Shown: positions 1-64,000 of the stretch, in pieces
Layout of the letters: the number at the start of each line of letters is the position of its first letter
Numbering within the stretch: position 1 is the first letter of the stretch
The notes under the pieces: generated by a model
The model's database searches: none
The model's input: only the letters and a program-made list of their open reading frames with translations
Told to the model about the DNA's origin: nothing
From: Affinundibacterium nitidum
GTDB lineage: Bacteria > Pseudomonadota > Gammaproteobacteria > Burkholderiales > Burkholderiaceae_D
Assembly (NCBI RefSeq): GCF_014284155.1
Contig: NZ_JACOFZ010000005.1
Location: forward strand, 1 to 64,000
DNA: 64,000 nt
Direction of reading: 5' to 3'
Translations under genes and position numbers: made by a program

Positions 1-310
1 CACCATGACGATAAAGTCGTACCCACTGGGCGAGAATCCCAGGATTGCGAATATTAAAGTGCGTTGCAACTTGACTGTAAGATAAGGCATTGTCCCATAG
101 ATGTCTCAGCACAGACAATTTAAACTCAGCGCTGTAAAAGGTGAACTTTTTGGTCAGTCCGTCCATGCCGTGTGTTTTATACCAACCAACCCAACGTTCT
201 ACCATTGAGCTCTGCAAGCCGTATTTTTTACCCAAGGCGACATATCCCATCGGGCCCTCTAAATATTCTTGCACTACACGGTACTTAAATTCTTCTGCAT
301 GTTTCGTCAT
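1..310 (-). CDS. IS3-family transposase OrfA (InsJ-like), partial
   Basis: Translating the minus strand from the ATG at 310 gives an open frame of about 103 codons that leaves the window. It begins MTKHAEEFKYRVVQEYL and shows two helix-turn-helix units, the second around AEFKLSVLRHLWDN and YSQVATHFNI. This resembles InsJ of IS150: the DNA-binding half of an IS3 transposase, normally followed by an integrase-core OrfB expressed by frameshifting. No Shine-Dalgarno is visible because the ATG directly follows a hairpin and T run. The family call is from memory of IS150; subgroup assignment would need a database. Confidence 0.75.
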   Translation of the reverse strand, partial: MTKHAEEFKYRVVQEYLEGPMGYVALGKKYGLQSSMVERWVGWYKTHGMDGLTKKFTFYSAEFKLSVLRHLWDNALSYSQVATHFNIRNPGILAQWVRLYRHG

Positions 311-315
311 TAAAA

Positions 316-348
316 AACCCCAAAAGTTGGTGTCCAACTTTTGGGGTT
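316..348 (-). terminator. Perfect hairpin plus T-tract just inside the IS end
   Basis: The arms at 316-330 and 334-348 are perfectly complementary over 15 bp around a 3-nt loop. On the minus strand the stem is followed by six T residues (plus-strand A run 312-317, partly shared with the stem) and then, at once, the OrfA ATG. This has the form of a rho-independent terminator aimed into the element and also covers the place where a ribosome binding site should be. A role in blocking read-in expression of the transposase is inference. Confidence 0.6.
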
Positions 349-426
349 CAGTTCATTGCAGCCCTTTTTTTGTTGGTACTGGACTGAGAAAAGGCCCTGT
401 CCTATTCACCTATAAACTATCTTAGA

Positions 427-3030
427 TTAGAAGCGATAGTTCAAAGACACTTGATACATACGGCCTAATTGGCTGAAATGAGAACCATCGTAGGTCACCA
501 TTGGGTAACGACCATTGAACGTCAGATTTTGCCATTCGTTTTTCAACTTGGCTGGATCGTTAATAATCGCCTGACCTTTTGCGATGTCATTTACAGCTTG
601 AAGTTTCCAAGATGGAGTGACGTTGAACATATTATTAACGTTAAACGCAAGAGTCAGATTCTTGTCGAGCTGGTAGTTAATCGCCAAGTCTGTGAGTGTC
701 TTCGTTTTGAACGCAACTTCCAAATTGTTCGTATCGCTCAAATCTGCATTGCGGAACTTGGTTGGGCCAAACACGGTGTTGTTCAAGGAAACATTGAACT
801 TGTCGAAGTCAGCATCGATACCAATGATTGTTTTGAATTTCGGACGAGATGTGAAAATCAAAGCTTCTTGCGTTGGATCTAACACTGATTTACCTGCATT
901 AGCAATGCCGCTTGGGTTCTTTACAGCACCGTCACGTTTGTTTTCGATCGTGTAGTTACCAGACAAATTGAAGCCGAATTTGATATCAGCCACGTTAATA
1001 TTGCGTTGGTTGAAAACGTAGTCGATACCAGAAGTTTTGCTATCGAGTGCATTAGCAAAGAAGCTCAAGCCAACCCATTCACGTGCTTTCAGTACTTGGT
1101 CGATCGCTTGGTTAGCATTGCCTGTTGGTCCTAATACAGAGCCCAATACAATACGGTCTTTCATCGTAATATTGTAGTAATCGAGCGTCAAGCTTGTATC
1201 TGGAGTTGGCTTGTATCCCAAACCTAAAGTGAAGTTTGTGGATTTTTCTGCCTTCAATTTCGCGATACCTAATTTTTCAGCATCAGCAGATACGTTGTTC
1301 AAGATACCCGTGACCAAGATCGTACCACCAGAGAATGAGTATTGATTTTTCTCAGTGTAGATTTGAGCTAAGGAAGGTGCACGGAAGCCTGAAGAGACAG
1401 AACTACGCAAAGTGAGCTCTTCGTTGACCTTCAGTTTGCCGCTCAATTTACCAATCACAGCATTACCGAAATCGCTGTATTTTTCATAGCGTGCTGTCGC
1501 ATCAACCACAAAATCTTTGGTAACATCGATGATGCTACCGCCATAGATACCGTAGTTGGAACGAGTCCAATCACCCGCTTGACCGCGTTTTGTTATGCCA
1601 TCTTGAAGGTAAGTCGCTGGTGCATTACCAGCATAAGAATCTGCACCAGAGTAGAGGTAAGATCCACGATCACCAGCGATCAAGGAATACTTCTCAGAAC
1701 GAATCTCAGTACCAAAATAAGCGTTAATACCTTTTGACAGCTCTTTAGAGAAGTCAGCATTCAAGACCACGTGCGAGAACTTAGAGCCACCCGCGTCGAA
1801 GCGTGTTTGGCCATGTTCAGGCAAGGTGATGCCAGCTTTATATTTCTCTTCAACGGCACGGTTAACAGAGTTTGTGACGGTGTACATCTGCTCGTTGCCG
1901 CCGAACGTCAAGCTGACGTCAGAATCCCAGCCAGCAGTATCGAATTTCGTGCCGATGGTGCCGTTGTAGTCTTTGAGGTCACCGATGAAAGTTGGAACGT
2001 AACCTTCGTATGGAGAACCCGCTGGGTGCAACAGACCGTAGTCAGTCGGACGCCAGTAAGGATTGCGGTAGTTCGCAAAACTGTCGATTTTCTTGTTAAT
2101 GTAGGCCGCATTCGCGTAGATGTTGACACCTTCAGCGATATCGTAGCGAGAGTTGACTAGGAACTTTTGCGCGCGTGTGTCTGGGGAACCATTAACGTTG
2201 CCGCCGTCTGGGCGCTTCGCCAAGAAATTCTTTACTTGAGTTGGGTCAGCACCCCAGTAATTGACTTCGTCTTCTACTGACAAAATACCTGGGCGATTTG
2301 CTAACGCATTGTGAGAATAATCAACTGTAAAATTAACGAAACCACGATCGCCTAATGCAAAACCTTGGTTCCAGCTAACAATTTCAGACTTACCGTCGCC
2401 CTTGTCAGTCACACCAAGGCGGCCAGTAACGCTACCGCCTTCTGGGTTGTCTTTCAAAATGATATTGACCACACCCGCAATCGCATCGGAACCGTATTGC
2501 GCGGACGCACCGTCGCGCAATACTTCAATACGTTTGATGGCATCTTGTGGAATAGCAGAAATATCGGCACCACTTTCACCACGGCCTGGTGAAGTTTGTG
2601 TGTACACCAAGGAGCTCATATTTTTACGTTTGCCGTTGATCAAGATGAGCGCGCGGCTTGGACCCATGTTACGGATTTCGTATGGATCGAGTAAAGAGGT
2701 CGCATCATTAACAGGTGTCTGTACCGTATTGAACGATGGAACGCGGAATTGGAGTGCTTTATCGAGTGATACTTGTGCTGATTTTGTTAGTTCGCTGGAG
2801 GAGATCATGTCGACAGGAACTGGCGTATCGATGACCGTGCGAGTTGATCCGCGAGTACCGGTAGAGGTGATCGTAACGGTTTGAACTTCGTCAGCCTTCT
2901 TCTTTTCTTGTGCGTCTTGCGCGAAAGCTGTGCCGCCTGTTGCCAATAAGACGATCGCTACTTGTACTGCATTTTTTGCGAAGACTTTAGCCTTTGCGTT
3001 TTTGTTTGAATCCAATGCTCTCTTGTTCAT
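427..3030 (-). CDS. TonB-dependent outer-membrane receptor
   Basis: This 867-residue protein has a signal peptide (hydrophobic stretch about 22-33, likely cleavage after A37 in AFA-Q). It has a plug domain at about 60-195 with the familiar IRNMGPSRALILINGKR and VLRDGASAQYGSDAIAGVVNII segments, then a long barrel ending in YQVSLNYRF with the terminal Phe expected for BAM insertion. VQTVTITST near residue 49-57 may serve as the TonB box. Such receptors import scarce ligands (siderophores, cobalamin, carbohydrates, nickel) using TonB-ExbBD energy. The substrate cannot be told: no ExbB/ExbD, FecIR or periplasmic binding gene lies nearby. The start has an AGAGAGA purine tract upstream. An IS element sits just beyond its 3' end. 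Confidence 0.9.
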   Translation of the reverse strand: MNKRALDSNKNAKAKVFAKNAVQVAIVLLATGGTAFAQDAQEKKKADEVQTVTITSTGTRGSTRTVIDTPVPVDMISSSELTKSAQVSLDKALQFRVPSFNTVQTPVNDATSLLDPYEIRNMGPSRALILINGKRKNMSSLVYTQTSPGRGESGADISAIPQDAIKRIEVLRDGASAQYGSDAIAGVVNIILKDNPEGGSVTGRLGVTDKGDGKSEIVSWNQGFALGDRGFVNFTVDYSHNALANRPGILSVEDEVNYWGADPTQVKNFLAKRPDGGNVNGSPDTRAQKFLVNSRYDIAEGVNIYANAAYINKKIDSFANYRNPYWRPTDYGLLHPAGSPYEGYVPTFIGDLKDYNGTIGTKFDTAGWDSDVSLTFGGNEQMYTVTNSVNRAVEEKYKAGITLPEHGQTRFDAGGSKFSHVVLNADFSKELSKGINAYFGTEIRSEKYSLIAGDRGSYLYSGADSYAGNAPATYLQDGITKRGQAGDWTRSNYGIYGGSIIDVTKDFVVDATARYEKYSDFGNAVIGKLSGKLKVNEELTLRSSVSSGFRAPSLAQIYTEKNQYSFSGGTILVTGILNNVSADAEKLGIAKLKAEKSTNFTLGLGYKPTPDTSLTLDYYNITMKDRIVLGSVLGPTGNANQAIDQVLKAREWVGLSFFANALDSKTSGIDYVFNQRNINVADIKFGFNLSGNYTIENKRDGAVKNPSGIANAGKSVLDPTQEALIFTSRPKFKTIIGIDADFDKFNVSLNNTVFGPTKFRNADLSDTNNLEVAFKTKTLTDLAINYQLDKNLTLAFNVNNMFNVTPSWKLQAVNDIAKGQAIINDPAKLKNEWQNLTFNGRYPMVTYDGSHFSQLGRMYQVSLNYRF

Positions 3031-3490
3031 GTTTCATTCTCTCTTTTGTTATTTTTGCGCTGGCACCTGGGGAGTGTGCAGCGCAAGGTGATGACTACTA
3101 AGAAACAAACTGGTATTCCCTCAAGACCCACTCCTTGAGGTCAATCGATACTACCTGACACCTTTGATGTGCTGCAACATGAACGAAAGCCTTGTTGTTT
3201 TTAAGTAGAATTATTGCAATAGAGAATCTTTACTTACAAAATTCATTCATGTATAGACAACTTTTAAAATGACAAAATATTGTTTGGAAATCATGTGTTG
3301 TTGTTATGTTCAGGTGGTATATTTCTGCAATGAAGTGCTTGAAAGGCGTATATTGAGTCGGAAAATTTCATTCGGATTAATGCCCTATGGCATCACCTCG
3401 ATTGGTGCCGCACTTATTGCTTCATTCTTCGCTGAAACTAAATTTTCATTTTTGCTTAAAAAAACAGTGGTTTATTGATCGGGAAAAATC
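3031..3490. promoter_or_regulatory. Divergent 460-bp intergenic region between TonB receptor and A2M gene
   Basis: No convincing gene is seen. Near the receptor start are two inverted repeats: 3055-3061 (TTGCGCT) with 3080-3086 (AGCGCAA), with GCAC/GTGC continuing inwards past a bulge, and CCTCAAG at 3119-3125 with CTTGAGG at 3134-3140. In the receptor mRNA they would form two stem-loops in the leader, about 25-110 nt before the start codon. The remainder (about 3180-3480) is AT-rich and presumably holds both promoters. No riboswitch class is recognised. Confidence 0.4.
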
Positions 3491-6400
3491 ATGCCGCAAT
3501 TTTCTAAAAAGACCCTAGGTATTGTTTTATTGTCCACCGCAGTAGCTGCCGCGGGTGCGGGTGCTTGGTGGTTCAAGAAACATAAAAGTACGCGCGCTGT
3601 TGGTGGTGACGCCATCGTCAGTAATCCAGACGGTCCGTTTGTAGTAAATAGCTGCATCGCCCGCTTGCACGACGATAAGCCAGCGTTGGCGGTCATGTTT
3701 TCCGATAACGTCGATACCGATCAAGCGCTTGATAAGTTGATTGAGGTCAGCGACCTCGGCGATACAAAGGCGAAAGGGAATAAACCAGCGCAGGCAGCCT
3801 CTGCATCGGCGGCATCGAAAGCGAGTGAATTGGTTAAAGGTGGATGGATTGTTTCTGATAATCCGCACGTGTTGCTATTCCCGTATGTGAAGGCCGGCCA
3901 TCAATATCGTATTAATTTAAGTGCGAATGTCGCATCCGATAAGACTAAGAAGTTAGATCAAGCCCATACTTGCGAGGTTCTGAGTGATGAGATGGCACCG
4001 TCTTATTTCTTTGCGAGTAAAGGTACGGTATTACCAGCGGGTTTGAACGGTGGTTTGCCTGTTGTGACAGTGAACATTCCTGAGGTTGATGTTGAGTTCT
4101 TACGAATCTCGCCTGAGAAGACGCCGAAGTTCATCGATATGGTAGTGGGTAAGCCACGCAAATCTTCAAATGCGGAGAGTGAAGAAGAAAGTGACTCTAC
4201 AGAAGCTGAAGGGGAAGGCGAAGGTGATTACTACTATGACTATTATGGCTCGCGTAACAAGTTCAAAGGACAAACTTCAGGCTGGCAACTCAATGCCTTG
4301 CAGGGAATAGCACAGAGTGTCTATAACAATCGTTTTGTCACCAACGAAGTACCGAATAGTCGCAAGGTAAGTTTCCTCCCCGTTGAGAAAATTAACGAAC
4401 TCAAGGAGCCCGGCATTTACGTCGCAGTGATGCGTAGGCCCGGCTATTACGACTACGACTATCAAGTCACTTACTTCTATGTCAGCGATATCGGTTTGCA
4501 TGTAAGACGCCAAGTCAAGCAAACCGATGTATTCACTACCTCACTCAAAGAAGGTAAGGCACAAGGTGGTATCGAGTTAGAAGTTTTGGGTGATGAAGGT
4601 AAGGTACTGCTACGGGGTAAAACTGACGGCGATGGCCATGGCGTGTTACCGGGCCTGCCTGCCAATGCTCGTTTGTTATTAGCCAAACGCGGCAAAGAAG
4701 TCTCGATGATCGCTCTGCAGGAACCAGGTTTGGATTTAGCAGAATTCGATATTGGTGGTCACCTGCCACGCGATGCTAAATTATTCGCCTGGTCGGGGCG
4801 CGATCTGTATCGTCCTGGCGAGAAGTTTGTGGTGTCAATGATGGCGCGCTCTGCGGAGGGTGTTGCTTTGCCACCGACGCCGATTAAGGTGGATTTGAAA
4901 AAACCAAGTGGCGATGTCGTGAGCTCTAGTGTCTGGCAACCAAATTCAAAAACGCCAGGCTATTTGCAAAACCATATAGATTTGCCGCCTGATGCCGATA
5001 CCGGTCGCTGGTCACTGGAATTCCGCGCCGATCCATCTGCCAAGCGCGCAGATACGATCTACACCTTTCAGGTCGAAGAGTTTTTGCCTGAACGAATGAA
5101 ATTGAGCTTAAAGAGTGACAGCACTCCCTTAGGTGTAAATGACGATTTTAGTGTTGCCGTACAAGGCGATTATCTATACGGGGCACCTGCTGCAGGTAAT
5201 CGCCTACTCGGCAGCGTAGCACAGGAGCGTACGCGTAATCCGGTAGCCAAAGAATGGCCGGGCTTTATCTTTGGTGATTTCGCCGATGACGCCAACAAGA
5301 GTCGTGCAGAGCTTGAAGAATCAGCACTCGATGATGGCGGCAAGGCCAATGTCGACGTGCCTTATACAGCGAATGCTAAATCAGCGTTGAAAGTGCGTGC
5401 CTCCTTCAGTTTGTTGGAGTCGGGCGGTCGCCCAGTAGTGCGCTCTATCGAACGCATTTGGTGGCCTGCTAAAGCCATGTTGGCGGTCCGTCCTGCATTT
5501 GATAGTGATGTGGCACGTGAAGGCAGTATGGCCGAGTTTGAAGTGGTTCGCGTCAATCAAAGCGGTAAGTTCGAAGCGCTTAAACAAGCACCCTTCAAAC
5601 TCGTGCGTGAAGATCGCCAGTACTATTGGCGTTACGATGCAGGCCGCGGCTGGCATTCAGGTTATTCCGAAGCGGAAGAGACCGTGCACTCTGGTGCTAT
5701 CGAGCTGAAAAATCGCGCCAAACTCACAGTGCCTGTGACGTGGGGAACCTATCGTTTGGAAATCGTCGATCCTGAGACCAATCTAGTCTTACGTTATCGC
5801 TTCTATGCTGGTTGGAATGCACAAGATAGTGAAAGTGTCGGTAATCGTCCAGACCGTGTTCGCTTGCAGCTCGAAGGTGCACCGGCTAAACCAGGTAACG
5901 ATGTGAAATTAAAGATTGTACCGCCGCATGATGGTGAGGCTTTGGTGTTGGTTGAGGCAGACAAAGTGTTGTGGAGCAAGCGCGTCGCGGTGAGCACTGA
6001 GGGTACTACTGTCAGTATCCCTATCGATAAGAATTGGAATCGCTCTGATATGTATGTGTCGACGGTCGTTTTCCGTCCTGGTAGTCAGGGAGATAAAGTC
6101 ACACCAGCTCGAGCTGTTGGTTTGACATGGTTACCTCTGGCACGTGAAGCACGCAAGCTGAAAGTGAATGTTAACGTACCTGCTCAAATTGAACCTGAAA
6201 AACGCTTGGTAGCGAAAGTGAAGGTTGAAAATGCGGGTGGTAAAAAGGCGATGGTCACTGTCTCCGCCGTCGATGTCGGTATCCTCAATATTACCAATTT
6301 TAAAACCCCAGATCCGTTTGACTTCTTCTTTGGTAAGCATCGATTCGGTGCGGAACTTAGCGATCTCTACGGTAAATTGATTGAACGTCTCGACGGCAGC

Positions 6401-8614
6401 GTCGGTAAAATCAAATGGGGTGGCGATGCGGGTAAACGCGATACAAAGAGCATGCCGAAGAAAGTGAAGTTGGTTGATTTATTTTCTGGCCCCGTGCAGT
6501 TGAACGATAAAGGCGAAGCTGATGTACCGTTGAACATTCCTGACTTCAATGGCACTTTGCGAGTGATGGTAGTCGCATCGACCGAAGAAGCCTATGGCAG
6601 CACCGAAAAAGAAGTAGTGGTCAGTGCACCTATCGTTGCTGAAATTGCGATGCCACGATTTATTGGCCCCGGTGATAGCTCGACATTTGCGCTTGACGTT
6701 ACCAATATGATGTCGGCCGAACAAAGCATTAGCATCAAACTATCTTCGGATAAATTATTGAAGATTGCGGACGGTGAGCGCAATATTAAGCTCACACCGA
6801 AGCAAAGAAATATTTTGCGCTTCAATGTCGAGCCAACCGAGCCCTATGGTTTGTCTCGTATCAGTCTCGATGTGAAAACCGCTGGCACCAAACCCGTGGT
6901 GATCCATCGCGAATTTGCGCTGCAGATTCAACCACCCGTGCCACGTGAGCAAGATGCGCGTCGTATTCGCATTGAACCGGGTGCCACGCAAAAATTGGAT
7001 GCGGCGATGGTGGAACGCTTCTATCGTGGTTCTGCCACGTTGAGTGTGGCAATGTCTAACCGTCCACCTTTGAATGTGCGTAGTATCGTGCAAGGTTTAC
7101 TTGATTATCCTTATGGTTGTTTGGAGCAAACCACGAGTGCTGCTTATCCTCATGTGTTTATCGATGAGGAAGGCGCGAAAGCGGTCGGCTTAAAACCCCA
7201 TACACGTGAACAACGTGCGAAATTTATCGAAGGTGCGATTGCACGTATCGCTGGTATGCAAGGTGCTGAAGGTGGCTTCCGTTTATGGAATGGCACCGAT
7301 GGTTCTTACGAAGTTTGGTTGACGCCATACGTCACCAGCTTCTTGGCTGACGCGCGTGAAGCAGGCTTCAATGTGCCAGAGGAAATGACAAAGCGTGCAC
7401 AGAAATGGATGACTGATAAGTTAAATGGCGCCGCGAACCAGTTCTCACCTTTACCAGCAGCAGTTAAACCTGATGCGAATGGACGATATGATTGGCGCGA
7501 CTACGATTTGATTCGCAATAGTCATCAACGTTTTGCCGAGTTGGCCCATATCGGTTATATGTTGGCGCGTGATCAGAAAGCATCTTTGGCCTCATTGCGT
7601 TTGCTCCATGATAGCTATCGTGATCGTGCAAAATCGCCTTTGCCTTTAGTGCATTTAGGTTTGGCCTTGCAAATGATGGGCGATCAAAAGCGTGCTGATG
7701 TGGCATTCAACGATGCCATGACAAAACCCTACGGCATACGCTCTGATTGGGAATGGGATTGGCTCGGTGACTACGGAACAGCAGTGCGTGATCAAGCGAT
7801 GTCGTACGCCTTGATGTTACGCCATAAGATTGCGCACCCACAGCGTGAGACCATGTTGACCAACTTGGCTGATCGCCTCGGTAAACCACGTGGCTACTTC
7901 TCAACCCAAGAACGTATTGCCTTGTTCTTAGCAGCTCGTGCGGCAGGCGGAACAGTAACAGATCCATGGGAAGCGATTGTGAAAACTGCGGATGGCAGTA
8001 CCACATTGACTTCTAAAAATAGTGAGAGCAGAAGCTTTGATCCTAGTCTGGCGCTTAAAGGCATCAGCATCGAGAACAAAGGCAGTAATCCATTATGGAT
8101 AGAGGTTGAGGCGAGCGGCTTCCCCACCAAGGCACCAATGGCAAGCAGCGACAAGATTACACTCGAACGTAAATGGTTCACCGTCGCTGGTAAGCCATGG
8201 AGTGGTGGTAGCTTGAAAACGGGCGATATGTTGATCGCACGGGTTACTGCGAAATCGAAGCAAGTAATTGAAGATGCGATGATCATTGATCATATCCCAG
8301 CGGGCCTGGAAGTCGAAAATATGAATTTATCGCAAGGTCCTCAAGCAGGTGAATTTAGTATCGACGGTGTCAATGTTGGTAATGCTATGAGCGATAGTCG
8401 TATCAAACATCAAGAATACCGTGACGATAGATTTGTCGCTGCGGTGCGCTTGAATGGCGATACCGTACAATTATTCTACATGTTACGCGTGGTGACGCCC
8501 GGACGTTTCCGTGTGCCTGCTACATACGCTGAAGATATGTATCGCCCTGACATCCGTGCATACGGTGTTGCGCCCGAACCAGTCACGGTGGTTGATCCAC
8601 GAGGGGCGAAGTAA
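3491..8614 (+). CDS. Alpha-2-macroglobulin family protein (YfhM/ECAM-like)
   Basis: At 1707 residues this is a full-length bacterial alpha-2-macroglobulin, a periplasmic protease trap thought to guard the cell envelope. An N-terminal hydrophobic segment (about 8-27) anchors it. No lipobox cysteine is present, unlike the E. coli lipoprotein. Macroglobulin domains follow, including the RDLYRPGEKF strand pair near residue 435, then the NIPDFNGTLRVMVVAST signature near 1015. The intact thioester motif GCLEQ has C1210 and Q1213, and an alpha-helical TED lies around 1200-1500. Residues about 226-256 are a Glu/Ser/Tyr-rich insertion. In E. coli the gene adjoins pbpC; here pbpC lies 27 kb downstream. 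A GGGAAAAATC tract precedes the ATG. Confidence 0.95.
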   Translation: MPQFSKKTLGIVLLSTAVAAAGAGAWWFKKHKSTRAVGGDAIVSNPDGPFVVNSCIARLHDDKPALAVMFSDNVDTDQALDKLIEVSDLGDTKAKGNKPAQAASASAASKASELVKGGWIVSDNPHVLLFPYVKAGHQYRINLSANVASDKTKKLDQAHTCEVLSDEMAPSYFFASKGTVLPAGLNGGLPVVTVNIPEVDVEFLRISPEKTPKFIDMVVGKPRKSSNAESEEESDSTEAEGEGEGDYYYDYYGSRNKFKGQTSGWQLNALQGIAQSVYNNRFVTNEVPNSRKVSFLPVEKINELKEPGIYVAVMRRPGYYDYDYQVTYFYVSDIGLHVRRQVKQTDVFTTSLKEGKAQGGIELEVLGDEGKVLLRGKTDGDGHGVLPGLPANARLLLAKRGKEVSMIALQEPGLDLAEFDIGGHLPRDAKLFAWSGRDLYRPGEKFVVSMMARSAEGVALPPTPIKVDLKKPSGDVVSSSVWQPNSKTPGYLQNHIDLPPDADTGRWSLEFRADPSAKRADTIYTFQVEEFLPERMKLSLKSDSTPLGVNDDFSVAVQGDYLYGAPAAGNRLLGSVAQERTRNPVAKEWPGFIFGDFADDANKSRAELEESALDDGGKANVDVPYTANAKSALKVRASFSLLESGGRPVVRSIERIWWPAKAMLAVRPAFDSDVAREGSMAEFEVVRVNQSGKFEALKQAPFKLVREDRQYYWRYDAGRGWHSGYSEAEETVHSGAIELKNRAKLTVPVTWGTYRLEIVDPETNLVLRYRFYAGWNAQDSESVGNRPDRVRLQLEGAPAKPGNDVKLKIVPPHDGEALVLVEADKVLWSKRVAVSTEGTTVSIPIDKNWNRSDMYVSTVVFRPGSQGDKVTPARAVGLTWLPLAREARKLKVNVNVPAQIEPEKRLVAKVKVENAGGKKAMVTVSAVDVGILNITNFKTPDPFDFFFGKHRFGAELSDLYGKLIERLDGSVGKIKWGGDAGKRDTKSMPKKVKLVDLFSGPVQLNDKGEADVPLNIPDFNGTLRVMVVASTEEAYGSTEKEVVVSAPIVAEIAMPRFIGPGDSSTFALDVTNMMSAEQSISIKLSSDKLLKIADGERNIKLTPKQRNILRFNVEPTEPYGLSRISLDVKTAGTKPVVIHREFALQIQPPVPREQDARRIRIEPGATQKLDAAMVERFYRGSATLSVAMSNRPPLNVRSIVQGLLDYPYGCLEQTTSAAYPHVFIDEEGAKAVGLKPHTREQRAKFIEGAIARIAGMQGAEGGFRLWNGTDGSYEVWLTPYVTSFLADAREAGFNVPEEMTKRAQKWMTDKLNGAANQFSPLPAAVKPDANGRYDWRDYDLIRNSHQRFAELAHIGYMLARDQKASLASLRLLHDSYRDRAKSPLPLVHLGLALQMMGDQKRADVAFNDAMTKPYGIRSDWEWDWLGDYGTAVRDQAMSYALMLRHKIAHPQRETMLTNLADRLGKPRGYFSTQERIALFLAARAAGGTVTDPWEAIVKTADGSTTLTSKNSESRSFDPSLALKGISIENKGSNPLWIEVEASGFPTKAPMASSDKITLERKWFTVAGKPWSGGSLKTGDMLIARVTAKSKQVIEDAMIIDHIPAGLEVENMNLSQGPQAGEFSIDGVNVGNAMSDSRIKHQEYRDDRFVAAVRLNGDTVQLFYMLRVVTPGRFRVPATYAEDMYRPDIRAYGVAPEPVTVVDPRGAK

Positions 8615-8697
8615 GAAGGTCATGGCGCTAACTCAGCTGAAAATTTCTCGCTGATTTAGTGTCGTGCGCCCTGTTTTTCTATGAAGAGAGTCGAATC

Positions 8698-9252
8698 ATG
8701 AGTAGTCAAGTAAGCCCCAATGCACAAGCGATCAAAGCAAGCTTCAATCCTTTGATTCGTCCTTACCTGGTGATTTACGGTGCAGCGATTTTTGTAATTA
8801 CAGTGGTCGGTATCCCTCTAGCGATCATTTGGCTGTGCGGCGTTGGGCAATGGTGGGCAAGGCATTACTTTGATAAACTCGAATGCGAACTCAGTGAAAC
8901 GTCATTGCGTTTTCGTAAGGGCATTTTGTTCCAAGTCGAGAAGACTATTCCGCTCGAGAATATTCAAGATGTGACCTTTGTCGAAGGGCCGCTGTTAAAG
9001 ATGTTTAATCTCAGCATCTTGAAATTTGAAACGGCTGGCCAAAGTGCCGGGCAAGCTCACGATATGCGTTTGATTGGCCTCATTAATGCCCATGAATTCC
9101 GCCATCATATTTTGATGAATCGCGAAAAGCTGAAGCATGCACACAATGTGAACGCTTCTTCGCAGCAGAGTGCAGATGAAAATACAATCTTGCTCCGTGC
9201 GATTCTTGAACGCCTTGAGATTATTTCAACGCAGCTGGGTCCTCGTGAATAG
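8698..9252 (+). CDS. PH domain-containing membrane protein (bPH2/DUF304, YdbS-like)
   Basis: I place the start at the ATG at 8698 (GAAGAGAG upstream) rather than at an in-frame GTG 39 bases earlier, giving 184 residues. The N-terminal third has two close transmembrane segments (YLVIYGAAIFVITVVGIPLA and the next strand). A bacterial PH fold then follows, with the hallmark run of alternating strands: YFDKLECELSETSLRFRKG, then IPLENIQDV and LKMFNLSILKFETAG. The C-terminal tail is charged and probably cytoplasmic. Members of this family sit in the inner membrane; their function is mostly unknown. It lies 83 bp after the A2M gene in the same direction, and co-transcription is possible. Confidence 0.8.
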   Translation: MSSQVSPNAQAIKASFNPLIRPYLVIYGAAIFVITVVGIPLAIIWLCGVGQWWARHYFDKLECELSETSLRFRKGILFQVEKTIPLENIQDVTFVEGPLLKMFNLSILKFETAGQSAGQAHDMRLIGLINAHEFRHHILMNREKLKHAHNVNASSQQSADENTILLRAILERLEIISTQLGPRE

Positions 9253-9627
9253 TCTTCAATAAGAAGCCTCAGTAAGATTTGTAAGAGGTAGGGTGGGTTG
9301 ACGACGACATCTCGATCGGTGGCTTGTGAACCGCCTCCGCCATGTTCTATGTATGGAATCAGATACATTAGGTCGACTGAATTCATCATTGATGGGGCCT
9401 ATCTAAAGCCGATAGAAATCGACTTAGTTGGAAATGCCGCCGCATAGGGAAAAACAAATTACGTGCTGTTTCCTGCGCCAGCATCTTAGATGTGACGATC
9501 GGCCGTTCACATCGCAAAAATTGCAGTGTGCAACCAGATTTTTACGCTCTATCGCTTAGTCATCGATCCTCAATCCTGAACTTGTTAAGCTAACCTCACT
9601 TTAACAAACAAATGAAGGAGACATCAC
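9253..9627. other. 375-bp intergenic stretch, no gene recognised
   Basis: No ORF with a plausible start and family resemblance is found. GTAGGGTGGGTTG at 9288-9300 is a single half of the GTAGGGCGGGT-type intergenic repeat seen as copies near 50.8 and 54.8 kb. Just before the next gene, TTGTTAA (9582-9588) and TTAACAA (9601-9607) form a 7-bp inverted repeat with a 12-bp spacer, which could be an operator for the gene at 9628. Confidence 0.4.
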
Positions 9628-10713
9628 ATGAAAAAGACCGTATTGACCTTGGCATGCGTGTTCGGCTTTATCCACTGTTTTGCGCAAGCGCAGACCGCTG
9701 ATTTCGATCCGCGCGCTTGGAAGAAAAATGTGTACGGTAAGCCGACTCAAGTCATGGTCTTGGGAACTCCGCACATCAGTGGCTATGGTGAGAAGCTAAA
9801 TCGCGTACATTTGTCTGGACTATTGGACCGCCTAGCACAATACGAGCCAAATATCATCGCGATTGAAGCGTTGTCCGGTGAACAGTGTGATTTTTTGCGG
9901 TTAAATACACTGACACATCCCGATGTACATAAAGATTACTGCTGGGATCCAGCTCCTGCTCAGAAAGCCATTGGTTTGGGCTTGCAAGAGGCACTGGTTG
10001 AAATCCAATCCACGCTACAGCAATGGGCACAGCATGCCAACAGGAAGCCAAGTGCAGAGCAAAGGCGTCGTCTAGTTGCAGTATTTTTAGCCGCAAATGA
10101 TCGCGCTTCTGCTTTGGTTCAATGGTTGCGTCTCGATGTCAGCGAACGCAAGGCGATTGATGGTATTGAGCCTAGCATGTTGAAGTTCCTCAACCGTGAA
10201 ACACCAAATTTAAATGAAAATTACGAAGTTGCTGCAGTGCTTGCCGCACGTTTAGGCCTTGAACGTGTGTACGCCACTGATGACCATACGTCGGATGAGA
10301 TTACTGATAGGGCAGGACCTAAATTCGGTGAAGCACTGCAGGATATGTGGAGCAAGATTGATATCCCTGAGAAAAAGGAATCACTTGCACTGGAAGCGAA
10401 AATGAACTCAGCGCAAGATGTGCTGAACTTGTATCGCTTCTATAACAATCCGCGTAAGCTGCGTTCTTTTATCGCAGCGGATTTTGGTGGGGGCCTCAAA
10501 CATGCTACGCCTGAACTCTATGGACGCCAGTATGTCGCGTGGTGGGAAACACGTAATTTGCGTATGGTAGCGAATATACGTACAGCTTTCGGTAATCATC
10601 CTGGAGCGAAAGTCTTAGTTGTTGTTGGCTCCTCACATAAGCCTTACTTCGATGCTTATTTAAATATGATGCATGAGGTGCAGCTGGTCGACTCATTTAA
10701 ATTGCTCAAGTAA
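9628..10713 (+). CDS. Secreted TraB/TIKI-like protein (DUF5694 type)
   Basis: This 361-residue protein has a clear signal peptide (MKKTVLTLACVFGFIHCFAQAQ, likely cleaved near residue 20-22) and a GAAGGAGA ribosome site. It resembles proteins annotated as DUF5694: MVLGTPHISG (G46-T-P-H49), IIAIEAL (E80) and a C-terminal VLVVVGSSHKPYFDAYL. The GTPH...E...GxxH arrangement recalls the TraB/TIKI/EreA fold, some members of which are metalloproteases or esterases. That link is from motif memory, and no activity is proven for this branch. The protein is probably periplasmic. A strong terminator follows, so it ends its own transcript. Confidence 0.65.
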   Translation: MKKTVLTLACVFGFIHCFAQAQTADFDPRAWKKNVYGKPTQVMVLGTPHISGYGEKLNRVHLSGLLDRLAQYEPNIIAIEALSGEQCDFLRLNTLTHPDVHKDYCWDPAPAQKAIGLGLQEALVEIQSTLQQWAQHANRKPSAEQRRRLVAVFLAANDRASALVQWLRLDVSERKAIDGIEPSMLKFLNRETPNLNENYEVAAVLAARLGLERVYATDDHTSDEITDRAGPKFGEALQDMWSKIDIPEKKESLALEAKMNSAQDVLNLYRFYNNPRKLRSFIAADFGGGLKHATPELYGRQYVAWWETRNLRMVANIRTAFGNHPGAKVLVVVGSSHKPYFDAYLNMMHEVQLVDSFKLLK

Positions 10714-10724
10714 GCGTATCAACC

Positions 10725-10755
10725 AGAGTCGGATTGGGTAATCCGACTCTTTTTA
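10725..10755 (+). terminator. Rho-independent terminator after the TraB-like gene
   Basis: Arms AGAGTCGGATT (10725-10735) and AATCCGACTCT (10740-10750) pair perfectly over 11 bp with a 4-nt loop and are followed by a T tract. The stop codon of the convergent gene (10753-10755) lies inside the T tract, so the two genes abut tightly. Confidence 0.9.
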
Positions 10756-11046
10756 ATTTGTCTTTGCACGTCCGTAAGGAATAGGTCGTACCAAGAAATT
10801 GACACTTACTGCAAACATAAAAAGTGATGTCGCAATTATGATTGAAAGGCCAGAGAAATAACCTAATTGAGGCAAAAATAGTAAGCCTATAAACACACCC
10901 AACAAAGCGATCAAGCTGCTCGTTAACCATTGTCTGAAACTTCCAAAACAAGATGTATGTTGGCATTCGGTACAAGTTAGTACTGACTTGAGCCAAATTT
11001 TCCTGCGTGGAAAAGGATACTGGCAGTGTGGGCAAAGTCTATACAT
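10753..11046 (-). CDS. Small zinc-ribbon membrane protein (CXXC-X16-CXXC)
   Basis: This 97-residue protein starts with a compact zinc ribbon: C5-P-H-C8 and C25-T-E-C28. Two hydrophobic segments follow (about 40-60 and 65-85) and a basic tail. The layout matches small proteins named after paired CXXC motifs about 20 residues apart (cxxc_20_cxxc type), whose function is unknown. It lies convergent with the TraB-like gene. An overlapping frame on the same strand (10706-11035) has no recognisable features and is taken as a shadow. The gene could be longer at neither end: the start is the only ATG before the ribbon. Confidence 0.65.
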   Translation of the reverse strand: MYRLCPHCQYPFPRRKIWLKSVLTCTECQHTSCFGSFRQWLTSSLIALLGVFIGLLFLPQLGYFSGLSIIIATSLFMFAVSVNFLVRPIPYGRAKTN

Positions 11047-11218
11047 TGATAGTCCCCCTCTAAATTCTCATGTGCAGCCAGAGCTGCGCTAGTTTAATCT
11101 CGATTTGCTTTGCTGATGGTAGCGCAAATTGCACAGTATGTGTCACTAAGCTGACACAATTCCACGCTAAGGTAGGACTCTACATAATGCTAAACCATTA
11201 GCTTGAGGAGACCTTTGT

Positions 11219-11650
11219 ATGGCATTACAAAATGAGAATCGTGGGAATCGTCGTGTTGAATTTTTTCACATCCCTATGGGAGAATGTGAGATACGCCCGG
11301 TCTGGGTTTTTAGCTCTGGTCGTTCGGAAACCGCTATCTGTGGCGTCGTGATCAACATGAGCAAGGGCGGTGTGCAAGTGTTAACCGAGGCACAGTATCC
11401 GATGCTGGCCTCACGCTACAAAATCTCTTTCATTCGTGATGATCAAGCGGCGAACTTAGCACTCGATGATTGTTATCTACAACGCATTTGGACTGAGGCT
11501 CATAACTCTTTGCATACCTTGTCTGGCTTTAGTTTTGTCGGAGAGATACCGGAGACAGTCAGTGCCTTGTTGCAGTCTCAAGACAATCATGTGAGACCAT
11601 TTTTGCGGTGCGAAATTGATGCGATTGAAGTCGAAATTCGTCGGCAATAA
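11219..11650 (+). CDS. PilZ domain protein
   Basis: This 143-residue protein is preceded by a good GAGGAG ribosome site. It is essentially one PilZ domain: the c-di-GMP-binding arginines N-R-R (R11, R12) in the N-terminal loop and the second motif N46-M-S-K-G-G51, followed by beta strands VQVLTEA and ISFIRDD. PilZ domains bind cyclic di-GMP and alter motility, exopolysaccharide output or a partner enzyme. There is no signal peptide, so it is cytoplasmic. The first motif is shortened compared with the classical RxxxR, so binding is likely but not assured. No diguanylate cyclase is nearby. Confidence 0.75.
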   Translation: MALQNENRGNRRVEFFHIPMGECEIRPVWVFSSGRSETAICGVVINMSKGGVQVLTEAQYPMLASRYKISFIRDDQAANLALDDCYLQRIWTEAHNSLHTLSGFSFVGEIPETVSALLQSQDNHVRPFLRCEIDAIEVEIRRQ

Positions 11651-11682
11651 TGCTCGCCAAATTCGAGATGTTCTTCTAATCG

Positions 11683-11700
11683 AGGTCATGCCGTAGTCAT
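11683..11700 (+). promoter_or_regulatory. Degenerate Pho-box-like direct repeat upstream of phoD
   Basis: AGGTCAT (11683-11689), four bases, then TAGTCAT (11694-11700) reproduce the 11-bp spacing of the PhoB recognition repeat (consensus CTGTCAT-N4-CTGTCAT), with GTCAT conserved in each half. The sequence ATTTG follows, exactly as at the better site at 13465. It lies 46 bp before the phoD start. PhoB control is an inference; the halves are each two bases off consensus. Confidence 0.45.
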
Positions 11701-11746
11701 ATTTGAGCCCTAGCATCAGCGTTTTCTTCATTCACGGGGCAAGCGC

Positions 11747-13450
11747 ATGAAACATCAAAATTCTTCACGTCGTCAGTTTATTCGTCAGTTCGCCGCATCG
11801 ACCGCTGCACTCTCAACAAGTGCAGCGCTCTCCGCGTGTGGTGGCAGCAGCGTGCAGCCTGTGTATGTGACTTTCGAACACGGTGTAGCGAGTGGCGATC
11901 CATTAAGCGATCGTGTTATTATTTGGACGCGTGTTACGCCTACGACTAATTATGATGGCCGTGACTTCGATGTAAGTTGGCAAGTGTCGAGCGATGTGGA
12001 TTTTTCAAAAATCGTTAAGACCGGAAATGTCATTACGAATGGCGCGCGCGATTTCACTATCAAAGTTGATGTGACAGGTTTAAGCCCTAATTCGATTTAC
12101 TTTTATCGCTTTAATTTTGATAGCCGCTTATCACCTGTGGGAAAAACCAAGACACTGCCTACAGGTAAAGTAGCACAAGTTAAATTGGCAGTGATGACTT
12201 GTTCTAACTATCCAGCAGGCTATTTCAATGTCTATGCTGAGATTGCCAAACTCAATGATATCGATGCGGCAGTGCATTTGGGCGACTATATCTATGAGTA
12301 TCCACGTGATGGCTATGCATCTCAAGATGCGGCGGCGTTAAATCGCTTGGTGGAGCCGAAAACGGAAACTGTCACATTGACAGACTACCGCAGCCGTTAT
12401 GCAATTTATCGCCGTGACGCTGATTTGCAAGCCATGCACGCCGCGGTGCCTTTGATTGCAGTGTGGGATGATCATGAATTTGCAAACGATGCATGGATAG
12501 GTGGCGCTGAGAATCATGATCCTGCAACTGAAGGCCCTTTCAGTGCACGTCGCGCTGCGGCTCTGCAGGCCTATCACGAATGGATGCCTGTACGCCTAAA
12601 TGATCCGAGCAAAAATGATCGCATCTATCGTTCTTTTGACTTTGGTGATCTGGTCTCATTGCATATGCTTGATACGCGTTTGATCGGCCGTGAAAAACAA
12701 TTGTCTTATGCGAGTTATATGGGCGCAGGTGGTGCCTTTGATGCTGCTCGCTTCGCCGCTGATATGAGCAATCCCACGCGTCAACTCTTAGGTACCGAGC
12801 AACTCACATGGTTGCAATCGCAGATGACAAAGTCGACCGCAACTTGGCAAATTCTTGGACAACAAGTATTGATGGCGCGTATGAACATTCCAGCGCCATT
12901 GGTGTTAGGACAAATCAGTTTCTCTGACTACACCAATTTACTTGGTAAAGCGCAAGTAGCACCGGCGAGCTTAACTGTTGCTGAGAAAACCATCTTAGCT
13001 CAACCAGCTATTCCTTATAACCTTGATGCATGGGATGGCTATGTGGTCGCACGCGAAACAGTTTTTGGCGCGGCGAAAGCGCTCAATAAAAATTTGATCG
13101 CTTTGGCGGGAGACACACATAACACTTGGGCTAGTGATTTGCAGGATATGAATGGAACTGCGATCGGTGTCGAGTTCGGCGTCACTTCGGTGACTTCACC
13201 AGGTTTCGAAGAAATTTTCCCTAAAGAAGATCCGGCAAAAGTCGCGGGAGGCTTGGAACAGATTATTGGACCTCTGGTGTATGCAGAAACGAAAAACCGC
13301 GGTTACATGGTTGTGACTGCTACGCCGACAGAGACGAGTGCTGAGTGGCGTTATGTTAGTACGGTCAAATCAAAGACTTATAGCCTAGTTGCTGGTAAGA
13401 CTCTGAAAGTCTTGCCGGGCGCAGGAAACCGCAAATTATTGGCAGGTTAA
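11747..13450 (+). CDS. phoD: PhoD-type alkaline phosphatase/phosphodiesterase
   Basis: This 567-residue protein carries a twin-arginine signal (S-R-R-Q-F-I-R at residues 7-13), as is usual for PhoD, which is exported folded with its metal centre. ALSACGG ends the signal and might act as a lipobox. The family entry motif FEHGVASGDPLSDRVIIWTR is followed by metal-binding segments: AVHLGDYIYEYPRD (D180) and AVWDDHEFANDAW, and later ALAGDTHNTWASDL. PhoD enzymes hydrolyse phosphomonoesters and diesters, generally with Ca2+ and Fe3+, to release phosphate. A Pho-box-like repeat lies upstream, and a phytase-like lipoprotein gene follows in the same direction with its own Pho box, consistent with phosphate scavenging. 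Confidence 0.93.
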   Translation: MKHQNSSRRQFIRQFAASTAALSTSAALSACGGSSVQPVYVTFEHGVASGDPLSDRVIIWTRVTPTTNYDGRDFDVSWQVSSDVDFSKIVKTGNVITNGARDFTIKVDVTGLSPNSIYFYRFNFDSRLSPVGKTKTLPTGKVAQVKLAVMTCSNYPAGYFNVYAEIAKLNDIDAAVHLGDYIYEYPRDGYASQDAAALNRLVEPKTETVTLTDYRSRYAIYRRDADLQAMHAAVPLIAVWDDHEFANDAWIGGAENHDPATEGPFSARRAAALQAYHEWMPVRLNDPSKNDRIYRSFDFGDLVSLHMLDTRLIGREKQLSYASYMGAGGAFDAARFAADMSNPTRQLLGTEQLTWLQSQMTKSTATWQILGQQVLMARMNIPAPLVLGQISFSDYTNLLGKAQVAPASLTVAEKTILAQPAIPYNLDAWDGYVVARETVFGAAKALNKNLIALAGDTHNTWASDLQDMNGTAIGVEFGVTSVTSPGFEEIFPKEDPAKVAGGLEQIIGPLVYAETKNRGYMVVTATPTETSAEWRYVSTVKSKTYSLVAGKTLKVLPGAGNRKLLAG

Positions 13451-13464
13451 ATAGAGAGCAAGCA

Positions 13465-13482
13465 CTGTCATTGGCGTGTCAT
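13465..13482 (+). promoter_or_regulatory. Pho-box-like direct repeat upstream of phytase-like gene
   Basis: CTGTCAT (13465-13471), TGGC, then GTGTCAT (13476-13482) match the PhoB box (CTGTCAT-N4-CTGTCAT) in 13 of 14 repeat positions. The sequence ATTTG follows, as at 11701-11705. The site is 68 bp before the ATG at 13550. A -10 element is not sharply defined; TATAAG near 13523-13528 is a candidate. Confidence 0.65.
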
Positions 13483-13549
13483 ATTTGCTGATTACAGTGC
13501 GGGCTTCTATTGTGTTCCCTTATAAGTTTTTAGTTCGTCGGAGAAAATA

Positions 13550-15610
13550 ATGCGTGCGAAATATGTCGGTGCCCTAAGTGTCATTGCTGCAGCTAGTCTC
13601 TTAGTTGCCTGTGGCTCTAGCGATAAACCTGCTGATACGACAAAACCAATCAATGGTGTCTTTTTAGATGCCGCCGTTGAGGGTTTAGATTACACCACAG
13701 TGGGGCTCAAAGGGACTACGCGCGCAGACGGCGGATTTGCATGCAATTCTGGTGATGCCATTGCATTTACTTTAGGCGGCTTGAATTTCGGTTCATCTGC
13801 CTGCGCCAATATTTTGAGCCCTTTAAATTTGGCGAATTCGACAAATTATAAAGACGATGCTGTCGTCAATCGTTTGATGGCTTTGCAGTTGTTGGATGCG
13901 GACAATGATGCGTCGAACGGCATTCAAATCGCCAATGAAGTAAAGACAGCCCTATCGGCGCAGACTTTGGACTTCTCCGCAAGTGCAGCGAGCTTCAACA
14001 CGGCGATGGCGGCGGTGTTGGCCAAGCTCCCGGCTGCGTATGCAACTCGTACGTCGGATAATGATCGTCGAGCCTTGGTGCGCGAACATTTTGAAGACAC
14101 TTTAGCCTCCAAAATCGGGAGCCCAGTTGCAGAGAGCCTAACCCAAACCAATACGCTAGGGGCCGTTAGCGTAGCGATTACACGTTATCAGATTCAGGCC
14201 GATAAATCATTTTATGTCCCATACGAAGGTAGTGTCGCCGCGGTGAAGGCCGATTTCCCAAATGGTTTCTTACCATCGTATGGTTCTGGCCTGACTTTCA
14301 AAGGCTTAGCCGCTGATGGATCACTTGAATTCTATGGCATTACCGACCGTGGTCCAAACGGTGATGGTCCTAAAGTGCCAAATAGCAGCGTTACAGCAGG
14401 TGCGAGTGGTACCAGTGATGGAAAATTCTTTCCTGCACCGAGTTTTACTCCATCGATAGGTGTGATCTCTGTCGGCAAACAAGGTGCAGTTCTGAAATCA
14501 TCGATGCCAATTAAATTTTCCGCTACCGCTAATGCCTCAGGCTTGTCGATTGCAGCAGGAAAAGTCGGTTCCTCTGGCGAGATTCCTTTGACAGATGCAG
14601 CACGCTTTGAAGTGAATTCCAAAACTATCTTTAGCGATTACGGCGTTGATACCGAATCTATCGTGCTCGATAAAGCACGTAATGTATTGTGGGTGTCGGA
14701 CGAGTATGGTCCATTCATCCTGAAAATAGATATCAATACCGGCATCGTCTTAAAGAAATATCAGCCAGGTTCAGGTGCTGCGGATTTGCCAGCCGTATTG
14801 GCGAAACGTCGCGCTAATCGCGGCATGGAAGGTTTGTCTCTTGAAGTTGCTAGTGGTAAGTTAAACGGTTTTATTCAAAGCCCATTGGATGACGGTAAGG
14901 CGAGCTTCATCGTTCCAGGAGCGACAGTGGCAAGTAATGAAAGCATTAAAGATTATGCGAAGTTCACTCGTTGGGTAGAGTTCGATCCAAGCACTGAAAA
15001 GACAAAGCTCTACGCTTATCCTTTAGATGGAAAGATATATGCTAGCGGTAAGACGGGTAACGCAAAGCTCGGCGATGTCGTAGCACTGGGTAACGGTAAG
15101 TTCATCGTGATCGAACAGGGTGCCGGTGTGGATGGTAAGGTGTTCAATCGCTTAATGTTGGTGCAGATCCCTAGCGATGTCACTGATATCGCAGCAATGA
15201 GTACTGACCTCGAAAAGAGCAGTATGAGTGGCGTTGTAGTCAATGCAGCCAATTATGCCACCGTTGTTACTTTGAAGAAGACACTGTTATTCGACTTGAA
15301 CTCAGCAGGTTGGTTAGCAGAAAAAGCTGAAGGTTTAGCCCTGGTTGATGATAATACCTTGGCTCTCGTGAATGATGACGACTTTGGTTTGAAGACCATT
15401 GTGCAAACACCAAATGGTAGTATCGTCGATGGTGCAGATATCACGAAATGTACGGTCGATACGAATGGCGCGATTCAAACCACAGCTGGCGCGATAGGCT
15501 GCGTTGCGGGGAACACGGCAAGGGTTGCACGCGGTGCTGATTCTGAGCGTCCGAATCGATTGTGGTTAATCAAGTTCGCGAAAAAATTGAACGATTTTGT
15601 TGTGCAGTAA
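13550..15610 (+). CDS. Phytase-like (esterase-like activity of phytase) lipoprotein
   Basis: This 686-residue protein starts with a lipoprotein signal (LLVAC, C21), so it should be lipid-anchored after export. A CGGAGAAA ribosome site precedes the ATG. Residues about 35-195 form an N-terminal domain of unknown type. From about 200 onward the sequence matches the phytase-like beta-propeller family (PF13449): LEFYGITDRGPNGDGP, then ESIVLDKARNVLWVSDEYGPFI, RGMEGLSLEVASGKL and AEGLALVDDNTLALVNDDDFG. Family members are often found beside PhoD phosphatases; substrate specificity is poorly known. Together with phoD and the two Pho-box-like sites, a role in organic phosphate use is likely. Confidence 0.85.
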   Translation: MRAKYVGALSVIAAASLLVACGSSDKPADTTKPINGVFLDAAVEGLDYTTVGLKGTTRADGGFACNSGDAIAFTLGGLNFGSSACANILSPLNLANSTNYKDDAVVNRLMALQLLDADNDASNGIQIANEVKTALSAQTLDFSASAASFNTAMAAVLAKLPAAYATRTSDNDRRALVREHFEDTLASKIGSPVAESLTQTNTLGAVSVAITRYQIQADKSFYVPYEGSVAAVKADFPNGFLPSYGSGLTFKGLAADGSLEFYGITDRGPNGDGPKVPNSSVTAGASGTSDGKFFPAPSFTPSIGVISVGKQGAVLKSSMPIKFSATANASGLSIAAGKVGSSGEIPLTDAARFEVNSKTIFSDYGVDTESIVLDKARNVLWVSDEYGPFILKIDINTGIVLKKYQPGSGAADLPAVLAKRRANRGMEGLSLEVASGKLNGFIQSPLDDGKASFIVPGATVASNESIKDYAKFTRWVEFDPSTEKTKLYAYPLDGKIYASGKTGNAKLGDVVALGNGKFIVIEQGAGVDGKVFNRLMLVQIPSDVTDIAAMSTDLEKSSMSGVVVNAANYATVVTLKKTLLFDLNSAGWLAEKAEGLALVDDNTLALVNDDDFGLKTIVQTPNGSIVDGADITKCTVDTNGAIQTTAGAIGCVAGNTARVARGADSERPNRLWLIKFAKKLNDFVVQ

Positions 15611-15693
15611 GGATATGAGATTCATTTTCATATCAGTTTTATGTGAGTTTATTTTGTAAGTTTTATTCTCTTTGTTATCACCGCTTCTTTGCT

Positions 15694-15728
15694 CCGCCAG
15701 CATCGCTCGATGGCTGGCGGTTTTTTTT
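15694..15728 (+). terminator. Rho-independent terminator
   Basis: CCGCCAG (15694-15700) and CTGGCGG (15714-15720) close a GC-rich stem with a partly paired inner CAT...ATG, followed by eight T residues (15721-15728). It ends the phytase-like transcript and isolates the permease gene. Confidence 0.9.
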
Positions 15729-15835
15729 GTGTGCACGGCGTCTGCTTTAGCTAGTTTTGATGATCGTGCTAGTATTCAGCACTTTGACTGAATCAGCATT
15801 CAGTCCCACCATTCTTTACGCTGGATATCTTTCAC

Positions 15836-17248
15836 ATGCAAAACATGGATCAGAGAAATTTCGAACAAATTGTTCAACGCGAGCAAGGTCTGCACCGAAG
15901 TTTGAGCGGCCGCCAGATGTCGATGTTGGCGATCGGTGGTGCAATCGGTACCGGACTTTTTCTAGGCAGTGGCTTTGCGATTAGCTTTGCGGGCCCAGCG
16001 GTATTACTTAGTTATGCGATTGGTGCGATTATTGCTCTGCTGCTAGTGGCTTGTTTAGCAGAGATGACAGTTGCTCATCCCACTTCAGGTTCGTTTGGTG
16101 CCTTCGCTGAACATTACGTCAGTCCCTGGGCTGGTTTTGTGGTTCGTTATGCGTATTGGGCAGCTAACGTGCTAGTGATTGGTACCGAGGTGACTGCAAT
16201 CGCTCTATATATGCAGTATTGGTTCCCGGACTCGCCGAGTTGGTGGTGGATTAGCTCATTTTCCGCTGCGCTCATCTTAGCCAACGCACTTAGCGTGCAT
16301 GTATTTGGAACCATAGAATATTGGTTTTCTACAATTAAGGTGATAGCGATCGTGACGTTTATCGTGACGGGCGCTTGGATGGTTTTCGCTTCACCAGCCG
16401 AGGGCCCTATTGGATTTGCTAACTATGTACAACATGGTGGATTTTTCCCAAAAGGATGGGGCGGAATGTGGCTAGCAGTGATCGTCGCGCTGTTCAGTTA
16501 CCTCAGTATTGAAATGATCGCGGTCGCCGCTGGTGAAGCGCGTGACCCAGAACGAGCGATAACCCTGGCCTTTCGTTCTGCCTTATTACGACTAGTGATT
16601 TTCTACATCTTGACCTTGGTGTTGGTGTTGGCTATCGTGCCTTGGAACCAAGCGGGGCAGGGTAAGAGCCCTTTTGTGACAGCGATGGAAGCCGCGCATA
16701 TTCCTGGTGCTGGTGGAGTGATTAATTTTGTGATTTTAATTGCTGCTTTATCGGCGATGAATAGTCAACTGTACACAGCGACGAGGATGATGTTCAGCCT
16801 CTCGCGAGCTGGTTTTGCACCGAGTATTTTTGGCGAAATTAATCGTCAAGGCGTACCTATGAGAGCGTTATTGATTTCTTGTGGAGGTATCGCGGTTGCA
16901 GCTGCGATGAGTGTTTTTTACCCGAAAAGTTCTTTTGTTTTTATGATGGCGATTTCCATGTTTGGTGCAATGTTCGCGTGGTTGATGATCTTTGTAACGC
17001 ACTGGTTTTTTCGTCGTCAGTGGCGTGCAGAAGGGCGTGCCGCTTTAGCTTTTCAGATGTGGGGCTTTCCGTGGTTAACTATTTTCGGAGCCCTGATGAT
17101 GTTCGCTTTGATGGTCACTACTTTATTCACAGACGCTTTTTTTCTGACCTTAGCGACTGGCATTCCATTCTTGATAGTCTTAAGCGCTGCTTATTGGTTT
17201 TGGTATCGTCGTCGACCGAATTTGGTGCTTGGGTCAACCGACATCTAA
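15836..17248 (+). CDS. Amino acid permease (APC superfamily, AAT type)
   Basis: This 470-residue protein has about twelve transmembrane segments. It carries the AAT-family opening signature SMLAIGGAIGTGLFLGSG and a consensus first cytoplasmic loop region LAEMTVAHPTSGSFGAFAEHYVSPWAGF. EAARDPERAI-like motifs appear as GEARDPERAITLAF. These are proton-coupled importers of amino acids such as proline, aromatic residues or GABA; the substrate cannot be read from the sequence. The start could be the ATG at 15836 or 15845 (MDQRNF); neither has a strong ribosome site. It stands alone between a terminator and the DUF2845 gene. Confidence 0.88.
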   Translation: MQNMDQRNFEQIVQREQGLHRSLSGRQMSMLAIGGAIGTGLFLGSGFAISFAGPAVLLSYAIGAIIALLLVACLAEMTVAHPTSGSFGAFAEHYVSPWAGFVVRYAYWAANVLVIGTEVTAIALYMQYWFPDSPSWWWISSFSAALILANALSVHVFGTIEYWFSTIKVIAIVTFIVTGAWMVFASPAEGPIGFANYVQHGGFFPKGWGGMWLAVIVALFSYLSIEMIAVAAGEARDPERAITLAFRSALLRLVIFYILTLVLVLAIVPWNQAGQGKSPFVTAMEAAHIPGAGGVINFVILIAALSAMNSQLYTATRMMFSLSRAGFAPSIFGEINRQGVPMRALLISCGGIAVAAAMSVFYPKSSFVFMMAISMFGAMFAWLMIFVTHWFFRRQWRAEGRAALAFQMWGFPWLTIFGALMMFALMVTTLFTDAFFLTLATGIPFLIVLSAAYWFWYRRRPNLVLGSTDI

Positions 17249-17302
17249 CTTAAAGCGTTGCACGATAAAATCCATTTGCAACATGAACATTAGGACCTCT
17301 CA

Positions 17303-17677
17303 ATGAAAGTTTTTTACTCTACGCTTTTGATTCTCGCGTGTAGTTGTTTTTCCAGTTCGCCAGCACAAGCGATGTCTTTTCGCTGTAATTCCTATGTGAT
17401 CGACAAAGGAATGCATAAAGTTGAGTTAATGCAAAAGTGCGGGACGCCCGCTAGTGCAAGTGTTCGATTTGAGAAACGTACGGTACGTGTAAAGCAATTC
17501 AATGAGCCGCAAACTTATCCACGCATGCAGAACGGTACCGTTGTCGAAGTCGAGAAAGAAATTGAGGTTGCGGTGGAGGAATGGGTTTATAACTTTGGGC
17601 CATCGCAATTTATGCAATTGGTCTTGATCGAGGAAGGGCGGATTCGATCAATCAGCGATCTTGGCTACGGACGATAA
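17303..17677 (+). CDS. DUF2845 secreted protein
   Basis: This 124-residue protein has a signal peptide ending near A23 (SSPAQA-M). The mature part matches DUF2845: MSFRCNSYVIDKGMHKVELMQKCG with two conserved cysteines (C28, C46 region), then a central acidic strand EVEKEIEVAVEEWVYNFGP, and a terminal IRSISDLGYGR. It is probably a small periplasmic or envelope protein related to the SmpA/OmlA-like fold. No function is established. It lies 54 bp after the permease and may be read through from it. Confidence 0.8.
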   Translation: MKVFYSTLLILACSCFSSSPAQAMSFRCNSYVIDKGMHKVELMQKCGTPASASVRFEKRTVRVKQFNEPQTYPRMQNGTVVEVEKEIEVAVEEWVYNFGPSQFMQLVLIEEGRIRSISDLGYGR

Positions 17678-18011
17678 ATAAGTCGATTAAGCGCAAGAGT
17701 TCGACGTTCAGATACGAACTGCCCCCCCATTTTCTTGTTGTTCTTCTATTGAGCCCGAGGTGATTGTTGTTGTTTAAGAACATAAACGCCATCGGGGCAT
17801 ACCACTGATGCAACAAAAGCAGTGATTTATGACAATTTTTCTTCACGGATACAGTGGTTCGTGAGCGAAACCATTAAAATAATCTTTTACGCTACAGAAG
17901 CAGAGACCCCTAGTTGTGATGTGCATTTGCTAATCACTTAGCGTTCCTTCATTGACGCTTTAAGGGATAGGCAATGCCCGACCTTTCTGATTTCTTTGCC
18001 GCCAAGATTGA
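17678..18011. other. 334-bp intergenic stretch
   Basis: No gene, terminator with a T tract, or repeat of the families seen elsewhere is recognised. A run of seven C at about 17720-17726 and a TTGTTGTTG-like stretch near 17764-17772 are the only simple features. It presumably contains the promoter of the hybrid kinase, whose ATG overlaps an upstream TGA (TGAATG). Confidence 0.35.
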
Positions 18012-21000
18012 ATGAATAAACCCTTTTTGTCTAACACGCAATTTAAGACCTTGATGCTAAGCTTGGTCCTGTTTTTTGGCGTGCTCGATATTTGGGGAAG
18101 TTTTTATTGGCAGCGGGCCGCAGGGCCGGGGGTTGCCGCAGATCTCGGTACCGTTTTGGGAGCCGCAGATCGTCAATATCGCCTGCCTATTGAGCAGATC
18201 TATCCTGGATCCCCTTTACTTGAACATGGTGTGTTGCCCGGTGATCGTTTGGTGTTTGAGCACCCTGGTGACGAAAATCGTTTATTTTCGGTGGACGATA
18301 TAGTTGGCGTTTATTTGTATCGCCAGTCGGCGAACGGAGGCGCAAATGCCTCAGCTCCCGAATATGTTCAATTCAAGCCAGTAGCCAAGAAGATTCAACA
18401 AGCGCAAATGTGGCAGGCAATCACCTTGGTCCAGTTTGCCACCACTTACATCGCGCTGTTAATCATTATATGGATCGTATTGCGTCATCCCGGTAGCGTG
18501 CCCATGCGCGTGTTGTCGTTTGCGATGTTGGCGATCATTCCCGATACTTTCATTTCTTTCTTGCCCTGTGGGCCATTGCAAGACTTTTTGTCGGTCTACC
18601 TGTTTCCTGTTGAGGTCTTTGTCGGATACGTCTATTTCACCTATTTCTGTCTCATTTTCCCTGAAGGGCGCCCCCATTGGAATAAACCTTGGGTGCGCTG
18701 GGGTTTTTATGTGTATGCAGCTTTGTTTGCGACTTATACGATCTCGTATATTTTGCTGCGCGTAGGCCTACTGCCTTGGGAAGTGCGTGAAGTTGTGAAT
18801 CTCTTGGTGTGGCGTCGGTGTTCCGCGGTTGCTTCTGTCATTCTTTCTTTAGGTGCCTTAATTATTTCTTGGCGTTTCAGTACCGGTATCACGCGACAAC
18901 GTTTGGCATGGATAGGTTTCTGTATGGGGAACATTTATGCCATCTATATGTTCCATAATTTATTTAGGATTGTGTTTGAAGAACGCGAGGTCGTTTATTT
19001 CGAATTCTTTAATTCGTTCGTCATTTTCTTAGCCTATTGTGGCTTGGGCTACGCTTTGCTTCGCAATCGTTTGTTCGATTTTAGCTTTGCGATTAATCGC
19101 TTCAGTGTGTATGCCGTTATTAGTATCGGCATCTTCTTAAGTGGAGCTTTGATTCAAATCGCCATTGCCCCGCTGTTTAATTTGGATGAACGCTGGAAAA
19201 CATTGTTCTTCGATATCGTGTGCGGTGTGATTCTTATCGGCCTTTTTAACCCTTTGCGCGCTTTAGCAGAGCAACTTGTTCGGACTTGGCTGTATCCAAA
19301 ATGGCGTGCGCAAGAGGAAACGTTGCAAATTGCGGTGGCGAACGCGGCAAATATTATTGGTCAAGATGATTTAGCACAGCACTATTTAAATGCCTTGCGC
19401 GCATACACTGGTGGTGCAAAGGCCGCCATTTACACATGCCATGAAGGCTTCTGTAACAAGATCGCTGGTGATCTTAGCGATGCGCCGATGAAGATCAGTG
19501 CTTTAGGCGGCGAGCTCGCCAGAATGTTGACGTCGCGCTTGCCGCAGTCGATGCAATCAATCGCGGGGGAGAGTGCCTTGCTAGTGCCTTTTACGCACCG
19601 TGGGCAATTAACCGGCTTGCTGTTGATCGGAAATAAGCCAGATTTCAATCAATACCGTCCAGATGAAGTTCGCTCGATTAAGAGTACCGCTGATGCACTT
19701 GATCAAGACTTACAGGCTGAGGCTCAGCGTTCACATCAACAAATGTTGGCTGAAAAAGTCGCCGCTGAGTTGCATGCGCGTGAGATGGCGGAATTGGCGA
19801 ATGAAGCGAAAAGTTCGTTCTTGGCGAACATGAGCCATGAAATTCGAACTCCGATGAATGCGATTATTGGTTTGGCTTATCTTACTTTGCGTACTGATTT
19901 AAGTAGTAAGCAGCGCGACTATCTGAGCAAGATTCATGATGCAGGTAATGCCTTGCTCGGCATTGTGAACAGTATTTTGGATTTCTCAAAAATTGAAGCG
20001 GGTAAAATGGAGGTCGATTTTAGTCCGTTTTCTTTGGATGACGTGATTAATCATGTGCACACTGTCACCGCACAAAAAGCGCAGGAGAAGGGGCTGCATT
20101 TACAGATTGCTGTGCCAGCAAACGTCCCCCGTTTCCTAGTCGGCGATGCCATGCGCTTGGGTCAAATCTTGGTAAACCTCGTTAATAACGCGATCAAATT
20201 TACAGAACGCGGTGCGGTTCGTGTTGCAGTTGAAAATTTGAGTGAAGATGAGCAGCAAACTGGTCTGCCTTTGCAGTTACGGTTTTCTATTCTCGATACG
20301 GGTATCGGCATGACCTCGGACCAGGTAGAACGACTATTTTCAGCGTTCACTCAGGCCGATAGTTCAACTAGTCGTAAGTTTGGTGGTACCGGATTAGGCC
20401 TTTCTATTTCGCGCCAGTTGGTCGAATTACTCGGCGGCGAAATTCAAGTGCAAAGTGAATTTGGCAATGGCTCATGCTTTGAATTTAGTTTGCCGTTTAG
20501 CGAATGTACGCAAGCGAATTTGATGCAGATGGGACGTGCCATCTCAACAGCGAAGAATCATTACACTGATACCTTAATCTTATTGGTCGAAGATAATGAG
20601 ATTAACCAACAGATTGCGGTTGAGCTGTTGGCGACAGTGGGCGTCAAAGTAGATGTGGCCGGAGGTGGACAAGAGGCAATAGATCGATTGGCGGCCGCAT
20701 CTCCAACAACGTATGACATGATTTTGATGGATCTGGAAATGCCCGGCATGGATGGTCATCAAGCAACACGATCGATTCGCAGTTCTGATCGCTATCATCA
20801 AATTCCAATTGTCGCGATGACCGCGCATGCCATGGCAGACGTACGTCAACGTTGTATGGATGAGGGCATGCAAGATTTCTTGCCTAAGCCTGTTCAACCA
20901 AATTCTTTGTTTAATATGTTGGCACGTTGGTTGGAACATAAAGCCTTAGCTGGCGGCACACACGAAATTCGAGAAGAGCGAGAAGCTTATAATGCTGGCG

Positions 21001-21626
21001 CTGTGGCTGAAACGGAAGTTGATTTTGCCCGTTTCCGTCATATTGATAGCAATCAAGGCTTAAGTCTGATGATGGGGAAACGTGACCTATACCTGAAGGT
21101 ACTGGGTAATTTCCGTGATGGTCAGAGCCAAACAGCGCATCAATTATCACTTGCGATTGAGCGCAATGAATTCGAGCAAGCCTTAATGCTAGTGCATACC
21201 TTAAAAGGTTTGGCAGGAAGTATTGGCGCCAAACAGGTGCAAGCGGATGCGGTCCAACTCGAGTTGTCTTTGCATCTATTGAAGCAAGATGGTGAGAATT
21301 TTGAAGAAACCTATCAACATGCTGAAAAGCTGCATCAATCACTGAGCCAAGTTTTGGTGGAACTACAGCGGCTGCTGCCTGTACATCGAGAATCTCATCT
21401 TTCCACAATGGAAAAGTCTAATTTGAGTACAGAACAACTCGACCAGCACCTTGATCAATTCCGTGAATTGTTGAGCGCCTGTAGTGGTGATTGTCCTCAG
21501 TATTACGAAGAGCATCGAAACCTTTTCATGCAAATATTTGCAGCGCCGATCCTAGGGCGAATCGATCAACACATCGCTCAATACGAGTTCGATGAGGCGC
21601 TGATCTTATTAGACCAACGCAACTAG
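18012..21626 (+). CDS. Hybrid histidine kinase with PDZ, multi-TM, GAF, receiver and Hpt domains
   Basis: This 1204-residue kinase has a first TM (about 11-30) followed by a PDZ-like periplasmic domain (about 40-100, with [22 protein letters not shown]). About eight to nine more TM segments run to residue 410. A GAF-like region (about 440-590) and a short coiled coil come next, then HisKA with H609 in [16 protein letters not shown]. The ATPase domain shows [15 protein letters not shown] receiver (about 853-975) has phospho-acceptor D907, and an Hpt domain has H1062 in [13 protein letters not shown]. Phosphate could pass H609-D907-H1062 to an unlinked regulator; no output response regulator lies beside it. 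The PDZ fold suggests sensing of an envelope peptide or protein terminus, which is inference. Confidence 0.9.
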
Positions 21627-21644
21627 GCCTAGCCTTGATCATGA

Positions 21645-21672
21645 CAAATGTCATTTGAAGTGATGACATTTG
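21645..21672. promoter_or_regulatory. 10-bp inverted repeat, candidate operator
   Basis: CAAATGTCAT (21645-21654) and ATGACATTTG (21663-21672) pair perfectly around an 8-bp spacer, and ATGACAAATGTCAT (21641-21654) is a second overlapping palindrome. No T tract follows, so it is a better candidate for a dimeric-repressor site than for a terminator. It lies 81 bp before the start of the next gene. Confidence 0.45.
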
Positions 21673-21752
21673 CTACTACTTTCGAATCTTCTTTGACCGC
21701 ATCATAACTCCTACGCACTGTCGCGATATGAACCGCAACTAGGAGAATGAAG

Positions 21753-22376
21753 ATGAACACGACACTCAGCACTCAAAAGCCAAGCTTAGACCAACAATTG
21801 CATGACTTTCGTCAACGCCGGTTTCTGGCAACCCCTTTAGCGGGCACTTTGGTTTGGTTGGTTTTGATTTTCACCGGTTTGTTTTGCAATGCGAAAGCGC
21901 AAGTCTTGGCTGTATTCATTGGGACTGGAAGTATTGTCTATTTGGCGTTATTGTTATCTCGTTTTACAGGTGAACACATCCGATTCCAAACTAAGCAACA
22001 TCGCAATTTCTTTGATACCTTATTCCTAAGTGCAGTTGGCATGAGCTTTCTCGTATATGCGATCGCTTTGCCTTATTTTATGCAAAACTTTCGTGCCTTG
22101 CCGTTTGCGGTTGCCGTGTTGACTGGTTTGATGTGGTTGCCTATGAGCGTTTTGATTCAACATTGGATAGGTTTGCTGCACGCAGTTATCCGCACTGTTT
22201 TGTGTACCGCGGCATGGATACTGTATCCGGAGCATAGCTTTGTATTGCAACCTGTGATTGTTGTCGCTATTTACGCATTTACGATAGTTGTCTTGGAACG
22301 CCGCTGGCAACTTTTGCAGCAACATACTGTGCAGAGTGTGCCGTTGATTATCGATCCTGCTCCGTCAATGGCATAA
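21753..22376 (+). CDS. Hypothetical multi-TM membrane protein (DUF7010-like)
   Basis: I choose the ATG at 21753 because AGGAG at 21741-21745 is 7 bases away; the ATG at 21747 is too close. The 207-residue product begins with a charged helix (LDQQLHDFRQRRFLAT) and then has about six hydrophobic segments, ending in a polar tail. The overall plan, a QQLHDFRQRR helix followed by six TM helices, is reminiscent of proteins now called DUF7010, but I recognise this only weakly. It could be a monocistronic gene controlled by the palindrome at 21645-21672. No function can be assigned. Confidence 0.6.
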   Translation: MNTTLSTQKPSLDQQLHDFRQRRFLATPLAGTLVWLVLIFTGLFCNAKAQVLAVFIGTGSIVYLALLLSRFTGEHIRFQTKQHRNFFDTLFLSAVGMSFLVYAIALPYFMQNFRALPFAVAVLTGLMWLPMSVLIQHWIGLLHAVIRTVLCTAAWILYPEHSFVLQPVIVVAIYAFTIVVLERRWQLLQQHTVQSVPLIIDPAPSMA

Positions 22377-22489
22377 GCTCGTGTATGCCGTTATCATTTG
22401 ATCTGATACCGGCATTGCATCGAAGTATTTCCCAATCTTGTTAGAAAGCTCTACACTCAGTCAATTTCTTAATTTCTGAGGTTGTTGCA

Positions 22490-23683
22490 ATGTCGAAAGT
22501 GTCCTTGTTTAGTGCGCGAAGCCAAGCGATTGAACCTTTTCATGTGATGGCTTTGCTTGCGCGCGCAAATGAGCTTCAGGCCGCAGGTAAGGACGTCATT
22601 CATCTAGAGATTGGCGAGCCAGACTTCACCACCGCCTCTCCTATTATTGCAGCAGGGCAGCTTGCTTTGGCAGAGGGCAAGACGCGTTATACCGCGGCAC
22701 GTGGTTTGCCAGCATTGCGTGAAGCAATCTCGCAGTTTTATCAGCAGCGCTATGGTGTTCATATTAATCCGCAAAGAATATTGATCACCCCGGGTGGCTC
22801 GGGAGCACTGTTGCTGGCAACAAGTTTGCTGGTCGATCCAGGCAGACAATGGTTAATGGCAGATCCAGGCTATCCCTGTAACCGCCATTTTCTGAGATTG
22901 ATTGAGGCGTCTGCACAATTAGTGCCAGTCGACGCAAAAGTAAATTACCAACTAACGCCCGAACTAATCGAACGTCACTGGAATGAGGATAGTGTCGGTG
23001 CGCTGGTCGCTTCGCCTGCGAACCCTACCGGCACTGTTCTCAACAAGTCTGAATTAGCTGCATTGTCTGAGGTGATTCATGCCAAGAATGGACATTTAGT
23101 TGTCGATGAAATTTATCATGGATTGAGTTATGGAATCGATGCGCCAAGTGTGTTGGAAGTGAATGATCAAGCTTTCGTTCTCAATAGTTTTTCAAAATAT
23201 TTTGGAATGACTGGCTGGCGTTTGGGTTGGTTAGTGGCACCAGAAAATGCGGTTCCAGAATTGGAAAAACTAGCTCAAAATCTCTATATCAGTGCCTCAA
23301 GCATTGCTCAATACGCGGCTTTGGCATGCTTCCAGCCAGAGAGTATTGCGATATTTGAGGAGCGCCGCCACGCGTTTGCACAACGACGAGACTTTCTCTT
23401 ACCGGCTTTACGTCAACTCGGTTTCAAGATTGAGGTCGAACCACAGGGTGCATTTTATCTGTATGCAGATATCAGTGAATTTTGTGAACAAGGTGGCGAC
23501 GCTTTTAGTTTCTGTCAGCATTTTCTGGAAACCGAATATGTGGCATTCACTCCGGGACTTGATTTTGGTCGATACCGTGCGCAATCTCACGTGAGGTTTG
23601 CATACACCCAAAATATTGACCGCTTGCGCCAAGCGCTTGAACGCATTGAGAACGGGCTACGCACCTGGCGAGCGAAGTGGTGA
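22490..23683 (+). CDS. Pyridoxal-phosphate aminotransferase, class I/II
   Basis: This 397-residue fold-type I aminotransferase shows the standard sequence landmarks: EIGEPDFTT near the start, TRYTAARGLPALREAI, the cofactor-binding ITPGGSGALLLATSLL, SPANPTGTVLN, VDEIYHGL (aspartate to pyridine N), and NSFSKYFGMTGWRLGW with the Schiff-base lysine K236. It resembles the AspC/valine-pyruvate-like enzymes that act on hydrophobic or acidic amino acids; the exact substrate pair is uncertain. It has a GAGG ribosome site, is cytoplasmic, and lies back-to-back (5-bp gap, convergent) with the M20 peptidase. No biosynthetic operon surrounds it. Confidence 0.88.
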   Translation: MSKVSLFSARSQAIEPFHVMALLARANELQAAGKDVIHLEIGEPDFTTASPIIAAGQLALAEGKTRYTAARGLPALREAISQFYQQRYGVHINPQRILITPGGSGALLLATSLLVDPGRQWLMADPGYPCNRHFLRLIEASAQLVPVDAKVNYQLTPELIERHWNEDSVGALVASPANPTGTVLNKSELAALSEVIHAKNGHLVVDEIYHGLSYGIDAPSVLEVNDQAFVLNSFSKYFGMTGWRLGWLVAPENAVPELEKLAQNLYISASSIAQYAALACFQPESIAIFEERRHAFAQRRDFLLPALRQLGFKIEVEPQGAFYLYADISEFCEQGGDAFSFCQHFLETEYVAFTPGLDFGRYRAQSHVRFAYTQNIDRLRQALERIENGLRTWRAKW

Positions 23684-23687
23684 GTGA

Positions 23688-25196
23688 CTAGTTGAGCTGA
23701 GGATTGACTGCTGTTGTTATGGTAATGAACCGATGATAGAAACGAATCATATCGAGATAGTTTTCAATTCCCATGCGCTCATTGCTCCCATGAAAACGAC
23801 TTAAGTCTTGATTGTTTGCATGGACCGGAGAAAATTTGAAAATATGCTCACTCAAGCCTTCAAATTTAATTGAGTCGGTCGCACCCAACATCAAGCCTGG
23901 TGCAACGATCGTATTCGGGAAGGTTTCCCTGATCGTTCGATTCAATAGTTGGTACTGACTGGAGCTAGTAGAACTCACTTTCGACGCGTTGACAGCCTTA
24001 GGCATCACGCTTACGGTGTATTCTTTTTCATTTAAGACTTGGCTAATTTGTTGACGGATATCCTTGACCACTTGATCAACGCTGTCGCCAGGTAATAAAC
24101 GAAAATTGATGGTTGCTTCGGCGATGCCTGGCAACACATTTTCCTTGTTGCCAGCATGGCTCATCGTGATGGCAGTGGTGGTGTGCAAGAGCGCGCGTGT
24201 TGCATCGCTTTTTTCTAAATCGTTTTGTACTATTCCACCGAATAGCCATAAATTAGACAAAGCGAGTCGATTCAAACCATGCATTTCAGGTGAGACAGTT
24301 TCGAATAATTCTTTAGCGACCCCTTGAATTTGACTCGGCCTTTGGTGCTGGTCTAAATAACTTAAAACCTGACTCAATTTGGCGATAGCGCTTTGACCAG
24401 CTGCAGGTGGCATGGAAGAATGGCCCGGTTCCGCTTTGACTTGGATTTGTACACTTAAATATCCTTTCTCTGCAACACCGATCAGAGCCGCTGCTTGATC
24501 TAGACCAGGTAGCATGTCATGGGTGATCAATAGACCTTCATCAAGCACTAAGTGCAATTTCACTCCGCGGTGTTTTAACAGTGCGGCAATCGCCGCAGCG
24601 CCACGTGTTCCCAGTACCTCTTCATCTGCGCCGAAGGCAAAATAGAGTGTACGTTGTGGCTGGAAACCCGATTTGACTAGCAATTCTAAGGCCTCCATTT
24701 GTGCCATCAAATTACCCTTGTCGTCCCATGCGCCGCGTCCCCAGATGAACCCCTCCTGTAATGCGCCTGAAAACGGAGGTACCTTCCATTGAGACTCGGT
24801 TCCCGGCGCGATCGGGACAACGTCTTGATGTGCCATTAAAAGTATGCCTTGAGCAGTTGGATCACTACCAGGCCAAGTATAGAGCAGACTTAGTTCACCA
24901 ACTGTTTCACGTTGTAGTTGGCGATGACTCAATGGAAAACGTTGTTCTAGTAATCGGTGCAAAAGTTTGAATTGATCAGCGTTTTGTTGTGCATCGTCTG
25001 CGGATGCGATGGTCTTCAGACGAACCGCCGCACTTAAGTTATCAAGTACTTGTTGCTGCTGGATATCGAACGGGGGAATCGCTTTCACTTGTATTTGTTT
25101 CGACTTTTGATGCAAGGTGTTAAAACCAAGAACCAAGAGCAAAATGGCAAAACTTAGAGCGAGAACTTTGAATGTGCGGGTAAGCAGGGTCAGCAT
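23688..25196 (-). CDS. Membrane-anchored M20 family peptidase (PM20D1-like)
   Basis: I start at the ATG at 25196, which has AAGG six bases upstream; a TTG 45 bases earlier is an alternative. The 502-residue protein has one N-terminal TM (about 10-27). It then shows the M20 co-catalytic zinc site: LLMAHQDVVP (H123, D125), RGAWDDKGN (D158) and FGADEEVLG (E192/E193), with a dimerisation domain around 240-380. Long M20 members with an N-terminal anchor resemble carboxypeptidase S and PM20D1, which cleave or form N-acyl amino acids or dipeptides. The active site probably faces the periplasm. Substrate unknown. Confidence 0.88.
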   Translation of the reverse strand: MLTLLTRTFKVLALSFAILLLVLGFNTLHQKSKQIQVKAIPPFDIQQQQVLDNLSAAVRLKTIASADDAQQNADQFKLLHRLLEQRFPLSHRQLQRETVGELSLLYTWPGSDPTAQGILLMAHQDVVPIAPGTESQWKVPPFSGALQEGFIWGRGAWDDKGNLMAQMEALELLVKSGFQPQRTLYFAFGADEEVLGTRGAAAIAALLKHRGVKLHLVLDEGLLITHDMLPGLDQAAALIGVAEKGYLSVQIQVKAEPGHSSMPPAAGQSAIAKLSQVLSYLDQHQRPSQIQGVAKELFETVSPEMHGLNRLALSNLWLFGGIVQNDLEKSDATRALLHTTTAITMSHAGNKENVLPGIAEATINFRLLPGDSVDQVVKDIRQQISQVLNEKEYTVSVMPKAVNASKVSSTSSSQYQLLNRTIRETFPNTIVAPGLMLGATDSIKFEGLSEHIFKFSPVHANNQDLSRFHGSNERMGIENYLDMIRFYHRFITITTAVNPQLN

Positions 25197-25397
25197 GTTT
25201 TGCCTTATGCGAGAGTGCAGGTGGTCGGTACTGTGGCTCAAGACGCCTCTTCCGTCAATTGCTCTTTATCAGAAATGCCATATGCCTTACAGATTCAGAC
25301 AGATCTTAGAGCTAAAAAGTTCTAGCGCACCAACCATCTTCCTTAGTTAAATCTGTCTTACAATGTGCTTTTGTTTGGCCGCACGATTAAAACAGCT

Positions 25398-26891
25398 ATG
25401 CCCAAATTAGACACCATAAAAGCCTCCATGCTCTCAGGCTGGAACCATATTGATGCCCTTTTAGATGATGGCCCGGGGTGGAATTGGCTAACACCCGCGC
25501 GAACGACCATTTATTACAGCTTTTCAGTTAGCTCTGGCACCGACCCCCAAAGCTCAGGTGTGACCGGTGCTTTATCGACGTTTAATGTGTCACAGCAGGT
25601 GGCAATTCGGGATATCTTCAATAAAATTAATCAGATTACGGGCATTAGTTTTTCTGAGGTCATTGATGGCGCTAAGGCGGATATTCATTTCGCGAATGCC
25701 AATATTACGAATGCCAATAATGCGGGTCTGACGCAATGGAACTATAACTACTTCTATGATGCTTCTCAGCAGATCACTAGTTATGTTGCACAAGCCTATG
25801 TATATGTTGATAACGCAGAGTCTGGGACCCGGTACTTATCCCCGACTGCGGGTAATTATTCCTACGAACTATTGATGCACGAATTAGGTCATGCAATGGG
25901 CCTAAAACATCCTTTTTCTGGTGCGGTTGTTTTGCCCGCTAATGAGGATAATACCGATTACACCTTGATGTCTTATACCCAGAAAAGCCTGCATGCGAAT
26001 TATGGCCCCGATGATATTGCAGCATTGTATTGGTTGTATGGTGGAGATGGACTTGGAGGTAATTTAGGTGTTGGCTCACAAGGGAAGTATTTGTATGCAA
26101 CAGAGAAGCCTGACACTATCAAAGCGACCGCAGGCAACGATTGGATCGACGGACAACTTGGTAGTGATGTTGTCAGTTTTAGCGGTGTTCGTTCAAGTTA
26201 TACCTTGAGTCCATTACTGAGTGGATTGAAAGTGGCAGGCAGTGAAGGAATAGACACTTTGCTCAATATCGAACGTTTGCAGTTTTCGGACATGTCCGTC
26301 AACTTAAGCGTTCAGTCATTGGCGAATTCCATTTCTGTAAACAACTTAAAGGGTATCGAGGAGTTGTATGTAGCCTTTTTTAATCGCGTACCAGACGCAG
26401 ATGGCTTGGCGTACTGGATTACGCGATTCAAAGAAGGAATGCCAATTAAGCAGATTGCCGAATCATTCTACAATGCTGGCATCATCTATTCGGCGCAGAC
26501 CGGATACACAGCAGATATGACACCTGAAGCCTTTATTAATTTAGTTTACAAAAATGTCCTCGGGAGAACCGATGGCGCTGATAGTGAAGGCTTGGCCTAT
26601 TGGAAGAAGGGACTAACGAGCGGGTCTGAAACGCACGGTTCTTTGGTGACGAATATTTTGGCAGGAGCCCATACCTTTAAGGGTGATGCCCAATATGGTT
26701 GGGTTGCTGATTTGCTGGATAATAAAATCCAAGTGGCGCATCAATTTGCCGTCAAAGCTGGCTTGAATTACAACTCCGAGAGTGCGTCGATCGTGAATGG
26801 TATGGAGATCGCCGCTAGAGTAACGCCAAGTAGTATCGAGAACGCGATTAAGTTAATTGGATTGAGTCCAGATCAATTTAATCTTGGCTAG
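25398..26891 (+). CDS. Serralysin-like M10 metalloprotease with DUF4214 domains
   Basis: From the ATG at 25398 (a GTG at 25365 is possible) the product has 497 residues and no Sec signal. The N-terminal half is a metzincin: H161-E-L-G-H165-A-M-G-L-K-H171 is the HExxHxxGxxH zinc site, and DYTLMSYTQ supplies the Met-turn. After it comes one degenerate RTX-like segment (TAGNDWIDGQLGSD, about 250-263), then two DUF4214 units (ELYVAFFNRVPDADGLAYW and NLVYKNVLGRTDGAD). This plan is typical of large secreted proteins of Oxalobacteraceae that use type I secretion; the C-terminus ends LSPDQFNLG. No ABC exporter genes are nearby, so secretion must use a distant system. Confidence 0.82.
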   Translation: MPKLDTIKASMLSGWNHIDALLDDGPGWNWLTPARTTIYYSFSVSSGTDPQSSGVTGALSTFNVSQQVAIRDIFNKINQITGISFSEVIDGAKADIHFANANITNANNAGLTQWNYNYFYDASQQITSYVAQAYVYVDNAESGTRYLSPTAGNYSYELLMHELGHAMGLKHPFSGAVVLPANEDNTDYTLMSYTQKSLHANYGPDDIAALYWLYGGDGLGGNLGVGSQGKYLYATEKPDTIKATAGNDWIDGQLGSDVVSFSGVRSSYTLSPLLSGLKVAGSEGIDTLLNIERLQFSDMSVNLSVQSLANSISVNNLKGIEELYVAFFNRVPDADGLAYWITRFKEGMPIKQIAESFYNAGIIYSAQTGYTADMTPEAFINLVYKNVLGRTDGADSEGLAYWKKGLTSGSETHGSLVTNILAGAHTFKGDAQYGWVADLLDNKIQVAHQFAVKAGLNYNSESASIVNGMEIAARVTPSSIENAIKLIGLSPDQFNLG

Positions 26892-26912
26892 TCCATTCGC
26901 TGAAGTCGTACG

Positions 26913-26949
26913 CACCAACTTCGCATGCTCATGGCACGGGAAGTTGGTG
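26913..26949. terminator. Stem-loop between convergent genes
   Basis: CACCAACTTC (26913-26922) and GAAGTTGGTG (26940-26949) pair perfectly over 10 bp, lying between the protease stop and the end of the convergent gene. No strong T tract is present on either side, so it may act as a bidirectional weak terminator or 3'-end stabiliser. Confidence 0.5.
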
Positions 26950-26963
26950 GATCTGGTAGCAGG

Positions 26964-28118
26964 TTAATTTACCCAATAGAAGTAACGAACAAAACTCCAC
27001 TCCGGACTTTTGGGATTATTTCTGCCTTGCTCGAGCGCTTCTTCTGCCATTTTAGCAAGTTGGCTCGCTGGATGATCTTTATCAACGCTCATGCAGGCGT
27101 AACGTACTGACAGGCTGCTATCAAAATAAGTGGGTGCACGCTTAAATAGGGTGGCTACATTGAGTCCTTGATTTGGCGGACACATTTTTGCCGTGCTACC
27201 GAGCATTCCGCCTGCATTGCTAGGCGGTGCTAGTATTGTTTTACCATTCCAGAGAGGGATGGTCTCACCTAAGAACTTACCCCAAATATTGAATGCAGCT
27301 TGGTCCATCGCGAGAGGGAAGACATGATTCTTTTGGTTTGGATTTGGAATCCATTCATCTTGGTCATCAGTTTCCGCTAACAACGATTGGCGCATGCGCT
27401 CGGATGTTGCTAAGCCTGCTCCAATTAAGGCATGCGATTTCTGTAATGAAACGGGGTCGATCATTTTAATCCGCATTTGTCGACGGTCGCTCATGTCTAT
27501 TTGAAACGACAGAATTAAATTAGTGAAGCCTTCGAAGAACTGATGATAGGCCAATGCCCAATACACATCGCTTTGATCAACTTGAAACTTGGCCTGTAAG
27601 TTGAAATGCTCTTGGTAGTAGTTGGGATCATCGCTTGGCATGCTCATAGTGAATGGACGTTCACCGGGCTTTACGACTGCAAAGAAGTATTTTTCCCACG
27701 GACTAATTTTGCTGTCGCCATTCAAGTCTAATTGCCACTGAGCGGGTTCTATCATTAAACCTTCGTTTGGCTTGAGTTGCATTTTCTCTAGGGTTTTTCG
27801 ACTGGCGCCAAGTTGCTGACGAATGTAGGTAATTTCTTTACGAACCATGGTGTCAAAATCGCGACTCGTAAAATCGCGATTGGGGCTGACTTTGAGTTGA
27901 TCCACCCAACGCGCAACCTGCTTCAAGAGTGCAATATCGCGACAGATAACCTGACTTTGTTTATCTGCATTCGAAGTACCATGATTGAAGTTTTGCTTTT
28001 CCTGTAGTGCACAGCTTTTTTGAATGCCTTCAGTGCTGGTGAAATTGTTTTGCGCTGAACTGAGGCCAGGGAGTATGCTGAGGGTAAGGCTGGTGACGAA
28101 AAGTATCGGCTTTAGCAT
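26964..28118 (-). CDS. Unknown secreted protein with EF-hand loop
   Basis: This 384-residue protein has a signal peptide (MLKPILFVTSLTLSILPGLSSA-Q, cleavage near 22-23). I do not recognise the family. Visible features are a helix-rich N-terminal half with three cysteines (C36, C59 region), then a canonical 12-residue calcium loop D-L-N-G-D-S-K-I-S-P-W-E, followed by KYFFAVVKPGERPF. The rest is aromatic-rich with no repeats, plus two cysteines near the C-terminus. It is probably periplasmic or exported. It lies tail-to-tail with the metalloprotease and head-to-head with an alpha/beta hydrolase. Confidence 0.75.
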   Translation of the reverse strand: MLKPILFVTSLTLSILPGLSSAQNNFTSTEGIQKSCALQEKQNFNHGTSNADKQSQVICRDIALLKQVARWVDQLKVSPNRDFTSRDFDTMVRKEITYIRQQLGASRKTLEKMQLKPNEGLMIEPAQWQLDLNGDSKISPWEKYFFAVVKPGERPFTMSMPSDDPNYYQEHFNLQAKFQVDQSDVYWALAYHQFFEGFTNLILSFQIDMSDRRQMRIKMIDPVSLQKSHALIGAGLATSERMRQSLLAETDDQDEWIPNPNQKNHVFPLAMDQAAFNIWGKFLGETIPLWNGKTILAPPSNAGGMLGSTAKMCPPNQGLNVATLFKRAPTYFDSSLSVRYACMSVDKDHPASQLAKMAEEALEQGRNNPKSPEWSFVRYFYWVN

Positions 28119-28378
28119 TGATGAAGTTATCCTTCTGTAAGGGGAAAATTGTCACGTAGGACGCAGCATAGCAAATCTAGGTCATGCGTCCATCCTAAAA
28201 TCGCTAGTAGCACGAATTGTCAAATTGAGTCGCGTATTGTTATACTTTTTCATGTAATGGATCAAGACATGAGATTGAATGTGGAATCATGCGATGGATT
28301 CATGTTTGAACAATTAAACTGATGAAATGTAGCCTCATGCGAGGCTTATTCTTGACTAATGATTGGTATAGGTGAAAC

Positions 28379-29359
28379 ATGGTCGCATCGCTGATTTGTC
28401 GCTGTTTGTTTCTCATGAGCTTACTTGTCGCAGGCAATGCATCTGCAGAATATCTGAGCACGTCGATCGTTTGCGGTGATGGCAACAATGCCTTATATGG
28501 TACTTTGTTAGTGCCTGGACATAAGGAGCGACCACCAGTCGTTCTCCTCATCTCTGGTTCTGGACCGACCGATCGGGATGGCAATAATCCTATGCTCCGC
28601 GGTAAGAACGATAGCTTGAAAATGTTAGCTGAGGAGTTAGCAATTGCGGGCTTCGCCAGCGTTCGATTCGATAAACGAGGAATCGGAGAAAGTGCCATCG
28701 CTGCTCGTTCGGAAGAAGAACTTCGGTTTCAAACCTATGTCAATGATGTCGAGGCTTGGGTCAAGTTATTAAAGGCGGACACCCGATTTAGTGGTGTTTC
28801 CATCATTGGACATAGTGAAGGCTCGACCATTGGAATGCTCGCAGCGAAGAATGCCGATGTCGATGCATTCGTTTCATTGGCGGGGCCAGGTCAATCTGCG
28901 GCGCGCATATTACGTCAGCAGTTGAAAGATCGTTTGCCGCCAGAGCTCGCGCAAGCGAATGAATCAATCTTGCAGAGTTTAGAACGCGGGCAAACCTATA
29001 AAGAGGTGCCTCCAGCCTTATTGGCGCTCTATCGGCCAAGTGTACAAGCTTATTTGATGTCTTGGTTTCCCATTGTTCCGAGTGAGGTGATAGGACAGTT
29101 GAAGATGCCGGTCGCGATCTTTCAAGGTGATCATGATATCCAAGTATCGGTTGCGGAAGCGATGTATTTGAGCAAAGCACTACCGAAAGCGCGAGTCGCG
29201 GTGATCAAGGGAATGAATCATATTTTGAAAAATGTCCCACTCGATAACGCTCAACAAGTGGCATCGTATAGCGACCCTAATCTGCTGCTCGATCAAGAAT
29301 TATTGAAACAGCTGATTACCTTTCTCAAGCAAAATCTCCTACTAAAAAATAAGGCTTGA
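28379..29359 (+). CDS. Secreted alpha/beta hydrolase
   Basis: This 326-residue hydrolase has a signal peptide (MVASLICRCLFLMSLLVAGNASA, cleavage near 23) and an AGGTGAAAC ribosome site. The fold is shown by VVLLISGSGPTDRDGNNP (oxyanion region), VRFDKRGIGES, and the nucleophile elbow G-H-S146-E-G. The acid lies in AIFQGDHDIQVS and the histidine in VIKGMNHILKNVP. It resembles the YqiA/lysophospholipase-like family often labelled alpha/beta fold hydrolase with an HGSGPTDRDGN motif. It acts in the periplasm on an unknown ester. It ends 9 bp from the convergent kinase gene. Confidence 0.88.
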   Translation: MVASLICRCLFLMSLLVAGNASAEYLSTSIVCGDGNNALYGTLLVPGHKERPPVVLLISGSGPTDRDGNNPMLRGKNDSLKMLAEELAIAGFASVRFDKRGIGESAIAARSEEELRFQTYVNDVEAWVKLLKADTRFSGVSIIGHSEGSTIGMLAAKNADVDAFVSLAGPGQSAARILRQQLKDRLPPELAQANESILQSLERGQTYKEVPPALLALYRPSVQAYLMSWFPIVPSEVIGQLKMPVAIFQGDHDIQVSVAEAMYLSKALPKARVAVIKGMNHILKNVPLDNAQQVASYSDPNLLLDQELLKQLITFLKQNLLLKNKA

Positions 29360-29368
29360 ACTCTGCAC

Positions 29369-32300
29369 TTAGCTCTCGTATGGGAGCTTAATTGTGAAGC
29401 ACGTGCCTACACCGAGCTCGGTTGTAAAGCTAATCTTGCCGTGATGTTTATTGACGATCTTCTTGACGATATCCAAACCTAAACCGCTACCTTCACCTAC
29501 AGCTTTCGTCGTAAAGAATACGTCAAATATCTTGTCGCGAATGGCCTCGGGAATGCCTGGGCCAGTATCGGCGATCGTGACCACCGCATGATCGTCTTCC
29601 TTCCGAATGCCGATGCTTAGGCACCCTTTGTAGTCCATCGCTTGCAATGCATTGTGTATGAGATTCACCCAGACTTGAACTAGCTCGTCTGGCCAACAAG
29701 AGATTTCGGGAATTTCTTCGAAATGACAAATAAGTTCAGTACCCTTATTGATCTTATTCTGGTATAGCGTTAATACTGTCTCCATGCCCTCACGTAGATT
29801 GCTCAGTTGCTTCTCGTTGCTACTGCCAATACGAGAGAATGACTTGAATGCGAAGACAATTTTGGAGACTCGATCGACCGCGACTTGAATATTTTTAGCG
29901 CTGTTGACGATAGCAGCAATTTCGTTTGCGGCATGTAAAATGCGATCGCATTCAAGATGTTGGAGCAGGGGTAAGAAACGATCGATATGATTCTGTGCCC
30001 GCAATTGCACGAGTATCGCGGCTTTGCGCCTAGCGTCCGAAATATTGAGCTGCTCTAGTGCGACTGTCGTATCACTCGCAACTTTGCGCTCCTCACGAGT
30101 GTTGAGAATGACATTGGTGGAATTCAGATTTTCAATCAAATCTAAAAACAACTGGCGTAAATCGGGTTCGAGTAGATACATGAGGCTCGATAGTTCCGTC
30201 ATGGCTGTATTTAAGGCATTCGAAATATTATTTCCGCTCGATTTGATAGCTCCAATCGGTGTGTTGATTTCATGAGCCACGTTGGCGACGAGTTGTCCCA
30301 ATGAAGCCATTTTTTCCTGTTGCGCCAACTGTCTTTGTGCATCGATCAAGTGGCGGTGAGACTGTGAGTTCGCCACGGCAATGGCAACGTAGTTCACCAA
30401 TGCGCGTAAGAATTCGACTTGATCTTGTGGATAAGCGTGCTCGCGCGGACTTTGTATGGTCATGCAACCGATGACTTTCTCTTCCACCACGAGTGGCAAA
30501 TAAATAATTGATTGCATCGGCTCACCAGATTTTGCTGGTGCGATTTTATCGAAATATTTAAGTAGCTCTGCTTCGGTGTTGGTAATGAGTTCACGCTTAT
30601 GTTCCACGCACCAGACCGCGGGTCTATCTTTTTCATCCATGGTGTAGCGGAACGGCTCCTGCCTGACACCACCCTCAATCATGTAACCAACTTCAATCGC
30701 ATCAGTACTGTTGTCAAAGAAGGCGATACCGAACACGTGTGCATCGACCCTTGCAAACACTTGTTTCTGGATACGTTCAAACGCTTTTTCAGTGTCGAGT
30801 GTCGCGGTGAGTCCTTGTCCGACTTCCCCTAGTTTCATAATGTCTGAGGTACGCGCATCGACGAGATTTTGCAGCAGACGTTTTTCTTTTCTCACTCGTT
30901 CTATGCGCAGTTTATACATGCTGTAAATGCTGCCGCTGACAATTAAGAGTACCAGTAAAATAAACCACTTTGTTTGCCAGAAAGCAGGCAATACGATAAT
31001 AGGAATACTCAGCTCATTTTCACTCCATTCGCCTTGATTATTGCTGGCTTTGATTTGCAGCGTGTACTCTCCGGGCCATAAATTGCTGTAGCTGACGCTG
31101 CGATGTTCAGAGTCAGTTTCAATCCATTCACTTTGATAGCCCAATAGTCGATAGGCATATCGATTGCGTTGTGGAACAAGAAAATCTAAAGACGAAAATT
31201 CAAATTCGAAATGGCGTTGGCCTGGGCGCATTTGCAGACCTTCATTGATTTGCGCGAGATTCTGATCAATCCCATTGGTTTTTAGTTTGGTGATGACCAC
31301 TGGTGGCTGAAAGGTCCATGCGTCAAATTTATCTGGTTTAATGATCGCCGCGCCTTTAGTGCCGCCGTAGAGAAAAAGTCCATCCTTGGTTTTGGCAAAA
31401 CTACCTATCCATGCAGTACCAATATCAATGCCTATCGATTTTGATAGCTCCATCAATTTGTTTGCCTTTGGATCGTATATAAACCATTGAGTCCAGATAC
31501 GGCCCAGGGAGTCTTCCAGCAAATTACCGCCGAGGTATAAGGCGGGGCGTCCAACTTTGTCGCCTATATGTTCGAAGCGGGCGCGGTTGCCATCCCACTG
31601 GATGAGTCGATCAAATCCTTGGGACGTATCGACCCATAGCTGGCCACGGCTATCGAACAAAAGACCATTGACGTCATCATGACTTAGGCTATTGGGATCG
31701 TAATCGAGGTGAGTTATTTGCTTGAGTTCTTTGGTGTGGGTATTAAGGACCCATACCCCATGCTCACTGGCCGCCCAAATATTGCCCAGATTGTCTTCAC
31801 TGATTGAAGTGACGTACCCCGAATTTTGAAGATCTTTATTGGTGGCGTAGGCCTCGAATTGATCTGTTTCAGGAATCCAGCGGGCAAATCCTTGTGTAGT
31901 GCCTACCCAGAGTTCCTGTTTCTTGCTGACATAGAGTGTGGGGGTTTGATTACTCGGTAGACCGTGGATCACCGAATACGTTCGCCATTCACTCGCTTTA
32001 GGTTTGAGTCGTTTCAGACCAGATTGGCGGGTACCTGCCCATAAATTTCCATCTGCCATTTCCGCTAAAGCCAAGACGGCTGGCGCCATCGATGTTTCAG
32101 ATTGATTCGCAGAAGGGCGATAGCCACCGATAATGCCGCGACGACGATCTACAATATCGATCCCATTGCCCTCGGTACCGAATAAAATGCGTCCATCCAT
32201 GGTTTCCAGAATGCTTCGCACATTGGCTCGCGTCAATCCCGTTGAATAGGTGGGGCTATGACGCAGCATGCGAATGGTGTCGTGGCTCGGTAAATGTTTC

Positions 32301-33454
32301 TGTAATCCATTTCCCCAAGTGCCTACCCAAAGTATGCCCGATCTGTCTTTCAGCATTGAACCTATTTGGTCGAGGGCTAGGCTACTAGGGATGGCGGGAT
32401 CGTTGCGCATACGATGCAAGATGTGGCCGTCTTTGGCACTCACGATATAAATTCCGTAGCCATAACGTGAGAGCCAGATTTCGTCTTCGTCAGCCTGCAA
32501 AATACCATCAACCACGTTGTCAGCGAGGACATTGCCTGCGATAGCGTCAAGTCCTATGCGGTGCAAAGAGTTACTTTGAGGTTCTATCCACGCTGCTCCG
32601 TTGCGGGTGAGACCGACCCAAATTTTTCCATCAATAGCCTCGAATATACTACTCACACCATGACCAGCGAGAGAGTTTGCATCATTAGGATCGGACGCAA
32701 TCATTTTGAATTGTTTTTGATCGCTGGAGAGGCGCTGTAGCCCGTTGAAGGTGCCTATCCAGAGGTTGTCAGATTTGTCGACGTAAATACTACGTATCTT
32801 CTGTTCTGACAGACTGTTGCTATTGTTTGCTTGTGGAAGAAAGCGTACTAATTTGCCGCCTTCCGCTGGAAGGTAAGCTAGGCCTAAGACTTCTGCAGCA
32901 ATCCAAATACCGCCTTTGGAGTCTCCCGTTAAACCTATAATGCGTCCCACTTTTGCTTCGTCGTTTAACTCAGGTGACAGTTGTACTTCTTTGAATTGTT
33001 TGAGTTTAGGATTAAAAGTTGCGATTTTGCCGCCATATCCAGCTATCCACAGTGTGCCATCTTTAGCTGGCCACAAAGCTTTGACATAGTCGTCTGGAAG
33101 GGAAAATGGTTCGCGATTGCTGTGGGTGAATTTTTCAAATCGATAGCCGTCGTAACGCACTAAGCCAGCTTGCGTTCCTATCCATATAAAGCCAGAACTA
33201 TCCTGAGTGAGAGAAGAGACGATGTTGATAGGCAAGGATTCATCATTGCCTACTTTTTCGAAGAAGTGGTGGGTGTACCAAAAATCTTGTGAATAGGGGA
33301 TTGAGTCATTTTTTGACGTACTTTTGCTTTGATCTGCATAGCTAGTGTTTGAGACTGCGCAAAAGTAGAGGATCGGTAAACAAAGAAAATAGCGGCGCAA
33401 ATTGAGACACCGGGATATCGTTTCATGAATCTTTGACGGTAAACTCTTTATCAC
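29369..33454 (-). CDS. Two-component-propeller sensor histidine kinase
   Basis: I start at the GTG at 33454 because GGAG lies 8 bases upstream; an upstream TTG at 33526 has no ribosome site. The 1361-residue product has a signal sequence or first TM (about 20-38). Fourteen or so propeller strands of the Reg_prop type (GTLWIAGYGG, DNLWIGTFNGLQRL, GILWVGTWGNGLQ) span about 60-700, followed by a Y_Y_Y domain (about 750-815) and one TM (about 822-845). A GAF domain (about 875-1018), a DHp helix with H1061 in VAHEINTPIGAI, and HATPase_c with GEGSGLGLDIVKK complete it. No receiver or DNA-binding domain is attached, unlike many Bacteroidetes relatives. It is divergent from a REC-HK-REC gene that may be its partner. 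Confidence 0.9.
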   Translation of the reverse strand: MIKSLPSKIHETISRCLNLRRYFLCLPILYFCAVSNTSYADQSKSTSKNDSIPYSQDFWYTHHFFEKVGNDESLPINIVSSLTQDSSGFIWIGTQAGLVRYDGYRFEKFTHSNREPFSLPDDYVKALWPAKDGTLWIAGYGGKIATFNPKLKQFKEVQLSPELNDEAKVGRIIGLTGDSKGGIWIAAEVLGLAYLPAEGGKLVRFLPQANNSNSLSEQKIRSIYVDKSDNLWIGTFNGLQRLSSDQKQFKMIASDPNDANSLAGHGVSSIFEAIDGKIWVGLTRNGAAWIEPQSNSLHRIGLDAIAGNVLADNVVDGILQADEDEIWLSRYGYGIYIVSAKDGHILHRMRNDPAIPSSLALDQIGSMLKDRSGILWVGTWGNGLQKHLPSHDTIRMLRHSPTYSTGLTRANVRSILETMDGRILFGTEGNGIDIVDRRRGIIGGYRPSANQSETSMAPAVLALAEMADGNLWAGTRQSGLKRLKPKASEWRTYSVIHGLPSNQTPTLYVSKKQELWVGTTQGFARWIPETDQFEAYATNKDLQNSGYVTSISEDNLGNIWAASEHGVWVLNTHTKELKQITHLDYDPNSLSHDDVNGLLFDSRGQLWVDTSQGFDRLIQWDGNRARFEHIGDKVGRPALYLGGNLLEDSLGRIWTQWFIYDPKANKLMELSKSIGIDIGTAWIGSFAKTKDGLFLYGGTKGAAIIKPDKFDAWTFQPPVVITKLKTNGIDQNLAQINEGLQMRPGQRHFEFEFSSLDFLVPQRNRYAYRLLGYQSEWIETDSEHRSVSYSNLWPGEYTLQIKASNNQGEWSENELSIPIIVLPAFWQTKWFILLVLLIVSGSIYSMYKLRIERVRKEKRLLQNLVDARTSDIMKLGEVGQGLTATLDTEKAFERIQKQVFARVDAHVFGIAFFDNSTDAIEVGYMIEGGVRQEPFRYTMDEKDRPAVWCVEHKRELITNTEAELLKYFDKIAPAKSGEPMQSIIYLPLVVEEKVIGCMTIQSPREHAYPQDQVEFLRALVNYVAIAVANSQSHRHLIDAQRQLAQQEKMASLGQLVANVAHEINTPIGAIKSSGNNISNALNTAMTELSSLMYLLEPDLRQLFLDLIENLNSTNVILNTREERKVASDTTVALEQLNISDARRKAAILVQLRAQNHIDRFLPLLQHLECDRILHAANEIAAIVNSAKNIQVAVDRVSKIVFAFKSFSRIGSSNEKQLSNLREGMETVLTLYQNKINKGTELICHFEEIPEISCWPDELVQVWVNLIHNALQAMDYKGCLSIGIRKEDDHAVVTIADTGPGIPEAIRDKIFDVFFTTKAVGEGSGLGLDIVKKIVNKHHGKISFTTELGVGTCFTIKLPYES

Positions 33455-33859
33455 CTCATGATCTCCAAGATAGTGCAGATCCGTGTATTGCAGACAACGC
33501 TCATGTTGGATTGTCGGTAGGATCAAATGTTTCTATTTTGCATGAAAGCATAGTATCACTCAGCAAACTATTGGCGGTGCGTATGTGGTTTTTATGATGG
33601 CTAAGTTATTGATCATGTGCCTTACCGCCGAATGGATTTGCAAGCAGCAAGGGCGAGTAAATGGAAATTATCAAGAAAACTAGTCAACTTAAAATGATTT
33701 TTGCTTGATCTTTCTCAGAAAATCCCACACCCGCAAAAATTCCTCTTGCGCAACATCTTCACTTCGTGAATACTTTACTTCGTGGAAAGTCAAAATTCCG
33801 CCCGCGTAAGTCGCTACTTTTTCGACTCGCCTAAATGGTACTGCCAACGGATGTAATTC
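33455..33859. promoter_or_regulatory. Divergent 405-bp region between two kinase genes
   Basis: The span holds the leaders of both kinase genes. No convincing gene is present; an 82-codon frame on the minus strand overlaps the start of the next gene and looks random. The direct repeat ACTTCGTG occurs at about 33763-33770 and 33778-33785. No known operator was recognised. Confidence 0.35.
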
Positions 33860-35536
33860 ATGAAGGATAGCGGCATCATACTTTGCGTCGATGACGACAC
33901 CACCGTGCTGATTGCATTGCGCACGTTGCTCTCGCACGCATTAGGCACAAACTATCTCATCGAGATTGCCGAGAGCGGCGAAGAAGCTTTAGAAATTCTT
34001 GAGGATTTGGAGGCAAGCGGCGATACCATTAGTGTAGTCATTTCTGACTTCATCATGCCGGGTATGCGGGGCGACGAGTTGTTAATTGAGATCCATCAAC
34101 GTAGCCCGCGGACGATGACCATTATGTTGACGGGGCAAAGCGACTTCGAAGGCGTAAAAAAAGCGATCAATCAGGCCAATCTTTATCGTTTCTTGGAAAA
34201 GCCTTTCAATCACGACGATATTGTTCTCACCGTACGTTCGGCCTTGCAAGCGTATTCTCATGAACAACAGCTCACCGAGCAAAACGGTCAACTGCGGAAC
34301 TTAAATTCAGAACTCGAAGTCATGCTAAAGAAGGTGCAAGAGTCTGAGAAATTTCTTGAAGAAAGAGTTGCTCAACGCACCCGAGAACTAGACGAAAAGA
34401 ATCATGCCTTGCAAGATGCACTGCGGACCTTGGAAGACGTTGAACGTATTTCTCGTCATGATCTCAAGACACCGCTAGTGAGTATCGCCGCTGCACCAAC
34501 ACTGTTGCGCGCTGGTCGAACTCTCAGCAAACACGAAGAAGACATTTTGACGATGATTGAGAGCGCGACCAACCGCGCCTTGAGCATGGTAAATTTGTCG
34601 CTCGATTTGTTTCGCATGGAGAGCGGTAGTTACGTGTTTCGCCCAGCCTGCGTTGATCTGACCAATATTGTATCGGCTGTAGCCCTGGGTTTATCCGCGC
34701 ATGCACAGTCCAAGTCAGTCAGTATTCACATTCCCGATGAGGAGCCGCACGTTTTTGCCGAGGCAGATGACTCATTGTGTTATTCGATTATCGGTAATTT
34801 ATTAAAGAATGCAGTCGAAGCTGCGCCGGAACACTCTGCGGTGATGGTAAGCTTAATTGATGGTCCGGAAGTCTTGCTGGCGATTCATAATCAAGGATCG
34901 GTGCCAGTCGCATTGCGCGAGACTTTCTTCGATAAATATGCAACGTCTGGAAAAATTGGAGGCACTGGTTTAGGTACTTATTCGTCGCACCTTTTAGCCA
35001 AAGTGCAGCGCGGTAGTCTAAGTATGCAAACCTCGGAAGAAGATGGTACAACGCTGAGTTTACGTTTGCACCGCAGTCAAAATCATCCAACCGCTTCACA
35101 TAAAAAAGAACAGGCAACAAGGTTGGCGACGCCAATGCGAAGCACTGAACCGATGTCTGTGCTGTTGGTAGATGACGATGACTTCAATCATATGGTCATG
35201 AGCGATAATTTCCGCACGCCACATTATTCTCTGGATTGCGCGATCAATGGGCGAATGGCGGTTGACCGGGCAATTGCATCAACTCCCGATTTGATTATCA
35301 TGGACATCGAAATGCCGGTGATGGGTGGGATTGAGGCCATGCGTAATATTCGTGAGTATCAGGCGAATCATGGCAAGAAGCCGAGCTTTATTGTTGCGTA
35401 CTCTGGTCATGACGATGAGAAAAGTAGAGCCAATTATTTGGCACAAGGCTTTGATGCTTGTTTGAATAAACCCTGTTCTCAAGATGAACTGTTTGATGTC
35501 TTGGAACAAGCGAGAGCGCAAGTCTGCATCGCTTAA
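33860..35536 (+). CDS. REC-HisKA-HATPase-REC signalling protein
   Basis: This 558-residue cytoplasmic protein begins with a receiver (IILCVDDDTTVL, phospho-acceptor D63 in VISDFIMPGMRG, K in FLEKPF). A coiled coil at about 135-195 follows, then HisKA with H200 in ISRHDLKTPLVSI, HATPase_c (GGTGLGTYSS), and a second receiver at about 430-555 (VLLVDDDDFN, D482 in IIMDIEMPVMGG). It has no membrane or output domain. The first receiver resembles RpfG/HupR types. Its divergent neighbour is a propeller kinase without receiver, so the two could form a phosphorelay; this is inference from position. The ribosome site is weak. Confidence 0.9.
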   Translation: MKDSGIILCVDDDTTVLIALRTLLSHALGTNYLIEIAESGEEALEILEDLEASGDTISVVISDFIMPGMRGDELLIEIHQRSPRTMTIMLTGQSDFEGVKKAINQANLYRFLEKPFNHDDIVLTVRSALQAYSHEQQLTEQNGQLRNLNSELEVMLKKVQESEKFLEERVAQRTRELDEKNHALQDALRTLEDVERISRHDLKTPLVSIAAAPTLLRAGRTLSKHEEDILTMIESATNRALSMVNLSLDLFRMESGSYVFRPACVDLTNIVSAVALGLSAHAQSKSVSIHIPDEEPHVFAEADDSLCYSIIGNLLKNAVEAAPEHSAVMVSLIDGPEVLLAIHNQGSVPVALRETFFDKYATSGKIGGTGLGTYSSHLLAKVQRGSLSMQTSEEDGTTLSLRLHRSQNHPTASHKKEQATRLATPMRSTEPMSVLLVDDDDFNHMVMSDNFRTPHYSLDCAINGRMAVDRAIASTPDLIIMDIEMPVMGGIEAMRNIREYQANHGKKPSFIVAYSGHDDEKSRANYLAQGFDACLNKPCSQDELFDVLEQARAQVCIA

Positions 35537-35598
35537 ATCCCCCTATTGCTTCGTAAAGCTTTTACAATACCCGACTTCATCGCGATTTTAGTTTGGGT

Positions 35599-37992
35599 AT
35601 GGCGTTCCCTGAATCTTTACATCTTGGTCTTCAACTTCGGCGGGCTGGCCGTTGGTTGCGTGCGCATCCATGGCGGGGTGGTGTCGCCATGCTGCTGAGC
35701 GCGTTGTTGATTCTGGATCAAATTTTTCCGCCGCCTATTCCCAAAGATTTGCCTGGCATGGTGGTCGTTGCGCGTGATGGAACTCCTTTACGCGGTTGGC
35801 CCGATGGTGATGGCGTATGGCGTTATCCAGTGACACCTGATCAGGTCTCGCCAAAATATCTTGACGCCTTAATGACCTATGAAGATCGTTGGTTCGAGTG
35901 GCATCCCGGCGTTAACCCAGTGGCCTTGGCACGTGCGGCTTGGCAGTGGGGTGCGCACGGTCATATCGTATCGGGAGGTTCGACACTGACGATGCAAGTA
36001 GCGCGCGCGCTCGAGCCTGTACCAAGAACGATGCGCGGCAAATTACGTCAAATTGCACGAGCCATTCAATTGGAAATGCGGCTCTCAAAGAAAGAGATCT
36101 TAACTTTGTATCTCAATCACGCACCAATGGGGGGAATCGTCGAAGGTGTTGAGATGGCAAGCCGTAGCTACTTAGGGAAAAGCGCGCAATCCTTGTCGTC
36201 TGCCGAAGCCGCTTTATTGGTGGTTTTACCGCAAGCGCCCTCGCGCTTGAGGCCTGATCGTCATCCTGAGTTAGCTCAACAGTCGCGCGATAAAGTACTG
36301 CGTCGTATGGCTGAGTTAAAGCATTGGACACGGGCCGAAGTCGATGATGCCTTGATCGAAAAAGTGGGGGCGAACCCGCCACGGGTAAGTTGGCTTGCCC
36401 CATTGGCTGCCGAGCGCCTACATCAAGCTGCGCGAGCAGAGGCGCGCCAGAGAACAAAGAAAAACAGTGGTACCGCAATTGGTATCGTTCGTTCGACTTT
36501 AGATCGCGAGATTCAAACGACACTTGAGAGAATGTTGGCTGACAAAGTTAACCAACTACCACGCTTTGTGTCGATGGCCGCCTTGGTGGTCGATAGCAAA
36601 ACCATGGAAGTATTGGGCTATGCAGGCTCTGCTGATTTTTCTGATCCTCGTCGTTTTAGCCATGTCGATATGGTGCGAGGTATTCGGTCGCCCGGCTCAA
36701 CCTTGAAGCCATTTTTGTACGCGATGGCTTTAGATGATGGCGTCATCCACTCTGAAAGTTTGATGGCCGATACGCCGCAATCATTTGGCGGTTACGACCC
36801 TGGAAACTTTCAAGCGAATTTCTCAGGTCCAGTGAGTGTGTCAGAAGCTTTGCAACGTTCTTTGAATGTGCCAGCGGTAGATCTATTGGATCGCATCGGC
36901 CCAACCCGCTTTACCGCGCGCCTCTCAAGTGCCGGTTTGCGCTTGCGTTTACCAAAAGACGCTTCACCAAACTTAAGCGTCATTTTAGGCGGCGCTGGTA
37001 CGAGTTTGGAAGAATTAGTTGGTGCGTATCGCTCTTTAGCAATGAAGGGGATGGCTGGTGTCCCGCGTATTACACCGGATGCTCCCTTAAAAGAATCTCG
37101 AATGATGAGTGAGGGTGCCGCTTTCATTATTCGTAATATTCTTGAAGCGGGTGGACACCCCGACCAGCCTTTTGTTGAAGGTGATGCAAGTGGTGTGCGT
37201 CTTGCGTGGAAGACGGGGACCAGCTATGGTTTTCGGGACGCTTGGGCGGTCGGTGTAAGTGGTCGATATACGATGGGTGTATGGATAGGACGACCCGATG
37301 GCACGCCAAATCCAGGTTTTTTTGGCGCCAATATCGCAGCCCCCTTATTGCATCAAATTGCTTATGCGATGCCTCGGGGTGAGGGTTTGCCTCGCGACAT
37401 GCCTAAAGAGGTTACGACGGCACAAATCTGTTGGCCGCTCGGTGTGGCTGCAAGTTTAACTAAGCCAGAACATTGCCATGCGAAGCGCAGTGCTTGGGTC
37501 TTGCGCGATACCATTCCGCCGACGCTTCCTGACCGACTACGTGCGCGTAGTTTAGTAGAAACGATTTGGATGAACCCGACAACCCAAATGCGCACCATGC
37601 CTAGTTGTGATTCAAAAGCCGAACAACGTGAAGTCGCACGTTGGCCCGCTTTACTTGAGGCATGGCTGACACCAACGCGTAAGCACGAACTTGGCTTACT
37701 TGCCTGGTCGCCTAATTGCCCGCAGGTGAACAGTGTAGGAAGTATTCGTTTGATGGGAGTGAAACCTGGCAGTCGACTGCGTACAGCACCTGGCCAAAAT
37801 AGTCTTAGTGTTAGTGTCGATGCCGTTGGCGGAACTGGTCAACACTATTGGCTCTTAGATGGAAAACAAAGTGCTGCGGGCATCAAAAAACGCCAGACTA
37901 TCAATATTGCTGATGCTGGTTCACATAGCATTACGGTGATCGATGCGGCAGGGCACGTCGATAGCGTGTCCTTTACCGTCGATAAGAAGTAA
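35599..37992 (+). CDS. pbpC: Penicillin-binding protein 1C
   Basis: I take the ATG at 35599; an in-frame TTG lies two codons upstream. The 797-residue bifunctional peptidoglycan synthase has one TM (about 28-44). Its glycosyltransferase domain shows YEDRWFEWHPGVNP with the catalytic Glu, GGSTLTMQVARAL and KKEILTLYLNHAPMG. Its transpeptidase domain shows S-T-L-K (S367), SLN (LQRSLNVPA) and K538-T-G in WKTGTSYGFRDAW. The C-terminus (about 700-795) is a BiPBP_C domain. PbpC is generally paired with an alpha-2-macroglobulin gene. In this genome the A2M is 27 kb upstream on the same strand, suggesting rearrangement or insertion. Confidence 0.95.
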   Translation: MAFPESLHLGLQLRRAGRWLRAHPWRGGVAMLLSALLILDQIFPPPIPKDLPGMVVVARDGTPLRGWPDGDGVWRYPVTPDQVSPKYLDALMTYEDRWFEWHPGVNPVALARAAWQWGAHGHIVSGGSTLTMQVARALEPVPRTMRGKLRQIARAIQLEMRLSKKEILTLYLNHAPMGGIVEGVEMASRSYLGKSAQSLSSAEAALLVVLPQAPSRLRPDRHPELAQQSRDKVLRRMAELKHWTRAEVDDALIEKVGANPPRVSWLAPLAAERLHQAARAEARQRTKKNSGTAIGIVRSTLDREIQTTLERMLADKVNQLPRFVSMAALVVDSKTMEVLGYAGSADFSDPRRFSHVDMVRGIRSPGSTLKPFLYAMALDDGVIHSESLMADTPQSFGGYDPGNFQANFSGPVSVSEALQRSLNVPAVDLLDRIGPTRFTARLSSAGLRLRLPKDASPNLSVILGGAGTSLEELVGAYRSLAMKGMAGVPRITPDAPLKESRMMSEGAAFIIRNILEAGGHPDQPFVEGDASGVRLAWKTGTSYGFRDAWAVGVSGRYTMGVWIGRPDGTPNPGFFGANIAAPLLHQIAYAMPRGEGLPRDMPKEVTTAQICWPLGVAASLTKPEHCHAKRSAWVLRDTIPPTLPDRLRARSLVETIWMNPTTQMRTMPSCDSKAEQREVARWPALLEAWLTPTRKHELGLLAWSPNCPQVNSVGSIRLMGVKPGSRLRTAPGQNSLSVSVDAVGGTGQHYWLLDGKQSAAGIKKRQTINIADAGSHSITVIDAAGHVDSVSFTVDKK

Positions 37993-38013
37993 TTTTCTTA
38001 ACGATGGAGGCGT

Positions 38014-38580
38014 CTATGCTGCTTGTTGCAATTGATATTTTTGCGTCAGTAGTTCGAGGTAATACGTCTGCAGTTTCAGAGAGAAACCAGCGGCAAATGA
38101 ATTCATGAATCCATGCTTCGCAAGTTTGGCGACTTCAGCGTGGTGCCCGAGCCGGTGGAGCTTTCCCGTCAAGTGTTGGGCGTCATAAGCCACTTCATGT
38201 TGAGCGAAAATGAAGTGCGTCGTGCAAGCACTCGTAATGTCAAGATGGTGGCGTACACGTGACGCATAGAATAGTGTCGCGGATTGTAATTGAACCGCGT
38301 TTGTCGCTGATTTCATCCACCACGCACTTCCACCAACTCCAAATCCCAACACATGCTGTACTTCGGTTTGCACCAGCTGCGCTTGAATTTTCTCGGCGTA
38401 CGCCGCGACACCTCCAGCGGCTAGGAAACGTTCATAAGCTTGCTGCTCTGTTTTGAATTGTTGTGCCCCTTCATAGGGACTAATTACTTTGGTTGAAATC
38501 GGAAGCTGACGGCAAAGACTAGCGGTAGCAGGCGTTTCGCCGAAGACATCGGTGGCGAGTAAAAGAACAGCTTTAGACAT
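38014..38580 (-). CDS. Dienelactone-hydrolase-like protein lacking the nucleophile
   Basis: The first good ATG is at 38580, giving 188 residues; the longer open frame to 38766 reads into probable promoter DNA. The pattern is that of an alpha/beta hydrolase of the DLH group: KAVLLLATDVFGET at the start, YAEKIQAQLV, then the elbow G79-F-G81-V-G-G where DLH enzymes have G-x-C/S-x-G-G, and KH156GFMN near the end. The nucleophile position is therefore Gly and the acid region reads IFAQHEVAYD, so catalysis by the usual triad looks impossible. It may be a degenerate or binding-only member. It is divergent from the SPFH gene, convergent with pbpC. Confidence 0.6.
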   Translation of the reverse strand: MSKAVLLLATDVFGETPATASLCRQLPISTKVISPYEGAQQFKTEQQAYERFLAAGGVAAYAEKIQAQLVQTEVQHVLGFGVGGSAWWMKSATNAVQLQSATLFYASRVRHHLDITSACTTHFIFAQHEVAYDAQHLTGKLHRLGHHAEVAKLAKHGFMNSFAAGFSLKLQTYYLELLTQKYQLQQAA

Positions 38581-38846
38581 GAACAACGACGCGGGTGAAG
38601 CAAAAATCAAAAGAGGCCGCAGAGTAAAGCAGATCAAGGCAATTTGCAAGTAGATCTCATACTCCTTTCGATTCGAACTGTCTTGGTTAAATTTTTGCCG
38701 AATTGCCGTTGTCACTAATTTTGCAATTCTTATACTGATCGAACGACCAGACGAGAAAGCAATCAATCTTGATTACTCAGTTTCCTCCGCTACTAAAAAC
38801 ATGAAGAAGCAGCGTTAGAAATACTCGCAGACCGGTCGTTAACTTA
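38581..38846. promoter_or_regulatory. Divergent promoter region with GACCGGTC palindrome
   Basis: Between the DLH-like and SPFH genes, AACGACC (about 38752-38758) and GGTCGTT (38834-38840) are inverted copies. The latter is embedded in the self-complementary GACCGGTC (38830-38837), a core common in TetR-family operators. Neither promoter can be placed exactly. The sequence is AT-rich in the first half. Confidence 0.35.
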
Positions 38847-38858
38847 ATGGAGCAGATA

Positions 38859-40961
38859 ATGAATGGAATGGAACAAATTGGCGATGTGCCTTGGTCTTAT
38901 GCATGGATTGTAGTGTTGGTTGTATTAGTCGCCTTGTGGCGTCGTGTGCTGTGGTTCTTCGGTGTGATTATCATTCCCGATAACATGATTGGTCTGGTGA
39001 CTAAGAAATTTGTACTGTGGGGCGAACATAAAGATCTACCGCCCGGCAAGATCGTTGCTTTGAATGGTGAGGCGGGTGATCAAGTGGATACCTTGGCTTC
39101 AGGCGTGCATTACGCTCTATGGCCTTGGCAGTACTCAGTGGTCAACGCACCTTTGACGATCATTCCTGAGAATTTCATTGGTGTGGTGGAGTCTCGCGAC
39201 GGTGAGCCTTTAAATGACGGCGATATTATCGGTAAACATGTTGATTGCGATATGTATCAAGATGCCCGTTCCTTCTTGACCGGCGGCGGTCAGCGTGGCC
39301 CACAAGGCCTCGTTATTCCTGAAGGTTCTTATCGTATCAACACGCTGTTATTCCGCGTTAGCCAAGAGTCGGTGACGACCATCGAAAAGAATCAGATCGG
39401 TATTGTTGAAGCGCACGGTGGTTCACCGATACCAAACGGACGTGTGTTGGCACGTCATGTTGACTCCAATACTTTCCAAGATGCTCAAGCCTTTTTGAAT
39501 GGCGGCGGCGAACGTGGTCCACAGATTTCAGTGATCCCGAACGGCCACTATCGAATCAATCCACGGCTCTTCAGCGTGAAGGCTGTCAACGTGATTGACG
39601 TGCCTGACAATATGGTCGGCGTGGTGACCACACGTGAAGGCGCTCCTTTGAACACAGGTGAAATCGCGGGCAAAGAAATAGCGAATCACAACATGTTCCA
39701 AAACGGTCAAGCCTTTATCGACGCGGGTGGTTTCAAAGGTTTGCAAGAACAAGTGATTTTGGCTGGGCGTTACTTTATCAACCCGATGTTTGCGACAGTT
39801 GAAATCGTGGAGATGACGAAAGTACCCATTGCTAATGCGGGTGTGGTGATTGCGTATGTTGGCGATGAAGGTGAAGACGTCACCGGGGATAATTTTAAAC
39901 ATGGTAATTTGGTGAGGAAAAGTCAAAAAGGCGTATGGGTAGAGCCGCTCGATCCAGGTAAATATCCGATCAATCCCTACACTCATAAAGTCGAATGTGT
40001 ACCGACCGCTAACGTTGTCTTGAACTGGGCAACCGGTAAAACTGAAGCACATAACCTTGATAAGAATTTGTCGACCATTACGGTGCGTAGCTCTGATGGC
40101 TTTACCTTTAACTTAGACGTCTCGCAAATTATTCACATTCCACGTACCGATGCACCGAAAGTGATTGCACGTTTCGGTAATGTGGCGAACTTGGTGACGC
40201 AAGTATTGGAACCGACGATTGGTAACTATTTTCGCAATACGGCGCAGGGTTCAGATGTGATTGACTTCTTAAAAGGACGTGCACAACGTCAATCAGACGC
40301 GAAGAACCGCATTGCGGAAGCCCTACGTGAATACAATGTGGTGGCGGTTGACACTTTAATTGGTGACATCTCACCACCAGAGGCTTTGATGAAAACGCTG
40401 ACGGATAGGAAAATCGCGGAACAGGAGCAAGTAACTTTCAAGACCCAACAGTTGGCACAAGTTGCACGTAAAGAGTTAGCTCAGGCACAAGCGATCGCCG
40501 ACACTCAATCGAAAGTGGTTGCGGCTGAGCGTGAAGTAGAAATCTCACAATTCTCTGCCAGCGCAATGGTGAAAAAAGCAGAAGGTGATAAGAATGCACG
40601 CGTGTTGAACGCCGAAGGTGATGCACGTTCCAAAATCGTCAATGCGGAAGCGGACGCGCAAGTGTTTAGTGTGGTCGGTAAAGCGAAAGCGGAAAATACT
40701 TTGGCTGTGGGTACTGCTGAAGCGGAAGTCATTCAGCGTAAAACTGAGGCTGTTGGGCAAAGTAACTATGCCTTGATTGAAGTGGGTCGTGCTTTAGCAG
40801 AAGCGAAGATTCCTCTGGTGCCTCAGATTGTGGCGGGCGGTAGTAATAGTGATGGCGGTGGCTCTTTGGTCAACGTATTGTTGGCAAATTTGGTCAGCAA
40901 AAATCTGCTGCCACCTGAGGAAATCGCAGCATTGAAAGGCGTTGCGACCGAAGCAAAATAA
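38859..40961 (+). CDS. SPFH/flotillin-like protein with about five N-terminal tandem repeats
   Basis: The ATG at 38859 has GGAG six bases upstream; the ATG at 38847 has none. The 700-residue protein has one TM near the N-terminus (about 15-36). It then carries five successive units of about 60-70 residues (about 35-96, 101-167, 175-241, 247-316, 322-380). The middle three share a pattern like IPxNxIGVVExxxGxPLxxG, then FQDAxxFLxGGGxRGPQ, then VIPxGxYRINPxLFxV. An SPFH domain (about 385-515) follows, then a long Ala/Glu/Lys-rich coiled coil (about 520-640) and a hydrophobic tail. SPFH proteins form large membrane cages. A terminator follows, so the gene is monocistronic. Confidence 0.85.
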   Translation: MNGMEQIGDVPWSYAWIVVLVVLVALWRRVLWFFGVIIIPDNMIGLVTKKFVLWGEHKDLPPGKIVALNGEAGDQVDTLASGVHYALWPWQYSVVNAPLTIIPENFIGVVESRDGEPLNDGDIIGKHVDCDMYQDARSFLTGGGQRGPQGLVIPEGSYRINTLLFRVSQESVTTIEKNQIGIVEAHGGSPIPNGRVLARHVDSNTFQDAQAFLNGGGERGPQISVIPNGHYRINPRLFSVKAVNVIDVPDNMVGVVTTREGAPLNTGEIAGKEIANHNMFQNGQAFIDAGGFKGLQEQVILAGRYFINPMFATVEIVEMTKVPIANAGVVIAYVGDEGEDVTGDNFKHGNLVRKSQKGVWVEPLDPGKYPINPYTHKVECVPTANVVLNWATGKTEAHNLDKNLSTITVRSSDGFTFNLDVSQIIHIPRTDAPKVIARFGNVANLVTQVLEPTIGNYFRNTAQGSDVIDFLKGRAQRQSDAKNRIAEALREYNVVAVDTLIGDISPPEALMKTLTDRKIAEQEQVTFKTQQLAQVARKELAQAQAIADTQSKVVAAEREVEISQFSASAMVKKAEGDKNARVLNAEGDARSKIVNAEADAQVFSVVGKAKAENTLAVGTAEAEVIQRKTEAVGQSNYALIEVGRALAEAKIPLVPQIVAGGSNSDGGGSLVNVLLANLVSKNLLPPEEIAALKGVATEAK

Positions 40962-40990
40962 ATGCAAAAATCTAGTTAAGTTGGTAAATG

Positions 40991-41022
40991 AAAAACTCCT
41001 TGGGCGAACAAGGAGTTTTTTT
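40991..41022 (+). terminator. Rho-independent terminator after SPFH gene
   Basis: AAAAACTCCTT (40991-41001) and AAGGAGTTTTT (41010-41020) form an 11-bp stem with an 8-nt loop and end in a T tract. Confidence 0.92.
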
Positions 41023-41158
41023 ATAAGGGCGCACGACTGGTTTCGTCACGTTTAATCAGATTTGATTCACGTATTTGGCTATTTTGTCGCGTGACATAGG
41101 CTTTCAATCAAAAGCTCTGCTTTAATTCTTCCATGGCGAATAATTTGGAGGAAATATC

Positions 41159-41629
41159 ATGCGCAACCGTCAAAGAAAGACTGGCTTGTTGATTGCTCTA
41201 GCGGCACTCACACTTTACTTGGGGTTTTTTTCTTATGTCGCCCACGCGCAAACCATCACCGTTGAGCAAGCGAAGAAAATGGTGGAAAAACATGTGAAGG
41301 CGCAGTTAGCGTTTGACGTTGAAATGTTGAACCAACTGACGCACAGCCGGTATTTCGAAATTTCTCCAGTTGGGGAGTTTGACCCGAAAGAAAAGATGCT
41401 GGGATTCTACGCGAAGAAAGGCAACGGCCCAGTCCCTGAACTTCACATCAGTGATTGGGAAGTTCGTGAGCTAGCTACCTCGACGGTAGTCTCTGCGCGA
41501 TTAAACTACAACATGACGCGTGGTGAGCAAATTCGGCAGTTTGCGATGCGTGCTAGCTATGTGTTGTGCCCAGAAGCGAATGTGGACAAAGTCTGCACTG
41601 CACATTACACACCAATACGGGAGCGTTAA
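41159..41629 (+). CDS. NTF2-like (SnoaL/DUF4440-type) secreted protein
   Basis: This 156-residue protein has a strong GGAGGAAA ribosome site and a signal peptide (hydrophobic 9-27, cleavage at AHA-Q). The mature part fits a cone-shaped NTF2-like fold: the first helix VEQAKKMVEKHVKAQLAFDVEMLNQL, followed by YFEISPVGEFDPKEKMLGFY and strands with ELHISDWEVRELATSTVVSARLNY. Such proteins bind small ligands or act as isomerases; no catalytic residues can be named. Two cysteines near the C-terminus (VLCPEANVDKVC) could form a disulphide in the periplasm. It stands alone, convergent with the HTH regulator. Confidence 0.75.
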   Translation: MRNRQRKTGLLIALAALTLYLGFFSYVAHAQTITVEQAKKMVEKHVKAQLAFDVEMLNQLTHSRYFEISPVGEFDPKEKMLGFYAKKGNGPVPELHISDWEVRELATSTVVSARLNYNMTRGEQIRQFAMRASYVLCPEANVDKVCTAHYTPIRER

Positions 41630-41655
41630 TGGAAATTGGAGTCTGAATAGGGGGT

Positions 41656-41673
41656 TGAGGCTCTCCAGCCTCA
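41656..41673. terminator. Short stem-loop between convergent genes
   Basis: TGAGGCT (41656-41662) and AGCCTCA (41667-41673) pair perfectly with a 4-nt loop in the 54-bp gap between two convergent genes. It has no clear T tract and could serve either transcript. Confidence 0.45.
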
Positions 41674-41683
41674 CGCTTCATAT

Positions 41684-42427
41684 TCAGTTCTTGCGTAGTT
41701 TAGTGAAACCCTCAGGCTCCCATTGTCGCATGGCCATCAATAGCGCAGTACCATGGCGCTTTTTGAGTGGCGAGTTCAGACTTTCCGCGTGTAGTTCAGC
41801 AAAGCGTCGTTTTAATTGACGGATCTCTGCCTGCAATTTCAGAATCGCTCCCTCGGTCAACATCCCGTGGGTGAAGCTAAAGGTTTCGCCCTCATGATGG
41901 AAGCGAGCATTCAAGAAATCGAACATACCAACTTCGCGGAAATATGCGCGGATGGGGCCGTTCGGGAGCCAATCGAAATCTCGACTGATATTCAAACGAA
42001 TGCGATTACCTGGTAGAAGTGTGATCAAACGCAATTGATCTAACTTCAGCAGCATCCTCAGGCAGCTCGCTTCACTAAGTTTGTAGTACTCCAAGATCTC
42101 GGCCATGCTCCATTGGTTGATGGCGCAAACAGCAACGACCAGCAATTCACTATCTGAAATCAATTCTTTTTCTTGCTCTAAGGTCAGCGTTTTCAGCTTG
42201 GCGTTACTTAAGCTAGCTTCCTGTGTGAGTTCGGCCAAACTAAAGCCCAAGAAATGACTGAGCTGTACCAAACGTTCCAAGCTTATCGGTGCGTCACTGC
42301 TGTGACTGAACATGCGCTTGATACTCGCCTCTGACAAATCGAGTGCTTCCGCAACATCGCGGTAGGTTTTCGCTTGTTGTTTCAGCTGGTACTTGATGGT
42401 ATTCATCAACTGCGTGATTTCGGTCAT
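41684..42427 (-). CDS. XRE-type helix-turn-helix regulator
   Basis: This 247-residue protein has an N-terminal helix-turn-helix of the Cro/CI type: AKTYRDVAEALDLSEASIKRMFSH with YRDVAEAL as helix 2 and SEASIKRMF as recognition helix, followed by SLERLVQLSHFLGFSLAEL. The remainder includes a possible second winged-helix element (MAEILEYYKLSEASCLRMLLKLDQLRLITL, about 115-145) and a C-terminal basic helix ILKLQAEIRQLKRRFAEL. The same two-HTH arrangement occurs in a family of proteobacterial regulators of unknown target. It is divergent from the CREST gene, which may be its target. Confidence 0.75.
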   Translation of the reverse strand: MTEITQLMNTIKYQLKQQAKTYRDVAEALDLSEASIKRMFSHSSDAPISLERLVQLSHFLGFSLAELTQEASLSNAKLKTLTLEQEKELISDSELLVVAVCAINQWSMAEILEYYKLSEASCLRMLLKLDQLRLITLLPGNRIRLNISRDFDWLPNGPIRAYFREVGMFDFLNARFHHEGETFSFTHGMLTEGAILKLQAEIRQLKRRFAELHAESLNSPLKKRHGTALLMAMRQWEPEGFTKLRKN

Positions 42428-42563
42428 GGATTTTCGCGCCTAGAAGGCATTTAGTTTAAATGTTTGATACTTTTTAACCCATATGTGTCGACTCTGTCAA
42501 ATGAAGTTTCTTTGGGCGCTTAATTGCGGCACACTCGCGCCTTGTTTGATGAGGAGCAAAATA

Positions 42564-43322
42564 ATGAAGAAGTATTTGAGGTTTATTCCGATCGCGCTGA
42601 CGCTCACTTTGGTCGGTCTCTTTCTCTGGCACGGACCCATCGTTCAATTAGCCAATTACCATGCGTTTGCCGATCAAAGTACGTGGCTTGGTATCGACCA
42701 CGCAATGGACGTTTTGTCGAATTTTGGATTTCTGGCGGTTGGCCTGTGGACCCTATTTTTTTTGTTCAGTAGACCTCAGTGTATCAACAGCAATAATAAG
42801 CCCGCTTTGACGGTGTTTGCACTGAGTGTGTTGGCAACTGCTTGGTGCTCGTCTTATTACCACTTGGCGCCCGATGATACGCGTTTGTTTTGGGATCGTT
42901 TGCCGATCGCGATTGCTTGTGCGTCCTTGTTGAGTTTGATTCCAGCTGCCTGCTTCGTGTCGCCTAAACAAGCAAGACTTGAATTGATCGGATTCTGTGT
43001 GTTTGCTTTTGCTTCCGTATGGTGGTGGCAACAGACATCCGATCTGCGTCCTTACTTATCGCTACAAGTGTTGGCGATTACATTGCCGCCTGTATGGCAA
43101 TGGCTTTATGGGCGTCCGAGTCGAGAAAGAGTTTGGTTCGCAGTCGCGATTGCTTGCTACGTTTTGGCAAAATGTGTTGAGATGGCCGACGCTTCTATCT
43201 TATCGGCCACGGCCATGGTTTCGGGACATACCATCAAGCATGTATTGGCAGCGTTTGCCGCCTACTTTATTTTGAAGGCGCAGCTGAAGTTGCCAGACGC
43301 TTTGGTAGTAAAGCTTCATTGA
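42564..43322 (+). CDS. CREST-superfamily membrane hydrolase (alkaline-ceramidase-like)
   Basis: The ATG at 42564 follows GAGGAG; an upstream in-frame ATG at 42483 is less likely. The 252-residue protein has about seven TM segments and the metal-hydrolase signature of the CREST superfamily (alkaline ceramidase, PAQR, Per1). It has the S-S-Y-Y-H100 cluster, D111 (FWDRLP) and H222-T-I-K-H226 near the C-terminus, along with an acidic-His pair in GIDHAMDVLSN. Alkaline ceramidases cleave amide-linked fatty acids in membranes. In bacteria without sphingolipids the substrate is unknown. It overlaps the convergent C13 peptidase gene by 56 bp. Confidence 0.78.
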   Translation: MKKYLRFIPIALTLTLVGLFLWHGPIVQLANYHAFADQSTWLGIDHAMDVLSNFGFLAVGLWTLFFLFSRPQCINSNNKPALTVFALSVLATAWCSSYYHLAPDDTRLFWDRLPIAIACASLLSLIPAACFVSPKQARLELIGFCVFAFASVWWWQQTSDLRPYLSLQVLAITLPPVWQWLYGRPSRERVWFAVAIACYVLAKCVEMADASILSATAMVSGHTIKHVLAAFAAYFILKAQLKLPDALVVKLH

Positions 43323-44190
43323 GCGGAACCTCAACGATTGCTTTCATTTTTTCGCCAATAAAAATTTGCGGTTCTGAAGGAACTAACTCTTTCTCAGACT
43401 CGCGTTTTTTGATGCGTTTCAAAGCCGCTTCGAAATTTGCTTTGAGCGAGAGGCGAGAGTCGAAACCGTCGCCGAATAGTTCCTCAACGAAGAAAGTATT
43501 ATTGGATAGAGGTTGGCAGCCATAAGACGTTTTTCCTTTTGCTGCAGCAGTAAGGATAATGCGATTTTGACTCTCTAGTGCCGGGATCAATGAGCCAGAG
43601 TGACAGGCCGAAACAATGATGATGGTTGGCATATCTTTGAGTGACCTGAGCATCGTCGCTAATTGACCATCGTTGATATTGGCATAGCGTTTATTCCCAA
43701 TTTGTGTCGCTAGAAGTGAAATGTTGCCGTGAGCCGTTAAAAATACCAAGGCAAGATCACCTTCTCGTTGATTTTTGCCAATATGCTTTAGCGTGTCATT
43801 GATATTGCTTAGGTGTGCAAAGGGGCGTGTCAGCGTTTCGGACTGCGGATGGTTATCCATTGCATATTGGATGCTGTTGGGATTAATTTGCGATATCCGT
43901 TTTTGAACCAAATCAACGTCCCCGCGAAACGCTTTAGATTCGGAATCCAAGCCAAACCCTGCGAACCATAAATGAGCGGAGTCAGATGCCTGCGCTCGTT
44001 CCGCGTTGGCTTTCATTTGTTGCAGAAGTAAGGCTTTTGACTGTGCATTCGCCTTTGCATCATCGGGGATGAGGGCCTTCTCCAGCGCGACCGCTTCTTG
44101 ACCTTGCGCGACCGCAATGGCGGCTACCCCGGTCGCGACCATCAGGCAGATTAAAAGTGATGAGAGTTTCTGGGTGAATCGAGTGTTCAT
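43267..44190 (-). CDS. Peptidase C13 (legumain/caspase-clan) family protein
   Basis: I use the ATG at 44190 since it begins directly before the signal peptide (MNTRFTQKLSSLLICLMVATGVAAIAVAQG); a GTG 39 bases earlier is possible. The 307-residue protein shows the clan CD dyad: the histidine motif LVFLTAHG (H154) and the cysteine motif IIIVSACHSGS (C196), plus WFAGFGLDSESKAFRGDVDLV upstream. Bacterial C13 proteins of this type are exported or membrane-attached and act as putative asparaginyl/lysyl endopeptidases. Substrates are unknown. Its 3' end overlaps the CREST gene by 56 bp, so antisense interference is possible. Confidence 0.85.
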   Translation of the reverse strand: MNTRFTQKLSSLLICLMVATGVAAIAVAQGQEAVALEKALIPDDAKANAQSKALLLQQMKANAERAQASDSAHLWFAGFGLDSESKAFRGDVDLVQKRISQINPNSIQYAMDNHPQSETLTRPFAHLSNINDTLKHIGKNQREGDLALVFLTAHGNISLLATQIGNKRYANINDGQLATMLRSLKDMPTIIIVSACHSGSLIPALESQNRIILTAAAKGKTSYGCQPLSNNTFFVEELFGDGFDSRLSLKANFEAALKRIKKRESEKELVPSEPQIFIGEKMKAIVEVPLNEALLPKRLATSAAPSK

Positions 44191-44477
44191 GTTGAGCGAA
44201 AATGCAGTTGTCAAAAAGTCAATCGACACTGTAACGTGAACATACGCAGCGTGTCAAATTTGCATCGATTAAATGTTGATTTTGTTTCGTGATGAATGTT
44301 TCAAACTACGTGAAGACTTCGTCATCCATGAGCGAAATCTGATGGGGTGCAACTCGAATGAAAGAAATTCGTAGCATCTTTTAGTACGACTTAGTTTGGA
44401 TTGCGCTACTTCCGAGATTATTGAGGTTTGCACATGAGGCTGTGTTTAAATGAGCTCCACTTTTAATGGAGGTTGAG

Positions 44478-44651
44478 ATGTCACACTGTCGTGTATTGCC
44501 ACTCGCTGAAGTTTCTCCGAGCGCTGATTATCTCGTCGAGCTATCATCGAGTAGCGTTGACACCAAAGCTGTACTGAACAAAACCTTAGTAGTTGTGCTG
44601 GCAGTGCTGTTGTGCTCGTCGGTCTTGCTTATTGCCGCGGTCTATTGGTAA
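44478..44651 (+). CDS. Small single-TM protein (57 aa)
   Basis: The ATG at 44478 has an excellent GGAGG five bases upstream. The 57-residue product has a polar N-terminal half and one hydrophobic helix at the C-terminus (TLVVVLAVLLCSSVLLIAAVY), so it would be a tail-anchored or inner-membrane small protein. Its last 23 bases overlap the end of the convergent transporter gene. No family is recognised. It is supported by the ribosome site and a clean TM pattern only; it may not be expressed. Confidence 0.5.
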   Translation: MSHCRVLPLAEVSPSADYLVELSSSSVDTKAVLNKTLVVVLAVLLCSSVLLIAAVYW

Positions 44652-45537
44652 TCATCACGCCAGTAATTACCAGTAGGCCACCTACCACCATCGAAATGAG
44701 GATAGGTTCACCGAGCATCAATGCGCTCAAACCCACTCCAAACACTGGCACCAAATTATTAAAGACTGCAGTTCTTGCCGGGCCAATGGCTTTAACGCCT
44801 TCGTAATACCAAACAAAACCAATCACGGTGCCAAAGATACCTAAGAATCCTATTGATGTCAGCACTTGCCATGTGAGTTTTGTCGCATCGAGTTGAGGCA
44901 ATTGCATAACCGCACCCAAAGATAGTAATAGCAAGCCCCAAAGAGAGGCATAGGTTGTCGCAGCAATTGGGCTCAAGCCTTGTAAGGCATGCTTGCCTAG
45001 AATGGTGTACGTAGTCCATGAACCTACCGCAGCCAACATAAATAATTCGCCACTGCCCATTGTTGCCGAAATATCGTGAACCACTTGATACAAGTCACCG
45101 CGCGTCAAGACGATAGCGGCCCCGAAAAAAGCAATGGCGATACCAAACCATTTCATCAAACCTAATCGTTCCCGAAATAAGACCGCCATGGAGAGCGCTG
45201 TGACGATGGGACTTAACGACACAAACAAGGCGCTGCGCCCGGCTGGCATACGTTGCAATGCTGCGAGAAAACAGAGGTTGTATAAGAAGATACCGGTCGC
45301 CCCAAGACCAAACGTAGCATGGATTTGTTGACGAGATAGTTTTGGCAAGCCACCTTCGACTTTCCATGCGAGCAGCAATAGAAACACGCAAGCGACAAGG
45401 AAGCGACCAGCGGCAGCAATCATGTGCGGCACTTCTGTTGAAACGATACGTCCAGCGATAAAAGTGCCGCCCCAAAAAAGAGCAACACAAACTAACTTCA
45501 GATAAACCGAGAGCGGTGGAGTTTGCATAGCATGCAT
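44629..45537 (-). CDS. EamA/DMT-superfamily transporter
   Basis: This 302-residue protein has ten TM helices in two EamA repeats: WGGTFIAGRIVSTEVPHMIAAAGRF opens the first and GSWTTYTILGKHALQGLSPIAATTYASLW the second. DMT proteins of this sort export amino acids or other metabolites, and the family is too broad for a substrate call. The start may be the ATG at 45537 or at 45528; no strong ribosome site is seen. It begins 12 bp after the MBL-fold gene on the same strand, so the two are probably one operon. Confidence 0.88.
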   Translation of the reverse strand: MHAMQTPPLSVYLKLVCVALFWGGTFIAGRIVSTEVPHMIAAAGRFLVACVFLLLLAWKVEGGLPKLSRQQIHATFGLGATGIFLYNLCFLAALQRMPAGRSALFVSLSPIVTALSMAVLFRERLGLMKWFGIAIAFFGAAIVLTRGDLYQVVHDISATMGSGELFMLAAVGSWTTYTILGKHALQGLSPIAATTYASLWGLLLLSLGAVMQLPQLDATKLTWQVLTSIGFLGIFGTVIGFVWYYEGVKAIGPARTAVFNNLVPVFGVGLSALMLGEPILISMVVGGLLVITGVMITNRPRQ

Positions 45538-45549
45538 TGCGTCGTGTAA

Positions 45550-46620
45550 TTAGTGATGAAGCGCGACAAAGCGATACACATCATCGCTTCCGAGTTCGCG
45601 TTTGAGTTTACCTTCCAACCATAGGTAGTGGCAGTGAGCCAAGGCTTCGCCCAACGCAAAGGTCAATTGATGCGCGTCCAGCGGACGCTTAAACATCATC
45701 GGCACAATATCATGGGCGGATTGGGGCGTGGTACAGGCCTGCAATACTTCGCTAAGACGCTCGCGATGATGTTCGTGTAATTGACGAATTCGCGTATGCA
45801 TGCCGGTGAATGGTTTGCCGTGTGATGGCAATACCAAAACCTGTTCAGGCAAGTCGGCATACTTCTTCAAGGATTCTAAATACTGTAAGACTGGATTAGC
45901 TTCGGGCTCAGCCGCGAACACCGAGACATTGGTTGAAATTCGCGGCAAGACCATATCGCCCGAAATCAAACAATTCAAGGCTGCGCAGTATAAAGAAACA
46001 TGTTCCGGAGAATGACCAAAGCCAGTGATGACACGCCAGTCGTGACGACCAATCTTCAGTGCTTGGCCTTCTTGCAGTCGGTGATAGGAAGTCGGCATAG
46101 TCGGCACTAAGCGTGTGTAATAGGTTTTGCGTTCCTGGATTTTTTCCTGCATTTCTGCCGTTACTAAACCATGCTTGCGGAAATGCGGGAACATCGCCGA
46201 ACCATCAACACCTGGCAAGCCTGCAGACATCATTCGGGCAAACGCATATTCACCGGTGCTCATGAACAGCGGGGCTTTCCAACGCGAGCATAGCCAATCA
46301 GCGAGACCAACATGATCTGGATGGCAGTGAGTAGCAATGACGCGCACGATAGGCAAGCCACGCAAATGGCTGCCAAACAATACTTCCCAGGCATCACGCG
46401 TGGCGTCGCTATTGATGCCGCAGTCCACCACTGTCCAACCGCGAACTGATCCTTTATCTGTCTGGTAAGTGTCTTCAATCAGCCATAAATTAATATGGTT
46501 CAGCGCGAAAGGCAGACCCATGCGTATCCACAAAATACCTTCAGCAATCTCTATGGTTTGGCCAGCTTCAGGGATGCGTTCTTGTAAGGGGTAATGTAAT
46601 TCTTGTTCTAAGTGATTCAT
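45550..46620 (-). CDS. MBL-fold metallo-hydrolase
   Basis: This 356-residue protein has the metallo-beta-lactamase signature T-H98-C-H100-P-D102-H103, with further metal ligands in GFGHSPEHVSLY and LISGDMVLP, and a C-terminal winged helix-like tail (about 270-350). It resembles the LACTB2/glyoxalase II-like hydrolases. Placed head-to-head with liuR across a shared region containing a LiuR-type operator, it may act on acyl-thioester or another intermediate of leucine breakdown, or be regulated by LiuR. That link is positional inference. The downstream DMT gene is probably co-transcribed. Confidence 0.85.
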   Translation of the reverse strand: MNHLEQELHYPLQERIPEAGQTIEIAEGILWIRMGLPFALNHINLWLIEDTYQTDKGSVRGWTVVDCGINSDATRDAWEVLFGSHLRGLPIVRVIATHCHPDHVGLADWLCSRWKAPLFMSTGEYAFARMMSAGLPGVDGSAMFPHFRKHGLVTAEMQEKIQERKTYYTRLVPTMPTSYHRLQEGQALKIGRHDWRVITGFGHSPEHVSLYCAALNCLISGDMVLPRISTNVSVFAAEPEANPVLQYLESLKKYADLPEQVLVLPSHGKPFTGMHTRIRQLHEHHRERLSEVLQACTTPQSAHDIVPMMFKRPLDAHQLTFALGEALAHCHYLWLEGKLKRELGSDDVYRFVALHH

Positions 46621-46728
46621 TGTTGTTTCTTCGCGCTGGCCATGATTTTCATGAGTTCTATATTCTTTGGCAACACTCTCACCAGCTTTTGTATGATTGC
46701 TCGATGGTAATTCCAGTGTTGTTGTAAA

Positions 46729-46746
46729 TTGACGTTTACGTTAACT
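46729..46746. promoter_or_regulatory. Candidate LiuR operator (liuR / MBL intergenic region)
   Basis: The 19-base string AATTGACGTTTACGTTAAC at 46727-46745 recurs exactly upstream of liuA (47237-47255). Here only the left half (TTGACGT) and the core are conserved; the right half reads ACTGCGT rather than ACGTCAA. It lies about 80 bp before liuR. Sites of this kind are known for MerR-type LiuR regulators of Proteobacteria; the assignment rests on the repetition and gene context. Confidence 0.7.
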
Positions 46747-46825
46747 GCGTTTCAGGTAAGATTCTAAATTCAAAACCGATCTGAAATTCGGTTTTCGTCT
46801 TCGTTTGACCAAAAAAACTTTAATA

Positions 46826-47218
46826 ATGGCAACTTATACAATTACCGAATTAGCAAAAGAATTCGACATTACCCCGCGTGCGATCCGCTTTTATGAGGAC
46901 CAAGGTCTCATTAGTCCAAAGCGGGAAGGCCCTAGTGGACGCAATCGTGTGTACTCGGCACGTGAGCGCACACATCTCAAATTAACCTTACGTGGTAAGC
47001 GTTTGGGTTTGAGCCTGTCGGACATCAAGCATCTAGTGACGATGTATGACTCGCCCAAAGACACAGAAGTTCAATTGCAAAGTTTTCTAGAAGTCTTGGC
47101 CAAACATCGTGCATCTTTGGAACAACAAAGAGAAGACATCGAAGTGATGTTGGCTGAAATCAAGGCGCATGAGGACGAAAGCCAACGATTGCTGATAATT
47201 GCTAAAAAAGCAAAATAA
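46826..47218 (+). CDS. liuR: MerR-family regulator of leucine/isovalerate catabolism
   Basis: The ATG at 46826 gives 130 residues; a TTG seven codons earlier is the alternative. The N-terminal MerR winged helix reads YTITELAKEFDITPRAIRFYEDQGLISPKREG, with RERTHLKLTLRGKRLGLSLSDIKHLV completing it. A dimerising coiled coil (FLEVLAKHRASLEQQREDIEVMLAEI) follows. No metal-binding cysteines occur, as expected for LiuR, which responds to a branched-chain acyl-CoA intermediate. Located directly before liuA, with the same palindrome in front of both genes, it should autoregulate and control the liu genes. Confidence 0.9.
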   Translation: MATYTITELAKEFDITPRAIRFYEDQGLISPKREGPSGRNRVYSARERTHLKLTLRGKRLGLSLSDIKHLVTMYDSPKDTEVQLQSFLEVLAKHRASLEQQREDIEVMLAEIKAHEDESQRLLIIAKKAK

Positions 47219-47238
47219 TTGTTGAGGAAAGGCGCGAA

Positions 47239-47260
47239 TTGACGTTTACGTTAACGTCAA
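47239..47260 (+). promoter_or_regulatory. LiuR operator and promoter of liuA
   Basis: Arms TTGACGT (47239-47245) and ACGTCAA (47254-47260) are perfectly inverted around the core TTACGTTA. TTGACG also fits a -35 hexamer, and AAGTAT at 47265-47270 is about 20 bp away, the extended spacing typical of MerR-type promoters. It sits 184 bp before the liuA ATG, leaving a long leader. Spacing to the -10 is my reading and uncertain; the palindrome itself is certain. Confidence 0.75.
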
Positions 47261-47443
47261 TTCAAAGTATCATTTTCCTCATCCGATAGCCTTGCAAATA
47301 AGCGCACGGCTATCTCAGGAATTAGTAGTGAAAACGGCGACTGTGAAGCAGACGCTGGGCATATAATCAAAGGCTGACCAAAATAGCTGTGTCATGTGCC
47401 CGAATTGTGTAGATCGATTCACCCCCATTTTATCGAGGAAACT

Positions 47444-48628
47444 ATGTTGCACTTACCAGGTTTAACGTTTGATCACGGCGAAGACATTGCAGCTTTGCGC
47501 GAAGCAGTTCAACAATTCGCTGCGGCTGAAATCGCGCCGCTCGCTGCAGAGATGGATAGAACCGATCAATTCCCTATGCACTTGTGGAAGAAATTGGGTG
47601 ACATGGGCTTGCATGGCATGACGGTCTCAGAGGAATACGGTGGTGCGAACATGGGTTACTTGGCGCACATCATCGCCATGGAAGAAATTTCTCGCGCTTC
47701 GGCTTCCGTTGGTTTGTCTTACGGCGCGCATTCCAATTTGTGCGTGAACCAAATCAACCGCAACGGCAATGCAGAGCAAAAAGCGAAATACCTGCCGAAA
47801 CTGATTTCTGGTGATCACGTGGGTGCCTTGGCGATGTCTGAGCCTAACGCTGGTTCCGACGTTGTGAGCATGAAATTGCGCGCTGATTTGAAAGGTGATC
47901 GCTACGTCTTGAACGGTAACAAAATGTGGATCACTAATGGCCCAGATGCAGATACTTTAGTGGTCTATGCGAAAACAGATTTGGAAGCGGGCCCACGCGG
48001 CATGACGGCTTTCATTATCGAAAAAGGCTATAAAGGTTTCAGCATCGCGCAAAAACTCGACAAGCTCGGTATGCGCGGCTCACATACAGGCGAGTTGGTT
48101 TTCCAAGATTGCGAAGTACCAGTGGAGAACGTACTCGGTGGTGTTGGTAAAGGCGTTAATGTTTTGATGTCTGGTTTGGACTTCGAACGTGCAGTTTTGT
48201 CTGGCGGCCCACTGGGCATTATGCAAGCGTGTATGGACGTCGTCGTTCCTTACATCCACGAACGCAAACAATTTGGTCAAGCCATCGGTGAATTTCAACT
48301 GATGCAAGGCAAGATTGCTGATATGTATTCCACCATGATGGCATGTAAGGCTTACGTCTATGCAGTGGGTGAAGCTTGCGTACGCGCGAAAACACCAGAA
48401 GCAACACGGGCTTTGCGTAAAGACGCAGCCGGCGCGATTTTGTACTCCGCTGAAAAAGCAACGTGGATGGCCGGTGAAGCGATCCAAACCTTGGGTGGGA
48501 ATGGTTACATCAACGAATACTCAGTAGGTCGTTTGTGGCGTGATGCGAAGTTGTATGAGATTGGTGCGGGTACGAGTGAGATTCGCCGTATGCTGATAGG
48601 ACGGGAACTGTTCGCCGAAACTCTGTGA
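47444..48628 (+). CDS. liuA: Isovaleryl-CoA dehydrogenase
   Basis: The ATG at 47444 follows CGAGGAA; an upstream GTG adds 16 non-conserved codons. The 394-residue flavoenzyme oxidises isovaleryl-CoA to 3-methylcrotonyl-CoA, passing electrons to ETF. Acyl-CoA dehydrogenase landmarks are [20 protein letters not shown] and [19 protein letters not shown]. The catalytic base of the isovaleryl type is E248 in [17 protein letters not shown], which places it on the helix position characteristic of IVD rather than at the C-terminal site of other family members. [16 protein letters not shown] closes it. It is preceded by a LiuR operator and followed by a 98-bp palindromic repeat. Confidence 0.95.
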
Positions 48629-48640
48629 TGACGCATCGAT

Positions 48641-48738
48641 AAATCCGATTCTGGGGTGCATTTCGGCGTTGCCGGTCCTCGCAATATTGACATATTGCTG
48701 CGGGCGGCGCCTTAAACTGTCTCCCCATAATCGAATTT
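48641..48738. repeat. 98-bp palindromic intergenic repeat, copy 1
   Basis: The unit begins AAATCCGATT and ends TCGAATTT, which are near-inverted. At its centre, GCAATAT (48681-48687) and ATATTGC (48692-48698) form a perfect 7-bp stem with a 4-nt loop. A second copy with the same 98-bp length lies at 57463-57560. Its function is unknown; it could be a REP-like hairpin protecting or processing the mRNA. Confidence 0.8.
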
Positions 48739-48834
48739 CTCAACGGTCATTGGTTCGTAGTACGCAATTCTGAAAATCGTTGAACTCGGTTCCTTGCGAG
48801 TTTGTGTTGAGAGGTTTTGAAACGGTTGACGCTT

Positions 48835-50601
48835 ATGCCCCAAATCGCCTTTCCTAAATTGTTGTCTTCGCAAATTGCATTTGACATTGCAAGGACCATA
48901 CTCGACGGTTTTGATAAGCATTACCGTTTGTTTCGAGCGACGACGCAAATGGCGAAGCAGCGCTTCGAACGTGGCAATTGGAAAGCAGCGCAAGAAGATG
49001 CGCGTGAGCGGATAGCTTACTATGACAAGCGTGCCAAAGAATGCGTACAGATTCTGGAAGATGAGTACGATAGCGACGATCTGACCGATGAAGTTTGGCG
49101 TGAAGTGAAGCTACATTACATGGGTTTGCTGATCGATCATTTGCGCCCCGAGTTAGCGGAAACTTTTTTCAATACGGTCTGCACGAAACTCTTACATCGC
49201 ACGTATTTTCATAACGACTTCATTTTCGTGCGTCCCGCCACAGCGACTGATTACATCGAGCGAGAAGATACGCCAGCGACCTATCGCGTCTATTACCCAG
49301 CAGCCGATGGCCTGAGTTTTAGTCTGAAACGTATCGTCACTAACTTCCAATTGCAAACACCATTCGCGCATCTTGACGCCGATTTGGCGAAAGTGGAAGC
49401 GCGACTGCTCGAACAATTTGGTGATATGCGCTTCGAGCCGAATCATCAGTTCCAAGTACTGGCAAGTCTATTCTTTCGCAATAAGGCTGCCTACATCATC
49501 GGTAAGAGTATCAACGGTAATCAAGAAATGCCATTTGTGATTCCTATCATTCACAATAAGAATCGTGAATTGATTTTGGATACGGTGCTGTTTGATAACA
49601 TGCACATCACCGTCTTGTTTTCGTTCACGCGTGCCTACTTCATGGTCGATATGGATGTACCATCGGCCTACGTGCAGTTCATTCGAAGTATTTTGCCGCG
49701 CAAACCGCGCAGTGAAATTTACACCATGCTGGGTTTGCAAAAGCATGGCAAGAATTTGTTTTATCGTGACTTCCTGCATCACCTCAAGTATTCCTCAGAC
49801 ATGATTGAAGCTGCGCCTGGTATTCGCGGTCTCGTGATGTTGGTGTTTGCATTGCCATCGTTTCCCTACGTCTTCAAGCTGATCAAAGATAGCTTTCCGC
49901 CGCCGAAAGAAACCACTAAGGCCTTGATTAAAGAGAAGTATCAACTAGTTAAAAACCATGATCGCGTAGGGCGCTTGGCCGATACTTTAGAGTATTCCGA
50001 TGTGGCGTTTCCGCGCGCTCGCTTCTCCGAAGATCTGTTGGCGGAAATCCGTCGTTATGCGCCGTCGATTTTGGAAGTCAGTGATGATGAAGTCATTATC
50101 AAACATTTGTACATTGAACGCCGCATGACGCCTTTGAATATCTGGCTAACAGAAGCAGAGCAAAAAGGTGATGACGCAGCGATGGAGCATGCGATTGTCG
50201 AGTACGGCAATGCGATTAAGGAATTAGTCGGAGCAAATATTTTCCCTGGCGATATGTTGTACAAGAATTTTGGTGTGACACGCCATAAGCGTGTGGTGTT
50301 CTATGACTACGATGAAATCGAAACCATCGTCGACTGCAATTTCAGAAATATCCCACAGCCACGCAATGAAGAAGATGAAATGTCAGCAGAGCCTTGGTAT
50401 CCGATTGCCAAGAATGATGTATTCCCAGAACAGTTCGGCACCTTCTTGCTTGGAAATGCCAAGGTCAAACAGTATTTTATGAAACATCACGCTGACTTGC
50501 TGACGGCGAAATATTGGCAAGAGCGTAAAGATCGCATTGTGAAGGGGAAGGTGGATGATGTGTTTCCTTATCCCCAATCAATTCGATTTGGGGGAGGCTG
50601 A
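48835..50601 (+). CDS. aceK: Bifunctional isocitrate dehydrogenase kinase/phosphatase
   Basis: From the ATG at 48835 (a TTG at 48817 is an alternative) the product has 588 residues, the usual AceK length. The N-terminus is typical ([24 protein letters not shown]), and the [28 protein letters not shown] region with [18 protein letters not shown] marks the regulatory and kinase parts. AceK phosphorylates and inactivates isocitrate dehydrogenase to route isocitrate into the glyoxylate shunt, needed for growth on acetyl-CoA-yielding substrates such as leucine. The reading frame ends in a TGA that belongs to the tandem repeat starting at 50592. No aceA/aceB lie in the window. Confidence 0.95.
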
Positions 50602-50831
50602 CGCAATCACGCCCCAGCGTTGTTGCGCCGTCTCGCCGTGCATGCGCACTGTCTTCGACGGCACGCCTAGCTGGGACGCGATTGCGTCAGCCTCTTGAAG
50701 TTGGGGGAGGAGGGAGGTTGAAGAAAGTATGCCCCAGCGTTGATGTGCCGTCTCGCCGCGCATGTGCACTGTCTTCGATGGCACGCTTAGCTGGGACGTG
50801 ATTGCGTCAGCCTCTTGAGTATTAGAAGAAA
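50592..50831. repeat. Two tandem copies (120-bp period) of a palindromic repeat
   Basis: Cores at 50611-50699 and 50731-50819 are about 90% alike over 89 bp, offset by exactly 120 bp. In copy 1, AGGCTGACGCAATCACG (50595-50611) and CGCGATTGCGTCAGCCT are inverted with one mismatch, and CCCAGC/GCTGGG continue the stem. Copy 2 lacks the outer left arm. The sequence starts inside aceK and gives its stop codon. This fills the 337-bp aceK-thiolase gap together with the short repeat at 50836 and a T/A-rich leader. Confidence 0.8.
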
Positions 50832-50835
50832 ATTT

Positions 50836-50859
50836 GTAGGGCGGGTGAAACCCGCGCTG
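50836..50859. repeat. GTAGGGCGGGT-type repeat (short copy)
   Basis: GTAGGGCGGGTGAAACCCGCGCTG contains the inverted halves GCGGGT and ACCCGC. It is half of the longer element at 54785-54852. Related fragments occur at 9288 and about 55301. Confidence 0.7.
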
Positions 50860-50938
50860 AAAAGTAAAAATTCTGTTTTGTATCGAAGTAGTTAAAAAAA
50901 TTTTTAAAAAGTAGTTACCAATAAATCCGGAGAAAACC

Positions 50939-52120
50939 ATGAATGATCCTATCGTAATCGTCGGCGCTGCTCGTACACCTATGGGTGCGTTTCAAAGTGA
51001 TTTCGCTTCTTTGACAGCGAGCCAACTCGGTGCTGTGGCGATTAAGGCTGCGGTTGAACGTGCTGGTGTTAAACCAGAATTGATTGAAGAAGTCTTGTTT
51101 GGTAACTGCTTGATGGCAGGCCAAGGTCAAGCGCCAGCGCGCCAAGCTTTGTTGGCAGCGGGTTTGCCATTTTCGACGGGTGCAGTGACTTTGTCGAAGA
51201 TGTGCGGTTCCGCAATGAAAGCCACGATGATGGCCTACGATGCGCTCCTCGCTGGCAGCAATGAAGTGCTTGTGTCTGGCGGTATGGAATCGATGACTAA
51301 CGCGCCTTACATTATTCCTAAAGCACGCGGTGGCTATCGTATCGGTCACGGCACGATTATGGATCACATGATGCTTGATGGTTTGGAGGATGCTTATGAC
51401 AAAGGTCGTTCTATGGGCACTTTCGCAGAAGACTGTTCCGCTAAGTATGGTTTCACACGCGAAGCGCAAGATGCGTTTGCTATCGCTTCCGTGACACGCG
51501 CACAAGCGGCCGCTAGCAGCGGTGGTTTTGCTTGGGAAATTACGCCTGTCACAGTATCTGGCCGTAGTGGTGATGTGGTCATCGATAAAGACGAAGGCCC
51601 ATTGAAAGCCAAGCTCGACAAGATTCCTAATTTGAAACCAGCGTTCAAAAAAGACGGCACAATCACAGCAGCATCTTCTTCCTCGATTAACGATGGCGCA
51701 GCAGCTTTGGTCTTGATGCGTGAATCGAAGGCGAAAGAATTGGGTTTGACGCCAATCGCGAAAATTTTGGGTCATGCTACGCACGCACAAGAACCAGGTT
51801 GGTTCACCACAGCACCAGTGGGCTCTATCGAAAAACTCTACAAAAAAGTCGGTTGGACAACAGCTGATGTCGATTTGTTTGAAGTCAACGAAGCTTTCGC
51901 CGCGGTGCCAATGGCAGCGATGCATGACCTCGGTATTTCTCACGACAAGATGAACGTGCACGGCGGCGCATGTGCGTTGGGCCACCCAATCGGCGCATCG
52001 GGTGCTCGTATCATCGTCACCTTGATCGGTGCCTTGAAAGCACGCGGTGGTAAGCGCGGTGTGGCGTCTTTGTGTATCGGTGGTGGTGAAGCGACTGCGA
52101 TGGCGATTGAGTTGGTGTAA
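50939..52120 (+). CDS. Acetyl-CoA C-acetyltransferase / acyltransferase (thiolase)
   Basis: This 393-residue thiolase has CGGAGAAA as ribosome site. Catalytic residues are clear: C89 in LSKMCGSAMKA (acyl-enzyme cysteine), the NEAFAAVPM loop, the histidine in HGGACALGHPIGASGAR, and the second cysteine in VASLCIGGGEATAM. It would cleave acetoacetyl-CoA (the end product of leucine degradation via HMG-CoA lyase and CoA transfer) to two acetyl-CoA, or act on beta-oxidation intermediates. Its place in the liu cluster favours the first role. The antisense strand carries an apparent 418-codon frame that is only a shadow. Confidence 0.93.
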   Translation: MNDPIVIVGAARTPMGAFQSDFASLTASQLGAVAIKAAVERAGVKPELIEEVLFGNCLMAGQGQAPARQALLAAGLPFSTGAVTLSKMCGSAMKATMMAYDALLAGSNEVLVSGGMESMTNAPYIIPKARGGYRIGHGTIMDHMMLDGLEDAYDKGRSMGTFAEDCSAKYGFTREAQDAFAIASVTRAQAAASSGGFAWEITPVTVSGRSGDVVIDKDEGPLKAKLDKIPNLKPAFKKDGTITAASSSSINDGAAALVLMRESKAKELGLTPIAKILGHATHAQEPGWFTTAPVGSIEKLYKKVGWTTADVDLFEVNEAFAAVPMAAMHDLGISHDKMNVHGGACALGHPIGASGARIIVTLIGALKARGGKRGVASLCIGGGEATAMAIELV

Positions 52121-52129
52121 TTGCTGAGT

Positions 52130-52210
52130 CATTCCTGCCAAGGCAGGAATCCAGCGGCGTCGTCTGAGCAAGGAAAGACGCTGGGCTCCTGCCTTCGCAG
52201 GAGCGACAAC
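52130..52210. repeat. Two-hairpin intergenic repeat
   Basis: ATTCCTGCC (52131-52139) pairs with GGCAGGAAT (52142-52150) around a two-base loop, and GCTCCTGC (52185-52192) pairs with GCAGGAGC (52197-52204). CCAGCG and CGCTGG link the two hairpins into a larger cruciform. Elements of the TCCTGCGAAGGCAGGA type are common in betaproteobacteria. A transcriptional stop after the thiolase is possible but no T tract follows. Confidence 0.75.
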
Positions 52211-52243
52211 TGATTTTTAGCTTAACAAAACGGAGCGCAAGTA

Positions 52244-52912
52244 ATGCCAACAGCCTTAATCATCGGAGCCTCACGCGGTATTGGTCGTGAATTTGCACGT
52301 CAATACAAAGCCGATGGCTGGCGTGTTATCGCCACTGCTCGCAAGTCCGAGGACCTTGCCGAGCTGACTGCGCATGGTTGTGAAGCCTTGCCTTTGGATG
52401 TGAATAAGCTCAACGATTGTGCTGGTTTAGCGTGGCGACTTGATGATGAAAAGATTGATGTCGCTATCTTTAATGCGGGTTTGCTCGGCCCTCGTACGCC
52501 AAGCATGCAATCGCCTGAGCAAACGACTTTTGATGAAGTCATGCATACCAATGTACTAGCTGCCATGCGCATCTTGCCTCTGCTGTTGCCATTGGTCGAA
52601 AACGCGGCGGGGAAATTAGCCGTACTGTCATCAGATATGGGTTCTATTGGCAGCCGCAATAACCCGCAAGTGTGGTTGTATCGCGCGAGTAAGGCGGCCG
52701 TGAATTCAGTGTTGAAAGATACGTCCTTGTGCGCACAAAGCGCGACCTGCATCGCTTTTCATCCCGGTTGGGTGCAGACCGATATGGGCGGTCCAGGTGC
52801 GCAGCTTACCGTCGATGTGAGTGTCGCAGGGATGCGAAAGGTGTTAGCAGAAAGCAGTCGAGAAAAGAATGGCTGTTTCTTGAGTTATAGCGGCACGCAA
52901 TTGGATTGGTAG
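52244..52912 (+). CDS. Short-chain dehydrogenase/reductase
   Basis: This 222-residue SDR has the nucleotide motif GASRGIG near residues 8-14, followed by the usual NAG segment (FNAGLLGPRTP). The catalytic triad is SSDMGSIG (Ser) and YRASKAAVN (Tyr-x-x-x-Lys), with HPGWVQTDMGG after it. ATARKS points to NADP(H). The substrate is unknown, and proteins of this csgA-like subgroup are short. In the liu cluster it may work on a branched hydroxyacyl compound, but this is only location. It is separated by 67 bp from the next gene. Confidence 0.88.
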   Translation: MPTALIIGASRGIGREFARQYKADGWRVIATARKSEDLAELTAHGCEALPLDVNKLNDCAGLAWRLDDEKIDVAIFNAGLLGPRTPSMQSPEQTTFDEVMHTNVLAAMRILPLLLPLVENAAGKLAVLSSDMGSIGSRNNPQVWLYRASKAAVNSVLKDTSLCAQSATCIAFHPGWVQTDMGGPGAQLTVDVSVAGMRKVLAESSREKNGCFLSYSGTQLDW

Positions 52913-52979
52913 TTATCGAAGAGCTCAATTGCTACAAAGTACAAGAGAGTTCCAGGAATTTTTTGAAATAGGCAAAGAA

Positions 52980-54113
52980 ATGCAACTAACATCAGAACAC
53001 GAAATGATCCGCGACGCCGTGCGTAGCTTTGTGCAAGAGCGCATCACACCAAATGCGGCACGTTGGGATAAAGAGCATCATTTCCCTGCTGAGGAATTGA
53101 AAGAATTGGCGGCCATGGGTGCCTATGGTGTCGCTGTGCCAGAAGAGCTAGGTGGTGCAGGCATGGATTATTTATCCTTGGCCTTGGTGCTCGAAGAAAT
53201 CGCTGCAGGTGATGGTGGAACTTCGACAGTAGTGTCGGTCAACAACTGCCCTGTCTGCAGCATAGGCATGATGTATGCGAACGCAGAACAAAAAGAGCAA
53301 TGGTTGCGTCCACTCGCGAGTGGAGAAAAACTCGGCGCGTTTTGTTTGACCGAACCGCACGCCGGTAGTGATGCCTCTGATTTGCGCACGACGGCAAAGA
53401 AAGAAGGCGATGAATATGTCTTGAATGGCGTGAAGCAATTCATCACCAGCGGCAAGCATGCCGATGTCGCGATCGTGATGGCCGTGACCGACAAAGCAGC
53501 CGGTAAAAAAGGGATCAGCGCGTTTTGGGTCGATACCAAAACGCCAGGCTATATTGTTGCAAGCCTTGAACATAAGATGGGGCAGCACTCTTCCGACACC
53601 GCACAAATCTTGTTTGAAAACTGCCGTATCCCCGCCGCGAATCTGATCGGTGAAGAGGGCATGGGTTACAAGATCGCTTTATCTGGACTGGAAGGCGGCC
53701 GTATCGGTATCGCTTCACAATCGGTTGGTATGGCCCGCGCTGCATTTGAAGCGGCCCTCACTTACGCCAAAGATCGCCGCACCTTTGGCAAAGCGATCTT
53801 TGAACATCAAGCGGTGCAATTCCGTTTGGCCGATATGGCGACACAGATTGAAGCAGCACGCCAATTGATCTGGCATGCGGCAAGTATGAAAGATGCAGGT
53901 AAGCCATGTTTGAAAGAGGCAGCAATGGCGAAGTTATTTGCGTCTGAAATGGCAGAGAAAGTATGCTCCGATGCGATTCAAATTCATGGCGGGTATGGCT
54001 ATGTGAGTGATTTCCCCGTCGAACGAATCTATCGTGATGTGCGTGTATGCCAGATCTATGAAGGTAGTTCGGACATTCAGAAGATTTTGATTGGCCGTGG
54101 GTTGATGGATTGA
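52980..54113 (+). CDS. Acyl-CoA dehydrogenase
   Basis: I choose the ATG at 52980 (GGCAAAGAA upstream), as the 17 codons before it are not conserved-looking. The 377-residue product shows FCLTEPHAGSDASDLRTTA, KQFITSGKHADVAIVMA and FGKAIFEHQAVQFRLADMATQIEAARQL. The putative catalytic Glu is in the late position QIYEGSSDIQKI, as in short-chain and branched-chain dehydrogenases, and unlike liuA. The substrate could be butyryl-CoA, 2-methylbutyryl-CoA or isobutyryl-CoA; its presence beside the liu genes hints at isoleucine or valine chain oxidation. Confidence 0.9.
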   Translation: MQLTSEHEMIRDAVRSFVQERITPNAARWDKEHHFPAEELKELAAMGAYGVAVPEELGGAGMDYLSLALVLEEIAAGDGGTSTVVSVNNCPVCSIGMMYANAEQKEQWLRPLASGEKLGAFCLTEPHAGSDASDLRTTAKKEGDEYVLNGVKQFITSGKHADVAIVMAVTDKAAGKKGISAFWVDTKTPGYIVASLEHKMGQHSSDTAQILFENCRIPAANLIGEEGMGYKIALSGLEGGRIGIASQSVGMARAAFEAALTYAKDRRTFGKAIFEHQAVQFRLADMATQIEAARQLIWHAASMKDAGKPCLKEAAMAKLFASEMAEKVCSDAIQIHGGYGYVSDFPVERIYRDVRVCQIYEGSSDIQKILIGRGLMD

Positions 54114-54173
54114 TTGTTTGATTGTCTGAGTTTGCGAACGTAATTTCTTGTGTGGATGAATTGAGGAGTGGTA

Positions 54174-54779
54174 ATGAGTAATCGCATCGAATACTGGTTT
54201 GACTACGTTTCACCTTATGCGTATTTGACCACGCAAGTGATTGAAGAGCTCGCCGCCAAATATGGCCGCGAAATCGAATGGAAGCCGATGTTATTGGGCG
54301 TCGTGTTTAAAACCACGAACTCCAGTCCATTGACTATGCGTCCACCTATCATGGCGAATTATCACCAACATGATATGGAACGCTCGGCGCGTTTTGCAGG
54401 TTTGCCTTTTGTGTTGCCTGAGCCATTTCCGATCAATACGCAAAACACGGCACGTGTGTGTTTGTGGATGAAAGAAGTTGCTCCACAACGTGTGGGTGAA
54501 TTCACTCGTGGGGTAACGAAAGCTTACTTCTCTGGCCCTGCAGGATTGAATGATATTGCGTGGTTAGCAGAATACGTGAGCCAAATGGGATTAGACGGCA
54601 CAGCCGCTGCGGCCGCCTGTAAAGACGAACGCTATAAAGCACAGTTGGCTGCTGCCTGCGAAGAAGCCGTCAGCAAAGGTGTGTTCGGCGCACCATGGGT
54701 GATTGTGGATGGTGAACCATTCTGGGGTAATGATCGTTTGCCTCAACTAGAAAAATGGTTAGCAACAGGCGGGTTTTAA
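54174..54779 (+). CDS. 2-hydroxychromene-2-carboxylate isomerase-like protein (DsbA/GST-kappa fold)
   Basis: The ATG at 54174 has GAGGAG properly placed; a GTG two codons earlier is less likely. The 201-residue protein belongs to the DsbA family of thioredoxin folds, HCCA-isomerase branch: YWFDYVSPYAYLTTQVI has the Ser that binds glutathione in this family, KPMLLGVVFKTTNSSPL is the GST-kappa-like segment, and FGAPWVIVDGEPFWGNDRL is the cis-Pro region. Classic members isomerise a naphthalene-pathway intermediate, but many copies sit in fatty-acid or liu clusters with unknown role. No aromatic pathway genes lie nearby. Confidence 0.85.
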   Translation: MSNRIEYWFDYVSPYAYLTTQVIEELAAKYGREIEWKPMLLGVVFKTTNSSPLTMRPPIMANYHQHDMERSARFAGLPFVLPEPFPINTQNTARVCLWMKEVAPQRVGEFTRGVTKAYFSGPAGLNDIAWLAEYVSQMGLDGTAAAAACKDERYKAQLAAACEEAVSKGVFGAPWVIVDGEPFWGNDRLPQLEKWLATGGF

Positions 54780-54784
54780 TTTTT

Positions 54785-54852
54785 GTAGGGCGGGTGCGAC
54801 CCACGCCGCCAGACCTTTAAACAAAGAGCAGCGCGGGTTGCACCCGCCCTAC
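54785..54852. repeat. GTAGGGCGGGT palindromic repeat (full copy)
   Basis: GTAGGGCGGGTG (54785-54796) and CACCCGCCCTAC (54841-54852) are perfectly inverted over 12 bp, with CGACCC and GGGTTG nearly pairing beyond them. The 68-bp element lies between the HCCA-like and rhodanese genes. A half copy lies at 50836. Confidence 0.85.
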
Positions 54853-54890
54853 GAGAACGAACTGACCTAAAAAGCGAGATGGGAAGAGAC

Positions 54891-55289
54891 ATGAAAAAAG
54901 GCTACAAACAATTAGTCGACGAAGCAAACGCGCAAATCAAAACCTATAACGTGGCAGAAGCGCAAGCCAAATTGGCCGACCCCAATGTGCAATTCATCGA
55001 CGTGCGTGATGTTCGTGAACTAGAAAGGGAAGGCGTCATTCCCGGCGCATTCCACGCGCCACGCGGCATGATCGAGTTCTGGGTCGACCCCGATTCACCT
55101 TACTTCAAACCCGTATTCGGCGAGAACAAAGAATTCATCCTGTTCTGTGCAGCTGGCTGGCGCAGTGCGTTGACGACAAAAACAGTGCAAGACATGGGCC
55201 TAGAAAATGTCGCCCACATCGACGGCGGCTTTGGCGCATGGAAGGCAGCGGGTGCGCCTACGGCGGTGAAAGAAAGCAAGAAAGTATAG
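54891..55289 (+). CDS. Rhodanese-like sulfurtransferase domain protein
   Basis: The ATG at 54891 follows GGGAAGAGA; an ATG four codons upstream is weaker. The 132-residue protein is a single rhodanese domain: VQFIDVRDVRELEREGVIPGAFHAPRGM and the active-site loop LFCAAGWRSALT with the persulfide cysteine, then LENVAHIDGGFGAWKAAGAP. It could transfer sulfur to cyanide, a thiol or a protein partner. Bio genes downstream need Fe-S sulfur, but a link to BioB is speculation. It is followed at 51 bp by a YchJ-type gene, plausibly co-transcribed. Confidence 0.87.
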   Translation: MKKGYKQLVDEANAQIKTYNVAEAQAKLADPNVQFIDVRDVRELEREGVIPGAFHAPRGMIEFWVDPDSPYFKPVFGENKEFILFCAAGWRSALTTKTVQDMGLENVAHIDGGFGAWKAAGAPTAVKESKKV

Positions 55290-55340
55290 TGGACAAAAGG
55301 CGGGCGCAACCCTCGCTGCAAAGAAACGATTAGGTAAAGC

Positions 55341-55718
55341 GTGAGTAAAACAATCTGCCCCTGTGGCTCAAACAAAGAATTCGAACATTGCTGCAAACGC
55401 TACATCAGTGGTGCAGAAGTCGCACCAACGGCAGAAGCTTTGATGCGTTCGCGTTACACCGCATACACGCTTGATGATGAAACGTATTTGCGTGCGACTT
55501 GGGATGAACGGACTTGTCCGAAAGAGCCCATCGTGCATGGTGAGCCGACCAAGTGGTTAGGTTTGGAAGTAAAGAAACACACGACACAAGAAAAAGAGGC
55601 GATGGTGGAATTTGTCGCCCGTTACAAAATTGGCGGCAAAGCCCATCGCTTGCACGAAAAAAGTCGTTTCGTGAAATTTGATGGCAAATGGTTTTATGTA
55701 GACGGAATTTATGAATAA
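55341..55718 (+). CDS. YchJ family protein with SEC-C motif (UPF0225)
   Basis: This 125-residue protein probably starts at GTG (55341) with AGGTAA upstream. It opens with a zinc-binding SEC-C motif, C-P-C-G-S-N-K-E-F-E-H-C-C, followed by the YchJ middle domain (EALMRSRYTAYTLDDETYLRATWDERT and VEFVARYKIGGKAHRLHEKSRFVKFDGKWFYVDG). The latter belongs to the NTF2-like fold. The function of YchJ is unknown. The gene lies between the rhodanese and liuB; a cluster of small housekeeping inserts at this point is typical of neither leucine nor biotin pathways. Confidence 0.87.
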   Translation: MSKTICPCGSNKEFEHCCKRYISGAEVAPTAEALMRSRYTAYTLDDETYLRATWDERTCPKEPIVHGEPTKWLGLEVKKHTTQEKEAMVEFVARYKIGGKAHRLHEKSRFVKFDGKWFYVDGIYE

Positions 55719-55826
55719 GAAAGAGTGAGCTGTAAAAGTGCAGAGTACGGAGACGGAGTTCTCTTTAAGGCTTTGCGCATCACAGTCAGCGCTTTAAGAA
55801 TGTGGAAGTTTTTCGGATAAAACATT

Positions 55827-57449
55827 ATGACAACCTTAGAATCCAAATTAAACCCTCGCTCTGAGGACTTCAAAGCTAACGCGGCGGCCATGCAATTGAT
55901 CGTTGATGATCTTAAACAAAAGGTCGCCAAGATTGCCTTGGGTGGCGGCGAAGAAGCGCGCCAAAAACATTTAGGTCGCGGCAAGCTCTTGCCACGTGAT
56001 CGTGTACAAAATCTGCTCGATCCATGTACACCTTTCCTCGAATTCTCTCAGCTCGCAGCGTTCAACATGTATAAAGAGAAGAACGATCTGGATGCGGCGC
56101 CGAGCGCTGGCGTGATTACCGGCATTGGTCGCGTAGCGGGCCAAGAGTGCGTTATTGTTTGTAATGATGCGACGGTCAAGGGCGGCACCTATTATCCGAT
56201 GACGGTGAAAAAGCATTTGCGCGCGCAAGAAATCGCCGAGCAAAATAACTTGCCTTGTATTTACCTGGTTGACAGTGGCGGTGCGAACTTGCCAAACCAA
56301 GATGATGTGTTCCCTGATCGCGATCACTTTGGCCGTATTTTCTATAACCAAGCCAATATGTCTGCTAAAGGCATCCCACAAATCGCTGTGGTGATGGGTT
56401 CTTGTACAGCTGGTGGTGCCTATGTGCCAGCGATGAGTGATGAATCGATCATCGTAAAGAACCAAGGCACGATTTTCTTGGGTGGCCCTCCATTGGTGAA
56501 AGCCGCTACGGGTGAAGTAGTGAGTGCGGAAGATTTAGGTGGCGGTGACGTCCATACGCGTTTGTCCGGCGTGGTCGATCATTTGGCGCAAAACGATACC
56601 CATGCTTTGGCAATGGCGCGTCAGATCGTATCGAACTTGAATCGTCAAAAACCACAAAACGTGGTGATGAAAGCGGTGGAAGAACCGAAGTATCCTGCAA
56701 GTGAATTGTACGGAGTGATTCCCGTCGATACGCGCAAACCTTTCGATGTGCGTGAAGTCATTGCGCGGGTGGTTGATGGCAGTCATTTTGATGAATTCAA
56801 AGCGCGTTACGGCACAACTTTAGTCTGTGGCTTCGCCCATATCCACGGCATGCCAGTCGGCATTATTGCCAACAACGGTATTTTGTTCTCCGAATCTGCA
56901 TTGAAGGGCACGCACTTTATTGAGCTGTGCTGCCAACGCAAGATTCCACTGGTGTTCTTGCAAAACATCACCGGCTTCATGGTCGGACGCAAATACGAAA
57001 ACGAAGGTATTGCGCGCAATGGCGCCAAGATGGTGACCGCAGTTGCAACCGCCAATGTGCCGAAGTTCACGGTCATTATCGGCGGTAGTTTTGGCGCCGG
57101 TAATTACGGTATGTGCGGCCGCGCTTACTCTCCACGCTTCATGTGGATGTGGCCAAATGCCCGTATCTCGGTGATGGGTGGCGAGCAAGCGGCGAGTGTG
57201 TTGGCAACCGTGCGTCGTGATGGTATCGAAGGCAAAGGCGGCACATGGAGTGCCGAGGAAGAAGCCGCATTCAAACAACCGATTAAAGATCAGTACGAAC
57301 ATCAAGGCCATCCTTACTATGCGTCTGCACGCTTGTGGGATGATGGTGTGATTGATCCGGCGGATACGCGTATGGTGTTGGGTCTCGGTTTAAGTGCTGC
57401 ATTGAATGCGCCGATTCCGGACGCCAAGTTTGGGATATTCCGCATGTAG
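55827..57449 (+). CDS. liuB: Methylcrotonyl-CoA carboxylase, carboxyltransferase (beta) subunit
   Basis: This 540-residue subunit has the two crotonase-like lobes of biotin-dependent carboxyltransferases. The N-terminal lobe shows [37 protein letters not shown] and [18 protein letters not shown]. The C-terminal lobe shows [41 protein letters not shown] and [36 protein letters not shown]. It transfers CO2 from biotin on LiuD to 3-methylcrotonyl-CoA, forming 3-methylglutaconyl-CoA. The length and the [15 protein letters not shown] string agree with MCC rather than propionyl-CoA carboxylase. Its partner liuD lies 5.7 kb downstream, past the bio genes. Confidence 0.95.
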
Positions 57450-57462
57450 TGAACCCCTTCCT

Positions 57463-57560
57463 AAATCCGATTGCAGGGCGCATTACGGCGTCAGAAATCC
57501 TCGCAATATCGACATATTGCTCCGGTTTCCTCCTTGTACTGCATCCCTGAAATCGAATTT
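57463..57560. repeat. 98-bp palindromic intergenic repeat, copy 2
   Basis: AAATCCGATTGCAGGG (57463-57478) and CCCTGAAATCGAATTT (57545-57560) are inverted with two mismatches, and the inner GCAATAT-CGAC-ATATTGC stem (57503-57520) is kept. It matches copy 1 at 48641-48738 in length and main features, with more divergence between the stems. It lies between liuB and liuC. Confidence 0.85.
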
Positions 57561-57608
57561 TTGAAGGAGTTGAGTTCTCCAGTATTTGTTCATAGAAGAA
57601 GAGATTTT

Positions 57609-58391
57609 ATGTACCAAACCCTAACCCTTACCCGCGACAACAAAGTCGCGACCGTCACTTTAAATCGTCCTGACGTGCGTAATGCGTTTAACGAAACGAC
57701 GATTGCTGAGATTACGCAGGTGTTTAATGAATTGAGTAGCGATAGTAATATTCGCGCGATTGTGTTGGCTGCCAATGGTCCTGCATTTTGCGCCGGTGCT
57801 GATCTCAATTGGATGAAGAAGATGGCCGACTATACGCATGCTGAAAATTTGGCTGATGCAGGACAGTTGGCGGCGATGCTGGCGGCGATCTATACCTGTA
57901 CTAAGCCTGTAGTGGCGCAAGTGCAGGGTGATTGCTATGCCGGTGGTATGGGTTTGGTAGCGGCATGTGATGTCATCGTCTCTGTTGATAGCGCGCAGTT
58001 CTGCTTAAGCGAAGTGAAGTTGGGCTTAATTCCTGCGACGATTTCGCCTTACGTGATCAAGGCCATGGGCGAGAACGCAGCACGTCGCTACTTTTTAACG
58101 GCTGAGCGTTTCGATGCGGCGCAAGCGCTGCGTATCGGTTTTGTACACGAGGTGGTCGCTGCTGATGCGCTGAGCACGAAAGTGGCGGAGATCGTCAAAG
58201 CACTGGTAACAAATAGTCCGAATGCAGTGGCGCAAGCCAAGGTTTTAGTGCGTGAGGTTGGTGGCCGTGAGATTACCCCTGAGCTAATTGCCAGCACGGT
58301 GGAAGGCATCGCCGTGATCCGTGCATCTGAAGAGGGTCGCGAGGGCGTGCGGTCTTTCCTAGAGAAGCGGAAACCGGCTTGGTTGGGCTGA
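57609..58391 (+). CDS. liuC: Methylglutaconyl-CoA hydratase / enoyl-CoA hydratase
   Basis: The ATG at 57609 opens a 260-residue crotonase. VATVTLNRPDVRNAFNETTIAEI is the family N-terminus. IVLAANGPAFCAGADLNWMKKM forms the oxyanion hole and CoA-binding loop, and YAGGMGLVAACDVIVSVDSAQFCLSEVKLGLIPATISPYVI carries the catalytic region. GADLNWMK and a place directly after liuB support 3-methylglutaconyl-CoA hydratase, which makes HMG-CoA. The open frame upstream to 57471 reads through the repeat and is not taken as coding. An HMG-CoA lyase (liuE) is expected beyond the window. Confidence 0.92.
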   Translation: MYQTLTLTRDNKVATVTLNRPDVRNAFNETTIAEITQVFNELSSDSNIRAIVLAANGPAFCAGADLNWMKKMADYTHAENLADAGQLAAMLAAIYTCTKPVVAQVQGDCYAGGMGLVAACDVIVSVDSAQFCLSEVKLGLIPATISPYVIKAMGENAARRYFLTAERFDAAQALRIGFVHEVVAADALSTKVAEIVKALVTNSPNAVAQAKVLVREVGGREITPELIASTVEGIAVIRASEEGREGVRSFLEKRKPAWLG

Positions 58392-58396
58392 TCACG

Positions 58397-58447
58397 TATA
58401 ATGGAGGGCTTGCTCTAATCGGCCGTTACAGTAAATGTCCGATTAGA
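58397..58447 (+). promoter_or_regulatory. Candidate bioA promoter with inverted-repeat operator
   Basis: A perfect -10 hexamer TATAAT lies at 58397-58402. Starting 12 bp downstream, TCTAATCGG (58414-58422) and CCGATTAGA (58439-58447) form a 9-bp inverted repeat with a 16-bp spacer, so the site would cover the transcription start. The -35 is unclear. Arm length and spacing copy the layout of BirA boxes (TTGTAAACC-N15-GGTTTACAA), but the sequence differs, so BirA is not implied. Confidence 0.5.
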
Positions 58448-58555
58448 CGCGTATTGATCGCAATTTCGGCTAAATAGCCTATTTTTGTTCGTATTTTCCA
58501 GTAAATTTCGTTGAATTGGTGGAAAAGTAAAGATTTTGAACTAGGGTTGAACGTA

Positions 58556-59911
58556 GTGAATACATCAGGTAGTACATCCGAGTGGGTAAATCGTAGTCTG
58601 CAAAGCGTCTGGCACCCGTGCACGCAAATGCAGCACCACGAGACCATGCCTTTGATTCCGGTGAGTCATGGCCGTGGTGCCTGGCTGGTCGACATGGAAG
58701 GTAAGCGTTACCTCGATGGCATTAGCTCATGGTGGGTTAACCTGTTTGGTCATGCCAATCCACGTATCAACACGGCACTCAAAGATCAACTCGATCAATT
58801 AGAACATGCGATGTTGGCCGGTTTTACCCATGAGCCAGTCATTCGTTTATCAGAAAAACTATCTGCCTTAACGGGCGGTGTACTCGGTCATAGTTTCTAT
58901 GCCTCAGATGGCGCATCGGCAACCGAGATCGCGTTGAAGATGAGTTTTCATTTTTGGCGCAACCAGGGTCAAACTGAGAAACAAGAATTTATCTGCCTCA
59001 AAGGTAGCTATCACGGCGAAACCATAGGTGCTTTAGCGGTAACGGATGTGCCGCTATTTCGTGATGCTTACGGCCCTATGATACGCAATGCGCATGTGGT
59101 CGCATCACCAGATGCTCGCCAAGCACAAGATGGTGAATCCGCCATCGATGTCGCACGCCGTGCCGCGGCCGATATGGAACGTTGTCTACAAGAACGCGCA
59201 GGAAAAATTGCCGCCGTCATTCTCGAACCTTTGGTGCAGTGCGCGACGGGTTTTGCGATGCACGATCCTGAATATTTACGCCTAGTGCGCGCTTTGTGCG
59301 ATCAGTATCAAGTGCATTTGATTGCGGACGAGATTGCCGTTGGCTGTGGTCGCACGGGCACTTTCTTTGCCTGCGAGAACGCGCACATTTGGCCTGATTT
59401 TGTTTGCCTGTCGAAAGGCATTAGCGGCGGTTATCTGCCTCTGTCTTTGGTGATGACGCGTGAAGAAATTTATCAAGGCTTTTACGATAGTGATGTGCGT
59501 CGTGGCTTCTTGCATTCCCATTCCTATACCGGTAATCCTTTGGCCTGCCGCGCCGCGCTCGCGACTTTAGAGATTTTCGAGTCCGACGATGTGTTGGCAC
59601 AAAATCGGGTGAAGGCGCAAAGCATCACACAAGCTCTGCAGCCACTCGCGCAACACAAACAGGTTAAGCATTTCCGTCAGCAGGGCATGATGTGGGCCTT
59701 CGATGCAGTATTTGACGAGGTCACTGTCCAGGCAGCTAAAACCTTCTCTCGCCGTTTCTTTACCCAGGCATTGCAAGAGGAATTGTTGTTACGCCCTATC
59801 GGCAATACCGTGTATCTGATGCCACCGTATATTTTGAATCAAGAAGAAGTGAATTTGGTGGGCGAACGCATACTGAAAGTCTTCGATCGCGTGATGGGAG
59901 AATCCGTATGA
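58556..59911 (+). CDS. bioA: Adenosylmethionine--8-amino-7-oxononanoate aminotransferase
   Basis: I take the GTG at 58556 (AGGG upstream), as the in-frame TTG at 58511 would add an unconserved leader. The 451-residue PLP enzyme has the BioA hallmark W-H-P-C-T-Q-M in [13 protein letters not shown], then [67 protein letters not shown] and the Schiff-base lysine in [16 protein letters not shown]. It makes 7,8-diaminopelargonate with SAM as amino donor. Its stop overlaps the bioF start by four bases (ATGA), so the two are translationally coupled. Confidence 0.95.
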
Positions 59912-61092
59912 TTTTGCTCGATCAAATCCAACATGAATTAGCAGCCTTAGATGCGAAGAGTCTGCGTCGTCGACGTCGTCATGCAGAGAGCCCAAGCGCA
60001 CCGCGTGTCAAGGTGGACGGCCGCGACATGTTGGCATTTTGCAGTAATGATTATCTCGGTTTGGCCGCGCATCCTAAGATTGTCGCCGCCATGCAAGAAG
60101 GCGCGGATTTATATGGCGTTGGTAGTGGTGCTTCGCATTTAATTAGCGGCCATAGTCGCGCCCATGCTTTGCTCGAAGAACGCTTGGCAGAATTTGTTTC
60201 GCCTCATCTTCAGAACGCACGTGCCTTGTATTTTTGCACGGGTTACATGGCTAATCTCGCCGTACTTGCTGGCTTAGCTGCAGTCTCGGGCAAAGAGACA
60301 GAACTGTTTTCTGAATCTTTGAATCATGCGTCTTTAATCGACGGCGCCAAACTATCGCGTGCAAAGTTGCATGTTTACCCGCATGGTGATGTGGCAAGCT
60401 TAGGTCAGTTGTTAGCAGCATCGACTGCCGCGACGAAGATTGTGGTCAGCGATAGTGTTTTTAGTATGGATGGCAATCTGGCACCGATACCTGAGTTGCT
60501 TGCCTTGTGTGAAGAATTCAATGCATGGTTAGTGATTGACGATGCTCACGGTTTTGGCGCATTGGGTGCGCATGGACGTGGTGTGTTAGAACACTACAAT
60601 TTGTGTTCGCCCAACTTGGTTTATATGGGTACCTTAGGCAAGTCGGCGGGTGTTGGCGGTGCTTTCGTCGCTGCACATGCCGATGTGATCGAATGGTTGG
60701 TCAATAAGGCGCGTCCGTATATCTATACGACAGCAGCACCGCCCGCTTTAGCGCATGCGCTATTGACGAGTTTGGACATTATTCAAGGCGAAGAAGGACA
60801 GGCGCTTCGTGCAAATTTGCAGGCTTTGATTGCGCAATTGCGCCGTGATCTGAAGTTAAAGCGTTGGACTCTAATGCCATCGAATACCGCAGTGCAACCT
60901 ATTGTGATTGGTGACAATGCTGAAAGTTTGAAGGCAGCAGCGACTTTGTACGAGCAAGGATTTTGGGTGCCAGCAATACGCCCACCGACAGTGCCAGCAG
61001 GAACAGCGCGTCTGCGCATCACTTTGTCAGCCGCCCATACGGCGGAAGATTTGGCCATGCTGATTGATGCTGTGAATGCTTTGGAAGAGTAA
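59908..61092 (+). CDS. bioF: 8-amino-7-oxononanoate synthase
   Basis: This 394-residue alpha-oxoamine synthase decarboxylatively joins pimeloyl-ACP and alanine. It shows [59 protein letters not shown] and [18 protein letters not shown]. The PLP lysine is in [18 protein letters not shown]. The sequence is of normal length and complete. It shares the ATGA overlap with bioA and is followed by bioD after 10 bp, so bioAFDB form one operon. No bioC or bioH is present in the window, so pimeloyl supply must come from elsewhere. Confidence 0.95.
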
Positions 61093-61102
61093 AGCTGAAG
61101 AA

Positions 61103-61789
61103 ATGCAAAACAGAAAAAACGATTATTTCATTACCGGCACCGATACCGAAATCGGCAAGACCTTTACGACGTCGGCCTTGTTACGCGCTTTCACGCAGCA
61201 AGGAAAATCGACGCTAGGGATGAAGCCCATCGCTTCGGGTGCGGATGAAATCGATGGCGTTTTGCATAATGAAGATGTCGATAGTTTGGTGGCTGCATCA
61301 AGCGTCAAGGCGCCACTAGAAATCGTCGTGCCTTATTTGATGCGTACACCAGCGGCGCCGCATATTGTGGCGAAGTTGGAAGACGTGAAGATGGATGTGC
61401 AGCATATTCAGCAATCCTATCAACAAGCACAGCGCCTCGCGGATGTGGTCTTGGTGGAAGGCGTAGGCGGATTTTGCGTGCCATTAGATGATGAAACCAG
61501 TACCGTCGATCTGGCGCAGCGTTTGGGCTTGCCAGTCATTTTGGTGGTGGGAATGCGTTTGGGTTGTATCAACCATGCGTTGTTAACAGCGCAGGCAATT
61601 CGCGCTAGCGGTTTACGTTTGGCTGCATGGGTGGCCAATACAGTCGATACGGAAATGCGATTTTTTGATGAAAATGTAGAAGCATTACTGCAGCGTCTCG
61701 GCGCGCCATGTTTAGGTGTTGTGCCGCGCTTAGCTGCAGAGGATGTGGCGCAGGCGAGTCAGTATGTCAATTTGAATTTATTGAAGTAA
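61103..61789 (+). CDS. bioD: Dethiobiotin synthetase
   Basis: Starting at the ATG at 61103 the product has 228 residues. It has the P-loop G-T-D-T-E-I-G-K-T and [12 protein letters not shown], the Mg-binding region [11 protein letters not shown], and [23 protein letters not shown], the marker of BioD. It closes the ureido ring of dethiobiotin from diaminopelargonate, CO2 and ATP. The earlier in-frame codon at 61076 lies inside bioF and is not needed. It is followed after 10 bp by bioB. Confidence 0.95.
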
Positions 61790-61799
61790 GGAAGAGATC

Positions 61800-62834
61800 A
61801 TGGAACAGACAGTTAGTTTAGAAAATGCACAGGCAATGACGTTTCAAGCGCCAGTCAAGCCGATTACGGCAGAGACTTGGCCTGTAGAAGATGTGATGGC
61901 ATTGTTCGATCTGCCGTTTAATGATTTGCTCTTCAAGGCGCAAGTTTTGCACCGTGAAAATTTTCCGAATGGTGACGTGGAATTGGCGACATTGTTGTCG
62001 ATCAAAACGGGTGGCTGCGAAGAAGATTGTGGCTACTGCCCGCAAGCGGCGCGTTATGACACAGGCGTTGAAGCGAAGAAAATGCTCGACGTACGTCAGG
62101 TTTTAGATGCAGCGAAAGCAGCACGCGAAAGCGGTGCGACACGTTTCTGTATGGGTGCGGCATGGCGCTCGCCAAAAGATCGTGACATGGAAAAAGTAGA
62201 AACCATGGTGCGCGAAGTGAAGGCGATGGGCTTAGAGACCTGCGCTACTTTGGGTATGCTCAAAGAAGAACAAGCACAGCGTTTGAAAGATGCAGGCTTG
62301 GATTACTACAACCACAATCTCGACACCGCACCAGAGTTCTACAATAACGTGATTTCTACGCGTGACTATCAAGATCGTCTTGATACCCTAGGTCATGTAC
62401 GTACGGCGGGTCTCAAAGTATGTTGTGGCGGTATCGTCGGTATGGGCGAAACACGTCGTCAACGTGCTGGCTTGATCGCGCAATTGGCAAATTTAAATCC
62501 CTACCCAGAATCGGTACCGGTCAATCACTTGGTACAAGTCGAAGGTACGCCTTTGCATGGCTTAGACCCACTTGATCCTTTGGAATTCGTACGAACGATC
62601 GCAGTGGCACGTATCACGATGCCGAAAGCACGCGTGCGTTTATCTGCAGGCCGTCGTCAAATGGGAGAAGCCGTTCAAGCGATGTGTTTCTTGGCTGGTG
62701 CGAATTCGATTTTCTACGGCGACAAATTGTTAACGACCGATAATCCAGAAGCAGAAGACGACAAAGTCTTGTTGGGAAAATTGGGTTTGAAGACGCGTGG
62801 CGTGGTGGAGAAAAAAGCGGGGAATTGCAGTTAA
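61800..62834 (+). CDS. bioB: Biotin synthase
   Basis: This 344-residue radical SAM enzyme begins with GAAGAGATC before the ATG. The [4Fe-4S] cysteines are C73, C77 and C80 in [16 protein letters not shown]. Other landmarks are [53 protein letters not shown] and [34 protein letters not shown], the last with the conserved arginine near the [2Fe-2S] cluster. It inserts sulfur into dethiobiotin. It ends the bioAFDB operon. Confidence 0.97.
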
Positions 62835-62859
62835 GTCGTTTGAATACAAGGGTATAGCG

Positions 62860-63093
62860 ATGGGTTTCAAAGCTTTTGACGTCGTTCGGGTGACCGCGAT
62901 CAATACTGACAAATTACTTGTGTCAGATGCCTTCAATACTCGAGCCCCCAAAGTCGGTGACATAGCGACGATCCTTGAGATTTATGGTGATCCATATGGC
63001 TTTGAATTGGAATGTTGTGACATAGCCGGAAATACAGAATGGCTAATTGGCGTTCAAGAGAAAGATGTTCGAATCGAGCTTGTTAATATTTGA
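62860..63093 (+). CDS. Small hypothetical protein between bioB and liuD (DUF4926-like)
   Basis: The ATG at 62860 follows AAGGG seven bases upstream. The 77-residue product begins FKAFDVVRVTAI and contains VGDIATILEIYGDPYGFELECCDIAGNTEWLIGVQEKDVRIEL, an arrangement of short beta strands reminiscent of DUF4926-type proteins. No enzyme motif is present. The frame continues upstream to 62797, inside the bioB end, but that part is an overlap. It may be co-transcribed with bioB or liuD; whether it acts with carboxylase or biotin is unknown. Confidence 0.6.
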   Translation: MGFKAFDVVRVTAINTDKLLVSDAFNTRAPKVGDIATILEIYGDPYGFELECCDIAGNTEWLIGVQEKDVRIELVNI

Positions 63094-63116
63094 ATTAGAG
63101 AAGAAAGACAAAAATC

Positions 63117-64000
63117 ATGTTTAGCAAAATCCTCATCGCCAATCGTGGCGAAATTGCTTGCCGTGTTGCCGCGACAGCGCGTCGCATGGGCATTAAGACC
63201 GTAGCGGTGTACTCCGAAGCGGATGCCAATGCTAAGCATGTGGCGGTGTGTGATGAAGCGGTCTTGATTGGTCCAGCACCTGCCAAAGAAAGTTATCTGC
63301 GTGCCGACAAAATCATCGAGGTGGCATTGGCAACGGGTGCGCAAGCGATCCATCCTGGTTATGGTTTCTTGTCTGAGAATAGTGAGTTTGCGAATGCCTG
63401 CGCCAAAGCTGGCATCGCTTTCATTGGCCCGCCAGCTTCCGCAATTGAAGCGATGGGTAGCAAGTCTGCAGCGAAGTCGCTGATGGAAAAAGCCAATGTA
63501 CCTTTGGTGCCTGGCTATCACGGCGACAATCAAGACCCAGATTTCTTGCAAGGTGAAGCGGACCGTATTGGTTATCCAGTGTTATTGAAAGCCAGCGCAG
63601 GCGGCGGTGGTAAAGGCATGCGCGTGATTGAAAAATCGGCTGACTTCAAAGATGGTTTAGCTTCATGCAAACGTGAAGCGATCAATTCTTTTGGCGACGA
63701 TAAAGTCCTCGCTGAAAAATATTTGCAGCGTCCACGCCATATTGAGATTCAAGTGTTTGCCGACACGCATGGCAATTGTGTTTACTTGTTTGAACGCGAT
63801 TGCTCAGTACAACGTCGTCACCAAAAAGTGTTAGAAGAAGCACCCGCGCCAGGTATGACTGCTGAACGTCGCGCAGCGATGGGCGAAGCGGCTGTAGCGG
63901 CAGCAAAAGCGGTTGGCTATGTCGGCGCCGGCACAGTAGAGTTTATTGCCAACCAAGACGGCTCTTTCTATTTCATGGAAATGAATACGCGTCTGCAGGT
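63117..64000 (+). CDS. liuD: Methylcrotonyl-CoA carboxylase, biotin carboxylase/biotin-carrier (alpha) subunit, partial
   Basis: The reading frame runs off the window after 294 codons. It starts [17 protein letters not shown] with a clear GAGAAGAAAG site. The biotin-carboxylase N-domain shows [16 protein letters not shown], then the ATP-grasp loop [32 protein letters not shown], and [18 protein letters not shown], then [12 protein letters not shown] at the edge. Its C-terminal biotinylation domain lies outside. Position after liuBC and the bio genes favours MCC over acetyl-CoA or propionyl-CoA carboxylase, but the decisive C-terminal part is not visible. Confidence 0.9.

What the first reader, a model, noticed from the sequence alone, without database searches (positions are those of the whole stretch)
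38859..40961. SPFH protein with about five tandem N-terminal repeats, a possible membrane-anchored vault-like architecture
Seen: five successive units of 60-70 residues (about 35-96, 101-167, 175-241, 247-316, 322-380), three of them very similar, then an SPFH domain, then a long Ala/Glu/Lys coiled coil. Known: major vault protein has several tandem repeats, a shoulder domain of SPFH-like fold and a cap helix. Inference: the same order of parts, here with a TM helix first, suggests a cage- or ring-forming assembly at the membrane, not an ordinary flotillin, which lacks such repeats.
Basis: partly seen in the sequence, partly recalled or inferred. Interest (0 to 1): 0.7.

Follow-up and report, generated by a model that had tools for sequence, protein, structure and literature searches.

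The report
Membrane-anchored bacterial vault-like cage protein
A bacterial membrane protein appears to combine a membrane anchor, a stack of small repeated modules and a cage-forming domain in the same order as the protein of the mysterious vault particle of our own cells, which suggests a membrane-tethered 'half-vault'.

Summary
Window 38859-40961 (+) encodes a 700-aa protein: N-terminal TM helix, five consecutive beta units, SPFH (Band_7) domain, long Ala/Glu/Lys helix. Three units are clear sequence repeats (35-53% identical); the outer two are repeats mainly by predicted fold.

It belongs to a patchy SPFH family of several bacterial phyla and some phages. Relatives differ by whole units: 21 of 86 have three strict repeats, 65 of 86 have two, one Vibrio phage protein has one.

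An AlphaFold2 model (pLDDT 83) was searched against the PDB. The twelve best hits are all major vault protein (MVP), ahead of prohibitin, erlin, HflK/C and flotillin; crystals of MVP repeats R1-R7 alone also match (E about 5e-6). Sequence profiles do not link the repeats to MVP, so common descent is unproven; the likeness is of fold and domain order.

Best reading: a membrane-anchored, cytoplasm-facing SPFH cage whose wall is raised by stacked MVP-like repeat rings, a tethered half-vault enclosing a membrane patch. Oligomerisation was not testable here. It is not an MVP: TM helix, fewer repeats, no Vault or MVP_shoulder match. New variant of a known kind.

The parts
38859..40961 (+). CDS, 700 aa (704 aa if read from the upstream in-frame ATG at 38847)
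   Evidence: ORF; Shine-Dalgarno-like GGAG at 38849-38852 before ATG 38859; orthologs L035-L037 start at the same residue
38892..38960 (+). N-terminal transmembrane helix with Arg-Arg on its C-terminal side (residues 16-38); charge pattern suggests N-out, C-in
   Evidence: hydrophobic window in 86 of 86 members; net charge higher on the C-terminal side in 64 of 73, equal in 6, lower in 3; helices 2-29 and 31-37 in the model
38967..39146 (+). Beta unit 1 (residues 41-100), weak by sequence
   Evidence: strand pattern in the model; repeat HMM E 0.02-0.5 only
39153..39362 (+). Beta unit 2 (residues 103-172), strict repeat
39372..39581 (+). Beta unit 3 (residues 176-245), strict repeat; units 2 and 3 are the related pair where four-unit relatives have a single unit
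   Evidence: units 2 and 3 are 53% identical; both resemble the first strict unit of two-unit relatives, so which of them is the added one is open
39591..39806 (+). Beta unit 4 (residues 249-320), strict repeat
39813..40004 (+). Beta unit 5 (residues 323-386), weak by sequence, merges into the start of the SPFH domain
   Evidence: strand pattern, third strand short; repeat HMM up to E 1e-4 in relatives; Band_7 match begins at residue 360
39924..40475 (+). SPFH / Band_7 domain (residues 360-543)
   Evidence: Pfam PF01145 E 4.5e-32; 73 of 73 members of A2 match
40380..40802 (+). Long Ala/Glu/Lys helix, coiled-coil candidate (residues 512-652, low-confidence break at 561-584)
   Evidence: DSSP and pLDDT of the model; this part of the family profile matches the flotillin-2 helix, E 4.7e-6
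40803..40958 (+). C-terminal tail with Gly/Ser-rich linker and two short helices (residues 653-704)
   Evidence: model, low confidence

Best explanation
An SPFH-family cage protein of the inner membrane. One TM helix anchors each subunit, with the rest probably in the cytoplasm. The five beta units stack end to end, and in the oligomer like units of neighbouring subunits lie side by side, so each unit adds one ring to a cylindrical wall. Above the wall the SPFH domains form a ring, and the long helices close a domed cap. The result is a tall, membrane-tethered half-vault that encloses a membrane patch and a cytoplasmic chamber, sequestering or scaffolding membrane proteins as other SPFH cages are thought to do. 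Wall height is set by the number of units. Shown: domain order, repeats, unit-wise variation, predicted fold, fold likeness to MVP. Inferred: oligomer, topology, chamber, function.
For: Domain order. MVP is the best PDB match, ahead of all other SPFH cages printed, and the MVP R1-R7 crystals match without any SPFH domain. Three long strands per unit in units 1-4 of the model, as MVP repeats are described as antiparallel three-stranded sheets (PMC13347060, passages). Band_7 in 73 of 73. N-terminal hydrophobic stretch in 86 of 86, positive-inside pattern in 64 of 73. Relatives differ by exactly one strict unit, and the five-unit state needs 3 changes on a quick SPFH tree, which fits interchangeable stacked modules. 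The SPFH complexes compared in PMC12624060 share a general domed structure (section 12 read). Its helix-length rule (subunits = 0.1782 x CC1 length + 10.22) gives about 21 subunits if CC1 is 512-573, or about 32-35 if the helix runs on to 636-652 (my arithmetic).
Against: No oligomer prediction or experiment. Unit-to-MVP likeness rests on one AF2 model (pTM 0.62) and Foldseek E-values; whole-chain TM-scores are 0.15-0.24 with rmsd over 60 A; repeats-only targets give TM (target) 0.32-0.49; the aligned ranges were not printed. Unit 5 lacks the long third strand. No sequence link to MVP. The repeats-only model failed (pLDDT 39.5, two-row alignment). No neighbour gene shared across the family points to a substrate.
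Confidence: 0.68

Rival explanations
1. An SPFH membrane protein whose beta units are flexible spacers or ligand-binding modules on the outside of an ordinary SPFH cage (as in flotillin or QmcA), not rings of a wall.
For: The SPFH part and helix resemble flotillin-2, QmcA and prohibitin by profile. The repeats have no sequence match to MVP. The strict units hold invariant Gly and Gln columns that could be a binding site.
Against: The units lie between the TM and the SPFH domain, where an SPFH cage meets its membrane. Fold search places MVP above flotillin and QmcA. AF2 is confident of the units and of the short links between them.
Confidence: 0.22
2. The repeats are true homologs of MVP repeats: vault and this family descend from one ancestor, and the eukaryotic vault lost the anchor and joined two half-cages at the N-termini. 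(A claim about origin; it can hold together with the best explanation.)
For: Same order of parts and best fold match. One Myxococcales MAG (G067) holds both this protein (L068) and an MVP_shoulder protein (L127/L137).
Against: hhalign repeats vs repeats: probability 0.2; whole proteins: 27.7, over the SPFH part (both alignments shallow, Neff 2.3-3.3). Repeat HMM gives nothing on 18 bacterial MVPs beyond shuffled controls. Both may have extended an SPFH N-terminal lobe independently.
Confidence: 0.35
3. The units are tandem copies of the first beta lobe of the SPFH domain itself, a local duplication unrelated to vaults by descent. (A claim about origin; it can hold together with the best explanation.)
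For: Unit 5 runs into the start of Band_7 and matches the repeat HMM in relatives. Units 1-4 alone give a sub-threshold Band_7 match at residues 73-122, E 0.052.
Against: The Band_7 match to the repeats is below the curated cut-off. The repeat HMM does not find the N-terminal lobe of other SPFH proteins of the same genome.
Confidence: 0.35

Closest known systems
Major vault protein (MVP), eukaryotic and myxobacterial
   Same: Order of parts: tandem beta repeats, SPFH-like shoulder, long cap helix; best PDB fold match; repeats-only MVP crystals match. Vaults were seen bound to membranes in Dictyostelium cells (PMC13100048, passages).
   Different: MVP has nine repeats, no described membrane motif, and closes by joining two halves (PMC13100048, passages). 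This family has an N-terminal TM helix and, as I count them, three to five units; the window protein has no Vault or MVP_shoulder match.
Flotillin / QmcA / HflK-HflC / prohibitin / erlin / stomatin cages
   Same: SPFH domain, membrane anchor before it, helix after it.
   Different: No stacked repeats between anchor and SPFH domain (established knowledge of these families); their fold matches rank below MVP.
Proteins annotated 'flotillin family protein' on Rhizobium plasmids
   Same: Relatives of the window protein, about 33% identity over 74-75% of it in the 20 of 69 records listed, 6 of these 20 so named.
   Different: Unit count in them was not tested here.
Vibrio phage vB_VchM_Kuja Kuja_1010 (putative membrane protein, 547 aa)
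   Same: Distant relative over 86% of the query, 26% identity; one strict unit.
   Different: Fewer units; encoded by a phage.

Membership tests
SPFH / Band_7 superfamily | Band_7 domain above curated cut-off | tested here: met
   112 bits against 23.6; 73 of 73 aligned members match
SPFH / Band_7 superfamily | Membrane anchor before and long helix after the SPFH domain | tested here: met
SPFH / Band_7 superfamily | Large ring or cage oligomer | not testable with these tools
   no multimer modelling; inferred from family
Major vault protein | Vault repeat (PF01505) match | tested here: not met
   no match in the window protein or its units at E 10; not among the 25 of 32 families printed for 73 members at E 1; own genome 0 matches at E 1
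Major vault protein | MVP_shoulder (PF11978) match | tested here: not met
   Band_7 is the only Pfam match at E 10
Major vault protein | Order repeats - SPFH-like shoulder - long helix | tested here: met
Major vault protein | MVP-like fold of the repeats | tested here: met
   at the level of fold search only: repeats-only crystals 3gnf, 3gf5, 3gng match at E 4.7e-6 to 9.8e-6, TM (target) 0.32-0.49, ranges not printed
Major vault protein | Soluble, without membrane anchor | tested here: not met
   N-terminal hydrophobic stretch in 86 of 86, hydropathy at least 1.62, median 2.41; of 18 bacterial MVPs 16 stay below 1.62 anywhere, two reach 1.65 and 1.70 at residues 449 and 234
Major vault protein | Nine repeats | tested here: not met
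   five units
Major vault protein | Closed particle of two halves joined at the N-termini | not testable with these tools
   no multimer modelling; an N-terminal TM helix makes it unlikely (inference)
Flotillin FloT (NCBIfam NF058507) | Score above the equivalog cut-off | tested here: not met
   16.8 bits against 700

The most novel reading that the evidence does not exclude
A bacterial and phage family of membrane-tethered half-vaults whose wall height is tuned by adding or removing whole MVP-like repeat rings. It would be the missing form between membrane SPFH cages and the free eukaryotic vault, showing how the vault wall arose and suggesting that the vault's original place was on a membrane.
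Probability: 0.35. Interest if true: 0.82.

Novelty: new variant of a known kind. Interest (0 to 1): 0.62.

Why it matters
The function of the vault is unknown. Recent work calls MVP domains unique to the vault, reports a minority of vaults bound to membranes in cells, and notes that no membrane motif of the vault is described (PMC13100048, passages read). A bacterial family with an anchor, MVP-like repeats and an SPFH domain would give a genetically simple system for what such cages do, natural variants with different numbers of rings, and a test of how the vault evolved. No description of such a family appeared in the listings of searches (open-access library only; those were mostly unrelated papers).

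Tried and rejected
Sequence link to MVP. Pfam at E 10 on the protein and on single units, Pfam on 73 members (25 of 32 families printed), a profile against PDB sequences, hhalign against 18 myxobacterial MVPs and the repeat HMM with shuffled and reversed controls did not link the repeats to MVP. The likeness is of fold only.

Search for MVP in the window's relatives with PF01505: a match over the cut-off in 0 of 60 genomes. Weaker matches (32 of 60 at E 1) were discarded, since 5 of 14 control genomes also have such. PF11978 gave 0 of 296 in the phylum of G060, a Chitinophaga, with the warning that nothing rang in the controls, and 20 of 235 in the phylum of G067. MVP-like proteins in some bacteria are, as I recall, already in print; I saw no paper on it.

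Operon partner: ORFs of at least 70 aa in 85 loci were clustered (25 clusters printed). The largest neighbour clusters cover 17 of 85 loci and look like common domains (histidine kinase, ABC-F ATPase; my reading of the sequences); the others printed are shared mainly within one genus or family.

Pfam on relatives also listed Met_asp_mut_E in 31 of 73 members (best E 9.4e-6). Its place was not printed and I did not follow it up; I take it for a chance match, unproven.

Defence system: no PADLOC match for the protein at E 0.01. Promoter and terminator scan: 2 and 1 sites, not above shuffles. My first guess that the gene at 29369-33526 is alpha-2-macroglobulin was wrong; it is a sensor kinase.

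Topology: a first count with a poor definition of the TM end gave higher charge after the TM in 42 of 86; the second, anchored on the conserved glycine after the TM, gave 64 of 73. The same hydropathy threshold flags a second stretch in 22 of 86, lying in the beta units, so it is not specific on its own.

Parallel duplication of a unit: the SPFH tree needs 3 changes, but it is a quick tree with long-branch warnings, and the tree of units is too short to tell gain from loss or recombination.

Rows dropped before counts: of 102 matching ORFs in 120 loci, 17 were dropped as duplicates of other loci or fragments and 85 kept, 86 with the window. For alignment A2 and the model 73 of 86 were used, 13 close relatives left out. 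The scan behind them kept 80 of 217 relatives.

Full report
WHAT IS THERE. The window holds one ORF of 704 codons at 38847-40961 on the + strand. I number from the first ATG. Pfam sees a single domain, Band_7, at 360-543. NCBIfam gives no model above its cut-off.

THE REPEATS. An HMM built from units 2-4 places them at 104-172, 176-244 and 249-319, with pairwise identities of 53, 41 and 35%. The HMM is circular for the window protein; a family-wide HMM finds two or three such units in 85 of 85 relatives. Units 1 and 5 are weak by sequence in the window and become credible through the model: units 1-4 share one strand order with three long strands, and unit 5 has the same five strands with a short third one. 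Unit 5 runs into the SPFH domain, so one may count it as a repeat or as the first lobe of the SPFH domain. Units 1-4 alone give a sub-threshold Band_7 match, E 0.052, a hint that the units derive from that lobe.

THE FAMILY. Among 41 genomes of the genus and order, 12 match at E 0.001 or better. One of these, G028, has only weak SPFH matches, leaving 11, all among the 25 same-genus genomes, own included. Five of the 11 (G004, G011, G015, G018, G022) carry a divergent form, complete in three at 644-649 aa. In the phylum, 5 of 398 genomes, own included, have a member at E 1e-50; up to three candidates per genome were scored, so this is a lower bound. In genome contigs, 217 of 289 pattern matches encode a relative and 80 were kept, from records named after Pseudomonadota, Acidobacteriota, Bacteroidota, Ignavibacteriota, Spirochaetota, Myxococcota and Patescibacteria-type lineages (many are MAGs). 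Viral contigs gave 7 relatives among 73 pattern matches, plasmids 69 records, phages 8 records.

UNIT NUMBER VARIES IN WHOLE STEPS. Of 86 proteins, 21 have three strict units and 65 have two, plus the two weaker ones. In the three-unit forms the first two units resemble each other (56% mean identity) more than the last (37-39%), and both resemble the first of the two-unit forms (50-52%), so one of them is the added copy. On a tree of the SPFH part and helix (repeats left out; 73 rows, 20 with three strict units) the state needs 3 changes, which starred branches force; shuffled labels need 17.6 on average (quick method, long-branch warnings). Whether these are gains, losses or recombinations is not resolved. 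A jumbo phage protein has two strict units, and a Vibrio phage protein of 547 aa has one.

FOLD. AlphaFold2 with the 73-row alignment gives mean pLDDT 83 and pTM 0.62, with ten-residue means of 88-97 from residue 41 to 340. Foldseek against the PDB ranks MVP chains 1-12 (E 1.7e-14 to 7.8e-13), then prohibitin (2.7e-10), erlin, HflK/C, stomatin, flotillin and QmcA. Crystals of MVP R1-R7, which have no SPFH domain, match at E 4.7e-6 to 9.8e-6 over 385-414 columns, gaps included, about the span of the units (50 of 202 matches printed). Against this: whole-chain TM-scores are 0.15-0.24, repeats-only TM (target) 0.32-0.49, ranges were not printed, and the repeats-only model I meant as a clean test failed through a two-row alignment. 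In the viral library the best hit is an 802-aa protein of a giant virus. MVP repeats are described as antiparallel three-stranded sheets (PMC13347060, passages), which fits the three long strands of units 1-4.

SEQUENCE SAYS NOTHING ABOUT MVP. MVP_shoulder proteins are present in 20 of 235 genomes of the phylum of G067, a Myxococcales MAG. I fetched 18 of the 21 matches and compared profiles: repeats against repeats probability 0.2, whole proteins 27.7 over the SPFH part; both alignments are shallow. The repeat HMM finds nothing in 18 MVPs or in the other SPFH proteins of this genome beyond shuffled controls. So I claim likeness of fold and architecture, not descent. That MAG holds both proteins.

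TOPOLOGY. A hydrophobic N-terminal stretch is present in 86 of 86. Net charge is higher on its C-terminal side in 64 of 73, equal in 6 and lower in 3, which by the positive-inside rule puts the units, SPFH domain and helix in the cytoplasm. A first version of this count, with a poor definition of the TM end, gave 42 of 86.

MECHANISM. The SPFH complexes compared in PMC12624060 share a domed structure (section 12). Here anchor, units, SPFH domain and helix come in an order that would give a taller cage: membrane, stacked rings of units, SPFH ring, helical cap. The rule in that section linking helix length to copy number gives about 21 subunits if the helix ends at 573, or 32-35 if it continues to 636-652. 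Shown: order, repeats, unit steps, predicted fold. Inferred: oligomer, rings, chamber, cytoplasmic side. The likely role is sequestration or scaffolding of membrane proteins. No gene neighbourhood points to a client. The genome has 8 Band_7 proteins, this one included.

PLACE AMONG KNOWN THINGS. It is an SPFH protein by membership. It is not an MVP (no Vault or MVP_shoulder match, a TM helix, five units) and not FloT. It works, if the reading is right, like a half-vault on a membrane. [quoted passage not shown] The main text of the classification of prokaryotic SPFH proteins PMC2636767 holds neither 'vault' nor 'MVP', and no repeat architecture in the passages seen; that of the P. aeruginosa survey PMC13086221 holds neither 'repeat' nor 'vault'. 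The listings of the open-access searches showed no description of such a family.

Noticed in passing
L118 (319-kb IMG/VR contig), L168 (LR756502.1, 642-kb uncultured phage), L169 (Vibrio phage Kuja): Large phage records and Vibrio phages carry members of this family; L168 has two strict units and 49% identity to the window protein over 81% of it, Kuja_1010 has one strict unit. That L118 is a phage is the collection's call and my reading of its ORFs. A membrane-anchored vault-like protein in phages is unexplained.
   Followed up: partly
G067: L068 and L127/L137: One Myxococcales MAG carries both this family and an MVP_shoulder protein; 20 of 235 genomes of its phylum hold MVP_shoulder proteins.
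   Followed up: partly
L015:396-1346 and 1480-2829: In this genome the divergent form of the family lies directly after a stomatin-like SPFH gene (stomatin-like is my reading), a possible two-SPFH operon.
   Followed up: no
L161:1075-3246: Another long SPFH protein of the same genome (723 aa), with a Cys-rich N-terminal stretch and a very long Gln-rich helix, beside an FHA-like ORF (these features are my reading of the sequence).
   Followed up: no
window 43267-44229 (-): Peptidase C13 (legumain-like) / caspase-like protein.
   Followed up: no
BFVD A0A3G5A4K1 (Harvfovirus, 802 aa): A giant-virus protein annotated as prohibitin-domain is the best viral fold match over 773 columns (E 1.1e-13); its length suggests a viral MVP-like protein, not tested.
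   Followed up: no
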